A stretch of 64,000 nt of DNA from Bimastos eiseni (Eukaryota > Annelida > Clitellata > Crassiclitellata > Lumbricidae). The first letter of the stretch is position 1. Each line of letters begins with the position of its first letter. Shown here piece after piece: positions 1 through 64,000 of the stretch. Location of the stretch: the NCBI GenBank assembly GCA_959347315.1, contig OY365806.1, positions 54,775,116-54,839,115 on the forward strand. The letters are read 5' to 3'. The position numbers were made by a program, and so were the translations under genes. A model generated the notes under the pieces. It was not told the origin of the DNA, made no database searches, and was given only the letters and a program-made list of their open reading frames with translations.

Positions 1-2407
1 CAATATATCGAAATCTACATCTGCAGCAATGTCTGTAAGTATTCTCTCTCCTAACTTTTCCTATTTAACACTCCTTTAATCCAAAAATATTTCGCGTATC
101 ATTCTTTGAAACAGAAGACTCACTCGATTGACGAAACTAAAATCGCCAGACTTTCTATAGGGGTGGTTTCTGAACGGATCGTAGATGAAGTTTAAAGTCG
201 AGTCGTAGAAGTTAAAGGCGGAAAGTCTATATTTCATTAGTTGAAACTAAACAACTTTTCTTATATTCTTCGTAGGTCGTTTCTAAAAATTCCAAGAAAG
301 AGTTCTTCAAGGAACCTATCGGCAATGATCGTTACTTGACCGCCAGCCTTTACATCTGTATATTAGTAACGGCGATTCAACCGATTAAAAATCGAGTTGC
401 ATACATTAGGTTTTCATTTCATTTTAATAACTGCAAATATACTTAGCCTACATTACACGATGTATTTAATTTTAGTAACTGCAAATATAGCTACACAGAC
501 GCGAATAGAACTTGTTTGAAACGCGAATCGGACATCTATTTACATCATGCAAAACTCTCGCAACGAATGAACACCCGACTCGCGAAAAGTTACTGGACCC
601 GGTGCTGCGGACAGACTGACGCACGCACGGACATCACGTGATTTAGGAAGTTATAATTTTGTAGATAGCGAAGACCCGCCAAATTAAGTCGTTGCTCATA
701 ACATACCGTTGTTGCCTTCCCGCCCCATTGACGCGACAGAATCGGCGATGACAATTATCAGTTACATGCAGTGCTTGGATGTCTACTACCATTCATAGCG
801 ACTCTGCTCACATGCTGCTCCACTATACGGTGATTGATTAAGTCATCAGCACTTAGTTATTATCAGGATTTTTGAGGATTTTTACACTAACGACCTTAAT
901 ACATTAATCTGTACTCAATTACTTATCAACAATCTGATCTTTTCTGGAACTTCTAAGGCGCCATTGTATTTCACGACACAACAGCGATCTTCCCCTTATA
1001 ATGTTAATTTTTAATACCCATTTAAATGTTTACTCTGCGAGCGGATTATCCTTCAGGAAATTGGATATTAGTCACAGCAGGATGGTCATGATACGCCGCT
1101 GTCCCTAGGGAATGGAATTGACTACCAAAACTTCCTCAATGCTTGGCCTATAGACATTTTCTTTCTTCCTGAAACGCCACAAAGCTCACAAATATTCATA
1201 CTGACTTTTTCAAGCTTTTGGGTATGTTAAAACTGAATTATCCACACTTCAAGTGTATGTTTTTGTTTTTATTTTGCTTGCCATAAGTTTTTGTGACGTC
1301 AGTTGGGCAAAGCAGGTGAAAAGCCAGGCTTTGCCGTTTCCAATTCCGACAGTCTCAAAGGTATTGAACAAAGAGAAACAGTGGCTCATTCCATTTGATC
1401 CTCATACCATACCATTTAATCCTCATACCATACATCTCCGCAATGTTTCCAAAGCATTCTGTGCAACTTCACTGTTAGTTTAGGAAACTCAAGATGAACA
1501 TAAACGAAGAAAAGCCAGCGATGTTTGCTTCAATACGAGTCGACCATATCAAACATCTGGTTCTGTACTTTTCCTGATCCCAACGGCTTAGATAAGAATG
1601 TCCGACTGTGAATAAAAGCCTGAGGTGACGTATAACTGCGCTATAGAAGTCCTCTAATAGGTCTATGAGATTGCAACTGTAATTCTAATCACCATTTCAA
1701 GATTTATGCGCCACCCCATATACCTTTTATTCGCCGTAGTGTCGTGAGTGTTGAAATGCAAAGTATTTGAAATACTATTTGAATCCCTTTGTAGTATTCA
1801 TGTATTTATATTTCAAATACATGTGTATTTTTTATTTAGAATACGTTTCAGAATATTTTGTACTTGGATTATCAAAAACTTTTCTAAAACATACTTTGTA
1901 CATCGAGCCCAATAGTCAGTATTACATTGATTTGAAAGGAAAACCACTGAAATAAGTAGAGTACAACACTGAGCTGTATATACATGTACCAGCACGTAAG
2001 GAATAGAATTTGACTTCACTGAGGAATACTTGACTTGTCGGCTATGAAACAAATTGCCATAGAAAACGACAAGATGAAAGGTGAAAAGAAATGTTACTTT
2101 GCTTTCTTAATCCTATACCTTTCCTTGTTCTCGTTGAATAGTAGTATTGATACCAGCTGTCCTTAAGGGCGTGTGAGCTTCATGTGGTTTCTGATGTGGA
2201 TCACTATATCTTGGCTGTTATTATCCATTCATTCCTCAAACTATGTTGGCTGCCTGATTGCCATACAGATTGATTCTACATGTAGAATCTGCTCATTGGC
2301 GCTTCGGAGGTCTTCGTAAACTATTCAAACCACTGTGGTCATCCACAACAAATGAGAGTTCAACTACTGCGATATCATTCAGCCAGTTGATTCATCTGGT
2401 ATAGGCC
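1..2407. other. Intergenic, no gene recognised
   Basis: AT-rich sequence with no open frame that looks coding. The longest open frames here are short, and the one at 1,253 with a signal-peptide-like start opens on GTG rather than ATG. No repeat with clear ends was seen before the LTR that begins at 2,408. Confidence 0.5.
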
Positions 2408-3013
2408 TGTTACCGTGATTATTCTGAACATTACATTACAATAGATAGGCTTGAACAATATATATAGAGATCATTATTATACATTCAGGTTAGCTGAACA
2501 TTCGTTAATACAGACAGTATAGGTTCAATCAATCACTCACTCACGGAGGCTCTAGTGTAACTAGCATTTACAGCCAGCCCACATTTCTAGGTACACCTTG
2601 AGTGGTCAGTAGCTGACCAATCAAAGTAGTCTGTTCTAGGATAGGCCAGTTTCCTCTTTGGCTGAGGAAAGTGACTTATAAGCTGTAACACTGTTACGAA
2701 CTTTGCAGTCTGACTTCCGAAGAACTCTAGTTATCTTTGTCAGGCTCGTCAACTCGCATCATCATAGGGCTTGGACTTTATCATCTCACCCATACTCGTA
2801 TTAGTAAGTATATGTAACAGTTATGTATCACGACAGCAGTTATGTCACAATCATTATATATATTATTATCATAACTACTCTGTATTTAATAAAGATAGTT
2901 TGTATCCGAACTGTCTCTTCATGTGTAGTTAGGTTCCCCTAATGTAATCAAACTTACTAATCATCTAATATAATAGTAGAGATAGTTTTAGTAGAACCCT
3001 CAGCGTTCTTACA
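2408..3013 (+). repeat. LTR of retrotransposon family C (5' LTR-like)
   Basis: This 606-bp unit begins TGTTACCGTGATTATTCTG and ends CGTTCTTACA. It is the same family as the 586-bp solo LTR at 39,974-40,559 on the minus strand, which has matching ends and a target duplication, so the boundaries come from comparing the two. It holds an AATAAA-type signal near 2,888. Sequence starting TGGTGGGCAAGCCGGGGT follows the right end directly and could be a primer-binding site, so this is probably a 5' LTR with a stub of internal leader. No gag or pol follows, and the flanks show no target duplication. The internal part is therefore deleted or unrecognised. Confidence 0.75.
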
Positions 3014-3739
3014 TGGTGGGCAAGCCGGGGTACGATTTATACAATTTTTTCCTTTCTTGAGTTTCACTATCTCATCTTCATAGCGTCATCAGCTGCCACC
3101 AACTATTCCACTCGGGGCGCCGTGAGAGCAGGCCTAAGCTTAGCTTTCACGCAGCACGAAACCATCTTCATTAATTTCTTCTCATTCACATCATTTAGCT
3201 TAGAATCACATCGTTAGTATCGCGCACGTTACCTGTATGTATTAAGTAGCCTGTAAGGTTATCTATCCGCCGCCGTCGCGGGTTCATTTTCATTACTTAA
3301 CCTACAGTGGCGACCGCATCTCATTCAGCAATTTCTACGGCAATGGCCGTCAATGAATAATCAGAAGAAAACTATATAGTTTTACTTATATAGCAGCAGC
3401 CCCCATTTCGTTTATATGCAAAAGACAATAGACTTGAATAGAATAGAATAGAATAGTATCTGGTATATTTCACACGCGCATTTTTTTTAATTATCACTTA
3501 GACTTGATGTCGTTGTACAATCAACAGCATCAGGCTTAATACTGCATCGTACTTAGTATGGGCTTGTGAGTATATTCTGTGTTAAGTATCTGTACTAGCC
3601 CTTACATCATCGCAGCTAACTCATACAATGACGTCATAGCCCATCACAGGCAGATCAAACCCGACAGTCAGCCAACGCCAGACTTGTCTATTCACTCTGA
3701 TGCAATCTGCGCGTTATACTTTCTGGCAATGCTTTTGAC
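3014..3739. other. Possible leader of the family C element, then unassigned
   Basis: The first part, beginning TGGTGGGCAAGCC, may be a primer-binding site and leader. No coding continues. A short repeat of GAATA lies near 3,435-3,460. Nothing else is recognised. Confidence 0.35.
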
Positions 3740-4602
3740 TAGCCTGCTTCCTTCTTGCAGGACCGCTCTCTTATGGTGGCCCATGGTTCAACTCGTTCTC
3801 CATGGGTTCCTGCGCCATTGGACTGCCCCAGGGTTCCGTCCTTGACCCTCTGCTGTACATAGTCTTTACTGCTGGCGTGGGACCTGTGCTCGCGGCAGAG
3901 GCTGTTCTCAACCAATCTTATGCTGATGACATCCAAGCATATGCCCAATGTCTGGCGGGGGAGTCAACTCTGGCATAGCTGTTACTACCAGCTTCGGCAA
4001 CTTAGGGTGGTATCCCGCTCCCTCTCCCAAGACGCTGCTTCTACGCTTGTCCATTCCTTTATAGTCTCCCGTCTAGACTGCTGCAGCGCCATATATGATG
4101 GGCTCCCGGTGTGTCGGCTTAAATGCCTTGACAAGGTCTTGCGCTCGGCCGCCCGACTGGTGGGCCGCATCCCTAGGCTTGACAGAGTCTCTGGGTACAT
4201 GCGTGATGTCCAGCACTGGCTCCCTAACCCACAGCGCTTTGCCTACAGTGTCTCTTAACTGGTACGGCGCTGCATTGAGGGTCTGGCGCCCCCTACTTGT
4301 CTGAACTTTGCTGCCCCACTGTCACTGTTGGACGCCGTGGTTTGTTGCGCTCTGCTGCGCAAGTGGAGTTGCTTGTCCCCCGTGTGAGGACTGCTATCCG
4401 ACAGCGCCGTGCTTTCTCACTGGCTGGTCCGGTGACCTGGAATGGCCTTCCAGTAGCATTGCTTCTCACACCAATAGGCCAATCTGCTCTGTTTTTCTCT
4501 GGCCTTAAGATGTCCTGTTTGAACGTGGTTGGGTTGGGAGCGTTTCTGAGTAGAAGACCTTGAAGGGGCGCTGTATAAAACTGCTGTAATAATAATAATA
4601 AC
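3740..4602 (+). mobile_element. LINE (CR1/Jockey-like) 3' end, truncated and frameshifted
   Basis: The plus strand encodes the C-terminal part of a non-LTR reverse transcriptase. Near 3,806-3,850 the frame reads LPQGSVLDPLLY, the RT motif before the catalytic site. Near 3,918-3,935 it reads SYADDIQAYAQ, the YADD catalytic box. A stop follows at about 3,976, and the frame at 3,920-4,258 then continues with the typical tail containing SFIVSRLDCC and RSAARLV. After another frame change a further stretch contains WNGLP. The copy ends in TAATAATAATAA, the kind of microsatellite tail CR1/L2-type LINEs carry. The endonuclease and the first RT motifs are missing, so this is a dead 5'-truncated copy. 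The clade is inferred from motif style only. Confidence 0.8.
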
Positions 4603-5351
4603 TACTTGTCAGCTAAAGTAGTTAAATAGTAGTTATAACTGCATATTTTGAAAGTAGTTAGGAAGTAGTTTTAACTACTAGTCCAGCAGTTGGTGCCCAT
4701 TACTGCTAATTTAATTGTTGACACAGCATTTATAAACAACTAGCGAATCACCTTGCTCTTTGTTGTTTTTTTCTCCGCTGCTAAAAAGTATCTGTGCAAA
4801 ATTTGTGACCAATCGCTCAAGTTGATAAAAAGTTTGGTTGGTAGCACTGTCATTGTTACTTACCGTCTATCGCTTATCGCCAGTATTTTAAGCAACAATG
4901 AAGATCATGTCTAAACAATTGTAATAAAATAAATTATAATTATTCATTTAGATTTCTTTAGCACCCACAAAAGCTAAGTTGCAGGAACCAGTGTTGGTCA
5001 TGGGGTCAAGAGCACCAGTTGTTGCAAGGATATTGTACTCAAAGATATTGGAAATAATGTACAATTTTATCCGTCTTAGGTGTGTTTGCTGTTGGCCGAG
5101 TTGGCTATCGCAACTTTTGATCACTCCACCTGGGCCATTGCAGAAAATTTAAATGATTATTACAGGAAGTAATATTTGGTCAAGGATTTTGATTCATGTT
5201 ATGTCTCATCAGGCTACACAAGTTTCTATGGAAACCAACCTAGGTTATAGAATTCCCTACAACATTCACATTATAAATAACGAAATACGATAAAGACTTA
5301 ATTTTATGAAAGCAAAAGTGGCTGCATGGCTTGCAAATAATTGAACATTTG
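4603..5351. other. Intergenic and 3' flank of the CLK gene
   Basis: No gene is seen. The part next to 5,351 should be 3' untranslated sequence of the minus-strand CLK kinase gene. I did not find an unambiguous polyadenylation signal in that orientation. Confidence 0.4.
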
Positions 5352-5543
5352 CTATCTGCTGATGCTGTGTGCTCGGTCCCGATCTCCCGCTTCGTCTGTC
5401 CGAGTCTGCTGGATGAGTTTTGAAAAGAATGGATGAAGCATAGCATCAGCAAGGCTGATTCGATCTGTAGGATCGTATTCCAACATCTTTTCAATCAGGT
5501 CAAAGAGCTGTCTGTGTTCAGCAACGTCGCAGTTCATATATCT
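5352..5543 (-). CDS. CLK: CLK kinase, last coding exon
   Basis: The acceptor TTTAAACAG lies just above 5,543 and the stop codon TAG is at 5,352-5,354. The exon starts in phase 0 and encodes 63 residues, from [20 protein letters not shown] through LHPFFSKL to the end SISR. This matches the C-lobe end of CLK kinases, where the final helix LFDLIE.MLEY and the HPFF motif close the domain. Confidence 0.95.
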   Translation of the reverse strand, partial: RYMNCDVAEHRQLFDLIEKMLEYDPTDRISLADAMLHPFFSKLIQQTRTDEAGDRDRAHSISR

Positions 5544-8408
5544 CTGTTTAAATAGAAACAGCAAAATCATAATTCAATAGAAGTCCTCCACCTTCTTACA
5601 ACACTCTGCACGTCTATGTAGGCTACATATATAGACCTACGTATGTGTACTTTTATCACGATCTGGGGCTTCTAGGCCCATGTGAGTCTGCCTTTCGCTA
5701 TATAACAATTTCTCCATTATCCCTGTGTTCTGCCATATTAGTCAGAGGTTTTTCATTGCTCTTCGTCGTGAGATCATATAGAGCTACATAAATTACCGAA
5801 TGCTTGTCTTAAGTCAACAAAATCTATGAATTCTGTCTGAGTTAGTTAAATCTTTTCAAGCATCTGTCTCACTGTCAAATGAATTTGTTCTTGCAAAGGT
5901 TGCTGATTTGTCTTTATTAAGTGCTTTAATGCTTAGCCTAATCTTACTACTGTGTGTTTTAGGGAGCCTAAATAGGCATAGTGTGGGAAAAATATCTTAA
6001 CAGTTCAGATTCTAATTTTGTTCCAAAATGAGTTATTTCTTTCAAAATTTCACATGCTTTCACTGAGCGTGCCAAATCCTTAATAGCCTCACCACTTGGT
6101 TATATATACGTAGCAATAAATTGGACTGCAGTTGCCAGTTTATGCCACTAATCACTTTGTCAAACTCTCTAGCTGATATTTTGCCATACTTGTAAAAATT
6201 ACACAACAATACAGGGCATATACTCAGGAAAGGTCAGCTAACCAAAACGTAAGATTAATTGTAATCTCCAAACTTCTAAGTGCCTCTCGAAAACCAAGCG
6301 CAGGGCACCACAATAATCAAAAGTGGTGGTACCCACTAAATGGATTGGCTTCATATAAGCAACAGGGAATTAGAAAGAGGGAATTGCAGTAATCAAGCAT
6401 TGAGTGGACAATGGAAATAGCAATGATAATAGTAATAATAATAATACTAATAATAATAATAAAACCATCTTCGAAGACTAGCCATTCCAGAACAATGTCC
6501 CCCCCTAACTTTTTTAATCTCAAGGGATGATATGTACCCTGGGGAAAAAATAATATAATAAAATTATAATAATATTATAATAATATGGATAATACTAAAA
6601 GCAATAATAATAATTGAATGTCTGGAATGCACATTCTTTTCTTGTGCACGTGATTTTAACCTAATTTCGTTTACTTTAAATAACAAACTTGGGAAAAATT
6701 CTGTTTCATAGAATTTTAACTTACATAAAGAGGTTGGCACATCTCCCTGACATATTTTCCAGCCAGGCTGTGGTAGTTCCAATCAAGGCGACCATGCCAG
6801 AAATATCCAGTTCTATAAACAGGTAATAAATCAGCATGTTAGTCTACTTACATCATGCATAAAGCTGCACATGTTAGGATCAAACTAACGTCCTACTGAC
6901 TGTTTGGCATCTGAATAGATAAGTCTTAAGCCTATTTTAGAAAGAAAACAGAGTGGGCAAGCATCAGTATAAAAAAATATGTATAATTCGTAAGTGTATG
7001 CATTGGACTGAAAAGTTATTTAGCAGTTTTGATATTCACACACAAAAACTGTATTTTCCAAGAAAGGGAATCACCAGAGTAAAGAAGTAAGATGGAGTAT
7101 TCAAGTGTTGAAAATAAGTGGAAATGAAGAAGATGGCTTGCAAGAGAGTTCATTTGCTGAAGGCTGGTTCTAAAGAAAAGCAATTGAAAGATATGTCACT
7201 TGAGGACATGTTTCGACCATTAGCTGAAGTGTCGTTAAGAGAAGAAGCAGAAGAAGAGCGTGCTGTTGGAGGTGCTGTTGAAAAGGCTATTGAAAAACAT
7301 CCAGAACCCACCTTTATGGAAATGGATATGCATGGGATGATAATGCTGAGACAAGAAGAGAAAGAAAGAAGCAGAGAGATAGAGATGAGAAATGAACACA
7401 AGAGGAAAGAGAGATAGACAAGAATCAGAAAGCATAAGATAGGAAGAGTTTGAGAGGGAGAGAGAGAGAAAGAACAGAAAGCAGAGCAAGCTTGTAAGGC
7501 AGAACTTCACCGTAAAGACAACACTTTAAAATTCAAATACAGCATGAAAAAATATCAAGAAAGCGAAATGTTGGTTGCTAAAATTTAGAATAGGTTATGC
7601 AATGAAGCATGTCTTTACCTAAAATGCCAAAGGATACGATACTATCATATTTCTAAAAAGTAGAGAAGGCATTTTGTAGTGACATAGTAGTTTCAACATG
7701 AATGTACAATTCTGGGTTAAATTGCTTTTGTCATTGATGACACCAAAAGCTCTAACTGTTCTAAACAGATTATCCTATACTGTTTATCTTATATTGATTT
7801 AGATGAATATTGGAACGTTAAACAACACTTTTTGAAAGAATTTAAATATAGATTCAGAGAGTACAGATCCAAATTTGTTGATGTGAAGAAGACGTCTGAA
7901 GAAACGTTAGTGTTCGACCGAATTTCGTTTGCGTTTTTGTTTACGGTGCCGAAACTTCAAATTTATTGGCTTCGGCTCATATCTGTTTTCGGCCGAAACT
8001 GGTACTGGCAGTTTCGTTCCAGTTTCGTTTTTGGCCGAAACCAAGATTCATTTTCACAACAATCCGAAACTCAGTGTCTACCAACAGCTGCACGCAGTCT
8101 TGCAGGTACAAATATGGAAATTCATACTGTCAACCCTGGGAGGACCAAAGGCCTTCAGTTGAGACGAAATGCCTTCAGTCGAGATGAAATGATTTCAGCC
8201 GTGTCGATTGACTGGCTAATTGGTAGGCTATCTATTTCCTTTACCAGTGTCTCATCTGCTACTCATATATATATATATATATAGCAACACAGGATGAGAG
8301 AAATAGGGAATTTGGAAGCAAGTGATGAACGCTTTGGACAGCCACGGGCTCTGGCCCAGGATTGCGATGGTATCGACTATATATATAATAATATATATTT
8401 GTGTGCAG

Positions 8409-8451
<43 letters not shown>

Positions 8452-11400
8452 TATATATATAGTCAATACCATTGCCATCCTTCGGCCAAAGGCCCGTGGC
8501 TGTCCAAAGTGTTCATCAATTGCTTCCAAATTCCCTATTTCTCTCATTCATGCTGCTAGCATTGGTCTGTTTAACAACTAGTTCTCACTTCTCGCTTTTA
8601 GACTATGTTCAGACACTTTAACTTGAATAAAATATATTGTTGTATTGCTGAAAAGACAGGAAATTGATGTAAAACAAACTAGCAGTGCAAATTAAAAATG
8701 GTTCAATAAATTTCGGTTTTGTTTCCTTTTCGGCCAAAACTGACTTTTCAGTTTTGTTTTCGTTTCGTTTTCGGCCGAAACCAAAGCATCAATTTCGGTG
8801 GCATTTTCGTTTTCGGCCGAAAATGAAAACATGGTTTCGGTCGGTCTCTAAGAAACGTATATAAAGTTCACAGCTCAACTGAAAAATTTGTCGAATTATT
8901 ATGTTAGTACCATGTTTGAATTCAAAATATGGACAAGGATTTTGAGAAGTTATTGAATAGATTAAGATAACCATTTGAACAGACAGCGGTCGGTCGTCAA
9001 TAAGGATCTCATTCAATCAATTCATTACATAGTTTTTGCTGCCTGACTATAGTATGGAGGTTGCTGAACATAGCCTAGCACAAGCGGCATTAATGTTGAG
9101 ACACTTGGTCTCGTGGTTAGTATGCTGGACTGTTAAGTGAGAGGTCAGAGGTTCAACTCATCACCAAGGTAGACATTTTTTTAAAAAGATTTCTGCTCCA
9201 CTTGTGCACTTTAATAGCTATATCAGCAATAACGAGTGAACTGTCAGTGTGAGGATCAGAGGAAGAGGGAGAGGACTGGTAGCCACCTGCTCTCATATGG
9301 CAATGCTCTGAAGATGTTCAGTAATTACGGTTCCTATAGCCATGGCTGCTTCAGGGTTAGCCAAAGGCACTGATCTTCCAAATAAATGTCAAGAGAAATA
9401 TGTCAGTACAGTCAGTGTATTTAGAGTTTACTGTTTGAAACCTACCTCGATTTTTTGGCTAATCTGTAAGGAACTGAACCAAGTATTCGTTCCATCATTG
9501 CTAAATGTTCCCTGTTGTCATGAGTCTAAACAGAAACACAAATTTAACCGATATGCCATATGTAAAATTTTTTCATGAATTACTTCAGATGAGACATTTT
9601 TATTGACAAGACATCAAACAGTGATATACGATTTTCCCAATAAATTGGCCAAAATGAGGAATTTTATAAAATGCGACTTCCAACAGGTTTTGTGAACATT
9701 TATTGCAATTCATTGAACAAATAATATAATCGATGAGTGTTTGGTTCTCCAGCGACTCAATAAACAAGACCATACTGAGCGTTGCAAAAAGACATTTGCT
9801 AGCGTGAAACCTGGGGTTGGATACTTCAAACATGCTTTGAGATAAGCTGTTCAACAGATTTCTTTATTTATTGTTGACATTGAAAATAAAAACCAGTGAC
9901 TGTCCATTTATCTGCAAGTTCTGTATGCTGTCATTTTGAAAATACGGCATAGAATAGGCCTGTGTAAACTTCTGTAATTATTGAGACAATGATAACGTTC
10001 TGCAAAATTTTCTGGATTTGAAAAATCTTACTCCTCTATATCTTGCAATTATGGTAGAAAAATCTCAATTTGTTGTGGGGAAATTGCATTAAATCAGGTG
10101 GATCATTTTTTTTTTATTGAACCACTCTGTACATAAGCCAATTGCAGACTACACAGATGGTGTGTAATGTATAATGCATAATGTAAGTGATCATTTACAT
10201 TATGTCTCATCAAGAAACTCATCTGTGGTGTTCTGACCTGACCAAACAAGAATACAATATAATATGAATGCGTGATGCTTCTGCGGCAAAATAATCCACC
10301 ACTCAACACATAAGAAATCACTTCTGTGGAACCCCCAGCCGACGCTCACAAGGCCTAACTTGACCCTAACTGACCCTCACGAGTGCCAAATGATTGAAAA
10401 ATAAGGAATTAATCAATGCACATGTGCCAAGGTCACGAGTAAAGGTTTTCGACAACGTAAATGTGGCAAAAATACTACATGTTCAGCCGCAGGAGTAAAA
10501 TTTTCGTTCATTCTGTTGCGAAACATTACTTTAATTTACTTACTCACAGCATGCTGACTAATTATCCCAATTTCGTGCACTATGAGTGGCCACAAAAACA
10601 TGATTGACACCATGCTACATGACGGCATTTGTAACATCACCAATTTTGGAAATTATATAAAAGAAGTAAACAGCAATGGCGGCAAAGGTAACCAAATCGA
10701 ATAAGAATGTACAGTTGAATAATTATGTCTGTCATGAAATAAGGCGACTTGTTCCATGTCGATGTAATGCAGCTATAAGAATACGATGAACAAAATACCC
10801 TACACGCAAAAGCCGCTCCCTAGATCAACATCGCATCCAGTGCAATCAACTCTCAAACTGTCTACCATTTGCAAATGGGAAGCTCTGTGGGCGACCCAAC
10901 AAAATTCTGCTTCCTTCCAGAAAACAGATTTTGTACTACATGGTTCTGTTTCTCTGCAAAATTAATTGGGTCACCTATGCCTCTCCACTGTGTATAACTA
11001 AAGCCAGTCTGAAGAGACTGGTTCTCATTCAGTAATGAAATCCATCAAATCCATCATTTGCTGGTTCAACAACCGGTAAATGATGGTTGCTAGTATAATA
11101 TGCCTGCTTTAAAGAATGCAAAACTTGCCTATCGGGAGAAATCAAGCACTTACAGGTAGGTAGCCAAATTAGCAGTGGAACAAACTATAATCTAGATTAA
11201 TTGGTAAACAATATTCATTTAGTTATGTTATTTCTAGCAGGTATTAATGTAGCTCCAATGGCATGTAATAAAGCATCATTTCATGGCTCTAAGCATGCTT
11301 TCATTAAGGTCTTTGGGGCTCAATGCATCTGTACTGGAGTCTCTAAACTCTCTATTAATAGGTCAGAACTTGACCAATCGGCCATCAAGTAAAACAAATT

Positions 11401-14400
11401 AATTATAAGTTCAAACAGTGAAGTACTGACCTGAAAGAGAGTATAACCTGTATATAGTTCAAATACAATGCAACCCGCACTCCACACATCGCAAGGTTGA
11501 GACCAACCAATTTCTAAAAATGATTAGCCAATAATATTCATTTATTCAATTCGGACTGACAAACCGCCTTAGTATGATTACACAATGATAATGATAATAA
11601 CGATACTGATAATAATGATAATAATAATAACAATAATAATACTACTACTATTACTACTACTACTACTACTAATAATAATAATAATAATAACACAGCCCAA
11701 AGGTACAACAAACTGAGCACTTTAGAACTTTCTATCTCTGCAAGGAACTGAAAATTTACTTTCATGATACTTAGCTAATCGAAACTTCCAAATTACTACT
11801 GTAGCATAATTATGTGCAGTACATTTGGTTGCACTAATCTGTGGTTTATACATCTTTTCATAATGATAATGAAGCTAAGACAACAACAACAGCGACGATA
11901 AGTATTACAAAATATCCACAAGATCATTTTGGAGCTATTTTACTGCAATTGAATTTGTTGCAATTTACAGCTAAGCCTAATCCTGCCTTTATCAGGCAGA
12001 TGCCAATAATACTAAATAATGATCATGTCATATTTCTCTTTTGTCACCTTTCTGTTGCAGGTCACATATTCAAAACTCTTGGCAAAATTTCTTGCATATG
12101 CTGTTATACCAAACTGGTCAAGAAAATTCTGTGTGAATAAGATAATACGAACAATGGAGGAATTTAATATGAATACTTTCCATAAATCTAACAGCATTAT
12201 CTCTGAGAAATAGTGCACGTAGCTACCTAGAATGACTTCTGGCGATCTGTAATGTCTCGTTGACACGACTGTGCTATGATGCTCATGGTTGAATGTTGCA
12301 GAACCAAAGTCAATGAGTTTTATGTCACAGCATTTCACCTTTTTAATGTGTCGTTTCTGAAAGAAGATACTGAAGGGTATTTATTTTAGATGATTATTTT
12401 ATCAGATTTTACCCGACTGATTAAAATCACTCATTCAATCAATCAAATCACAGAAAGACTTAAGACATCACAATGGTATTGTCCACTGACTGGCATGTCA
12501 TGAGAGTCATACTGATATAATAGGGTAACATATGCAAATTTATCTTGAAATCTCAAATCACAGTGTGAGCCTGGGTTGACTGGCATTTCATGCAGGTAGG
12601 AGCGGGTCTATAGCTCTATAGCTAGGGTGTGGTTCATGAACAGTCCTCTGAGCTCTTTCTTTTCTTCTTTAAATAAATCCTCATCCAAGTAATTCTGTAC
12701 TAATTATTAATTATACGCCTTGCATTGCTTTATTGCTGTTGTGTAAATAGTTACAACTGAATCTGACAATATGAAAAACATGTTATGCATATTACCATTT
12801 TATAAATAGCTTCATGTCGTTTAATCTGAAAATATGGTTAATGTTAGCATTATTCTGTAAACTCAAATATATTTTTTTCAATCTTAGGATGGCATAAGAG
12901 TTATTTACTGAATATGCTGGGTCAGAGGATATGTAGAACCCATCTCCAGGAAGTGTTGAATCTAGATGACACACATTGTGGGAACGTCAATGTCTTCATA
13001 TGAGATATGCCTGATTGCCAAATGTAGGACATCACAGAGAGCATTGAACCAAAGCTACAGTGACTCTCGTGTGAGCAGATAGGGAGGAGAGTGTCGATAA
13101 TAAGAAGAAAAATTGAATTGAAGAGGGCAAAGTTCCTCAGTTGAGTACTTAGCCCAATGAAGTGTAAGGCCTCCCCGGAAACTGAAACTTACTTTTTTGG
13201 CATTGTAGACAGATTCGGAATCAGCACTAACAAACAAAATGTTTTCTGGCTTCAGATCTGTGTGAGTGAGTTGGTTCTCATGAAGAACTGGAAAAAAAAC
13301 ATTCCTACGTCAACCATTAATACAGTACTTGTAGTCATTCTGAGGCTCGTCAGTTTTAAATTAAACCAAATACTATTATTATTATTATTGAGTAAAATTG
13401 ATAATAAATATATTTTGCATTCAACCTTTACATAGGAGGAGATTTTATAAGAGGGCAAATGTCCTAAGCAAATTGGGGGGGGATTGTCCAGAGGCAGTTG
13501 TCCGGGGCAATAGGTTTCATTATGTGTGCTGAAATCGTGCTTTGCACGCCTCATACACCGATAATTATAAGGAATTTCCTACAGAATTGCTTGCAGGTCA
13601 GAAACCATATAAATCAGTGCGACACTTGCCGCCATATAGAAAAAGGTATCGGCGATACCAAGTTTTGCAATACTTTATCACAATTTTAACAGTCCTGGCT
13701 GCCAACAGTTAAATTCGACTCCAGTAACAGCTAGTCATCACTGATTCATACTATACTTGTAATCATGCTTGTAATCATATGGTGGTTTGTCAGTTTAAAT
13801 TTAAACAATGATATTATTATTGTTAATTGTTGGTGGTGGTGGAAGCCACATGCTGTTACAAGACTAGCTTAGAAGTTCTTTTTGAGTTATTGCTTTCATA
13901 GTCAGTTAACCCTTTAGCGTGTAGCCCAAGATAACTCTGGCAACGTGGGGCATGGCTACTTCGAACCACCCAGTAGGCATTGTGATCCTATAAAGCAGTG
14001 GGAAAATGTCAGGTCATAGCACTTGTGCAGAGTGAATCACAGTACCTGCTTAATTATCCGGGTCATAGTTATGTCATCTCTGCCGGCTGCAAACGGCCAC
14101 CACATCCATTAGCTTAATTGGTTCACCTTGTCACGAACTTGTCTGGGAATATCGGATACAAATTGTTTATGATCCTGCTCAAAAGCATAATTTATACTAT
14201 CTATTTGGCTTGAGATGGTATTCATAGAATCCTCCTGTATCCATTAATATTATGTAGACAGACTTAGGTTACTCGATAATTAATATCAATAATTATTGAT
14301 GATAATTATCGGCAAAGTGGCAGGTCGTAACTGGCTTGCCTGGGGAGGGAATGACATGTTTGTTAGAAGAAGACACTGACTGAAGGTCTGAATGTGCTAC

Positions 14401-17400
14401 CACAGATGCTGACATCATAATACTTCAAGGTTTAGTGAGAATAGTGATGATGATAGCCCACAATACTGATTCTACTATTATATGGTGCGACAGAGACCCT
14501 TTTGCCGTGTGTAGGGCCTGTAGGCCTACCCATACCATTATACCTGATTGACCAGGGCTATGACGGCTTACATGACTGATACACAGAAGCTATTATACCA
14601 ATAGCTTCTGTGTTTAGCTGTTGTGCAGAGTGAGTCACAGTATACTTCATTATCCTGGCATAGACATGTGGTCCTTGCTGGCTAACAACCGGCCTGCCAC
14701 CGCAGGCACCATATTGTATTCCAGAGTGACAGGTCCTATAGATGTGATTTGCCGATATAGGAAATAGCAGTTTTCTTACTAAAGGAAAGTGGTTGTATGT
14801 CTGAATTTGTCACCAGAGACCTTGACTTCATGATAGTTCAAGGTTCAGTGAGAATATTGATGATGATGATAGCCAACAATACAGATACAACTTTTGCATG
14901 GTGCGACAGAGACACTTTTTCCGCGTGTACGTGTACCATCACATAGCTGGTTGACATGGGAGTAAGGTTTATGCGACTGATCCGCAGAAGTTGCTGGCAT
15001 TATTCAATTTATTTATTACCTAAGACATGTCTGATGTCCATTGTCAAGTGAAAACACCTACCCTCAATTTTTGGCATCCCCGCAAAAAATTCGAGAAAAA
15101 ATTATAGGATAACTTTTAAATAAATCAAAGTATCATTATAGCAAAAAATACCAAGAAAGAATTTTTCAAAATAATTCCACGCTGGGTGAGAGTTAAGAAA
15201 AATTTAATTCCACGCCAAATGGATTAAAGATATTACCTGATCCAAGTAATATAAATAAGATACTTTGCAAAAATAGATAGTGGCCTACATTTGAAAAATA
15301 ACCTTTCAAAATCTAAATATATTTTTAAAGTGTTGATTTTGGCAATAGAATTATGAAGCATGATTGAAAAATAATTAAGACGTTCTGTATTTCAAACTAA
15401 CGAAGATTCTGATTAATTACTTTTGTTTTAGAAATCAGTGCATATTAGGACACAGTTGTTAAATTTGCCCTACTTACATTTGACAGCCTTCACAAGTTGG
15501 TAGGATATCTTTCTGACTTGCTCCATTGGATATGGATGATAGCCATTTTCTTTCTGTTAAGAAACATTAAAGTGGAAGAGTTGAACTGAGGACAGGCACC
15601 TACCTACGTTAGCCAGAAGAGGTTCCTTGCCATCAGATACGATAGGCCCATAGCATTATGGGTGATGTCGAGCTATTATACAATTTATTAATTCAATGCT
15701 CTTCTACATAAATTACCCCTACAAGCACCTAACAATACTCTATCTAAGCTCTATTTACATGGCTAGGTCAGATATTTTTGGGTGGGACATAGGACACCCC
15801 TGCCTCTACCAACCTGAATTGCGTTTGTCCAGTAAGTGGGTAAGTCACTGACTGTTCTACCTGGCCTCCTTCTGAAACCAGTTGATTCAAACTGGTGAGC
15901 TCAATATCCATATGAAATATCTGTCTGTCATTGGGTCAAACAGAAGATCATGTCGTCCACATACCCTTAGGATGTTTGTTTAGACCCAGTCACCCCTTGA
16001 GATGACTGTAGGCCAATGAAGATAGAACTGGAACCTCGTATGACCACCATCCATTGCCTTCCTCACCTAAACTGTTTAATGCATTTCCTCTTCATAGACA
16101 ATACAATCAGAAGTCTTTATCATTTGCTCGTAAATGCCAACCTCACTTCACTTGAGATGTATAATATCCTCAATTTTACCCTTATTGTCATTATTCATGA
16201 TTTAGACTATTTTGCCATTTTCTGGAACAATCTTCCTCTGAAACTTTCCTCTGTTCTGCCTGATTTCTTTAGCCTTAGAATGTCGTCAGTTAGCCTGCTT
16301 AGAGCATATCTGAGACGTCTCAAAAGGTGTCGCACAAATAGAAATCTTCATTCCTTAAATCACAGAAGAACACGACATGGCAATGTGTAAAGCAGCAATA
16401 TCATGGTTATCACAGTAAAATCCACGGTGATAGTGTCAGAAGAGGTTCTAATACTGTGGTTTTAACTTTATCCACTGTAGTAATATAGTTATTCATTTTT
16501 CAGCAAATGGAGTATCACATAACACATCATTTAATTACATAATGATCTGATATAATGTATGCAGAAGATTACTATAGAAATTTATAGAAATTGTATGCTA
16601 ACTGACATTTCAAAGTTTTTAAACTTACCTAAGAGTAGGGCAGACTTTGTTTAAAAGATTTTAGAACAGTCTATGACATAAACAGAATGTAGGGAGGAAT
16701 CTTTCTTATTCAAAATCTTCTAATGTATATGTAAATCTGTGATTGTAATTACAATTCTGGTATGTACTATAACAATTACAGTATTTAGAAACTCACCAGA
16801 AAGTCGAAAACACTTGGACCGAGCATTTCAAATGTTATGCAGATGTGTCCATGGAAGTCAAAACATGAGAACATTTGCACACAGAGGCTGCAAAATGGAA
16901 CCAAAAGATTCTAAATCTGTGAAATAATCATAGGCACACACACACACACACACACTTAGGTTTTCGAGTGATCTCGACTATAATCAGTGAAGGTGCTTCA
17001 ATCTAGAGAATGGCAGGCCTCTTCTAGGTTCATGCCATGCTCATGGATAGCCAAATGTGCATCATCTGCCATCAATAAGAAACTGATGCTACCATAGCTT
17101 CACACTATCGATGCTGCCTGCTGGTCCACAGACTCTGAACATGAAGCCATCAACTTTTGATTGGAATCCGTTGCTTGAACTCAACGTATGGGTATGTGCG
17201 TATGAACATTCCACAAAGGATTCGTCCAGTCATTGTTTTGCCTACAGATGAAATTTCTGTTCTTAGTATCAGTTGATATCAATAAGACTATGGTACAGAT
17301 TAGTTGTTCTTTAAGTGGCAGTATATAAATTTCAGATTGCAATTACAATCATGGTCACAAGTTCCTTGGTTTGGTTTTCTAATTGTTATAAGTCCTACCA

Positions 17401-20400
17401 TATGCTGGTAAGGTTTCTCACTAATGTCTGAGTTTCATTCATCTGGGGATATTTTTTTATTCTCATCAAAACATAACATACATTAGGCTGACACCTTCAA
17501 GACATTCATTAAATGTGTTACAAAAATGCCCAGGTACCCACACATCCTGACAACAAAGGTGCATGAAAAAACTGCATCAGCTTCTCACTTTTCGCCTTTT
17601 GGATCTTTCTCTCTCAGCTTTTGTAGAACATTTATTTCAAGTTTGGCTGCTTCTCGATATTTATCAACATTTTTTATAATCTTGACTGCCACACTTTCGT
17701 TGTTCCTGAAATATTACAGAAAAACTCCATAAATTGTAATGACAATGCTAATCCCTGAAACGTCTCTAAAATAAGTCCTTAAGTTATCATGTATTGTGCA
17801 TTAGTGCTTTTGTAAAAATCTTAGAGGTGAGATTTAATTGTAGCATAGCTACAAACTGCATACATTGACATCGGTACTCAAGTAGGTAAAACAACAATAT
17901 ATTCAAAATTAAATAACTATATAACAACGACTTTCAGTTAAAATATTTGTAAAGAGAAAATAAATAGTACTGCACTTACATTGATTATCATGGCTGCTAA
18001 AACAGGCTTAAATTGGATTTAGTTGAATTTATTTGTTTTTGCACACATTGGACACAGGAGACTTTTCTATTCCATCTTAGGTTTGGTTTAAAGTCGCTGT
18101 CCTGTTACACGAGGTGTTTGACGGTAAATCATTTGAGTATCATAGCTCACTTCAGTATCGCTCTCACACTTAATCCCACCAGGACAAATTTACTCCAAAT
18201 GTCTCTAGGGATTTGTCCCAACTCTCTCCCTCTTCTGCAAACAATTGACGCCCTATCTTTTCCCAGCTACCAGTGCATTTCAAGGCAGATTAATGAAGAA
18301 TGATGTAGGCATCTATTAATATGATAAATGTTAATTAATCCATGTAGCCTGTGCAATTCCAATGACTTTGTATCCAAACTGATATTAAGTCATTCAAACT
18401 GATATTAACTCATTTAAACTTACATTAATTCATTTGAACTTAAAAGCCGAGAATATCAGCTACTGCACTCTATGTGTTTGCCTATATACTTATCCTAGTG
18501 CCTCTTGATTTACTGGTCAAGCTATATGGTTCCTCCCTGTTGCTGTCTTCAGTATTCAATAAAACAATCAAACAAAAAACCTATGTTATGGTTATAATAT
18601 AAGAAACTTTGTTACGGTTATAGTATGTGTCAAACACAGTACAACTGGTGAATCACGAGCTAGCAGCTGGCATAAGAAAACAACCGTGCATTACATAAGA
18701 AAAGTTGCAAAGAATCTAATCATATCCAACTGTTGTCACCTGGTCAGATCTTTACATTCAACCACTTTTCCAAATGTTCCCTCCCCCAGAGTTCGAATAA
18801 TTTCATCTGAAATATACATCATTTTTTTATACACATGCAATGCACAGAATAAAATACATTTAACTTTGGTCAAACAGTTCTGCATTACAATCAACTTTTA
18901 GAACTCTGTTGCAACAAAAACAGAGAAAGTCACTGTTCCGGCATAATGAGACAGAAATATTTCATTTATGTCAATGTCAACATTTCATATTGACATTGAA
19001 TTAATCGAGACAGAGAAGAGTAATGTACATGAGATAATTCACTTTGACTATTTTAAGGCATTATCAGTTAAAAAGCATGTATAATAGTTTTACAGTTATG
19101 AGACTGTGACAGTTGACAAAAGAGCAGATGAAGAAGGAAATGTTAGCTATTGAGACATTCTTCTGCATATAAATTATTTCAAGTAGTCATGTTGAATATT
19201 CAATAAGTTTTTGTAAGGAGATTTGTGATCCAAGGAATCAAAATAAGTTAGATGTCGACAATTTAGAAAACAGAAAAATATGATCAATAGCAATTTTTTT
19301 GCTCATTTTCAGATTTTAATCAACATGGACATCAAAATATGTTTTATATATTTTGAATCAATAACTCAAATTAATGTGTATTTTTGCAATTGTGGAACCT
19401 GCTAAATTGTTTAAATAATTTATTAATTTATTAACCAGATACAACACAAAGCTTATATCAAAACCATCTAAAATAAATTTATCATATATTTTCAGAGGAT
19501 GTTGGTATAGGCATATTTTTATACTATGCTAAGTTTCATTAAATTTTGTGCATTGCTGCTATAGTTGCTGTCATCATTGGCATTTAGCCAATGAGTTCTG
19601 AACCATTTTCAGTAGCTGCATATATGTGTATGTATGCATAATGTATGCATTGAATAGCAATTAGTTATACAACAATTATGCAAAAACTGATGCTGGGGTA
19701 TGTAGGTCAGCTCAAGGGGTCCAATTGGTTTGCTTAGAGCTCAACTGCTTAGGGTCAGTTGCTGAGGTTCAGCTGCTTCCAAAATTAGTCTATGGGAACA
19801 ATATAAGTTAATCTGAATTTATAAACAAGTGCAACATGCAGATAAAATTCCACTTCAAAATAACACTGCTGAGATCGAAGTGTTATTCATCAAAACAAGC
19901 AAACACATTAAAAGTACCCATGCATATCAGTGTGTGATAATCAAATAAGTTTTATGGTTAACCTTTAAAAAACTAAAGGGTTATGTATTTTCAAATAGTG
20001 TGTAGATTATTCAACAAAGATGGGTCAAAAAGTTAATAAAATGTTGCTCAACCTGGTGCATGCAGCATCACTCCGTTATTTTGCTCGGGTGTTATAATCA
20101 TGCACATCAATACCCAGATCAAAGTAGTCGTCAAAGTTACAAGCCAGTATTTCTATGAAACCAAAACAGAAACAAGTTAGATTGAAATCTTGCACCATCT
20201 TATAACGATAGCATTCCAAATACATGAAATACAGGTCGACCAAGATAAATGTAAATGATTCAGATGGTGTTTGGTTTTTAGTTCAGTGGCTGACAGATGA
20301 AAACATAGCAGAAACACCTTTTATCTTCCATTCAGAGAAACCACTTAAAAGTGACCACTCCTATCTAATGAATGTAATACAATGCTAAAAAAATGGATAT

Positions 20401-23400
20401 TACAAAATAATACTAATAATTTTCGTTTAATTTCAAACCGAGAAACCGCAGTGTGATTAGAAGCGCGGCGGAATGAACGAATGATGGCAAGTTATTACAG
20501 GAATCAAATTAAGCTATCAGCAGCCATGCAAGGCGCCCATTTCATTATACATCTCATTTTAACAAATGCTGAAGCCTAGTGAAAGAAGGATTGGTCAACC
20601 TTATGGGGGATATGGGTCTCGAATTCAGTTCCTCAGCTCTGCGCCCAATTGTGTTCACCATTACTCTATGCAGCCCCCCCCCATGTCTCCTTAAAACACA
20701 TCAAATGAATGCATGCCATATCTGTAGAGGAATTCAGTGTTTGTTAAACATGTATTCTAGTTCTAGCACAATATGAAACACAGCTATTTGCCATATCCCT
20801 TTGACTCTTAACTAAGAACTCTCTACCTTATTTTTTTATTCCATTCTGAAATCTGTCTTATATGGCCCGAAGTTGGACCGGGAGTCCTCTGAGTAGATTT
20901 CTTGAAGCGGCCCTATACTAAGTTTCATTGATTGTTTGATTGATATCTATTTTTATTCATCTATTTCACCCACCATTTCATCGTCATGTGCTTTATAACT
21001 GGTTGCCCTCAAATGCTTCTGCCACATCCTTACGAGAGCTGACATCTCTATCTTTTGACCCATTGCAGACCATGTCTTAACTCATCTCATGGAATCAGTG
21101 GTTCACCTTAGGTCTGACTTTATCTGCTCCTCTCTGAACATGGTGACTATGATGACGCCTGTGGCTCTGAGTATTCAGTTTTGAAACCAGCTCCATTTTC
21201 CATCCCACAGCTCACCACTGCTCTTAAATGAGTACAGCATCACCAGTTCAGAGCATTTATTCAATCTGACATCCATACATCTGACAGAAATGACTTTATA
21301 CTCAAACCATCATTTTTGAAGTACAGAGGCATGGGCTGAACCAAACAAAGACATGTACACAAGGTGGTCACATGCCAGCTGTAACCTCTAGCATCAGGAT
21401 TGAAGCAAATAACTTGTAGTGCATGCTATTGGATGGTGACTGATCAACGACTGACCAGATTCACTCCGTGGAACCAACCAATGCCAATTATTGCATAAGA
21501 TATGGTGGTCACACATCATAACCTTTCATTCAATGCTGCTAGCAAGTAAGCCATTAGGCATCAACACCATAATATCACTATTACAACTGTCCGTATAAAC
21601 TCACAAACTCCAAGTAAATGATATAAAAGTGAAAAGGTCAATTCAAAAGAATCATGTGGAACTGCTGAGGCTGGATTGACTGTTTCTGGATAAATTTTGC
21701 AGTAGTAATAATGCAAAAATAAAATTTTAATAAACACTCGTTTATTGATAGATGTGGAATGTTACAACCATTGCACAATATGAATTGTAGCATCATATCT
21801 AATTCAGTTGAAGAACAGAAATGCACTTTATGAGTATAAAATATACAAGAAAACAAACTAAAGATGACTAATGGCTTAGGTATTTAAGTTTTTTCTTGAT
21901 CAGTGTGTAGAATAAGAGTGACATAAATTGGAAGAAGATTCTGCTACTGTAGATCACTATTTCATTCATGTTGTTGTGGTTCCCTCCTCCTAACAGGACT
22001 GACAAAGTTCAGATTACGTCAGCTCCAGTCAGTGCCCAACTGTGCTGCCATAATGATGACTAATCACCAAAATATTCAAAATGTATAAATTAATTAACAT
22101 AAATATGTGTGAAATGCCGTAATGAGTACTTATGGAGGAACACATTCGATAAAGATCCTCTTATTTCGATGACATGCAATGGCTGACACTTGTTATGACT
22201 TACAACAAAGAGTTTCATGTTTTAATGCATGCATATCAGCAGCTGGTCATCAGTCATTTGGCTCTACCACATGTGGAGATTTACAGGCTCATTGCTTCCG
22301 TACCTCGATGTGAGAGCTTATTGGGCGTTCGACTTCTTCCTCTTAGAACAATCTTTATTTAAATAATGATATGCAATGTTTCAACTGACACAGCTTGACA
22401 CATTTTCAGGCTACCTATAACTCAAACTTGTTTAGAGAAGTCACACCATACTTACAATACATAGACCAGCCATACTTTGATCAGCCAAACTTAGACCAGC
22501 CATATCTAACCTAGACCTGCAATGCCTAGACCATACTTAGACAGGCCTCCTTTTTTCATTTAAGGCATCTCTGGGTCATTCGTCATTGTGTGCCCCCCTC
22601 CAGAAATGACTACTGTAATTCCCTTCTCATTCTCAGAAGATCTTCCTAAGGTTATGCTGTATGGATTGAAATATTGCATACATTTAAATGTATAAGTGTT
22701 CAAAGAGGAACATAATTATATCTGAACTGCTCAATGCATCAGTGCAAAATACTAAGCGCCCTCTTAGGCACTGTACGAAGTCGTTATAACCACTTCAGTC
22801 CTGAGTCTACTTTCCCCAGCCTGGTGTCAAAATGCAGTGCATGTTGAAGCAGATGCTGTGACTCAAGTTCCTTCCAGCGACGTCTTTGGAAGTTTGGAAA
22901 TGGAGAAATGATCGGCTGGAACTGATGCTGGACTGTTTCATGCTGTGATAGAGAATGACAATGTCGCAATGATGTTTTGAGGAACCTTTTTCCATCTCTT
23001 GCCAAAACTAGTTACAACAAATGTTCTAGACCGTATCCATTCATGTCACCAGTAGAGAATGTAAAAATCTTTATCTCACAGGTCCTCTTTGCCAACAAAT
23101 GCCAACCGAGTTCTGTCACCTATTTTCATACATCTCTCCTGATTCTGCTTTGACATGTAACTGGGTGCAGTGTGCTACCTCCACCTGCTTCGTCTTCAGA
23201 TAACTTATTATACTCAATTTCTCTCCTATGAATCGTGTTTAATGACACCATTTGTAGCTGAATCTCACTTAAAAACAATTATAACCTGCCCATAAATTAT
23301 ATTCCACCTTTATAAACATCTCTACCCTTGAAGCTTGTTTGATAAACGCATCTTTATTGTCCAGGAAATACAAATGGTAGCCTTGATATGCATCAGACAT

Positions 23401-26400
23401 GCATACATGCATTATGCTGCATAAACAACTACAAGCAAATTTCAAATAGACCAGTATGCGAGCAAATTACATAGACAAGAACAACTAAGACTATTAAAAC
23501 TGACAACTAGAGATAAAATGGTTCACAAAACTATTTTTAAACAGTTCAGATCTAATTGCAGGCAACAGGGAAGGGTGAAGAAAGTCCTCACAAGATAATA
23601 GAAGCAGGAACTGGTGAAGGCAGAGGCAATGATTTCATGTGGCATATACTGTTGTTGTTAGCAACTGAATTAAGTGCATTTTGACTTTCGCCGAACTAAG
23701 GTTTGATTAGAGCTGCAATCAGGGCTTTTTTCTGATGGTACGCATCTATATGGCATACCAGGACCATTTTTAAGCCATTAAAATTTAATTTATTTATATT
23801 CAGTGTTTTTAGCAGTATTGATTGTAAATAAGAGCAAAATAAAAATTGTGTGTTGTGAGTTAAAACTCATACGCTTTGGCTGAGCATAGAATACGTCCCC
23901 ATTGATCCATTGTACCTCAGATATTATTAGACATCATTAATTACTCCATTGACAATTCATTTCTGATCTGCATGTCTTAGTTTAATAAAAGAATTTTTTT
24001 TAAATAATACAATTTTTCTATAAAACAAGAAATTTTTTTTAGTTAATAATTACTTAATCCAACTCAGACAATGAAGAAAATTACGGCTTTCTGTTTATCA
24101 TGGCCAGTTGTACATGGCATACTCAAGAGTAGGAACTGCAAAATAAATTTATATGTCTTAGCTCTGAGCAAAAAGCTTTATATCTGTTGTGTACACCAAT
24201 TGCAGTTCAACCCAGGCTAAGCCGGGTACTTCAGCTAACTTTGATATAGATCTATGACACCATTAAATTTGATCAGAGAATAAAAAAGAAAATAGAGTTA
24301 CACACATCGACTGATTATGAGATCCTTTTCTTTGTAGATAAGATGACCTTCAGAGTCATCCTGAATCTTTGACCAAACTTCATTCTTGGCATCAAATGAG
24401 ACTTTCAAGCTCTTTTCTTCTGTCGACGGCTGTTACATAAAGATAGTCCACAAGAATAAAATGATTGCAAATGCAGTTGGCAACATCCTGTGTGTCAAGC
24501 AAGTGATCTGAGATGCCTTGCATTCTATGACAACAAATGCTTCAGATTAACCTAAGAAAACTTGCTCATACATAAATCCATAATAGTGAGATAAATTATA
24601 ACATAAAATATTTCCAAATTAATCAACAACAGGATTCAAAATATTCTTATATGTTAATGACACATAGCACTGTATTTTATAATAAGAAGCAAGGGCTATC
24701 AATATTGAATTCAGCTTTTCTTACTTCATATTCCTAGTCATGGTAATAATTTTAAAACCATAATTTCAATGGCAAATTTATATAGCACCAATCCAATTGG
24801 AATATTTTTCGTTGGGTTATACACATATACAGAGTAATGTATGTATTCTTTCAACAACAAGAAGCTATTTGATTCTAACTCATCCAGTCACCTTCAACAT
24901 GTTCTTACCAAAAATCTATTGTTGAATACAGTGCTATGTAGATCCAACTCAATTCAATTTCTTTGATAACCAAATTACAAGTAAATAAGGCACAACAATT
25001 AGAAATGAAATAATCTGGTCACACAGGGGAACCTAAAGGGCCATGGACCCTGCTATCCGGGGCTCTCGTGTAAAATGAAAAACATGGTGACGCCCTACCC
25101 ATAATAACAATCGTTACAAACTATCTAGATATAAATAGACAGAAGGAACTCTTAACTAATGTATTAACTAATGTATTAACTAATGTATTAAAACTAATGT
25201 ATTAACTAATGTATTAACTAATGTATTAACTAATGTATTAACTAATGTATTAACTAATGTATTAACTAATGTATTAACTAATGTATTAACTAATGTATTA
25301 ACTAATGTATTAACTAATGTATTAACTAATGTATTAACTAATGTATTAACTAATGTATTAACTAATGTATTAACTAATATATTAACTAATGTATTAACTA
25401 ATGTATTAACTAATGTATTAACTAAGGGCTGAGTACCACACAACTGAGCAAAAGTCCTAATCCGCAAGAAAGAAAAGTTGGAGTTTATATTATTTATAAA
25501 TAATCTAGTGTTTGGTTGGCATTGGAAGTATGTTGAAAAAGGCTCCAGGAATTGGATCCAGTACATTGGGTAGATAATAATTAAGCATTAGTATGTGCAT
25601 AAAGAGTGTTGTAAGAAGTATAGTTTCTTGTAAGGAGGGTAAAAAGAAGTCAAACTTCTTCTTTCATAGGAGTGGCGATCAGAGGCAAGGCAAAAGACAT
25701 TAACAAAATCATGTGGAAAAAAGACCATGAATGTTGCAATACACATAAACTCTCAAATTTGCACATGACTGAATCAATCAAGCTTTTACAGTCTGGGTAA
25801 TGCAGATTAAAAATATAAAACTAGATTACAATTTCATCTTATTACTTTGTCTGCATAATGCTATTGATATTTGTTTGGACCTTTTGTCAAGAACTATTAT
25901 GCCATAGTCTTATTTGCACATGCCAGCAACACTGTGATTTATTACTAATTTAGTACAAAAATGTGTATTTGTCACAGTTGGCTCAATTAGCCCATTAGCA
26001 GGATCGTACTCTCTTAGGTTCTTAGTTCCATTGTTCCCTAATATTGCCGGTTTGGGACTATTTTCTCTTGTACTTACTTCTTTAGTATATATTTATCACC
26101 ATTGATATTTGGGTTAAATAAAATTATAACTGTATTAAATATTGTTTAAATATTTTTTTATTGTGATATTCTATGTTCATCTATTATCTGTTTGTCACAA
26201 AAATAACGCCACAACTTCCTCTAATTAAATAAATTATTAAAGAACGTTTCTGGCGCGTTTATGTCTGTTGGGGTATGCACACAAATAAGTTTTAGTTTGG
26301 GGGGGGGGTTAAACAAAAAAGAAGGTTGGAAACCGCTTGCCAAGGGATCCGTTCTTAGTTCTCCATAAACTCAACTCCGCCTATATTCTTTATTCTGCGT

Positions 26401-27690
26401 TCTTTATTTTTACAGATATTTCAGGTGTTTGTTTTCACATAAACTGATAATGGTCAAATTCACCAAAGCAATACAGCTGCCAAGAAGACTGGTACACTAC
26501 CTGTGGTGGGTTGGCAAGTGGAAACAGATGGTAACATAAAGATATACAGTGAAGAGGGGCAGCAAATTCTCAGGACTCTGACCAACCACCAAATATTATA
26601 CCCTGGCATCAAAGTAGTTTTCCTGGTCTGATGCACATTAGTTGTCATGTATCATGGCTTACTGCAACATTTGTTTGTGTAATGTGAAAGAGTGTTCAAC
26701 TAATTTCAATGAAAAACACATCACCCTTTATGGTAAATTTCAACTAAGTCCTGTTCTTGATAACTGAAGTGTATACTTGTGGCCTTTGTTTTTGTTCTGT
26801 TCAACGCATTCAAAATCATTATTAATTTCTGCAGATCCTTAAGCAGAAACATGAGCAGTTATCTTCAATATTCTTGTAAACAAAACCTCAGGAAACTATC
26901 ATGATGAAATCAAGACATATGAACTAAGAATATGAATATCCCTTATAATTAAGTGTTTTTTATGTGTTTTTACAAACACCCAAATAGTGGTCAGAAAAGG
27001 AAATTGAATGATTCAAAAAGTCAGGCCTCCTCTTTCGTTTACAACATTTAACAACTGAAATAAATATGATGCTTCATGAATGTATGTGTTTTTGAATCAG
27101 ACATTAATACAATGTCTCACAAAGGTGATGCATGCATGACAATCAGTCTGATCTAAATGAAAGTGTTTGAATATGGGTTGAAAATGTTTGTTGGACAAAG
27201 TTAAATGCAACAACATGCATCTGTAGTAGAAAGCTTTTCCATGAGGAAGGATCAAGGCATGAGAAGGCACAATAGGCTGGCATATGGATTGAAGCATGGC
27301 ACCTACATATCTCCATGATTAATGGAGCATAACAAACGTCAATCTGGTTGTCCTGACAACAGAACATTACTAAAATAACTAGAAAGATAAATATAATACC
27401 TTTTCCAGGCAAAGCCGATGAGGGTCGACCACATCGCTTGATGTGGCAGCCGTGGTCCCTGTTGTTTCACTGAGTCCTACCATTTTCTCTCCACCTCTCA
27501 TATCCACTGGATTTCTCTTCTCTGTTTCCGTGCATCTTTTCACCTGAGTGGATTCTGTCTGAAGAGATGTGTGACTTTTATCGTTTCCTTTTCCAGATGC
27601 ATCCGATGAACCAGAGGCTCCGACCAAATTCCCAACTTGTATGGCATTCAACTTGCTTCTCAGAGTGGCAATACTATCTGGTCTGGGCAT
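5352..27690 (-). CDS. CLK: CLK/LAMMER dual-specificity protein kinase (spliced gene, whole span)
   Basis: This is a nuclear kinase of the CDC2-like (Clk/Doa) family, whose known members phosphorylate SR splicing factors. Twelve coding exons were read on the minus strand, all with AG/GT borders and matching phases except at the one missing exon. Numbered from the ATG at 27,690, the model shows the glycine loop GEGTFGKVV (146-154), the VAVK lysine (169), the helix-C glutamate in KLEINVL (184), the catalytic loop HTDLKPEN (264-271) with the family-typical Thr, DFGS (303-306), the activation segment [10 protein letters not shown], and DVWSAG. The chain ends DRAHSISR. The exon for the segment between TLFQ and YFWHGRLDW, which carries the LAMMER signature in relatives, was not found between 6,813 and 11,430. 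The N-terminal 138 residues lack the usual RS-rich region. The kinase identity is certain from the motifs; the N-terminus is uncertain. Confidence 0.9.
6725..6812 (-). CDS. CLK: CLK kinase exon (GRLDW segment)
   Basis: The 88-nt exon has acceptor GTTTATAG and donor GTAAGT. It encodes [19 protein letters not shown] and continues to CQPLY. One nucleotide at its 5' end completes a codon from the upstream exon, and it ends in phase 0, joining directly to RYMNCD of the last exon. The segment matches the CLK insert before the final helices. Confidence 0.93.
7124..7417 (+). CDS. Unrecognised charged open frame in a CLK intron
   Basis: This 97-codon frame starts at ATG 7,124, soon after an in-frame stop. 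It is very rich in Glu, Lys and Arg (for example [12 protein letters not shown]) with a Met-rich middle ([12 protein letters not shown]), and ends KRKER. A purine-rich stretch follows in broken frames. The composition suggests a coiled-coil or disordered protein fragment, perhaps a decayed processed copy. It lies on the strand opposite to CLK. No splice sites or homologue were recognised, and it may not be a gene. Confidence 0.25.
   Translation: MKKMACKRVHLLKAGSKEKQLKDMSLEDMFRPLAEVSLREEAEEERAVGGAVEKAIEKHPEPTFMEMDMHGMIMLRQEEKERSREIEMRNEHKRKER
7908..8850. mobile_element. hAT-like MITE with 8-bp target duplication AGAAACGT
   Basis: The ends are imperfect inverted repeats: TAGTGTTCGACCGAA on the left, TAGAGACCGACCGAA when the right end is read inward. 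Both sides are flanked by AGAAACGT (7,900-7,907 and 8,851-8,858), the 8-bp duplication typical of hAT transposons. The body is built from repeats of TTTCGGCCGAAA-like words at both ends. The middle holds unrelated sequence including a long palindrome, so the unit looks composite. It encodes no transposase. Confidence 0.75.
8294..8547. repeat. Long inverted repeat (foldback) with AT core
   Basis: The arms 8,294-8,382 and 8,458-8,547 are inverted copies. Each contains GAGAGAAATAGGGAATTTGG and GGACAGCCACGGGC, read from opposite strands, with roughly 85-90 percent identity by eye. The loop is a run of TA dinucleotides. TA runs also flank the left arm. It lies inside the hAT-like MITE at 7,908-8,850 and may be a separate insertion. 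Confidence 0.8.
9100..9170 (+). mobile_element. tRNA-derived SINE head (tRNA-Asn-like)
   Basis: The sequence has a box A-like part, CTCGTGGTTAGTATGCTGG, then CTGTTAAG where an anticodon loop with GTT would sit, and a box B, GAGGTTCAACTC. Together they resemble a degenerate tRNA-Asn. The acceptor stem does not pair well, so a SINE head or tRNA pseudogene is more likely than a functional tRNA. The body downstream is unassigned. Confidence 0.55.
10345..10395 (+). repeat. Short telomere-like island
   Basis: The sequence has degenerate repeats of the kind TGACCCTAACTGACCCTCAC. The same words recur in longer arrays near 62,640 and 63,063. It is too short and irregular to be a telomere remnant for certain. 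Confidence 0.5.
11431..11513 (-). CDS. CLK: CLK kinase exon (DVWSAG segment)
   Basis: The 83-nt exon has acceptor CATTTTTAG and donor GTCAGT. Two leading nucleotides complete the Glu codon of VILE, and the exon then reads [13 protein letters not shown] through [12 protein letters not shown], ending in phase 0. This is the kinase subdomain IX region. Confidence 0.95.
11580..11695. repeat. Trinucleotide microsatellite
   Basis: Mixed AAT, GAT and ACT repeats in a CLK intron. The Leu/Val-rich open frame across it on the minus strand is an artefact. Confidence 0.85.
12227..12356 (-). CDS. CLK: CLK kinase exon (DFG and activation segment)
   Basis: The 130-nt exon has acceptor TTCTTTCAG and donor GTAGC. 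It starts in phase 0 with [20 protein letters not shown], then [19 protein letters not shown], and leaves one nucleotide for the next exon. [13 protein letters not shown] is the signature activation segment of CLK kinases. The usual APE is SPE here. Confidence 0.97.
13193..13287 (-). CDS. CLK: CLK kinase exon (catalytic loop)
   Basis: The 95-nt exon has acceptor TTTTTTCCAG and donor GTAAGT. It encodes [19 protein letters not shown] and then [20 protein letters not shown] is the catalytic loop, with Asp266 as the base in this model and Thr in place of the Arg of HRD, as is normal for LAMMER kinases. Confidence 0.97.
13906..15227. mobile_element. Candidate piggyBac-like MITE with internal duplication
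   Basis: The left end is TTAA followed by CCCTTTAGCGTG. The right end, read inward, is TTAA followed by TCCATTTGGCGTG, one base longer but otherwise similar. TTAA flanks are typical of piggyBac elements. The interior holds two diverged copies of one sequence (about 14,025-14,540 and 14,620-14,950), recognised by GGTGCGACAGAGAC, AGTGAGAATA and CAGAGTGARTCACAGTA. It has no coding capacity. The terminal match is short, so the call is tentative. Confidence 0.4.
15478..15553 (-). CDS. CLK: CLK kinase exon (hinge to helix E)
   Basis: The 76-nt exon has acceptor TTAACAG and donor GTAAGT. It encodes [20 protein letters not shown] and VKAVK, starting in phase 0 and leaving one nucleotide. It corresponds to the part before the catalytic loop, and the PYP motif is usual in CLKs. 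Confidence 0.95.
16797..16887 (-). CDS. CLK: CLK kinase exon (beta-4/beta-5, hinge)
   Basis: The 91-nt exon has acceptor ATTTTGCAG and donor GTGAGT. One nucleotide completes Asn, then it reads [20 protein letters not shown] and [10 protein letters not shown]. This is the HGH and FE.LG segment of the CLK N-lobe and hinge. It ends in phase 0. Confidence 0.96.
17589..17705 (-). CDS. CLK: CLK kinase exon (VAVK lysine, helix C)
   Basis: The 117-nt exon has acceptor ATATTTCAG and donor GTGAGA. It encodes [20 protein letters not shown] and [23 protein letters not shown] holds the ATP-binding lysine and KLEI the helix-C glutamate. The phases fit both neighbours. Confidence 0.97.
18362..18440. repeat. 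Short tandem repeat (about 25 bp, 3 copies)
   Basis: Three diverged copies of a unit like AACTGATATTAAGTCATTCA lie in a CLK intron. Confidence 0.6.
18740..18806 (-). CDS. CLK: CLK kinase exon (glycine-rich loop)
   Basis: The 67-nt exon has acceptor ATATTTCAG and donor GTGACA. Two nucleotides complete Tyr, then it reads [20 protein letters not shown] and TR. It holds the ATP-binding glycine-rich loop. Confidence 0.96.
20040..20160 (-). mobile_element. LINE reverse-transcriptase relic
   Basis: The minus strand reads [20 protein letters not shown] and then TRAK before a stop. YF.L....H.YNTR is typical of the C-terminal tail of CR1-type LINE ORF2 proteins. Only about 30 codons are visible, so this is a relic. 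A coding exon of CLK is unlikely because nothing in CLK matches. Confidence 0.4.
20860..20940 (+). mobile_element. LINE 3'-end relic
   Basis: The sequence ending TTGAAGCGGCCCTATACTAA resembles the last part of the LINE at 4,550-4,580 (CTTGAAGGGGCGCTGTATAA). Both are followed by simple sequence. It has no coding capacity. Confidence 0.4.
24306..24429 (-). CDS. CLK: CLK kinase exon (pre-kinase EGHLIY segment)
   Basis: The 124-nt exon has acceptor TATGTAACAG and donor GTGTGT. It encodes [20 protein letters not shown] and then [20 protein letters not shown]. The DDxEGHLIY motif precedes the kinase domain in all CLKs. It starts in phase 0 and leaves one nucleotide for Tyr139. Confidence 0.93.
25152..25426. 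repeat. 12-bp minisatellite
   Basis: About 23 tandem copies of ATTAACTAATGT lie in a CLK intron, nearly perfect except for one short insertion near 25,190 and one G-to-A change near 25,378. The LVNT repeat protein read from the minus strand is a translation of the satellite and not a gene. Confidence 0.97.
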
Positions 27691-27696
27691 GATCAA
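27400..27696 (-). CDS. CLK: CLK kinase, N-terminal exon
   Basis: The donor is GTATTA and the probable acceptor is TTTGCAG above 27,696. The frame TTG ATC ATG gives a start at 27,690 for 97 residues, beginning [14 protein letters not shown] and ending HRLCLEK in phase 0, which matches the next exon. It is low-complexity and Ser/Thr/Gly-rich, with no run of Arg-Ser dipeptides. It is assigned to CLK by position, strand and phase, not by homology. Confidence 0.65.
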
Positions 27697-28269
27697 CTGC
27701 AAATCGATCGCTTCTTACCAGAAAATAAGTTGTAGATGACTCATTCTAAAGGGATATATTATAAGAAATAAAGAATACAACAAATGTACAGACTCTAGTC
27801 AATGTATGTACAACCTGGAAATCAAACAATCAAACAGCTGAGCAGTTAATAGTTTCCATAATTCCATATAATTGCTTCCTTTCTCTGTGCACATCCTCAT
27901 AAAAAATTTTCTATTCACTATAGTCTAATGAAAATGAGTTTTTAAAACAGTCCTAGCAATTTGGCATCAAAACATGACCTTTGTGCCAATGACTAATTAA
28001 GGCATCCAAAAATAAAAAATAATAGTGCAGCAACATCACGTAAAATGAAACAGTATTTCTGCTAAACAAACAAGCCTTGTTTGCAACTACGCCCAATTTG
28101 CGTCAGCAGGCCACCCATGTGATAGATGCGTGTGTTTTGCACGGAAGAAACTAGACAACCGAACCTAAAACATGTCTCAGTAGGTTTCAGAGTTTTAATA
28201 AAGAGTCACACGTAGAACTTTGTATAAACACAAATTACACCGTCTCAGTGATTAAGTCTAAATACGTAC

Positions 28270-28497
28270 CGTGCACCTCCTGAAATGAACTCCATGAGAA
28301 GTGCTGGCTTGATCCCAAACAACGACTAACGGGCTATATCGAGGAGGAGCGCACCGAGGGCTACAATCAACGCATGCATACGAGCTGCTCAAAGACTCTG
28401 CAGCAGCTCTAGCCTTGTTCTTCAACGCCAACGAAGAACCAACTAGTTGCATTTGCAGGCTCCAACAGTATAGCTGCAGCCTACAGTCACTCGCCAT
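28270..28497 (-). CDS. CLK: Possible first exon of CLK (5'UTR or alternative N-terminus)
   Basis: A donor GTACGT below 28,270 closes an exon in a GC-richer, promoter-like block. An open frame from ATG 28,497 ends in phase 0 at that donor, and spliced to the next acceptor at 27,696 it stays in frame with MPRPDSI. That would add about 76 residues containing MASDCRLQLYCW and VHFRRCT. The coding look is poor (Cys-rich, no known motif). It may simply be 5' untranslated sequence that happens to be open, a one-in-three chance. Confidence 0.35.
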
Positions 28498-29734
28498 CTG
28501 CAGCTGTGGCTACAGCAGCCAGCCAACACCTTACTCAACAGCCAGCCATCGCGTGCATCAACGTACGCCCTTAGAAGCTTTGCTTAGCTGTTCCTGTGGG
28601 TCTCAGCGCTGCATTCCCAGAAAAGCTGCAGAAACTACAGATCTGCACCTATGCAGCGCAGTATGACGTACGCCATCGCGGCCTACTTCACGTACTCCGG
28701 CTCAGAGACGGGCGGAAAATGGGTGCCATGAATAGGCCTAGGGCTCATGTCCCAAATATATTTTATTAGAAAGAACCTTATAATGTGTCATAATTATGAG
28801 GTTCTTACTAATAGCCTAATTGTACGTGTATTGCGCATTTCAGAAGTAGTCCTATATACTATAGGCCTACTTCTTAAATGCGCAGTGATCTCTGGCGGAT
28901 ACAGAAGATTACAAAGAGCCCAATTGCAATTTCAGCGAACTTAAAATATAATGCTTTCCTCCGGCTTTTTTGTTATTTTTAGATTTCTCTTGTCTTTCAT
29001 TATAGGGCCTACTGTCCACGAACTGGATTGTGCTTCACTTAATTTGCAAAATAGTGTTTGGAATGTATAGAACAGTAGCCTAATGAAAAAGTAGCAATTA
29101 CGTCGCCAGAGCTTCGACGTTGGGAAGGAGGACAAAAGGTCCGTAACGACTAGGGGTCTGATTAAGCCTCGTAATGGAGTGGAGTGCAAATGGAGTGCAT
29201 TTTTGGTTCTTGTTTAACTCATATTTTGAAACCATTCTTTCGATAAAAGAAATCATCTCCATGTGTGAAAAAAATTTGCCTACTATAATGTAAGGAAGGT
29301 GAGAATTTAGACGGCAGAAGGCGTTTATACGTTTGGGCGTTCGCAGTCGAAGCATTGGAAATGTCAGTTTCTTTTTAGACTTCAAGTCTTCAACTGCAAG
29401 CCATATATTCAGATTATTAAAAAACGAGACGAAATTAAGTTTAAAAGTAAAACTAGCTGTGCATAGGCGCCGACTCCACAGAGGCAACAGGGACATTCGC
29501 CCCAATACTTGTCAATGTAAGTCTACTGGGGCGAACTGTCGCCCCAGAACCTTTTCAGACATTCAAATTTGTCTCCATTGCAAACTAGTATCATGCCTGG
29601 GATAGAGCGTTCCCCACAAACTGTTCTTCTTCTGGAACCAACACGCCGCTGTGGCAAATGTAGCGGAACGTAATATATCTTCTTACGAAGTTGGGAGAGG
29701 AAATGGTGTGATACAGCCTGGCAGGACACTGTCC
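28498..29734. other. Intergenic, upstream of CLK
   Basis: No gene is recognised. A 135-codon minus-strand open frame at 29,098-29,505 opens on TTG and matches nothing I know. TAGGCCTA palindromes occur at 28,733 and 28,862. The part nearest 28,500-28,700 is a candidate CLK promoter region because of its higher GC. Confidence 0.4.
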
Positions 29735-29850
29735 TCTCTTCGCTCGTGCCCCTCTCTAGGCTCCTGCCCTTCTCTAGGCTCCTGCCCTTCTTTCGGCTCC
29801 TGTGGCTTAGGAGCCGGGAGAGGGGCAGGAGCAGAGAGGGGAGTCCTTAT
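29735..29850. repeat. GC-rich tandem and inverted repeat
   Basis: CTCTAGGCTCCTGCCCTT occurs as 18-bp tandem units. The following GGAGCCGGGAGAGGGGCAGG is the inverted counterpart, so the block can fold. It is non-coding. Confidence 0.7.
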
Positions 29851-30607
29851 TAGTTTGAAATATCAAAGAAATGTCTACGTGCGACTCTAAGATCTTTTTT
29901 ATCATTTTTTTATTTTTTTAAAGATAAAATTTCTTGATAGACCCCTGCTAAATTTCTTCTTCACCCTATCTCTGGTCATCAATTATTGGACGCAAGGAAA
30001 TGTAGTTTTCTTCAATCAATAAGTTAAAACCTTATAATAGTAAAAGTTGTGAACCGCTACTCAACCAAATTGAACATGTGGTAGTATTTGACCGGCTCAC
30101 AACTTAAGAAAGTTTTCTCCCTAAGACCGAAGCATCAAGATGGCTCACTAAAGAAGAAACGGCGTAAGTAGGGCGCATGGTGAATTCTGGTCTATTATAT
30201 CCTACCTAACACAGCCGCTATCGTAATCCTCAAATTTCTAAAGCGGCGCTTAAAAGTCAAGTGTAGAGCATCAGCTTATTCATGAGCGCTGTGTCCGAAC
30301 TGTAGTACGAAAGGCCTCTACATAGGTTACAGAGTCCTTGTTAGTTTTAAATATCCAAGAATTGTCTATGCACGACTCTAAGATTTATTTTATCATTTTA
30401 TTATTTTTTAAAGATAAAATTCTTTGATAATAAATATTTTCTTCACCCTATCTCTGACCATCAATTATTGGACATAAAGGAATGTAGTTTTCTTCAATCA
30501 ATAAGTTAAAACCGTAAAATAGTAAAAGTTGTGAGCCACTACTCAACCAAATTGAACAGGCGGTAGCACTTGACCGGGTCACAATTTAAGGAAGTTTTAC
30601 TCCCTAA
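29841..30607. repeat. Pair of diverged direct repeats (about 280 bp each)
   Basis: Copies at 29,841-30,125 and 30,332-30,607 share GAGTCCTTRTTAG at the start, CACCCTATCTCTG and TTCTTCAATCAATAAGTTAA inside, and ACTCAACCAAATTGAACA near the end. They are separated by about 206 bp. They could be two copies of an unknown non-coding repeat. Confidence 0.75.
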
Positions 30608-31337
30608 TGGCATGCGCACATTCAAATCTTTATATAGTAGGCCTAATCTAGTAAATACCTCTAATATAAAGGTGTCTCAATGTTCAAGCTCTTTATTATA
30701 TTTCAACTGCTCCCTATATTTAACCCACAATCATAGAACATACATAAAAGTAGTTTTTCAATCAATCAAGTATAAGGTTAATTTGCAAAAAATAAGTTAC
30801 CGCGTGATTAGTTATAATATTAATTATTTTAATACAGCACGTATGCGTATATGTAAATGACTGCGTTCGGTCAACCATTTTTCTCAATAAACGGATATAT
30901 GATGCGAAATATTTTAATACAGCTCGTATGCGACGACACCAATGCTATTTTGCTTCTCTGATTAATTTTACTTCTAGTTCTTATTCAGTTCTCTCTAATT
31001 GAATTTACTTCTACTTCTAGTTGTTAAAAAACTTTACTTGTACTTCTTATACACTTCTGTCTATGCCATTTTACTTCTACTTCTAAAAAAAATTTACTTC
31101 TACTTCTACTTCAGTTTTTGTTTCAAATTCACCGTGTAAATGACTAATGTTCCGCTTTTCTGAGTCTTTATGTTTATCGCACATTGCACACACTTGTCTC
31201 AATACCTACTAATGTTATGTATCATTTAAGCTTATATTGCAGTCCCAAACCGATTGTACATAGACTAGCACAGTACAAGTGACAAACACTGTTAAATTGA
31301 AACAGTCTATACTGTACTACCAATCAATGCTCTTAAG

Positions 31338-31625
31338 CAGAGGTGTAACAAAGTTTTGAAAAGTGGGGGTATAATTTTCAAAAATTGCGCGAAGCGGAAT
31401 TTTTTTCCCCTCCCCCCCACCTTTTTAATTTTGCCCCCCAGAAATGTGAAAATTGGAGGGCACAAAGTATCTTAACAAAAATCATCTTAAAAAGCCATTG
31501 GAGAAACATAAAAAAGAACCGATTTGGTGGGGCACATGGCGGGCACTGAGCACTAAAACTGGGGGGCCTCAGTTTTGAAACTGGGGGAGCCGGTGCCCCC
31601 TCTCCCCCCACTTGCTACACCCCTG
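31338..31625. mobile_element. hAT-type palindromic MITE, copy 1
   Basis: The ends CAGAGGTGTAACAAAG and (reverse) CAGGGGTGTAGCAAG are inverted repeats. The flanks are CTCTTAAG (31,330-31,337) and ATCTTAAG (31,626-31,633), matching at 7 of 8 bases. The body has G-rich and C-rich halves, with AAAAAGAACCGATTTGG in the middle, and no coding capacity. Copies 2 and 3 are at 32,475 and 42,997. Confidence 0.85.
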
Positions 31626-32474
31626 ATCTTAAGTTAATTTTTAGAAATACTCGCATCTCCAGAGATTGCTTTATCCTATTTCTACGACAAGTTGATAAAA
31701 TCCCGGCTATTGAGAATATTCTGGGTTGTAAGAAAAATATTCCCATACTGAGCATTCTCCTTTACAGCCAGACAGCATACTTAGCATTCTCTTTTACGGC
31801 CAGCCAGCCAGCATACTAGACAAACTCATAATTAAATCTAAGACCTTTTGCGCAGAAATCCTCATAAAATGTCATTGACCGATTGTAAGAAAAGTTTGAT
31901 ACATGCGCAGTTGACAGGTCTGATTGCGTCTACAAGATTCATGTTTAGCGCGAAGGGACAATAATGGAGATATAATTATTTCTGTGGCTTAGTAGAACTA
32001 CTACTAATAACGGCCCACGGAAAGCGCATCTGAAATGTTTATTAAATTTCGTTATGAAATTAATTTTACTTCTTATTCTAATTCAACTTGGGAGGTCTCC
32101 ATTTCACTTCTTATTCTATTCTAGTTATAAAAATAATGTTAATTCTACTTCTGCTTCTACTGAACGTGAATCAAAGAATTATTCTATTCGACTTCTAGTT
32201 CACGAATATATCACTGGACGCCACCTAGCGATTGATGCGTGCGACACTTCTCAAAGGTGTCCAAAACTTTAAAGTTGAGTCAATCCTTGGCCATAAATTA
32301 TAGAACATAGAGAAATGCAGTTTCATTTTTACTCATGAATAAATTCGTCAAATGGCAAAAAACGTCTAAGTATAATAATAATAGGCCTAATTATGACAGC
32401 TTGCTGTAATCATTCTGCAGTGGCAAAAATTTCCGACGTGATATTGATTGCATATACTTGCATTTACCTATATG

Positions 32475-32756
32475 CAGGTGTAACAAGCGGGGGCAGGGAG
32501 CAATATTCCCCAAGTTTCAAAACTGGGCGGGGGGGACAAAGCCCTCCAGTTTTAGTGCTCAGTGCCCCTCTTTGCCCCCAACTCGGTTCTTTTTTAGATT
32601 CCTCCAATGGTTTATAAGATGACATTTGCTAAGATAATTTGTGCCGCCCCCACCCAATTTTTCAAATTTCTGGGGGGGGCAAAATTCAAAATGTGGAGGC
32701 AAAAATTTTTTTTAAATTATGCCCCCCCCACTTTTCACAACTTTGGTACACCTTTG
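32475..32756. mobile_element. hAT-type palindromic MITE, copy 2
   Basis: The ends are CAGGTGTAACAAG and (reverse) CAAAGGTGTACCAAAG. The 8-bp target duplication CCTATATG is exact (32,467-32,474 and 32,757-32,764). It lies in the opposite orientation to copies 1 and 3, as shown by the internal order of the CAGTTTTAGTGCTCAGTGCC word. Confidence 0.88.
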
Positions 32757-32764
32757 CCTATATG

Positions 32765-33152
32765 TATGATCTAGCCGATTAAGCCGATAGGCCTACTTCC
32801 CGCAATAAATGATCATTGTTATTTATAAAAAATTTCCCATAAATTTCGCACGTGATAACATTTGATGCGTTATATTTCTCAGTTTGGTAACAGCGTGTAA
32901 ACGTGAGACCTAATTTAAATTATAGATGACATTGTACATTGTGTGTTGCAGAGATAGACACAAAAGCCCAGAAGGAAATCGGTGACTTGCAACGTTGTTA
33001 CGGCGCTCTAGAAATTGTCCATTTAATAACTGGGAAATGGTGGACAAGATGTTGGGGCCCAAGGCCCAATTGATCGAAGCTTGATCTCCGGGGCACGGGG
33101 TTCGACCGCCATTATCACAAACCATACGATCTCTTTCATAATTAATAATTAT
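32765..33152. other. Intergenic, left flank of the family A element
   Basis: No gene is seen. It ends with the TTAT target site (33,149-33,152) of the Gypsy element. Confidence 0.5.
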
Positions 33153-34132
33153 TGTAACGGTTCTGGGGTACGCCTACTTGGTGTCGACCTGCTGTAGTGT
33201 CTGTCTGTTGTGTACGCCTGTCTACTGTGTTCTTTCTTCTGTGGTATCTACCTGCTGTATACGCCTATCTACTATCTACTGTAGATATCTACTATCTACT
33301 GTAGTCTATCTACTATCTACTGTAGATATCTACTATCTACTGTATCCTATCTACTTTGTATTATCTACTATCCACTGTGTAGTCTCTACTGTCTACTATC
33401 TACTATCTACTGTAGTCTATCTACTATCTACTGTAGATATCTACTATCTACTGTATCCTATCTACTGTGTAGTCTCTACTGTCTACTGTCTCCTATCTAC
33501 TGTGTATCATCTACTATCTACGGCAAATTAGTATAAAAGGATCAGAGGGTCGTCATCAGGGAGTCGTCATCGGAGAGTCGTCGTAGGATCGTGGTCGTCG
33601 TCGTCATCGGAGAGTCGTCGTAGGATCGTGGTCGTCGCCGTCGTCTGGAGATCGTCATCGGGGAGCCTTGTAGATTCGGCTTCGGCCTTGCAGTCTCGGC
33701 GCCTAGGAAGCACGAATATTCGTCGTGGATATAGTCGTCGCAGATTTGCGATAGTCGCCGTCAGCCATTGACGCAGCATAGCAGTCGCCGTCAGCCATTG
33801 CCGTAGCATAGTAGTCGCCGTCAGCCATTGACGTAGCGTTGCAATTACTCGTTAGTTATCGACGTAGGGCGTATTGAGGGAGTGAGAAACGGACTGTTTC
33901 CGAATCGGCGCTACAGAAGTATTGTTTTCCGTTGTACATTAAAAGAAGATTATCGAACAAGCGTGTCTTATTCCAAGCGTCATCCAGAAAGGAGCTATTT
34001 AAACCTTAAATGGTTAGTCTTCAGCAAACCACTGAAGCCTTACTCAGCGGACTGCAACACGAACTACCCCATATCGGACGGGGCTGCAAGTCGTCATCCT
34101 GGTCACTGTCGAATAGGCCCCGTTCCGTTACA
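33153..34132 (+). repeat. 5' LTR, family A
   Basis: The 980-bp LTR runs from TGTAACGGTTCTGGGG to CCCCGTTCCGTTACA, with 8-bp inverted tips TGTAACGG/CCGTTACA. U3 carries a long array of TATCTACTG-type repeats (about 33,250-33,520) and a TATA box, TATAAAAG, at 33,532. GTCGTC-rich repeats follow downstream. The Tyr/Leu-rich open frame over the U3 array is not a gene. Confidence 0.95.
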
Positions 34133-34136
34133 AAAC

Positions 34137-34153
34137 TGGTACCAGAAGTGGAG
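34137..34153 (+). promoter_or_regulatory. Primer-binding site, family A
   Basis: TGGTACCAGAAGTGGAG lies four bases after the LTR. It is complementary to a tRNA 3' end of the form ...CCACTTCTGGTACCA, most like a tRNA-Leu. Family B has the same site. Confidence 0.8.
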
Positions 34154-34315
34154 TACGCAGTAACGTTTGACGAGTTCTTCTGAACGCTGGAGTTAACGCA
34201 GTTACGTTGGAGGTGATACGTAAGTTTTTTTTAGAGGCTCTGCCGTTCCTGATTCTCGGAGAACACGAAATTCTTTTGTTCCGACGCTGTGAATTTAGAC
34301 GAACGACGACTGAAA

Positions 34316-36102
34316 ATGGATATCGCGAAAACGGACGATACGATCGTTTATACGTTGCTGGACGTTGCGGATTCGCCAATTCGCCAGCCGAGCTTTTCGA
34401 CACCCGCACCTGGGCGGACGACGACGGCCGAAGCACGAGGCACGGACTATACTTTTCTGGAGAGCATAGACTTCGCCGGTCCGAGCAAGACCAGCGTTCG
34501 AGAGACGAAGACGATCAAGTTCGACGTCGAGAAGCGCAACGATCCTCCGCGGATGGAGAGCCCTGCAGTTCCTCCCGCCAGTCGGGTGATATCGATGAAA
34601 CCTGGGAAATTCTATGGCACGGGATCATTGGAATCGTTTATGGCTCAGTTTGAAGTTTGCGCTCGGCATAATCGCTGGACTGATAGCGATAAAGCGGACT
34701 TTCTGCGCTGTTCTCTGGAAAAAGCTGCCACGCAGCTGCTCTGGGATTTTGGAGCTCGTACGGATGTATCTTATGAACAACTCGTCGAGAGACTGCGTCA
34801 ACGATACGGAACGGAGGGGCAGGCGGAAAAAATCCGCGCCCAACTTTATTATTGTCGACAAAGGGGCGATGAGAGTCTCAGCGATCTCTTACATGATATC
34901 CGGAGACTCGTCGTTCTCGCATACCCGTGCTTTCGAATGAGACGACGGAGATTGATGCGAAAGATGCATTCCTCGAGGCGATTAGAGATCGAGAACTGGC
35001 TCTTAAAGTGAGGGAGCGCGAACCGAAGACGCTCGACGAAGCGTATCGAGTGGCCTTACGCCTGGCCGCGTATCAGTACACGTCTGAGTTAGAAGAGCGA
35101 CGAAGGCCAGCGAACCGAGTACGAGGCACCCAAGGGAACGACAACGGCGGAGCGTTTCAATCGCAATTGGAAGGCTTCATCGCTGCTCAGCAAAAGTGGC
35201 AACAAAGCATGGAGGAGAAATTCTGTCGGCAGCTAGAGGAGCTACGAAACTCACGTCGAACGAATATCGACGCAAAGCCGAATTTCGCCACACCAGCAGA
35301 TCGCACAAAGAATCCAGGACGTGGAGTAACCTGCTTCAACTGCGGACGAATCGGACACATCGCACGCCTGTGTAGGCAACGGCAAGGGCCTTATCGCCGC
35401 CCTGACGACGCACGGCCTTCGTCTTCATCGGAGATCGAAAACGACGGAACGACGGTTACCAACCATACCACGCGTGAGGGACAGAACAGGGACACGAACA
35501 ATGCCATCTACATACGCGGGACGATAAATCGACGCTCGAGGACCTGCTTAGTGGACACTGGGTCAGAGGTAAGCTTGGTACCGTTGTCTGACGTAGAGGG
35601 GCTAATGCTTCAACCTAGCACTCGTGTATTGTTGGCCGCCAACGGCACGGAAATACGGGTTTTGGGCGAAGTTAGTGTGCACATTCAGATTTGGAGAGGA
35701 TTTGCAGTTGAAACAAATTTCCTGGTATCTGATCAAGTAGGCGAGCCAATGCTCGGTATGGATTGGTTGAGGCAGCATAAATGTAGAATTGATTTTGGGA
35801 CAGGTGCGCTTTTCATTGGACGGCGACGCATCCCATTAATTAAGGGAAATGGCTCATTGTGGTGCCGACGAGTGATGGTCGCGGAAGAAGTGACTGTTTT
35901 GCCAAATTCTCAGTGTGATGTTCCTTTTCGAACTCAGTACAGGAATCTCAATAGCACGGCTCAGGCGTGGATGACTGAAGCTAAAGAGATTAAGCCAGGA
36001 GTACATTTAGCGCGAGTGGCATTGAGTAACGAAGCAGACCGAGCGAGTGTAAGAGTTTTGAATTTGAGCGATCAGCCTGCTACGCTGTCGGTCAATCGGT
36101 GA
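34316..36102 (+). pseudogene. gag: gag-protease of Gypsy family A (frame broken)
   Basis: The start is ATG 34,316 (reads MDIAKTDDTIVYTLLDVADS). The first frame encodes the matrix/capsid part up to AYP near 34,925. One base is missing relative to family B, and the frame resumes at 34,927 with SNETTEIDAKDAF. A CCHC zinc knuckle, CFNCGRIGHIARLC, lies at 35,332-35,373 and binds RNA in this family. A retroviral-type aspartic protease follows, with DTGSEVSLV near 35,554 and the conserved MLGMDW near 35,750. A second break near 36,090 separates this from pol. The tool-sized stop is TGA at 36,100-36,102. The domain identity is clear; the chain is not intact. Confidence 0.9.
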
Positions 36103-36934
36103 TCTCCACCCTGTGGAAATAGAGTGTGAAGATGAGATCACTCGGAAATCTAGCTCGCCGATAACTAGTCAATTGATTGAGAAGCTCGTGGATGATATAC
36201 CGGATGATGTTCCCGGGGAAATAAGAGCAAGGTCGCATATCCTGCTGACAGACTATTGCGACATATTTTCGACAAGCGACCGAGATTTAGGGAGCACTGA
36301 AGTTTGCCAGCATCGGATTGACACCGGGGATGATCGACCGATAGGACAGCCTTTGGGAAGGCAGCCCTTGCATTACCAAGCAGAAATAGACGCGCAGTTG
36401 GAACAAATGGTAGCTAGCGAAGTAGTGGAGCCGGTAGTTGGTGAATGGGCAGCAAATGTCGTGTTAGCCAAAGAGAAGGATCAGCCATTCGTGTGGGGAG
36501 AAGAATGTCAAAGCGCTTTCGATCGTTTGAAGGTAGCGCTCACTACTGTTCCAGTACTGAGCCTACCCAGTGACAATTCAGTGTTTACATTTGATTGCTA
36601 TGTAGCAATTGATGTGGTGTTGTCGCAGCGAGTCGATGGACACGAGTGTGTAGTCGCCTATGGCAGCCGGTTACTCTCTGCAGCGGAGCGAAACTATTGT
36701 GTCACAAGAAAAGATTTACGGGCAATAGTATACTTCTCTCAGATTTACCGACAGTACTTGTTGGGAAGGAGGTTCACCCTCCGGACGGATCACACGGCGT
36801 TGAGGTTGCTTCAGATAACTCCGGAGCCGATAGGCCAACAAGGACGCTGGTTAGAAAAGTTGGCGGTATTTTATTTTGAAGTTTTGCACAGGCCGGGGCG
36901 TAAACACAGAAATGCCGACGCTTTATCCAGGTAA
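36103..36934 (+). pseudogene. pol: pol remnant of family A: RT start joined to RNase H
   Basis: The frame begins with the linker before RT and reaches EWAANVVLAKEKDQ near 36,450-36,485. It then jumps directly to PFVWGEECQSAF, which in family B lies after the RT thumb. About 190 codons including the YLDD catalytic box are missing, although the junction keeps the frame. RNase H is present (CYVAIDVVLSQR, YGSRLLSAAERNY, TDHTALRLL, NADALSR). This protein could not polymerise DNA. Confidence 0.9.
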
Positions 36935-37324
36935 CTCTGTAGCCAATGTCGCCAGGGAGAGATCGGCCACAAAGTCTTGTTGCTGCGGGAGGTAACCGCG
37001 GTCGTTCGTACGAAAAATGACATTTCGAGAGTGCAAGACGAGGATACTGCTCCGAACCTGCAAAAAATTCTATTGCAGACGTCGCCAAAAGCTAAGGCTT
37101 TTGTAGCGCATGTCGATAAACTACAGATTTGCTATGGGCGAGTAAAGAGACAGTGGGAGTTGCCTGCTGCGTCCGAAGCAGAGGTAGACACAGCAACCGT
37201 ACTGGCCGATCAAGACGGTTACCTGCGGCGGAGTAACACGAAGCGAGCGCGGAACAGGCCGCAAGTAAAGAAAGCTCCGACGGCAGAGGACGGACCAAGA
37301 CAAGTCCGCTGGCGAAAATCTTAG
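36935..37324 (+). pseudogene. pol: Integrase remnant of family A
   Basis: After a stop at 36,932 the sequence continues with a short piece matching the post-RNase H linker. It then goes to AKAFVAHVDKLQICYGR, which corresponds to the integrase C-terminal end in family B (VVHVDKLRPCY). The zinc-binding HHCC region and the DDE core are absent. The frame ends at the stop at 37,322-37,324. Confidence 0.8.
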
Positions 37325-37659
37325 GCTATCGTCAGACCCTGGAACGGATGAACAGGAAAACGGTATGCCAAGTTCGGCCTCAGGTGCAGATAATCGGCCT
37401 CGACGATGCATACGTCGTCCTGTGCGATTTCAGTAGAGCAAGACGGCTGGCAGACGTGACGCAGCGCTGGTAAAAAGAGCGTAAAGACGAATACGACATC
37501 CGAAAAAGAGCAAAAGATGAATACACAGCTATTAAATGGAGAGACGCTGCAGTAAATTGGCAAAGAAAACAAACGGACGATGGAAGCAATGAAACGCCGT
37601 ACAAAGAAATTGTTAACGGTCGAATTCGCCAGATGACGCTACGAATATTTGCGGACTAG
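37318..37659 (+). CDS. Extra open frame downstream of pol in family A
   Basis: A frame of about 113 codons runs from ILGYRQTLERMNRK to MTLRIFAD with one in-frame stop (TAA 37,471-37,473, after DVTQRW) and a final TAG at 37,657. The second half is strongly charged (KERKDEYDIRKRAKDEYTAI). I recognise no domain. Its position, after integrase and before the 3' LTR, is where some Gypsy elements carry an envelope or accessory gene, but there is no membrane segment. It is not obviously related to the extra frames of family B. It could be a decayed accessory gene or chance. Confidence 0.4.
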
Positions 37660-38232
37660 GGAGCCAGTAGCTCCTCTAGGAAGAAATATGCGTGTGCGTG
37701 TGTGTACATTGCGTTGCAGTACGTTTAAAGCCAGAAAATAGCGTTTACTAGTTTGCGTATGCTGAGTAGATGTCTACCATCCACTGTAGATGTAGTCTTA
37801 TCTACTGTGCGAAGTCGTCATTTTAACCATCGAAAGGACTTTTATTTTCAGGTACGAACAATGTTCTCGTCAGACAACTGTCTGATCGTTCATGGAATTT
37901 TAGTATAATGTTATTGTGTAATGCCTGCTTTCTGTTGAACTGTCAAGCTGACTGGTTTCGTATGATTTACTGTTATGCGATAATTGTTATGCAGTAGGCC
38001 TAGTGGTTATGATTTGTTTGCACTGTTCGAAAATTTCTAATTTCATGATTAGCTATGGACGATTGAGTAAACGTGATTTTCATGTTGTGTTGCATAGGAT
38101 CTGACTGTTAAGTCCGTTGATTTGCTTTGTGGACTGTTGTCTGAACTGAAGCCGATGTACGTTTTAATTAGGGGGAATCTTGTGATTAGGCGTTCCCAAA
38201 ATGAGACTTTTGGGATGTTGCTGCGGGAGGCG
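37660..38232. other. 3' non-coding region of family A
   Basis: No open frame is seen. The region ends CTGCGGGAGGCG directly before the 3' LTR, a purine-rich stretch that could be the polypurine tract. A TAGGCCTA palindrome lies near 37,995. Confidence 0.6.
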
Positions 38233-39123
38233 TGTAACGGTTCTGGGGTACGCCTACTTGGTGTCGACCTGCTGTAGTGTCTGCCTGTTGTGTACGCCTG
38301 TCTACTGTGTTCTTTCTTCTGTGGTATCTACCTGCTGTATACGCCTATCTACTATCTACTGTAGATATCTACTATCTACTGTAGTCTATCTACTATCTAC
38401 TGTAGATATCTACTATCTACTGAATCCTATCTACTTTGTATTATCTACTATCCACTGTGTAGTCTCTACTGTCTACTGTCTCCTATCTACTGTGTATCAT
38501 CTACTATCTACGGCAAATTAGTATAAAAGGATCAGAGGGTCGTCATCAGGGAGTCGTCATCGGAGAGTCGTCGTAGGATCGTGGTCGTCGTCGTCATCGA
38601 AGAGTCGTCGTAGGATCGTGGTCGTCGCCGTCGTCTGGAGATCGTCATCGGGGAGCCTTGTAGATTCGGCTTCGGCCTTGCAGTCTCGGCGCCTAGGAAG
38701 CACGAATAGTCGTCGTGGATATAGTCGTCGCAGATTTGCGATAGTCGCCGTCAGCCATTGACGCAGCATAGTAGTCGCCGTCAGCCATTGACGTAGCATA
38801 GTAGTCGCCGTCAGCCATTTGCGTAGCGTTGCAATTACTCGTTAGTTATCGACGTAGGGCGTATTGAGGGAGTGAGAAACGGACTGTTTCCGAATCGGCG
38901 CTACAGAAGTATTGTTTTCCGTTGTACATTAAAAGAAGATTATCGAACAAGCGTGTCTTATTCCAAGCGTCATCCAGAAAGGAGCTATTTAAACCTTAAA
39001 TGGTTAGTCTTCAGCAAACCACTGAAGCCTTACTCAGCGGACTGCAACACGAACTACCCCCATATCGGACGGGGCTGCAAGTCGTCATCCTGGTCACTGT
39101 CGAATAGGCCCCGTTCCGTTACA
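38233..39123 (+). repeat. 3' LTR, family A
   Basis: The 891-bp LTR is the same as the 5' LTR except for a missing block of about 88 bp in the TATCTACTG array and about ten point differences. Its TATA box is at 38,522. TTAT follows as the target duplication. Confidence 0.95.
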
Positions 39124-39209
39124 TTATTGTTCAGCGTTATGTGTCACCAATTGAGTGTCGATCATGTTCGAACCAGGTTAGAAGCTGCTCTTCTGGTAGG
39201 CCATCGTGT

Positions 39210-40667
39210 TGTAACGGAACGGGGCCTATTCGAAAGTGACCAGGATGATGACTTGCAGCCCCGTCCGATATGGGGGTAGTTCAAGTTGCAGTCCGCTGAG
39301 TAAGACTTCAGTGGTGTCCTGAAGACTAACTATTTAAGGTTTAAATAGCTCCTTTCTGGATGACGCATGGAATAAGAGGCGCTTGTTCGATAATCCTCTT
39401 TTAATGTACAACGGAAAACAATACTTCTGTAGCGCCGATTCGGAAGCAGTCCGTATCTCACTCCCTCAATACGCCCTACGTCGATAACTAACGAGTTACT
39501 GAAATGCTACGTCAATGGTTGACGGTGACTACTATGCTACGTCAATGGTTGGCGGCGACTATCGCAAATCTACGACGACTATTCGTGCTTCCTAGGAGCT
39601 GAGACTGCAAGGCCGAAGCCGAAGCCGAATCTACAAGGCTCCCCGATGACGATCTTCAGACGACGAAGACGATCCCGATCTTCCAGGCGATCTCTCCTTT
39701 TATACTAATTTGCTGTAGATAGTAGATGATACACAGTAGATAGGAGACAGTAGACAGTAGAGACTACACAGTAGATGGTAGATAGACTACAGTAGATAGG
39801 ATACAGTAGATAGTAGATATCTGCAGTAGATAGTAGATAATACGCAGTAGATAGGATACAGTAGATAGTAGATATCTACAGTAGATAGTAGATAGACTAT
39901 AGTTGATAGGATACAGTAGATAGTAGATATTACACAGTAGTAGGATACAGCAGGTAGTGGATATCTGCAGTAGTGTAAGAACGCTTAAGGGTTCTACTTC
40001 AAACTAGCTCTACTATTATATCAGATGTTGACGAGTAGATTATGCTAGGGGAAACTAGCTACACATGAAGAGACAGTTAGAATACAACTTATCTTTATTA
40101 AATACAGAGAAGAAGAGGTAATAATAATAATATATATAATGATTACGACTAATACACAACAGTTACATGTACTTACTAATATGAGTATGGATGAGATGAT
40201 AACGACCAAGTCCTAAGATGATATGAGTTGACGAGCCTGACAAGATAACTAGAGTTCTCCGGTAGTCAGACTGCCCGGTTCCTAACAGTGCTCTAGCATA
40301 TAAGTGAGTTTCCTCAGCCAAAGAGGAAACTGGCCTATCCTAGAACAGACTACTTTGATTGGCCAACTACTGACCACTCAAAGTATCCCTAGAATGTGGG
40401 TTGATTGTATCTGCTAGAGCCTACACGAGTGACTGACAGAACCTATACTGTCTGAATTAGTGAATGTTCATCTAAAACTAATGTATGATAATGATCTATA
40501 TATATAATCTGTTCGAGGCTATCTATTGTAATGTAATGTACAGAATAATCACGGTTACAGTAGATAGTAGATAGACTGCAGCAGATAGGACACAGTAGAC
40601 AGATGTACACAACAGGCAGACACTACAGCAGGCCGACACCAGGTAGGCGTACCCCCGAACCGTTACA
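39210..40667 (-). repeat. Solo LTR of Gypsy family A, interrupted by a family C LTR
   Basis: In reverse orientation this starts TGTAACGGTTCGGGGG and ends CCCCGTTCCGTTACA, matching the family A LTR. The flanks carry an exact 4-bp target duplication GTGT (39,206-39,209 and 40,668-40,671). No internal sequence remains, so it is a recombination product. Without the nested insert it is about 868 bp. It is more diverged than the pair at 33,153/38,233, hence older. It lies inside the PKA-RII C-terminal coding sequence. Confidence 0.93.
39974..40559 (-). repeat. Solo LTR of family C nested in the family A solo LTR
   Basis: The 586-bp unit, read on the minus strand, runs from TGTAACCGTGATTATTCTG to AGCGTTCTTACA. 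It has a 4-bp target duplication GTAG (39,970-39,973 and 40,560-40,563). It is related to the LTR at 2,408-3,013 along its whole length. Its insertion site is in the TATCTACTG array of the host LTR. Confidence 0.93.
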
Positions 40668-41369
40668 GTGTTTCTTTTCATGACCTCCCGGCACGGTCCG
40701 AGCAGCCGTTCGAAGCACTCCCAACAGGAAAGCCACCTTGACTCTTCCGACGGCGTAGACGCTGGCCGACCTCTCTCTGTGCTCGAGCAGGGCCATCTCT
40801 CCGAAGTACATTCCACTCGTCGCCCTCGAAACGATTTTCTCCTCGCCCTGGTCGCAGATCGTTATCCGCGCGGCACACCACTCGACGGAGAACATGCCAT
40901 CCGCTTGCCCGTCCCCTCTCGGATGATACACATCCCGTAGTCGTAGGACCTCGACACAAAGGCGTCTGCCAGAGTCATCCGCTCGTAACCGTCCAAGGAC
41001 TGGAGCATTGGAACGCTCTGGAGCAGTCGCTCGTACATCTTGTGCTTCCGGAAGACGTTGTGAAGGACGATCCGGCGGAAAGGACATCCGGTCCATGGCC
41101 CAGAGGGTCCCTTGGATCACGGCCACCACTGACGCTGCCCGAGTCATGTTGTACATGAGGGCAAGCTCACCGAAATTGCCACGACCGTCAAACTGGAGGA
41201 CCTTCTGGCTCTGAACGCTTTCGCGACGGATGATCACGTCAAAGATACCGTTCTCGATGACGTAGAAGTTGTCGCCGTCGTCGCCTTGTCGGATCACGTG
41301 CTCGCCTGGCGCCACCTTGCGTTCGAACATGGCACTGATCACTTCCTTCATTAGGTCGCTGCCGGGGAT

Positions 41370-42475
41370 CTGTTATGCAAAATGAATAGATGAATTGTTA
41401 GACCATAGATGGCGGAGATGGGAAACGAATCAACCAGCTAATCAGCAAATTGGATTTTATAAATCGATTAGACAAGCAGCCAATTCTAATCTAGCAGCTG
41501 CAACAGTTTTCCAATTCTAATTCGCATTGATTGGGATTTTTCAGTAGCTAATATTAATTCTAACTGATTGGCAATTAAAAAATTAATCAATTAATCGACT
41601 TTCTCGATCGATTTGACAAACAACCAATTCTAAAAAAATTATTGTCAACGACTGGCTAAAAGATTTTGCTAGTCAATTTACGCATTTCAGTAACTAATTA
41701 TAATCGATAAATAATTTAAGAAATTGGATTAATCGATTATCAAATGAACTGTTAAATAGACTAACTGAGTGGATGGTAGGCCTAATATTTATTAAGCAAT
41801 ATTCCAGTCAATTCACCGATTTACTTGCTGACTGATTTGTATATAATACACCGTGACATAATTAATATAACTTAAAGCTCTATGAATTTGTCCTTAGAAG
41901 TGCCATTTTAGAAGTTCGGAGATGACGACTACTATTTACCCATGGTAAATAAACAATACGTAGCGAATGTTTGTGAAGTTGCTTGAAACCTTGCAATTGA
42001 TGCCAACAAGCAATTTTATTCTTTATGCAGTAGGCCTAGGTATTTGCAAATTAGCGAGGAATATAACTAGATGTGAGCAATTATTGCTCGCGGTGTTTGA
42101 GCGAAGCGTTCATCTAAAGCTTGTGAGCCATAGTTCATGGACCATTACTACTCGTCTTCCACTCTTCCTATATATAGTTTCTCATTTTTTTTATGACCGT
42201 CTGTATTAACAGACTGCAAGCTATGGTGTCTATTCCAACATAGCCTCTTTTCAAAGATTAGGCCTATCATCATTATTAACAAAGAATAAATATACTAACT
42301 TAACTTACTTACTTACAATAGAGGCTAACCGATAATTCAGACTGCATCCTGATAATGACAAACGTTGGCACTTTGCCAAAGGCAAATAGGACAATTTAAT
42401 TAGGCCTACGTCATCGTATTATCTTCAGTCCCTGACTCAATTAGTTTGTCAGTTGCAGCGCAGATCGCAAAGAAG
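41370..42475. other. PKA-RII intron or intergenic
   Basis: No exon is recognised. 41,440-41,760 holds many variants of AATCGATTA-like words, a degenerate AT repeat. TAGGCCTA occurs near 41,779, 42,032, 42,261 and 42,402. Confidence 0.4.
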
Positions 42476-42584
42476 ATGGACGTGTTCCAGATTTTTGCGA
42501 AGTTTTCGCAAATCTGCAGCTATTCGTCGAATTACTTCCATATTTTGCTTCTGTTTCGATGGAATTTTCTTCGAGGGGTAGCAG
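42476..42584 (+). CDS. Candidate first exon of an unknown membrane protein
   Basis: An ATG in good context (AAGATGG) at 42,476 opens 36 codons containing FAKFSQICSY and FHILLLFRWNFLRGVAG, followed by a donor GTAAAC. The next candidate exon at 43,420-43,535 splices in phase and continues a hydrophobic stretch. The 75-residue result would have one or two membrane segments followed by a basic RRRR cluster (positive-inside signal). I do not recognise the family, and later exons were not found. Confidence 0.3.
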
Positions 42585-42996
42585 GTAAACTCAACTGATT
42601 ACAAAACAACGATTTCTTATCGAATGTTTCAATTTAGAGATCGTTAGCTAAAAACCTTGATTTTAACTGCCATTTATCCACGAGTTTAAAAACTTCTGCG
42701 CCAAAAGAACTGATGAGACTGGAGGCCTGGATAGAGACGATGAGTAAATGTTGGCTTTAACCGAGTGTCAATGTGAGCTAAGTCTGTAAAGTGTGTCACT
42801 GAGAGTTATTATAGATAATCGAATATCAATTGTAGGTTGAAAAGTTCATGAAATTGAACATATTTTTTAGTGCTTAAAATACCAATAATGAGTTAATTAC
42901 GCGGTGCAATGTGACAATAATGTTGATATTCAACGTGTCAATTGTTATTGTACCTGCGGTACACCGGTTTGGTTAGGAACCCTGACCAGTTTACAG

Positions 42997-43273
42997 CAGA
43001 GGTGTGTGTAACAAGGTCTTGAAAAGCGGGGGCATAATTTAAATAAAAAAATTGCCCCCCCCCACTTTTTGAATTTTGCCCCCCAGAAATTTGAAAAATG
43101 GGGGCACAAATTATTTTAGCAAAGGTAATTTTAAAAAGCCATTGGATAAACATAAAAAAGAACCGATTTGGGGGGACACATGGGGGCACTGAGCACTAAA
43201 ACTGGGGGGCTTTGCCCCTCCAGTTTTGAAACAGGGAGCAAGTGCCCTCTGTCCCCCGCTTGTTACACCCCTG
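42997..43273. mobile_element. hAT-type palindromic MITE, copy 3
   Basis: The ends are CAGAGGTGTGTGTAACAAG and (reverse) CAGGGGTGTAACAAGC. The 8-bp target duplication GTTTACAG is exact (42,989-42,996 and 43,274-43,281). It is the same family as 31,338 and 32,475, and lies in the intron of the candidate gene at 42,476. Confidence 0.9.
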
Positions 43274-43419
43274 GTTTACAGTTCCTGCATGGCCGCAAGA
43301 TCCTTTAGTTTGTGCTGGCCTATCTTGCTGGCCTCTCTGACTGGTCACGTGTTTTGAAGAACTATAGTGCTAGAAACCTCCAGCGTTGTATTGTATGGAC
43401 CTACTACCGTTCCTCGCAG

Positions 43420-43535
43420 GTATATTCTTGTTTTTTCTAACCATAACCCAAGTATTTCCACGCAGGCGTCGGTTAGCAGTCATGGCAAAAGACAAGAACT
43501 TCGAGCTTCAGAATTCCAGACGATTGTGGTCCCAA
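43420..43535 (+). CDS. Candidate second exon of an unknown membrane protein
   Basis: The acceptor CCTCGCAG precedes 43,420 and the donor GTATGC follows 43,535. Spliced to 42,584 it reads GIFLFFLTITQVFPRRRRL and then AVMAKDKNFELQNSRRLWSQ, a hydrophobic segment followed by a basic cluster. The phase is consistent with the upstream exon and ends at 0. The downstream partner is unknown, and the ATG within AVMAKDK could also start a shorter protein. Confidence 0.3.
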
Positions 43536-43684
43536 GTATGCAAAAATAAGTCTGCGATTTTGATCTATCTATCACATTTTTACAATGTTTTATTGATTTA
43601 ATTAGCTCTAGGCCTACTCAATTTAGTAACCGTGTAGATTTAGACAACATCAGCAGGTTTATACCTTATGCAGGCAGAGAAGTC

Positions 43685-43812
43685 CGGCTGTTTTGGCACC
43701 GTCCATCCTGGCAGCCTCAGGCCATAGAAGTATGGCTGTTTTGGCACCGTCCATTCTGGCAGCCTCAGGCCAGAGAAGTACGGCTGTTTTGGCACCGTCA
43801 GTCCTGGTAGAG
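43685..43812. repeat. 48-bp tandem repeat, about 2.6 copies
   Basis: The units start CGGCTGTTTTGGCACCGTCC and repeat at 43,685, 43,733 and 43,781. The Ala/Ser-rich open frame across them is an artefact of the repeat. Confidence 0.85.
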
Positions 43813-44689
43813 GCGCTGTGGCATCTAAGATGGAGTGCTACCTGTTGTCTTCGAGCGGTCTTCGAGCTGTCTCTGGCTGCAATGGTCGTGTGATGCTATT
43901 CACTTGAAGGATCTCAGCTCCAGTCCGGAGCAAATAACATGATCCATTTGACCGACTGTCGTGCAAACAGCTAGGTTAGTTTCAGTTTTTATGAATGTTT
44001 TAACTATAAATCTCATAGATTGGCTGCTAATAAAATCGTCAGGTCGTTTGGATGATGCTTATTACATGTATGTAGCAAAATATCGACCAGCATAATGAAA
44101 AACAGAGGATTTTCTGTCTTGTCTGCCTATCTCTTTGCTAAATTTCTCTGCTGCTTGTCTCGAAGTCTATTATCTCTAATTTCCCTCTTCTTAGGTCTGC
44201 TGAACCTATTTTCTCTTTTCTTGTGCCCAAAATGTTGTTTTAGGCCTGGCTGCCCTCTGTCGTAGATGAATGGAACGAGATTTTTTACGAAAGCTTTTGG
44301 TAACATAGTTCTTAATCTTTTCCGTCGAAAAAAATTATTTTAGCATGTTGCAGCTCAGTTAAATGATAAAGTTAGTGTTTGCTCGATTGCAATCTATCCT
44401 ACTCTACACCTTTTTCTCCCTGTTATCTAGTTCACTCCCTTTCTTAACTCTATGACATTTTGCACTATTTTTTTGTCTTTTAGAACTAGCCGGAACCTGG
44501 GATGCCTGGAGAGTGGAGATGTCATGGGACGAGACCGAGAAGGAGCTGGCGATGGACAGGGGGACGAGTGGAGGATGAGTTGCGTTGCTCGATACGAAGA
44601 CCTGCACGGGACGGACTGCTACTGAGTTAATTTTTAGAATTCTAAGCTATAGAATTAATTGCTTTATACTAGGTTTGATGAATGTAGGA
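43813..44689. other. Unassigned
   Basis: No gene is recognised. A possible acceptor TGTCTTTTAG before 44,485 opens ELAGTWDAWRVEMSWDETEK and then a stop, which looks coding-like but cannot be linked to other exons with confidence. Confidence 0.3.
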
Positions 44690-44940
44690 TGCGGTGGTGC
44701 AGCTATGCCGTGTTACTGGGAGGTCGCAGGTTCGAATCCGCCTCAGGCCCATGCGTAGTGACCCTGGACAAGCTGATTGCCCAGAATTGTTTGTGAGAAA
44801 TGACGGAAATGGGAAATCACCTCACTCTTGAGAGACGTGGATGGCATATAAGATGTCCGGCAGTTTTGTATACGTGGACCTGTCTGACGGCTAAGAACTC
44901 GTCATCGTCAGATTGTTTCATTACATTCTATCTCCGTTCT
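44690..44940 (+). mobile_element. tRNA-derived SINE candidate
   Basis: GGTGGTGCAGCTATGCCG and, 30 bases on, GCAGGTTCGAATCCGCC resemble boxes A and B of a tRNA promoter. A non-tRNA body follows. No poly(A) or clear 3' end was found and no second copy is in the window. Confidence 0.5.
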
Positions 44941-45056
44941 CAGTTCATTCTGTGTTTTTTCACTGCCCTACTCTTAGTTTTGATCTAGATTTCTTTTTCT
45001 TTTCTGTTAATTTGCTTTGGTCAGTTTCGGTGTACGTCAGTTTAAGATCCTGGTAT

Positions 45057-45770
45057 TGTTGAGAAATTGTCGCACTAGGGGACCCCCTCCCTTTCTAGTC
45101 GGTCTTGTTCCCACGGTCAGCGCTCTTCGGTTTTCCCGATCGTACACCCTCCAACTCAAGCTTCGCTCCTTCCCCTCGCTTTTCTGTCGTCAGCTCTCTT
45201 CTCAATGCTCTCTCTTTCTCACGCTTTATCTGTTGGCACTGCTCTTGTTTGCTCTTTCCTCCCTCTCTTTCTGTCGTCAGCCTGCTCTTCGCCTGTCGGT
45301 GATGCCTTTGTGTGGCCGTTCTTGGTGGGAATTTGCTTCCTGAAATCTTCGCCAGGTGTTCTCTTTCCCACGGTCGAGGGCGGTTTCAGCGCTATAAAAG
45401 GGGGCCCGGTTTTAGTCGAAAGAGAGTCCGAGGAAGACCGTCAGATGGAGCAGTCGAAGCACGGCCTGATCGAACCGAAGAGAACAGTCCGATCTCCGCC
45501 AGCCGAGGGAACAGTTCGAATAAGTCCGACATAGCGACACGGGGTCTGTCGGTCAACAGTAGGCTACCTGAAAAAGAGTACGGCAGTGAGATTGTGAGGA
45601 GGTGGCCACTCGTTCGTTGAGAGGACGACCGGCCAGGGCGAGATTTGGCGTCTGTCAAGAAATACAGAAATATTGCAGAATTGTTGTGGTTAAGTCCTCT
45701 GCCGGACCGGAGAGGCCGAAATTCGCGCGTGACATCCTTGTAGTAGAGACCCCCCCCCAATGTCGCCACA
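45057..45770 (+). repeat. 5' LTR, family B
   Basis: The 714-bp LTR runs from TGTTGAGAAATTGTCGC to TGTCGCCACA. A TATA box TATAAAAG lies at 45,393, just after TTTCCCACGGTCGAGGG. Several overlapping open frames in it are not genes. Confidence 0.95.
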
Positions 45771-45771
45771 G

Positions 45772-45788
45772 TGGTACCAGAAGTGGAG
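45772..45788 (+). promoter_or_regulatory. Primer-binding site, family B
   Basis: TGGTACCAGAAGTGGAG begins one base after the LTR. It is identical to the family A site and fits a tRNA-Leu-like 3' end. Confidence 0.85.
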
Positions 45789-45828
45789 TGCGCGTTGGGT
45801 CTATATCGATTCGCGACGACAAGATCTG

Positions 45829-47975
45829 ATGGAGGACGAACAGAGCACCATAATCTACACCCTGCTGGACCTCGCCGATCCACCGACGAGTAGCTCTACG
45901 CCTGCTGTTCTGAAACCGACTGCCGAGACGCCCAGAAGCAGAAATTGTCTGTTTGAGAGTATTGACTTTGACGGACCGAGGTCGATATTGTTGGACGACC
46001 ATGAGAAAAAGAAAGAGGCGACAACGATGTCGAAACAACCGGAATGTGTCGGCGTCCACCTGGTGAACCGACCGACACCCATGAAACCCGGAAAGTTCGA
46101 CGGGCCGGGATCTCTGGAGTCGTTCCTCGCCCAGTTTGAAGTGTGTGCGAGACACAATCGTTGGACGGCTGTGGTCAGCGTCGACTTTTTGAGATGCGCG
46201 CTGGAAAAAGCCGCAACGCAGCTCCTATGGAACTTCGGAGCTCGTCAAGATGTTACGTATGAAGAGTTGGTTGAGCGGTTACGCAAAGGTATGGTGCAGA
46301 GGGTCAAGCAGAGACGTTCAGAGCCCAATTGTACTATCGTCGTCAACGCACCGAGGAGAATCTGAGCGATCTCTTGCACGAGATTCGCAGGCTTGTCGTT
46401 CTTGCTTATCCGGTTCCCTCAAATGAAACGACGCAGATAATTGATCGAGACGCGTTTCTTGAGGCCATGCGGGATTGCGATCTGTCGCTTAAAGTTCGTG
46501 AAAGAGAACCGAAGACTCTCGATGAAGCCTACCGCACGGCACTGCGTCTAGAAGCGTATCAGCGCACAACGGACACCGAAGACCGACGACGTCCACCTAA
46601 CCGAGTGAGGGCTACGCAAGAGGGAGACGTAAGCGCACAGATACAGTCGCAACTGGACCGATTCCTTGCGACGCAACGTCAGGAACAGGAGAAATGGCAT
46701 CGCTCAATGGAAATTCGCATCGATAGACACTTGCAGGATCTGCTGCGTGCTCACGCCTTGCCGAACGACGGACCGGGTTCGAACGCCCATCCAGGAGGAA
46801 GTCACGAAGGGATCGCCCGGCGAATGGTTACCTGCTACAACTGCGGCCGGGCCGGCCATATCGCCCGAAATTGTCGCCAGCCACGCCGCAGCAATGAGAC
46901 AGCCGTCTCCGGGTCCGACGAGCCAGAGCCTGTTGCAAGAAATCACACCACGAGGCCAGGGCAGCCGAATCGCGCAAGTAACAACGTCATTTACATCCGA
47001 GGCTCGATCAACGGCCAGCCGCAGACCTGTTTAATCGACACCGGGTCTGAGGTGAGCTTGGTACCTGCTCATATTGTCGGGGGGGTTGACTTACGCCCTT
47101 GTCACCTAGTGTTGATGGCTGCCAATGGTACCGAAATTCGTGTTTTAGGGGAAATTACTGTCCCGATTAAGGTCCGCAATGGGTTTGTGCTACCTACCGA
47201 CTTTTTGGTCTCCGACCAGATCACAGAACCCATGTTAGGTATGGATTGGTTGAGATGGCATCGAGTCAGGTTGAGTTTTGGGACTGGATTTTTGTACGTA
47301 GGTCGTAGACGTATTTCCTTGGTGCGGGGAAATGGTTCCGCGTGGTGTCGGCGCGTGATCGTCGCCGAACAGGTCATAGTGTCGCCCAAAAGCCAGCAGG
47401 ACGTCTCCGTTAGAACTCTTTATGGGAGTTTATCTGCCGTTTCATCGGCCTGGATGACAGAAGCTTTTGAGGTCCGACCAGGAGTTCATGTTGCGCGGGT
47501 AGTGTTAGGGGATAAACAGAACGACGCCCAGATTCGAGTGATGAATCTAACGGAAGAAGCAGTGACGTTAGATAAGGTTCAGCTGCTAGGAGGTTTACAC
47601 CCAGTTGAAGTCGACAGGTGTGTTGAACAGGACAACAGGAAAGTTGGGACGGTGTTGCCATGTGAGACGTTGCTGGCCGACTTACCTGAAGAGGTAACTC
47701 AAGAAATCAGAGTACGACTGGAGCGATTGTTGAAAGATTATCAAGACGTCTTTTCGGTGACGGAGGAAGATTTGGGACGTACCTCAATTAGTATGCATAA
47801 AATTGAAACAGGAGATGAACGGCCAATACGACAGCCATTGAGACGGCAACCTCTTCCTCACCGAACTGCCATTGACGAACATCTGAATAGGATGTTGGCA
47901 GAAGGAATTGTAGAACCAGCGGTGAGCGAATGGGCAGCGAATGTGGTTCTAGCACGAAAAAGGATGGCACGTTGA
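45829..47975 (+). pseudogene. gag: gag-protease and start of pol, family B (one frame break)
   Basis: ATG 45,829 opens gag (MEDEQSTIIYTLLDLADPP). Capsid-like sequence including KPGKFDGPGSLESFLAQFEV runs to about 46,285, where one A is missing from an A run. The frame resumes and continues to 47,975. It includes the CCHC knuckle CYNCGRAGHIARNC (46,831-46,876), protease DTGSEVSLV near 47,038, MLGMDWL, and the RT entry EWAANVVLA. A second one-base loss in an A run near 47,958 ends the frame early. Gag, protease and RT are in a single frame apart from these breaks, so the family probably makes a Gag-Pol fusion. Confidence 0.92.
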
Positions 47976-48760
47976 GATTTTGTATCGATTATCGGCAACT
48001 CAACGATAAGACGAAGAAGGATTCTTACCCACTCCCAAGAATCGACGAATGTCTAGACGCTCTCGCCGGCGGAGGCTGGTTTAGTACTTTAGATTTGAGA
48101 AGCGGTTACCATCAGGTGGCTATGGATCCACGGGACGCGGACAAGACTGCTTTTGTCACGAGGAAAGGCATTTTTCGTTGGAAAGTAATGCCCTTTGGGC
48201 TCTGTAACGCCCCGGCCACTTTTCAGAGATATCGTTTGTCGGGTCTGAATTTCGAAGTCTGCTTGGTCTACCTCGACGACGTTATCATCTTCGGAAGCAC
48301 ACCGGAAGAACATCTAGACAGACTGGAGCAGGTGTTCCAGCGATTACGATAGGCCAACCTTAAGTTGAAGCCAACCAAGTGCAAGTTGCTTTGTCGGACC
48401 GTAACGTTCTTGGGCCATGTTGTTAACCCGAATGGAGTTGCGGTTGATCCTTTCAAGATAAGAGACGGGGTCGAATGGCCTATTCCGGAAAGGTTAAGGG
48501 ACCTACGTGATTTTCTGGGTTTGTGTTCGTACTACCGGAGGTTCATACGTAATTTTTCGGTTTTAGCGGCACCGCTATTCGCACTTACTAAGAAGGGACG
48601 TGCTTTCACCTGGGACGACACTTGCCAGGATGCATTTGCTCGCCTGAAGGTTTTGTTGACTACAGTTCCGATTCTTGCATTACCGACTGTTGAAGGTGTC
48701 TACTTGTTAGATTGCAACGCCTGCGATGTGGGACTCGGGCTATTTTGTCGCAACGAATAG
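47976..48760 (+). pseudogene. pol: Reverse transcriptase, family B (nonsense codon, small deletion)
   Basis: Palm and fingers are clear: LRFCIDYRQLN, STLDLRSGYHQVAMD, VMPFGLCNAPATF and the catalytic box YLDD at 48,269-48,280. Between ATFQR and LSGLNFE about three residues are missing compared with the usual spacing. A TAG at 48,350-48,352 sits where relatives have Gln, followed directly by the thumb (LKPTKCKLL, FLGHVV). The connection domain LCSYYRRFIRNFS and RNase H start follow. A one-base loss in a G run near 48,737 ends the frame at 48,760. Confidence 0.93.
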
Positions 48761-49536
48761 ACGGAGAAGAGAGAGTGATTGCCTACGGTAGCCGTATGTT
48801 ATCCAACGCCGAACGCAATTACTGCGTCACCCGGAAGGAACTGTTAGCGGTCGCCTACTTTACGAAGTTATATCGGCAGTATTTGTTGGGGAAGCAGTTT
48901 GTCTTGAGAACCGACCATGCTGCTTTGCAGTGGTTGCAGCGCACTCCAGAACCTTTTGGACAGCAGTCACGATGGCTGGAACGTCCTGCTGAATTTGACT
49001 TCCAGATAGTCCATCGGCCGAGTCGGAGGCATGGGAACGCGGATGCTCTTTCTCGTAGGCCATGTCCTCAGTGTGGCCAGGAGGAGCGGAGTTTAGTAGC
49101 AGCTGTAACCACGATTGCTCAGGGTTTTTCGTTGAGCATGGAAGATGAAACGCTGGAACGCTTGAAAAGGGCTCAGGCCGAAGTCCCTGATCTCTCAAAG
49201 GTGCGTCCCTGGTTAGAGGAAGGAGCGCTGGTTCCGGAGTTGGTGGACATTCTATTCGAGAGTGCGATTGTGAAGACCTACTGGCATCAGCGCGAGGAGT
49301 TGTACTTGCGCGACGGCGTGATGTATCGGAAGAAACCGGACGGGTTAGAGCAACTACTACTGCCCAAGGCCCTTCGGGAGGAGTATTTGAGCCTTGCTCA
49401 CACCGGAATGACTGGAGGTCATTTGGGCGTCCGAAGAATGGCAAGTTGGGCAACGAGCGTATTGGGTAGGATGGTCGGAGGAAGTGAAGAGATTTTGTCG
49501 GTGCTGCTCGCAATGCAACCAATATCATCGTGGTAA
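48712..49536 (+). pseudogene. pol: RNase H and integrase zinc region, family B
   Basis: RNase H motifs are AILSQRIDGEERVIAYGSRM, NYCVTRKELLAVAY, TDHAALQWL and NADALS. The integrase N-terminal zinc domain begins with HTGMTGGH near 49,400. A small indel near 49,440 shifts the frame before its two cysteines, so the open frame ends spuriously at 49,536. Confidence 0.9.
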
Positions 49537-50482
49537 GCCTCCGCGTCAAGGACCGTTGCAACCATTGCCATGTGGAGAGCCATGGGAGCGACTTGGTGTG
49601 GAATTGACTGGGCCCCATCCCCGAAGTAGGCGCGGGCATGTCTACATATTAACCGTCATGGACTATTTTACGAAGTTCGTTGAGGCGATACCTATAGTGA
49701 ACCAGGAAGCTTCGACCGTTGCTAAGGCCTTGGTGGAGAACTTCATTGTACGCTATGGAGCCCCATTGCAAATTCTAACAGACCAAGGGACCAATTTTGA
49801 TGGAAACTTGTTCCGTGAACTCTGCAAGCTGTGGGGCATTGATAAGGTCAGAACTTCGAGTTACCATCCGAGCGGAAATGGGCTAATCGAACGATTTCAC
49901 AGTACCCTTAATGCCATGTTGGGGAAAACTATTTCCGACCATCAAAGGAACTGGGACGAGATGCTGCCTCTGACGCTCGCTGCCTATCGCTCCTCTCTAC
50001 ATGAGACGACCGGTTTTACGCCTAACCGTTTGATGTTCGGTCGCGAACTAAGGGCTCCTCTGGATCTCGTCTATGGAAGGCCGCCAGACTCAGACTCGGG
50101 CCCCGCTACGTACTCGAGTTACGTCGACGACCTAGCCGAAAGGATGGAGTCAGCATATCGTATTGTACGTGAACGACAACGGGTGGCAGCGGAGCGGAGG
50201 AAGCAAACCTACGATATGCGCGTCCGCCCGGTCCAATTTTCGATAGGGGATCGTGTTTGGTACTACACTCCGAGGCGTTTTCGCGGAAGGAGTCATAAGT
50301 GGCAACGAATGTACACTGGACCCTACGTCATCGCGGAGCAGTGCGGAACGGTGAACTTCCGCATTCAGAAAACGGCCAACTCTCGACCTCTCGTAGTACA
50401 TGTGGATAAGTTGCGTCCATGCTACGACGCGACGACTACTGAGTTGGACGAAGCCGCGATTGAACCGATGCCTGTAAACTGA
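49484..50482 (+). CDS. pol: Integrase catalytic and C-terminal domains, family B
   Basis: This open frame continues the zinc domain (FCRCCSQC) and contains the retroviral integrase core. The second acidic residue is in LTDQGTNFDG and the third in NGLIERFHSTL, with 35 residues between. The first position reads GVELTGP, so Glu stands where most Gypsy integrases have Asp. The C-terminal part has the GDRVWYY and HKW..MYTGPY motifs, then VVHVDKLRPCY, and the stop is at 50,480-50,482. The domain call is firm; activity is doubtful because of the Glu substitution and the upstream breaks. Confidence 0.93.
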   Translation: MKRFCRCCSQCNQYHRGKPPRQGPLQPLPCGEPWERLGVELTGPHPRSRRGHVYILTVMDYFTKFVEAIPIVNQEASTVAKALVENFIVRYGAPLQILTDQGTNFDGNLFRELCKLWGIDKVRTSSYHPSGNGLIERFHSTLNAMLGKTISDHQRNWDEMLPLTLAAYRSSLHETTGFTPNRLMFGRELRAPLDLVYGRPPDSDSGPATYSSYVDDLAERMESAYRIVRERQRVAAERRKQTYDMRVRPVQFSIGDRVWYYTPRRFRGRSHKWQRMYTGPYVIAEQCGTVNFRIQKTANSRPLVVHVDKLRPCYDATTTELDEAAIEPMPVN

Positions 50483-50999
50483 ACAGACAGCCGACGAATG
50501 AGGCGTTCTATACGACGGCCGTTCCGGCTCCAGTAGGCTTCAGCGCGAAGTATTGGAGGAATTTTGCTGCCGCAAGATCCAAACTTGAGTCGAGATTGGA
50601 TGGGAAAATTCCCCAACACTTGAAATTTTGCGACGATTGGAATAGGAATAGAAGGGGAAACCATTACGAAGAAAATGTTGTGAAACTTCGTGGGGAAGAT
50701 GCAACAGGAGTGTTTTTAGTGAGACTGCGATGGAAGCCTAGTTTAAAAGGCGACAGTGAAGTAGTTCGCTTTTAAAGAAATCAGGAAATGATATTCGTGG
50801 AAAAGCCTATGACAATCAGCATTATCGGGTATTTCTTCGTCGGCTACTTGCGTGGAGCGGAAGTCCGAAGAAATTATCTGATCCACCTGTGATAATCGAC
50901 TGTCCTGTCAAAGACACGAGGGGGCGCTTTAAAAGGATTCGCTATCGAGGAAGTACACACGAAAAAGCTATATTGAAAGGCCGCATGCAAGAGAGGTGA
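50483..50999 (+). CDS. Extra open frame 1 after integrase, family B (one frame break)
   Basis: A frame overlapping the integrase stop runs from NRQPTNEAFYTTAVP to DSEVVRF (stop 50,773-50,775). With one base more in the T run at 50,770-50,773 it continues with KKSGNDIRGKAYDNQHYRVF to GRMQER (stop 50,997-50,999), about 170 residues in all. It has no ATG near its start, no membrane segment and no recognised domain. The codon pattern and basic character look coding. It could be made by frameshift or splicing, or be a decayed gene. Confidence 0.4.
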
Positions 51000-51313
51000 A
51001 AGAGATTATTCGATCGGCCTGTACTGATTGTCCGTTGCGGCCCGGAAAACTAAGGTCTGTTTCTGAGCAGATCAAAGGCCTGTTGCGGCATGGATCAACT
51101 TTGACGATCGACACTAGCGTCAATTTTCCCACGGTCGAAGGAAGGAAGACTGGAGGAGAGCCGTCGCTTAGGTGGTCGACGATCAACCTTGGCGTCGATG
51201 TTCCTACGGTTGAAGGGAGGAGGAATAAAGAAAGGGGCGTGGCATTGATACGCCGCACTAATCGACAATTACTAAAATATGCCATCGACGGTCATTATGT
51301 TGCATTGTCATAG
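50996..51313 (+). CDS. Open frame 2 after integrase, family B
   Basis: Open from the GTG at 50,996 for 105 codons, containing CTDCPLRPGKLRSVSEQIKG and two copies of a PTVEG word (VNFPTVEGRK, VDVPTVEGRR). The same DNA word, TTCCCACGGTCGARGG, is also in the LTR next to the TATA box, so it may be a regulatory DNA repeat rather than protein. No homologue is recognised. Confidence 0.3.
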   Translation: MKEIIRSACTDCPLRPGKLRSVSEQIKGLLRHGSTLTIDTSVNFPTVEGRKTGGEPSLRWSTINLGVDVPTVEGRRNKERGVALIRRTNRQLLKYAIDGHYVALS

Positions 51314-51347
51314 TTGGACTGAGAGGCAAAGGTCTGTTGTTTGAATC

Positions 51348-51982
51348 GTGGCTGGAAGACACACTCGCAGTTGTGAACTATGCCCGACCGTTTCTATAGG
51401 CAGTGACCCGCAGTGGGCCTTGGAGCGCCATCGACGCTTGGTGCATCGAATTTACTGTCGTCGCGTCGAAGACACCGATGTGGCCTTGGGTCGGGACTAC
51501 ACTGGTCCTTCCTCTGCCCAGAGTTTTACGTGCGGCGCTGCTGTCGTCCGTGGGTCGTACGCTTCGGGTTCTGCTGCGGACGATCCCTTGCCGATCGACG
51601 ATTCTCTGGTCGGAATGACTGTCGGGCAAGTGGCGCTTCTTGTCTTGGACGGACGTAGGCTGGCTCTGAGGTCCAGCGAAGGACAGTTCCGTGACGCCGT
51701 TAACCGACGCGCTCCCCACTGTCCTCGGTGGTTGAGCGACGGAATTTATTGGGGATGTCTGACTCTGCACTTCTGCGGACGGGTTCCCACCCGCCTTCTT
51801 CCCATTCATCCATGGATGGCGACGCCGGAAGCCCTTCGGTCTCCCACTTCAGTGAACCACCTGCCAGCCCTGAGACTGACAGATCCTCTTTCGTCGCTGG
51901 AATGAATAGCGCGTCCGACCCTGGTGCGGAAATTGAAGTGATCACCGTGGACTCTGACAGTGATGCCACCGAGTCGGATTAG
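51348..51982 (+). CDS. C2H2-like finger open frame and acidic tail, family B
   Basis: The frame at 51,348-51,905 starts on GTG and has a C2H2-like finger: Cys9 and Cys12 (CELC), then His28 and His33 (ERHRRLVH), with a spacing of 15 rather than the usual 12. The overlapping frame ending at 51,982 is Ser/Pro-rich and closes with IEVITVDSDSDATESD, which has the form of a SUMO-interaction motif (a hydrophobic core followed by acidic residues). A single frame change between them would join finger and tail. The position between integrase and the 3' LTR suggests an accessory gene. It is inferred from motifs only. Confidence 0.4.
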
Positions 51983-52359
51983 TATTACCGACATTGAAAT
52001 AACTGACGGTGTAGAGACTTATAATTATATCGACCCCAATTAGGGCAATTCATTTAATTTGATAAATGAGGCTTTAGTTATTCGTCTGTTTTGCTGAGTT
52101 GCTTGGTCGTTTCAGTTCTTGTTTTGTGTTCTATGGCTAATGAATAGGGTAGCATTGGATTGGTACTTTTGCGAAAATTAAGGAAGTTGTTTGCGATTAT
52201 CAGCTTGAAGACTTTAAGGCGTTTCGCATTTATTATGCTTCGTTATGTTAATTGCTATGCCTTGTTATGTTAACTGTTACTGTTCACTTTCATCTGTGAT
52301 GACGTAGTTAGCAGTCTCCACCGCTGTACTCTCCAAGGGATGTGGGAATCCCTATCATG
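51983..52359. other. 3' non-coding region of family B
   Basis: This AT-rich stretch before the polypurine tract contains no open frame. Two copies of TATGCTTCGTTATGTTAA-like words lie near 52,235-52,275. Confidence 0.6.
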
Positions 52360-52373
52360 CAGGGGAGGGAAGG
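52360..52373 (+). promoter_or_regulatory. Polypurine tract, family B
   Basis: CAGGGGAGGGAAGG lies immediately before the 3' LTR. A purine run here primes plus-strand DNA synthesis in LTR elements. Confidence 0.85.
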
Positions 52374-53085
52374 TGTTGAGAAATTGTCGCACTAGGGGAC
52401 CCCCTCCCTTTCTAGTCGGTCTTGTTCCCACGGTCAGCGCTCTTCGGTTTTCCCGATCGTGCACCCTCCCACTCAAGCTTCGCTCCTTCCCCTCGCTTTT
52501 CTGTCGTCAGCTCTCTTCTCAATGCTCTCTCTTTCTCACGCTTTATCTGTTGGCACTGCTCTTGTTTGCTCTTTCCTCCCTCTCTTTCTGTCGTCAGCCT
52601 GCTCTTCGCCTGTCGGTGATGCCTTTGTGTGGCCGTTCTTGGTGGGAATTTGCTTCCTGAAATCTTCGCCAGGTGTTCTCTTTCCCACGGTCGAGGGCGG
52701 TTTCAGCGCTATAAAAGGGGGCCCGGTTTTAGTCGAAAGAGAGTCCGAGGAAGACCGTCAGATGGAGCAGTCGAAGCACGGCCTGATCGAACCGAAGAGA
52801 ACAGTCCGATCTCCGCCAGCCGAGGGAACAGTTCGAATAAGTCCGACATAGCGACACGGGGTCTGTCGGTCAACAGTAGGCTACCTGAAAAAGAGTACGG
52901 CAGTGAGATTGTGAGGAGGTGGCCACTCGTTCGTTGAGAGGACGACCGGCCAGGGCGAGATTTGGCGTCTGTCAAGAAATACAGAAATATTGCAGAATTG
53001 TTGTGGTTAAGTCCTCTGCCGGACCGGAGAGGCCGAAATTCGCGCGTGACATCCTTGTAGTAGAGACCCCCCCAATGTCGCCACA
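52374..53085 (+). repeat. 3' LTR, family B
   Basis: The 712-bp LTR differs from the 5' LTR by two substitutions (near 52,460-52,472) and a shorter C run. Its TATA box is at 52,710. GTAT follows as the target duplication. Confidence 0.96.
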
Positions 53086-53089
53086 GTAT

Positions 53090-53552
53090 CTTCCTTTGGT
53101 GAAGTTCTGATAATTAATTGCCTCCACAAGTAAACAATTCAACATGAATAATTAAGTTCCATCTAAAAGCACAGACGAAAAGATAATGGCGTACAGTATA
53201 AAAATTTGCTGCGAACTCTAATTGTAATCGTTAACTTATGAAAACTTCTAAAGCGACAATCAAAAGCCAAGTGCAGGCCACCAGCAAATTCAAGAGAGCT
53301 CTTAATTAAATACTGCATCTGCCGTTACCATATTCTTTCAGTTTAGATCCAAATATCAGTCTCCTGTTCGTCCTATTTTTTATCAACCAAACCATTTCTG
53401 CTTCAGTACACTAATTTCTTTGTGCATATCCCTATCTAACAATAATAACTTCGATCCACTTATCTATCTCTCATTGTATTTGCCTCCCTATCTATCAATC
53501 GATCAATATAATCACGCATCTACCAAGCCATCTAATCTTTTTTCTCTCCGAC
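53090..53552. other. Unassigned
   Basis: No gene is seen. 53,225-53,305 resembles 30,205-30,290 (TTCTAAAGCG, AAAAGYCAAGTG), so an unknown dispersed repeat may be present. Confidence 0.35.
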
Positions 53553-53631
53553 ATATCTATCTGTCTGTCTATCTATCTATCTGCCTTTCTATCTATCTAT
53601 CTATCTGTCTGTCTATCTGTATGCCTGTCTG

Positions 53632-53702
<71 letters not shown>

Positions 53703-53731
53703 GTCTGTCTGTCTATCTGTATGCCTGTCTG

Positions 53732-53776
<45 letters not shown>

Positions 53777-53835
53777 GCAATCTGTCTTTAAATATCTGCC
53801 TTTCTATCTATCTATCTAACTATCTATCTATCTAT
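53553..53835. repeat. CTAT tetranucleotide microsatellite
   Basis: Long runs of CTAT with CTGT variants, including an internal duplication around CTGTATGCCTGTCTGTC. The Leu/Ser/Ile/Tyr open frame is the repeat in translation. Confidence 0.97.
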
Positions 53836-55533
53836 CCACCTATTTAATTTCATTTATCATCTACGTCTATCATCTCTCTCTCTCTCTCTCACACATCTGC
53901 AGCTGTTACCCTATCGCTAACCCTGTTTTTCGTACTCAATCTTCAAACTCCTTGTCTCTGTTTCACTCTATCGATATCGTTGTCATGTCTGCTTTCTCAC
54001 TCTCCGTTTTATCTCTCTTTCAATTTTACTCTCACAGACTTTGTTGTCGTTCACTCATTCGCAGTCTTTGATTTATAGGTCTATGGTTGTGTAGTACATG
54101 TATGTCATTTCCGAACTTTCTCTGGCTATTTCTACGCACAATCATGTCTCTCATTTGCGTCTTTTTGCGGTTTGCATCACGCCAATGTTTGCCTTGCATT
54201 TCAATCCATGAAAATGTAAATAATTCAAATTGAAAATTTCTAAACTTGGCCTATTTGTGGGTGATGCCAAACTTGTGCTGACTTTCTACTGCCCGAGAGC
54301 TGCAATGAATGGCCTACGGAGACCTTTGCCAACACCTCCTCGTGGTGGTCTCTGGGCGTGCAGTTAATCCAACGGGTTGACTGCATGGCGAAGATTGGCA
54401 ACAGCACGTTGCTATTCTCTGTCTGTTTTCAGGATAGTGAGCTGTACTATCTGATGACCAAGCCAGTTCTTAATTTACCGACGGTGCGACAATATCTTAT
54501 TTTGGTAAGCTTACTTCTAAGCGTGAACGTTTCGCAGCACAGTTATCCACTGTAATGACAATACTAGAAAGTTACTAATTAATAATAACCTGTAATGCTG
54601 TAGCAATCAATAACTCAAATCTAATAGAATTCTTAGATATAACAAGCACCAAGCTTTCTCTACAATGATGTCTTTCGTTCATCAACAGTAAATATAGAGG
54701 CATGCCTTTTCCATTAATCATATTTTATTATTTTAGAGTGGTGTGGTGAAAAGTTACTTGTGTAGCCGATTGATTGTCCACAATAATATAGTACTGGGGG
54801 TGAAACTAGGCACACATCCCAAAACCTTGCAAACTGAGACTAGAGAGCACTGGGGCAAAAGTCCCTGTTACCTCTGTGGATTCAGTGCATACAGCTTCTC
54901 TTGAGCTAGATTAGACACGACCCTAAAGGTCGCATAATCTCCAGGCTATACATAGCCTATCACTGCTCCAATTGTTAGTATATCAGATGTCATGACCTTG
55001 AACTTATCGTAACGGTTTCCTTCTCTTCCGACCCAAACCACATCTCCATTTCTATTTTATCCTCCATTCTATTTCGATGCCCATTATCAAGTAATACATG
55101 GGACTTATTAGCCATGGTAAATCTAGCATTAAATTGTTGACAGAGAGGTCTGCGGCACTCTGTCGTACGGATGATATGGGAACAGCATCATACCATTATT
55201 TGACTACTGAGTCCCATCAACACTTAATATTAAAAACTAATAACAATGACAATTATAACAGTAATGAAAATTAATATTATTATTTGCAGCGAGGTATACA
55301 CGATCCCTCAGGGGCTAGAATATTAATTAGAATAAGAAAATGTAGTCTTGAATGGCCCTACATAAAGTTAAAGTAAGATCGTGACTATGATCTGTTTTAC
55401 TGGCAATTTCGCAAACATTGTGTGTATCTGTAAATGCTATAGCATCAGATTTATTAGTGAAAGTTTAAGTTAATACTAGTATAGTGGTTACAGAAAAATG
55501 TTATGTTTTGGCAGGTAATACTCGCGGTTGTTG
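53836..55533. other. Unassigned
   Basis: No gene or defined repeat is recognised. A CT run lies near 53,878. A 65-codon frame at 54,358 has no supporting features. Confidence 0.4.
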
Positions 55534-56102
55534 CAGAGTTGTGTGGTCTCGAGACAGTGTCTCGGTCTCGAGACTTCTCGAGACAGTTTTTAGTGTCTCG
55601 GTGACGGATGCCTGCTGTCTCGGTCTCGGTCTCGAGGTAATGTCTCGAATTTTTAGAAACCGTCTTGAAGTGAAAGTCTTGTTTTGTCTCGAACAAGCGG
55701 CCTCGATAAGTTTTGCGTTAACTGTCTTAAGGCTTTCTTTATACTATTCAGCAGATAAGCCGACGAAGAGATAAAACACGACAATATAAAAACTATTCTT
55801 AGGAATTGGTACTATATACATTATAAGTTTCAAATCGAAATTACAAATGAACCTTATTACCGAAAACTGATACATTAGTATTTTACAGCATTTTATATAG
55901 GATCACTTGTCTTTTACTGTCTCGTACTGTCTTGAAACTAGTGTCTCGGTCTTGGTACCTCACTGTCTCGGTCTCGGCACCTCACTGTCTCGGTCTCGTC
56001 TTGGTCTTGAAGTTTCAAGTTTTGCATACAACACTGGTCTCGGCACCTCACTGTCTCGGTCTCGTCTTGGTCTTGAAGTTTCAAGTTTTGCATACAACAC
56101 TG
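55534..56102. mobile_element. hAT-like MITE rich in GTCTCG
   Basis: The ends are CAGAGTTGTGTG and (reverse) CAGTGTTGTATG. The 8-bp target duplication GGTTGTTG is exact (55,526-55,533 and 56,103-56,110). The interior is full of GTCTCGGTCTCG words at both ends. A tandem pair of about 64 bp (GGCACCTCACTGTCTCGG through TTGCATACAACACTGG) occupies the right end. It has no coding capacity. Confidence 0.85.
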
Positions 56103-56377
56103 GGTTGTTGTGTGCCTGCCTGTCTTTACGATTGAGCAGGAAGAAACAAAGGATGGAATAAATAAGAGGAAGACCACATGGGGACTGGACAGATGGCATT
56201 GAAGAATGGGGTGGAACCAACCGAACAAGTATCCAAGAGTTGAGCGTTGAGCCACGCTGCAAGGAACAGAATCTACAGAGAGGTGTGGAGAGATATGTTA
56301 GAACGACATCAGACACCTATAGGCGATTAGCTCATGGTTGTTGACTGGTTAATTGAGGGAGAAAGCACTGTTGCATC

Positions 56378-56513
56378 CGGTGGCTGATCGGTTAGAGCGG
56401 TCGGCCCGTAACACGCTGTGTGCGCAATTGCTCTGCAGTACAACTGCCATTCGCCGTCAAGGCGTGTGCACTTCTGAGCAAAAGATGTTGAAGAAGGGCG
56501 ATATCAAATTTCA
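56378..56513 (+). mobile_element. tRNA-derived SINE copy, internally deleted
   Basis: It begins with the box A-like GTGGCTGATCGGTTAGAGC and ends AAGAAGGGCGATATCAAATT followed by an AT tail. It lacks the box B part found in the inverted copy at 56,879-57,083. Confidence 0.7.
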
Positions 56514-56878
56514 GATTAAATAAATAAATTAGATTGGCCTGTTTCCAATTGAAATTGCTTGAGGAAAGGAGGACTCGGGGAGAGGGATGACAGGACTGGA
56601 TAAGCGATCCTATCACCGGATCATGGAAATTAAATTCTGGCCCCAGTACCTCTTACCAAAAGTCGGCGCCTATGTAGCTATGCAACCCAGCTTCATCTGA
56701 AAATGCATTTATGGCAATCCTGCATAAGGTTAATTGTTTGCAAAATAGGTGGTGCACAGTGGTTTCACCAGAACTTGGAGGCTGGGGAGCAAAAAAGTCC
56801 TATTACGACTAGGAAACTTCTCTATCTCAATTTTAAGCATCAAATTATCAAAATTTCGCAGGCTCTTTCAATTTGTTA

Positions 56879-57083
56879 TGAAATTTGATATCGCCCTTCT
56901 TCCAACATTTTTTGCTCAGAAGTGCACACGTCTCGACGACGCAATTGCAAATGTACTGCAGAGCAATCGTACGCAATAGACTTGCTCAAGGTTCCTACAC
57001 AGTGACGCCTCAGACGAGGGTCGAACCCGCTCACTCAGCGCACACTGAGCGTTACGGGCTCTAACCAATCGACCACCGTGCCA
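56879..57083 (-). mobile_element. tRNA-derived SINE copy with boxes A and B
   Basis: On the minus strand it reads GGTGGTCGATTGGTTAGAGC (box A), then GAGCGGGTTCGACCCTCG (box B), then a body shared with 56,378-56,513, ending in GAAGGGCGATATCAAATTTC. The two copies face each other about 365 bp apart. Confidence 0.78.
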
Positions 57084-57734
57084 CACGGTGTCAGAGCAGT
57101 TGTGAAGGATCCGGTGTAAACTCGACAGTATAGGCTGTAGGCTGTAGGACTGCAATCTGATTAAATGAAGCATCAGTCAAAGCCATGAACAAACTCGATC
57201 TTGTTTCATTTTGCTTGAAATAGGCCTTTGACAGAACAGCAACGGGCGGACAGTCTGAAAACATTTCGAGTAGCTTTGGCTAAGTGCGGCGCGCTAAATA
57301 CAGCTGTCCATTCTTTTTTATAGGCCTATGTAATAATATTAATTCGCCATTTCGGCAATGTTGCTTAATAGGCCTACTTCAAAATCCCAACAGTTTAGAC
57401 CATCTACTTCTGAACCAGTGTCAAATGTACAACAGAGCTTAAATAAACTTAAGTGTATAAAAAGAAGTGCCTGGACGCTAGTATCAAAAAGTTAAGAACT
57501 ATATTTGTGGCGGACAGGCCACAAGGCTTGGATTAAAGAATTTGTTCGTAATTAATCGGCTCGCCATAGCGCTTAATTTACGTACATTTTCTTACAGTGT
57601 TGGTATTGGAGGGAAGACCGATCGGCGGTTTGTAGTTCTGTGCATAGCGTGCAGACGCATGAATCGGGTTGAGTATAGCCTGACATGCGGTGCGTCGCTT
57701 ATATTGTAGAGTGGTGACGACTGCTCTGCATATA

Positions 57735-57825
57735 CGGTGCACCGAATTCTTTGGTTAGTGGTTAATACCGCACACCCGTGTGGTCAGTGAGCGTTCGTTC
57801 AAAGCCTGGTTCACGGCAAGTTGGG
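57735..57825 (+). mobile_element. Possible tRNA-like SINE head
   Basis: TTGGTTAGTGGTTAATACC followed by GTTCGTTCAAAGCC resembles degenerate tRNA promoter boxes. It lies just before the hairpin-rich block. Weak evidence. Confidence 0.3.
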
Positions 57826-58038
57826 GAAAAAATATAGTTGCGGACGAGAGGGCGTCCCCAAAAAAACTAGTCCGAGCTACAGCCGAGCGTCTGGTGTTGA
57901 GACCGACTCCGCCGATCTGATAGGGCTGAGGCCCCACCCTGTTATCGATCGTGAGAAAGTCTGCAGCCGATTGTGAGGTTGCTTCCTCGGGAATATCCGA
58001 CAGTGAAATAAATAAATAATCACAGGTCTCTGTAAAGA

Positions 58039-58640
58039 CCGGGTAAAGCCCGGGTTAGCCGTTCGTATAGACCGAGAAAGATCTCGGGTGGCCGAGAGTG
58101 ATACAGACTGGGTGAGTCCCAGAAGGGACCGACCGCATATACCGAGAGAGGCCTCGGCGGCCGACAGAGAGATAGACTGGGAAAAAATCCCCGACCTCGC
58201 AGACCGCGAGAAAGTTTTGGTAACCAAGAAATATAAATGTTGGCTACCTAGACCAGTCATAGTTAATCCTCCAGTTTTCCAGCAGGTTGTCGGATACGCA
58301 AAAGTTTCGGGTGGCCGAGACTGAGAAAGTTTTGGTAACCAAGAAATATAAATGTTGGCTACCTAGACCGGTCATAGTTAATCCTCCCGTTTTCCAGCAG
58401 GTGGTCGGATACGCAAAAGTTTCGGGTGGCCGAGACCGATAAAATTAGGGTGGTCGCTAGAGATACAAGCCGGCTAGATTCCCGTAGTAGCAACCATACA
58501 GACCGAAAGAGAGGCCGGTGGAACGGTCGATAAATACGGAGAAAGTTTCCCATTGAATACGTTCGATAAATACGGGGAAAGTTTCCCAGTGGATACGTTC
58601 GATAAATACGGGGAGGGTGACCCCATTGGTGCTTACGACG
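58039..58640. repeat. Array of small hairpins, part 1
   Basis: Successive short palindromes have different stems but a similar layout: CCGGG/CCCGG (58,039-58,053), CCGAGA/TCTCGG (58,072-58,087), CTGGG/CCCAG (58,108-58,122), CCGAG/CTCGG (58,142-58,157), GGGA/TCCC (58,179-58,191) and GGGAAA/TTTCCC (58,575-58,587). A 115-bp direct duplication lies at 58,208-58,322 and 58,323-58,437, and contains TTGGCTACCTAGACC. The function is unknown. Confidence 0.8.
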
Positions 58641-58722
58641 ATTACAAGAAACGGTCGTGACTGGTGCCGAAGACCTCAATAATTGCGGGTGTTTCCTCAT
58701 CTTCTTTTCCCTGTAATAATAC

Positions 58723-59160
58723 TTGGCTACCTAACGTAGTCATACTTACTCCCGCGGTCTTCCGCGTTATCTTTACTTGCGTGTCTGATCGCAATATCTT
58801 TACTCGCGGTTTCCCCGCGATATCTTTACTTGCGCGTCTGATCGCAATATCTTTATTCGCGGTTTCCCCGTGATACCTCTTCTTGATTGTCTTACGGTCT
58901 TTCGATAAATATTCTTGTTAGCTACCTAACGTGGTCATACTTACTCCCGCGGTCTTCCGTGGTTTCTTGACTTGCGTGTCTGATCGCAACAATATCTTTA
59001 CTCGCGGTTTCCCCGCGATATCTTTACTTGTGTGTCTGATCGCAGTATCTTTAATCGCGGTTTCGCCGCGATATCTCTTCTTGATTGTATTACGGTTTTT
59101 CGATAAATATTCTTCTTGGCTACCTAACGTGGTCATAGATACTCCCCGGGTTTTCCCGAA
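58723..59160. repeat. Array of small hairpins, part 2 (two tandem units of about 195 bp and part of a third)
   Basis: Units start with TTGGCTACCTAACG or a close variant at about 58,723, 58,917 and 59,116. Each holds alternating hairpins, CGCGG/CCGCG and TTGCG/CGCAA, separated by ATATCTTTACT. Examples are 58,753-58,766, 58,777-58,794, 58,805-58,819 and 58,830-58,847. The start word is shared with part 1. There is no coding potential. Confidence 0.85.
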
Positions 59161-59225
59161 GTCTCAGTATATATTACGGTGTTGGTGGACAACTGCAAAA
59201 CGCAGAGGACGGTCAATCGTGGTGC

Positions 59226-59582
59226 ATGATAATTTATACGTGTGAGGCCGGTATGCCGATCAGTGGCCAGTATTGCCTAAGGCAAAGTGACGAAGGGACT
59301 TGTTACAAATATTTCTGCTCTCCGGAACAGGGAGAACGTTTGATGCCCTCTGTTGGCGATTATTTAAGAGTCACGAGATGTACAATGATACGACGAAGCT
59401 CAGGTCAGGTAGAGAGAAAGAGGAAAACCGTCTCTAAGCGGGCAAACAAGAAAGGGAAGACTCCGGTCGGTAAACGAGCGAACCCTGTTCTGAATAAAGG
59501 CCATCTTCAGGACGTTGCCCATCCGGCGACCGCGAGAGTGATAGAGTCTGATCCCGAGACAGAGTCATATTGCCTCTTTTAG
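59226..59582 (+). CDS. Unrecognised open frame next to the hairpin array
   Basis: The frame has 118 codons from ATG 59,226. The N-terminal half is Cys-containing (QYCLRQSDEGTCYKYFC), and the middle is strongly basic (RKRKTVSKRANKKGKTPVGK). It ends SDPETESYCLF. It looks more like coding than the surrounding sequence, and the reading continues open in another frame up to about 59,765. No family is recognised. It could be the first open frame of an unknown element whose leader is the hairpin array, or a chance frame. Confidence 0.3.
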   Translation: MIIYTCEAGMPISGQYCLRQSDEGTCYKYFCSPEQGERLMPSVGDYLRVTRCTMIRRSSGQVERKRKTVSKRANKKGKTPVGKRANPVLNKGHLQDVAHPATARVIESDPETESYCLF

Positions 59583-61707
59583 AGAAACGGTCAACCCCGA
59601 TTCTCCTCTGACAGTCACTGCTACGATAGGCATAGATGGAGAACACTCAGGCTATGCTAAAAATCGACTTAGAAGTGACTCGAGTAGCTCCAGACACAGA
59701 AGAGGGCTGGAGCCGACACCGTTGCGCGACCTGGTAGCTTCCGAACGGTGTACGCCACATATTTAGTTAGCATTCGTTATGTTTTTGTCCATTAACAATT
59801 ATTTTGTCGTCAACTATTTGTTGGTAAAATATTTGTTATAATTTTAAGCGTACAGAGAATTACTTACCTTTGTGAAATTGTCGACAAGGGGCCGTTGGCG
59901 TCGGCAGCGTTTTTAAAGTTGAGGTAATATAGATTGCGAAACGCGAAATTTGTTGCCTCTTCTTTTTCCGAGTCCTGCCCGACGTGTTCTTGCAGAGAGT
60001 TGTGTCTCTTTGCAGAGGAACATGCTCTAGTCAATATTGATCTAGAATTGAATTTAGTCCATAGGCCTATATATAAGACCTTTTTGTGAAACTAAGACTT
60101 TTTCACAATTGAACCCGTAATATATGCTCCATTGTGACATTTTTTTAAAATTTGGACAATAATTATATGCGAGTAGGGACCCACAATAGGCCTATGGGTC
60201 GCATATAATTATTGTCCATGGCAGTGCTGACATAGACCTAGGAGTGGGAGACCTCTGTCTGATCTCAACGGTAGGCCTACTGTTATTTTTATTTTTTTAA
60301 AGCAGAGTTCTAAATTAATTGGAATAATGGCTTCGCTATCTTATTGGCCTCGCCTAAGCTTGCCAGAAGTGTTGTTGAGTAATTCAGTGCTTAAAGTGTG
60401 CCTGGACGGTCATGGACGGCGTCCAGACACTTATTTGGTCAGCACGGCCTGGACGCAGCCCATGAGCGTCCATGTAGCAGTGCAATTCCTCTATGTACGT
60501 TATTATCAACAGAATTTAATTTTATACTATTCCAAAAATTCATATTTTCATTAGGCCTAAGTATTAACTGAAGTAGCTCATGCATATAATGGATGTCAAT
60601 CGTGTTATATAGTTTGGTTACATTTTCATCAAATTAATTTTCGTCTTATGCGCTTCCGGCGTCTGCTGCATTTGGCGATTAATTTTCAGATGTAGCCTAA
60701 ACGGCAAAAAGTTGTTCAACTGATTTTATAAAAAAAATTTACGAGCTCATCACGCCTAATAAGTTATAAAGCTAATTTAGTTGCACTAAATACCATAGCA
60801 CGTATGAAATTGAACTGAATTTCTACTTTTTCAAGTTGCGAAACGATGAAACGTGTAGGTATCATATGTGAGCGATTTATTGAACTATTAAATTTTACAT
60901 TTGAGAGCGGACTTTTCTTTTGGATAGACTAGTCCAAATTTTATGTCGCAAACGCCAGCAATCCATAGCGTAGAAAGGATCGCGTATGGTTCGCGAATGA
61001 TCTAAGGTCTTTCGCGCCAAAAGAAAAGCGCCGCCTATCGGCTGGTTAGGTGTAGTTTGCTTGGTAACGCGAAGATGATTAGCGTCGCCTTCCTTCTTTG
61101 CCAAGGCTTTGGATGGACACTGCCGGAGTATACCTAGAGGCGGCGTGGGTCAGTCCTAAAATCTTGCGAGAGACCCTAGCGTATTTCCCACCAAATGAAA
61201 GAAGCGACCATTTGTTATGTTTTAAGCATTTAAGGTCATATAAGGTGTTTTAATGTAACGCCAGAACAGTCACATACCACCGACACCAGATATAAGATAA
61301 GTGTGTGTGTTTCAACTCGGTTTCAACGTAAATTACTCCGTGTTTACAATCAGTGCAGGAATCTATATTTAACTCGCTGTTTATCCCTTTCACATTTATC
61401 CATAGATATCGCCACGTTCAATATTTACGCCTGTTATAAAATATATGATTTTTTTATATCTGCAAAGGCAGTTTTGAACCTCGCAAAATATTTTGTCGAT
61501 TTGCTTGCAATTATTGTGTAATCAAAGACCCAATACTTCCTGGTCTCTGATTATCACTCAATAAGTCGCATGACAGTACAGAAAGACTTCGCGTCTTGCT
61601 TGTTATAGATCACGGCCATCTGCCGTGTTTACGCTCAACTGTTCCGGCGGAACTTACAACAGCAGACGATTTGTATTTCTCTGTGACATTTTTAACGTAC
61701 AAAGCTT
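59583..61707. other. Unassigned, with small palindromes
   Basis: No gene is recognised. A 64-bp hairpin with 19-bp perfect arms (GGACAATAATTATATGCGA) lies at 60,154-60,217. An imperfect palindrome around GTGCCTGGACG lies at 60,399-60,431. Confidence 0.4.
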
Positions 61708-61813
61708 GTAATCTAAGATGGCGGCAACAAGAGCAGCAAGGAGGTCAGCAAGACTTGCGATTTCTACTGAGACAAGAGAAGGCCAGTGCGATATTATTAT
61801 CGGTTCTCGTTTA
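61708..61813 (+). CDS. Possible start of a gene (AAGATGGCGGC context)
   Basis: ATG 61,718 lies in AAGATGGCGGC, a context common at animal translation starts and YY1 sites. It encodes MAATRAARRSARLAISTETR and about twelve more residues before a stop. No convincing donor follows, and continuation lies outside what I can see. Confidence 0.2.
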
Positions 61814-62292
61814 TGAGTTTAACTTTTATAGCTCGTTGCAAACAGATTGGTATGAGTACATAGTAAAAGTTTTAAAAGTCGGACAGTACTTTAAGTTAAG
61901 CGGTAATATGAGGCGTCGACTGTATTAGGCAAAATTTGGCGGTTTCTGCCTCTGGACCTGCGCTAACATTTCATTTTCAGAAATTTCAAGATCTTGCGGA
62001 GTACATTTAGTATCGGAGACTGAAGTGTTATAGATTGATCGTGAGATGTATTTGGTTCACCTTTAATATACCCGGGTTGTATATGCCTAGAGGATAGTGT
62101 TTAATATGACGTATCAAGTCGGGTGTGGGTAAAATGCGAACTGGTAAAATGCGAACCGTTTGCGAACTTGCTTTCGATTGGCTGCCGGTTCGCGCCTATG
62201 GTTGCCATTTATATTTTTATTCATGCGGCCAATAGTTTAAGGCAATTTTCTGTAAACGATACTAGCTATGACCCTGAACCCTATCTATTAAC

Positions 62293-62624
62293 CAGGGCTG
62301 TTAACAATACTGGGAAAAAGTATTGCAATAGCAATACCAATACTTTCTAATTAAAAGTATCGCAATACCAATACTTTTTCTGAATAGTATTGCAATACCA
62401 ATACTCAAAGCGCAACGATAGACTTAGCATATTTCTTGAAAAACCATATAAATGTCAGAGAGAAAAAGTATTGGTATCGAGTATTGCTGACAGGCTAAAA
62501 ATAGGTATCACGATACACATGCGATACCAGCAAAATTAAACTATCGTGATACTCGCTGCGATACTGACAAAAGTATCGCGATACCAAAGAATCGCAATAC
62601 TTTATCGCGATATTAACAGCCCTG
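62293..62624. mobile_element. hAT-like MITE with exact 8-bp duplication CTATTAAC
   Basis: The terminal inverted repeat is CAGGGCTGTTAA. The target duplication CTATTAAC is exact (62,285-62,292 and 62,625-62,632). The body is made of AAGTATTGCAATACCAATAC and AAGTATCGCGATACC-type words, giving strong self-complementarity. Confidence 0.92.
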
Positions 62625-62635
62625 CTATTAACTAC

Positions 62636-62705
62636 AATAATCCTAACCCTAACCGACCCTCACAATGCCAACCCTGACCGTAACCGTCCCTCACGATGCC
62701 TTAAC
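62636..62705 (+). repeat. Telomere-like repeat island
   Basis: Words such as CCTAACCCTAACCGACCCTC and CACAATGCC lie inside the Mutator-like MITE. Related arrays are at 10,345 and 63,063. Confidence 0.7.
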
Positions 62706-63062
62706 CTGATCCGTTCGCACCTATGGTTCGCGTTTTGCCGGTTTGCGGTTTGCATTTTACCAACACCCTCTCAAGTCATCAATTATTCCTTACTATATAT
62801 TTGATTAATAGCGCTATTGCCGCCTCAATTTGTGACGGTCATTTTTGGTCAGGTTGGACCTCCTGGCGGTTGTTTAGAGTTAGCATCGGCATTAGATCAA
62901 AGGTAGCTGCAGGAACTTCTATTTATGCATTATTTTCATCAATTCAGCTTCCATTTTTGCAAGAAATCTACAGTTTTACCAACTCTTCTTTTGAACAATT
63001 CAACTTTCGTTTAGGCAGAATTCTATTCAGCAATTCAGCCTTTATTTAAGCAAGCAACTTGC

Positions 63063-63190
63063 CTAACCCTAGCACTAACCCTAAACGACCCTCATAACCC
63101 CTAAACTGACCCTAAACGACCCTCATAACCCCTAAACTGACCCTAAACGACCCTCACGATGCTTAATCTGACCCTAATCAACCCTCACGA
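63063..63190 (+). repeat. Telomere-like tandem repeat
   Basis: CCTAACCCTAGCACTAACCC is followed by about three copies of a 30-bp unit, CTGACCCTAAACGACCCTCA plus TAACCCCTAAA, then degenerate copies. The unit resembles TTAGGG telomere repeats read on the C-rich strand, but with a longer period. Confidence 0.8.
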
Positions 63191-64000
63191 CGCATAACTA
63201 TAAGAAATTATAGGTTTTTTACAGAGTGCATGCGCTTAATGTTGCGCAGATGTCTCCACACAAGCCACACCTAAAATATGCATAAGTTGAAGTCCCCGAA
63301 ACTATATATAAGCCCAAGAAGCTTGGGACATTACCTCCCGGACATCACATGGCTCATATATGTGCATGCCACATACTTACATATCTATACGCATACATAA
63401 TTATATGCATACATACACATTTACATATATACTATTGCATACTATTTTAATGAATTTCTGATAAATTCAGATTTATTATTATCATAAAGATTGCACATTA
63501 ATTATGTAATGGAATGGTGGATAATGTTCTAAGGGGGTAATGTCTTAGGGGGTAATGTCCTAGACCTGCTAGTCATAATGACACAATGCAATGCACTCTG
63601 TAAGTGTGTGCTTGACACAAACTTCAAACTGTGTTAGTTGTATATATTAAGAGACAAGCCTTATAGTGCAACACTGGAAATGTAAATAAATTGGTTACAA
63701 TCTGATTGTTTGTTTCCTTATATGTCAGCAATAGGCCAATTGTTAAATATGCCTATTATAATTGTTTTCAAAATTTGACTATTGTAACCATATTAAAGTG
63801 CTTAAATTGTTAATGTACATAAACTATAAAGATTCTAACCTGTAACCTGCGATTGTTTGACTAGTTAAGGGTAGTTAAGTTTGTTATAATTTTTGAAATG
63901 CTTAAATAACTAAATTGTCGTCCTATCGATGAACGATCAGCAAAATACTGACTTCTAGAGTTCTACTTACTTTGGGGTGGCTCTAACTAGCAGGGCTATA
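63191..64000. other. Unassigned
   Basis: AT-rich with a few ACATAT runs near 63,380-63,420 and a short repeat GGGGGTAATGTC near 63,533-63,560. No gene is seen. Confidence 0.4.

What the first reader, a model, noticed from the sequence alone, without database searches (positions are those of the whole stretch)
58039..59160. Array of small hairpins with changing stems and conserved layout
At least a dozen short palindromes follow each other. The stems differ in sequence (CCGGG/CCCGG, CCGAGA/TCTCGG, CTGGG/CCCAG, CGCGG/CCGCG, TTGCG/CGCAA) but stay paired, and in the second half they alternate at a spacing of roughly 25 bp, separated by ATATCTTTACT. Both halves share the word TTGGCTACCTA followed by GTCATA, so they come from one ancestral unit that was duplicated at several scales. 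Paired stems surviving while sequence drifts suggests selection for folding, in RNA or as cruciform DNA. I know no transposon leader, satellite or RNA family with this plan. It could be the leader of an unknown element whose open frame is at 59,226.
Basis: partly seen in the sequence, partly recalled or inferred. Interest (0 to 1): 0.75.

Follow-up and report, generated by a model that had tools for sequence, protein, structure and literature searches.

The report
Hairpin-rich leader inside retrotransposon LTR
The run of small hairpins is part of the long terminal repeat of a recently active Ty3/gypsy retrotransposon in an animal genome: it lies in what looks like the untranslated leader just before the element's Gag start, kept almost free of start codons, and the copy in this window is a leftover single repeat.

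Summary
The hairpins are real: 13 non-overlapping perfect stems against 3.4 in shuffles, 9 against 1.7 after dropping duplicated units. They lie inside a solo LTR, 57506-59759 (TGTGGCG...CGCCACA, 4-bp target duplication TATT), of a Ty3/gypsy retrotransposon with 39 other scored places at 96-97% identity in this 660-Mb genome. Two of three LTR pairs are identical, so the family is young. The array fills the stretch between a poly(A) signal and the Gag start: the inferred U5 leader. That leader avoids ATG on the sense strand: mean 2.6 against 22.1 expected over 33 distinct leaders. The guess 'leader of an element with its frame at 59,226' is right. 'Stems kept by selection' is not shown: stem and unpaired columns vary alike, and two hairpins each carry a broken pair in 15 of 21 distinct arrays. 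Only a weak sense-strand folding signal remains. A new variant of a known kind.

The parts
57506..59759 (+). Solo LTR of a Ty3/gypsy retrotransposon (TGTGGCG...CGCCACA)
   Evidence: Of the 39 other scored matches of the 57400-58019 query, 38 begin at query 97-107 (107 = 57506) and one at 79; ends and length 2254 by comparison with other copies
57502..57505 (.). Left target-site duplication TATT
   Evidence: 27 of 40 recognised LTRs have identical 4-bp flanks
59760..59763 (.). Right target-site duplication TATT
57700..59225 (+). ATG-depleted leader (inferred R plus U5); inferred start of transcription near 57.69-57.75 kb
   Evidence: ATG 2 against 20.3 on +, 11 against 14.1 on -; also in 33 distinct leaders
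58007..58012 (+). AATAAA poly(A) signal just before the array (inferred end of R)
   Evidence: its surrounding 25-mer is exact in 18 of 20 LTRs printed, identical copies counted, the window itself having a variant
58025..58210 (+). First hairpin group (CCGGG, CCGAGA, CTGGG, CCGAG, CTCGC stems, some as arm-complement-arm)
58208..58437 (+). Two 115-nt A units; each holds the recurrent upstream ATG followed by a 4-codon frame ending in TAG (read from sequence); 1-4 such units per LTR
58523..58630 (+). Three 36-nt C units (the word TTCGATAAATA, shared with the B units, occurs 3-7 times per LTR among 40)
58723..59160 (+). B units (195/198 nt, 2.2 copies), each with a TGGCTAC/GTRGTCA stem and up to five 5-7 bp hairpins joined by TATCTTTACT-like linkers
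59226..59759 (+). LTR-encoded N-terminal part of the Gag-Pro-Pol frame, broken in this copy (5 stops, shorter than the 623 nt usual in other copies)
   Evidence: open over 623 nt to the LTR end in 32 of 37 other anchored LTRs, identical copies counted

Best explanation
The array is the R-U5 leader of a young Ty3/gypsy retrotransposon family. SHOWN: it lies inside the LTR, between an AATAAA and the Gag start codon that is also inside the LTR; the sense strand of this 1.4-1.8 kb stretch is strongly depleted of ATG in the 33 distinct leaders measured; each of 33 distinct arrays holds 9-16 hairpins where shuffles average 3.5; unit numbers differ from copy to copy. INFERRED: transcription starts near 57.7 kb, so that ribosomes scan or bypass a long, hairpin-rich, nearly AUG-free leader to reach the Gag AUG; selection acts chiefly against upstream AUGs; the palindromic units multiply by slippage or template switching during replication or reverse transcription; a modest sense-strand RNA folding constraint may also act. 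The window copy is a solo LTR, as left by recombination between LTRs, with its Gag start region broken.
For: Genome copies and 10,406-bp spacing; LTR boundary at 57506; 4-bp target duplications in 27 of 40 LTRs; PBS TGGTACCAGAAGTGGGG after the LTR and a purine tract before it; Pfam gag/PNMA, aspartyl protease, RVT_1, RNaseH, H2C2, rve, p58_C; the frame from the 59226-equivalent ATG is open to the LTR end in 32 of 37 other anchored LTRs; ATG avoidance on the sense strand, ending at the Gag ATG (ORF part 7 against 7.6); identical LTR pairs; hairpin excess.
Against: No transcript data: start site, R/U5 limits and translation are inferred. The U3 part of gypsy A's LTR, which should not be in its leader, is also ATG-free (0 against 7.4), so ATG absence in a repeat-rich LTR is not proof by itself. 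There are two recurrent upstream ATGs (54 and 23 of the 87 ATGs in 33 leaders). No clear TATA box near 57.7 kb (reading of the sequence). Coding constraint on the LTR part of the frame is weak (22 distinct frames: pN/pS 0.59 for all segregating changes, 1.24 for those shared by two or more). Folding constraint is not established.
Confidence: 0.8

Rival explanations
1. Within the leader, the hairpins themselves do nothing: they are a by-product of tandem duplication and template switching of palindromic units, and only absence of AUG is selected.
For: Stem columns vary like unpaired ones (28 of 160 against 57 of 278), and hairpins B1h2 and B1h4 each carry a broken pair in 15 of 21 distinct B regions; B1-to-B2 changes P 0.24; unit number varies. 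Template switching can make and correct stems (PMC8794818, abstract with start of the introduction, and Discussion, read). The first 500 nt of the LTR, outside the array, also fold better than shuffles (z -3.6 and -3.2 in two copies), so folding is not special to the array.
Against: 33 distinct arrays keep 9-16 hairpins against 3.5 expected on average; sense-strand folding is better than antisense in 8 of 8 copies, and four similar young copies fold better than random-substitution controls on the sense strand (P 0.045, 0.07, 0.045, 0.105, not independent), not the antisense (P 0.33-0.53). Three other copies show nothing (P 0.45-0.74).
Confidence: 0.5
2. The hairpins are a selected RNA feature: a modular array that shapes the leader for packaging, dimerisation or cap-independent or shunted translation.
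For: Covariation between units, 52 of 55 cells against 45.0 shuffled; two adjacent compensatory changes in B3h1; z -3.7 to -9.0 on sense against -0.4 to -6.1 on antisense; the UGGCUAC/GURGUCA stem unbroken in 21, 20 and 20 of 21 B regions at its three sites.
Against: See the by-product rival; the unit alignment was made by hand, which favours pairing, and antisense pairing is also above shuffles (50 against 44.0); unit covariation can predate the family or come from template switching; RNAalifold on the MAFFT unit alignment gave no pairs (that alignment misplaces the h1 units).
Confidence: 0.35
3. The palindromes act as DNA, as binding sites for dimeric regulators in the LTR.
For: Short palindromes at near-fixed 26-27 bp spacing in the B units; LTRs carry regulatory sites (general knowledge).
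Against: ATG depletion and better folding favour one strand; the array lies 3' of the poly(A) signal, not in the expected U3.
Confidence: 0.1
4. The repeats are decayed protein-coding repeats.
For: One reading register is poor in stops on both strands (8 against 17-22); unit periods 36 and 198 are multiples of 3.
Against: B1/B2 pN/pS 0.60-1.5 over six frames; the 115-nt unit breaks frame; ATG nearly absent; no homologue of the 104-aa frame.
Confidence: 0.03

Closest known systems
Ty3/gypsy (Metaviridae) LTR retrotransposons
   Same: LTRs TG...CA, 4-bp target duplication, PBS, purine tract, gag-AP-RT-RNaseH-IN order
   Different: ~2.4-kb LTR holding a ~1.5-kb ATG-depleted hairpin-rich leader and the first 207 codons of the polyprotein; about 900 residues precede the capsid match (arithmetic, one copy)
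Hypervariable tandem repeats of plant Ogre elements (Macas et al. 2009, as cited in PMC7004042; passages read)
   Same: Short tandem repeats inside a Ty3/gypsy element that vary in sequence and length
   Different: There in the 3' untranslated region; here inside the LTR, in the leader before Gag, with hairpins and ATG avoidance
Ty1 of yeast (recalled, from no call)
   Same: Gag start codon lies inside the 5' LTR
   Different: Ty1 is a copia-type element with a short coding part in its LTR; here 623 nt of coding lie in the LTR
Template-switch hairpins (PMC8794818, abstract with start of introduction, and Discussion, read)
   Same: A mutational route to perfect stems and double changes
   Different: Described for RNA genes; not tested on this array
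The other two gypsy elements of this window (A, LTRs 33153-34132 and 38233-39123; B, LTRs 45057-45772 and 52374-53087 by BLAST limits)
   Same: The same PBS but for one base, TGGTACCAGAAGTGGAG; ATG-poor R-U5 (A: 1 against 5.3; B: 1 against 4.0, P 0.037); A has some hairpin excess (5 against 1.8, P 0.018)
   Different: Shorter leaders, no array of this kind; B has no hairpin excess (1 against 1.3); A's U3 is ATG-free as well

Membership tests
Ty3/gypsy LTR retrotransposon | Paired LTRs with TG...CA ends and target-site duplication | tested here: met
   L014/L015 (TGTT), L016/L017 (ATAT), L037/L047 (GTAT) pairs; 27 of 40 LTRs with identical 4-bp flanks
Ty3/gypsy LTR retrotransposon | tRNA primer binding site after the 5' LTR and purine tract before the 3' LTR | tested here: met
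   AAT-TGGTACCAGAAGTGGGG and AAGGTGGGGAGAG read in L011 and L013; tRNA identity not checked
Ty3/gypsy LTR retrotransposon | gag-protease-RT-RNaseH-integrase in that order | tested here: met
   pieces of the C17 copy only
Ty3/gypsy LTR retrotransposon | RT clade placement | not tested
   No tree built
Endogenous retrovirus with envelope | env frame after integrase | tested here: not met
   No sense frame of 100 aa or more between the stop and the next LTR in L013; one copy only
Known Rfam RNA family | Match at gathering score | tested here: not met
   0 matches in the window
Selected RNA structure | Pairing kept across copies better than chance | tested here: inconclusive
   Against: weakly for:
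Ogre-type hypervariable repeats | Repeats lie in the 3' untranslated region | tested here: not met
   Here inside the LTR, before the Gag start

The most novel reading that the evidence does not exclude
An animal Ty3/gypsy family has built a modular RNA leader from tandemly multiplied hairpin units inside its LTR, purged of AUG and selected for sense-strand folding, that carries ribosomes (or packages the RNA) to a Gag start codon also placed inside the LTR; unit number differs between copies, so the leader can evolve as fast as a satellite while keeping its function.
Probability: 0.3. Interest if true: 0.55.

Novelty: new variant of a known kind. Interest (0 to 1): 0.4.

Why it matters
It turns an unexplained 'hairpin array' into a testable case of how a leader can grow by tandem duplication without gaining start codons. 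The very young copies with differing unit numbers are natural variants for asking whether repeated small hairpins in a leader matter for translation or packaging. It also shows a Gag frame that begins about 600 nt inside an LTR, which annotation pipelines that take Gag to start after the PBS would cut short (my inference).

Tried and rejected
Rfam, protein search of the 118-aa frame (nothing at E<=1; only candidates of 0.55-1.75 times its length are seen, so a 2458-aa polyprotein could not appear) and of a 104-aa array frame: nothing. Two 20-base patterns in viral contigs: 0. ARAGORN: none. Self-comparison of the window found no second LTR, as expected for a solo LTR. Coding repeats rejected. 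RNAalifold on a MAFFT alignment of units gave no structure because the h1 units were misaligned; pairs were then counted on a hand alignment, which favours pairing. A TATA-like word at 57456 was first taken as a promoter (my reading): rejected, it lies outside the LTR (57506). A search for diverged families with the 307-aa frame that starts in the LTR never got an answer, so the deeper covariation test is missing. Rows dropped: 39 of 45 fetched LTR loci were recognised by end anchors (not L004, L019, L025, L028, L029, L032); L026's end was miscalled (2651 nt with target duplication) and it is the one 37-nt 'open' frame, not counted; L010 and L036 lack the Gag anchor; 34 of 40 LTRs (21 distinct) entered the B-region alignment. 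The genome searches scored only 40 of 1766 and 40 of 1340 candidates, so the copies studied are the best-matching ones, not a random sample. Papers: searches gave listings with starts of abstracts, none; in PMC4974528 one passage was shown, of no use for the question.

Full report
WHAT IS THERE. The array is real. It holds 13 non-overlapping perfect stems against 3.4 expected, and 9 against 1.7 with duplicated units removed, 0 of 1000 shuffles; the stretch 58438-58720 alone is not enriched. It is built from nested tandem units of 115, 36 and 195/198 nt. The two 'shared words' hold the arms of one stem, UGGCUAC/GURGUCA, in the B units. The later hairpins repeat every 26-27 nt. Folding of 58720-59160 beats all of 100 shuffles on both strands, z -6.3 on + and -4.5 on -; 58020-58720 gives z -1.9 and -2.3, 0 of 20 shuffles as good.

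WHAT IT IS. The window lies in a 660-Mb genome of 118 contigs. One window frame matches PKA regulatory subunits, and the named hits among the 120 listed are animals, so an animal is inferred. The stretch 58720-59160 has 39 other scored places at 96-97% identity, some 10,406 bp apart (40 of 1766 candidates scored). Of the 39 other scored matches to the sequence left of the array, 38 begin within ten bases of 57506 (40 of 1340 candidates scored). Comparing copies gives a repeat TGTGGCG...CGCCACA; the window copy, 57506-59759, is flanked by TATT on both sides. Of 40 LTRs recognised (39 of 45 fetched loci, plus the window), 27 have identical 4-bp flanks on both sides and so look like solo LTRs; others border an internal region. 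Three full elements have LTR pairs: L014/L015 identical, L037/L047 identical, L016/L017 99.8%. On C17 three LTR matches lie in a row at 10,406-bp steps.

In the C17 copy the 2374-nt LTR is followed by AAT and TGGTACCAGAAGTGGGG, the PBS that the two other gypsy elements of this window also bear with one change, and preceded by a purine tract. Read in three overlapping pieces in one phase, a single frame runs from the ATG equivalent to 59226, through the LTR end and the PBS, to a stop after integrase, about 2458 codons (arithmetic). Pfam finds gag/PNMA, aspartyl protease, RT, RNaseH, H2C2, integrase and p58_C. There is no sense frame of 100 aa or more after the stop, so no envelope in that copy. 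The first 207 codons lie in the LTR; about 900 residues, rich in Arg (13.6% in the 700 counted), precede the capsid match. Among 37 other LTRs with the anchor, identical copies counted, 32 keep this frame open over 623 nt to the LTR end, four do not, and one had its end miscalled.

HOW IT PROBABLY WORKS. On the sense strand, 57700-59225 has 2 ATG against 20.3 expected, 0 of 500 shuffles as low; the antisense has 11 against 14.1, 91 of 500 as low. With duplicates removed it is 1 against 14.1, and ATG is the most depleted of 64 triplets. Over 33 distinct leaders the mean is 2.6 (range 1-5) against 22.1. Of 87 ATGs there, 54 and 23 belong to two sites and ten forms are seen once, three of them variants of the first site. 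Depletion ends at the Gag ATG: the ORF part has 7 against 7.6; the first 194 nt of the LTR have 2 against 4.0, not significant. The four longest sense ATG-free runs of the window are two in this leader and one overlapping each LTR of gypsy A. A caution: gypsy A's U3 is ATG-free too (0 against 7.4). With an AATAAA at 58007 whose surroundings are conserved, the simplest reading is U3 57506 to about 57.7 kb, R to about 58.03 kb, and U5 from there: the array is the U5 leader. These limits are inferred; no transcript was seen. The recurrent upstream ATG in the A unit opens a frame of four codons (read from the sequence).

ARE THE STEMS SELECTED? Results against: B1-to-B2 substitutions break stems as often as random ones (P 0.24); among 21 distinct B regions 28 of 160 stem and 57 of 278 unpaired columns vary; B1h2 and B1h4 each have a broken pair in 15 of 21; the first 500 nt of the LTR, outside the array, also fold better than shuffles (z -3.6 and -3.2), the ORF part less (-1.6 and -1.7). 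Results for: between units of the window 52 of 55 cells pair as sense RNA against 45.0 with 3' arms shuffled (hand alignment; antisense 50 against 44.0; 32 of 35 against 26.7 for the 7 distinct ones, P 0.002); 33 distinct arrays keep 9-16 hairpins against 3.5 expected on average, and in 3 of the 33 at least one of 60 shuffles reached the count; the sense strand folds better than the antisense in 8 of 8 copies (z -3.7 to -9.0 against -0.4 to -6.1). Against random substitution from the window copy, four similar young copies retain sense folding (P 0.045, 0.07, 0.045, 0.105, not independent) but not antisense; three other copies show neither. So pairing is an old property of the units, and its present upkeep is unproven.

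COMPARISON. In kind this is a Ty3/gypsy retrotransposon. Tandem hypervariable repeats inside such elements are known from plant Ogre elements, in the 3' untranslated region (PMC7004042, passages). Gag starting inside an LTR is recalled for Ty1. The combination seen here (a long LTR, an AUG-poor hairpin array as leader, and 207 Gag codons inside the LTR) did not show in the listings of the searches made, which hold open-access papers only.

VERDICT. Observation confirmed; 'leader of an element with its frame at 59,226' confirmed as to place and frame, transcription being inferred; 'unknown element' and 'selection for folding' not. New variant of a known kind.

Noticed in passing
33153-34132 and 38233-39123: LTRs of a second gypsy element (A) with CTATCTACTGTAGATAT repeats before a TATA box and an ATG-poor R-U5 with three 30-nt units carrying a CGTCA/TGACG hairpin in two of them; an inverted piece of the LTR follows at 39190-39929.
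   Followed up: partly
45057-45772 and 52374-53087: LTRs, 99.4% identical, of a third gypsy element (B); a 201-aa frame starts about 11 nt before the LTR end and reads through the PBS.
   Followed up: partly
L012, first ~700 residues of the open frame (- strand): Long Arg/Ser/Glu-rich, disordered-looking region, part of about 900 residues before the capsid match; no Pfam hit there at E<=0.01.
   Followed up: no
40623-41351 (-): Single open frame of 242 aa with a cyclic-nucleotide-binding domain, nearest to PKA type II regulatory subunits of animals, close to the inverted gypsy A LTR piece; perhaps an exon or a retrocopy.
   Followed up: no
56985-57095 (-): tRNA-like stretch with A-box and B-box-like words (recalled motifs), perhaps a tRNA-derived SINE; ARAGORN found no tRNA.
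   Followed up: no
G000:C17:9308700-9332100: Three LTR matches at 10,406-bp steps, i.e. two internal regions sharing a middle LTR; the middle LTR and the one at 9308700-9311700 (L011, L018) are identical; the third (L019) was not recognised by the end anchors.
   Followed up: partly
L010, L036: LTRs of 1795 and 2052 nt lacking the Gag-start anchor, perhaps other subfamilies or deletions.
   Followed up: no
60153-60218: Perfect 20-bp inverted repeat around 26 nt, MITE-like.
   Followed up: no
25152-25425: 12-bp tandem repeat TTAACTAATGTA, 22.7 copies, 97% matches.
   Followed up: no
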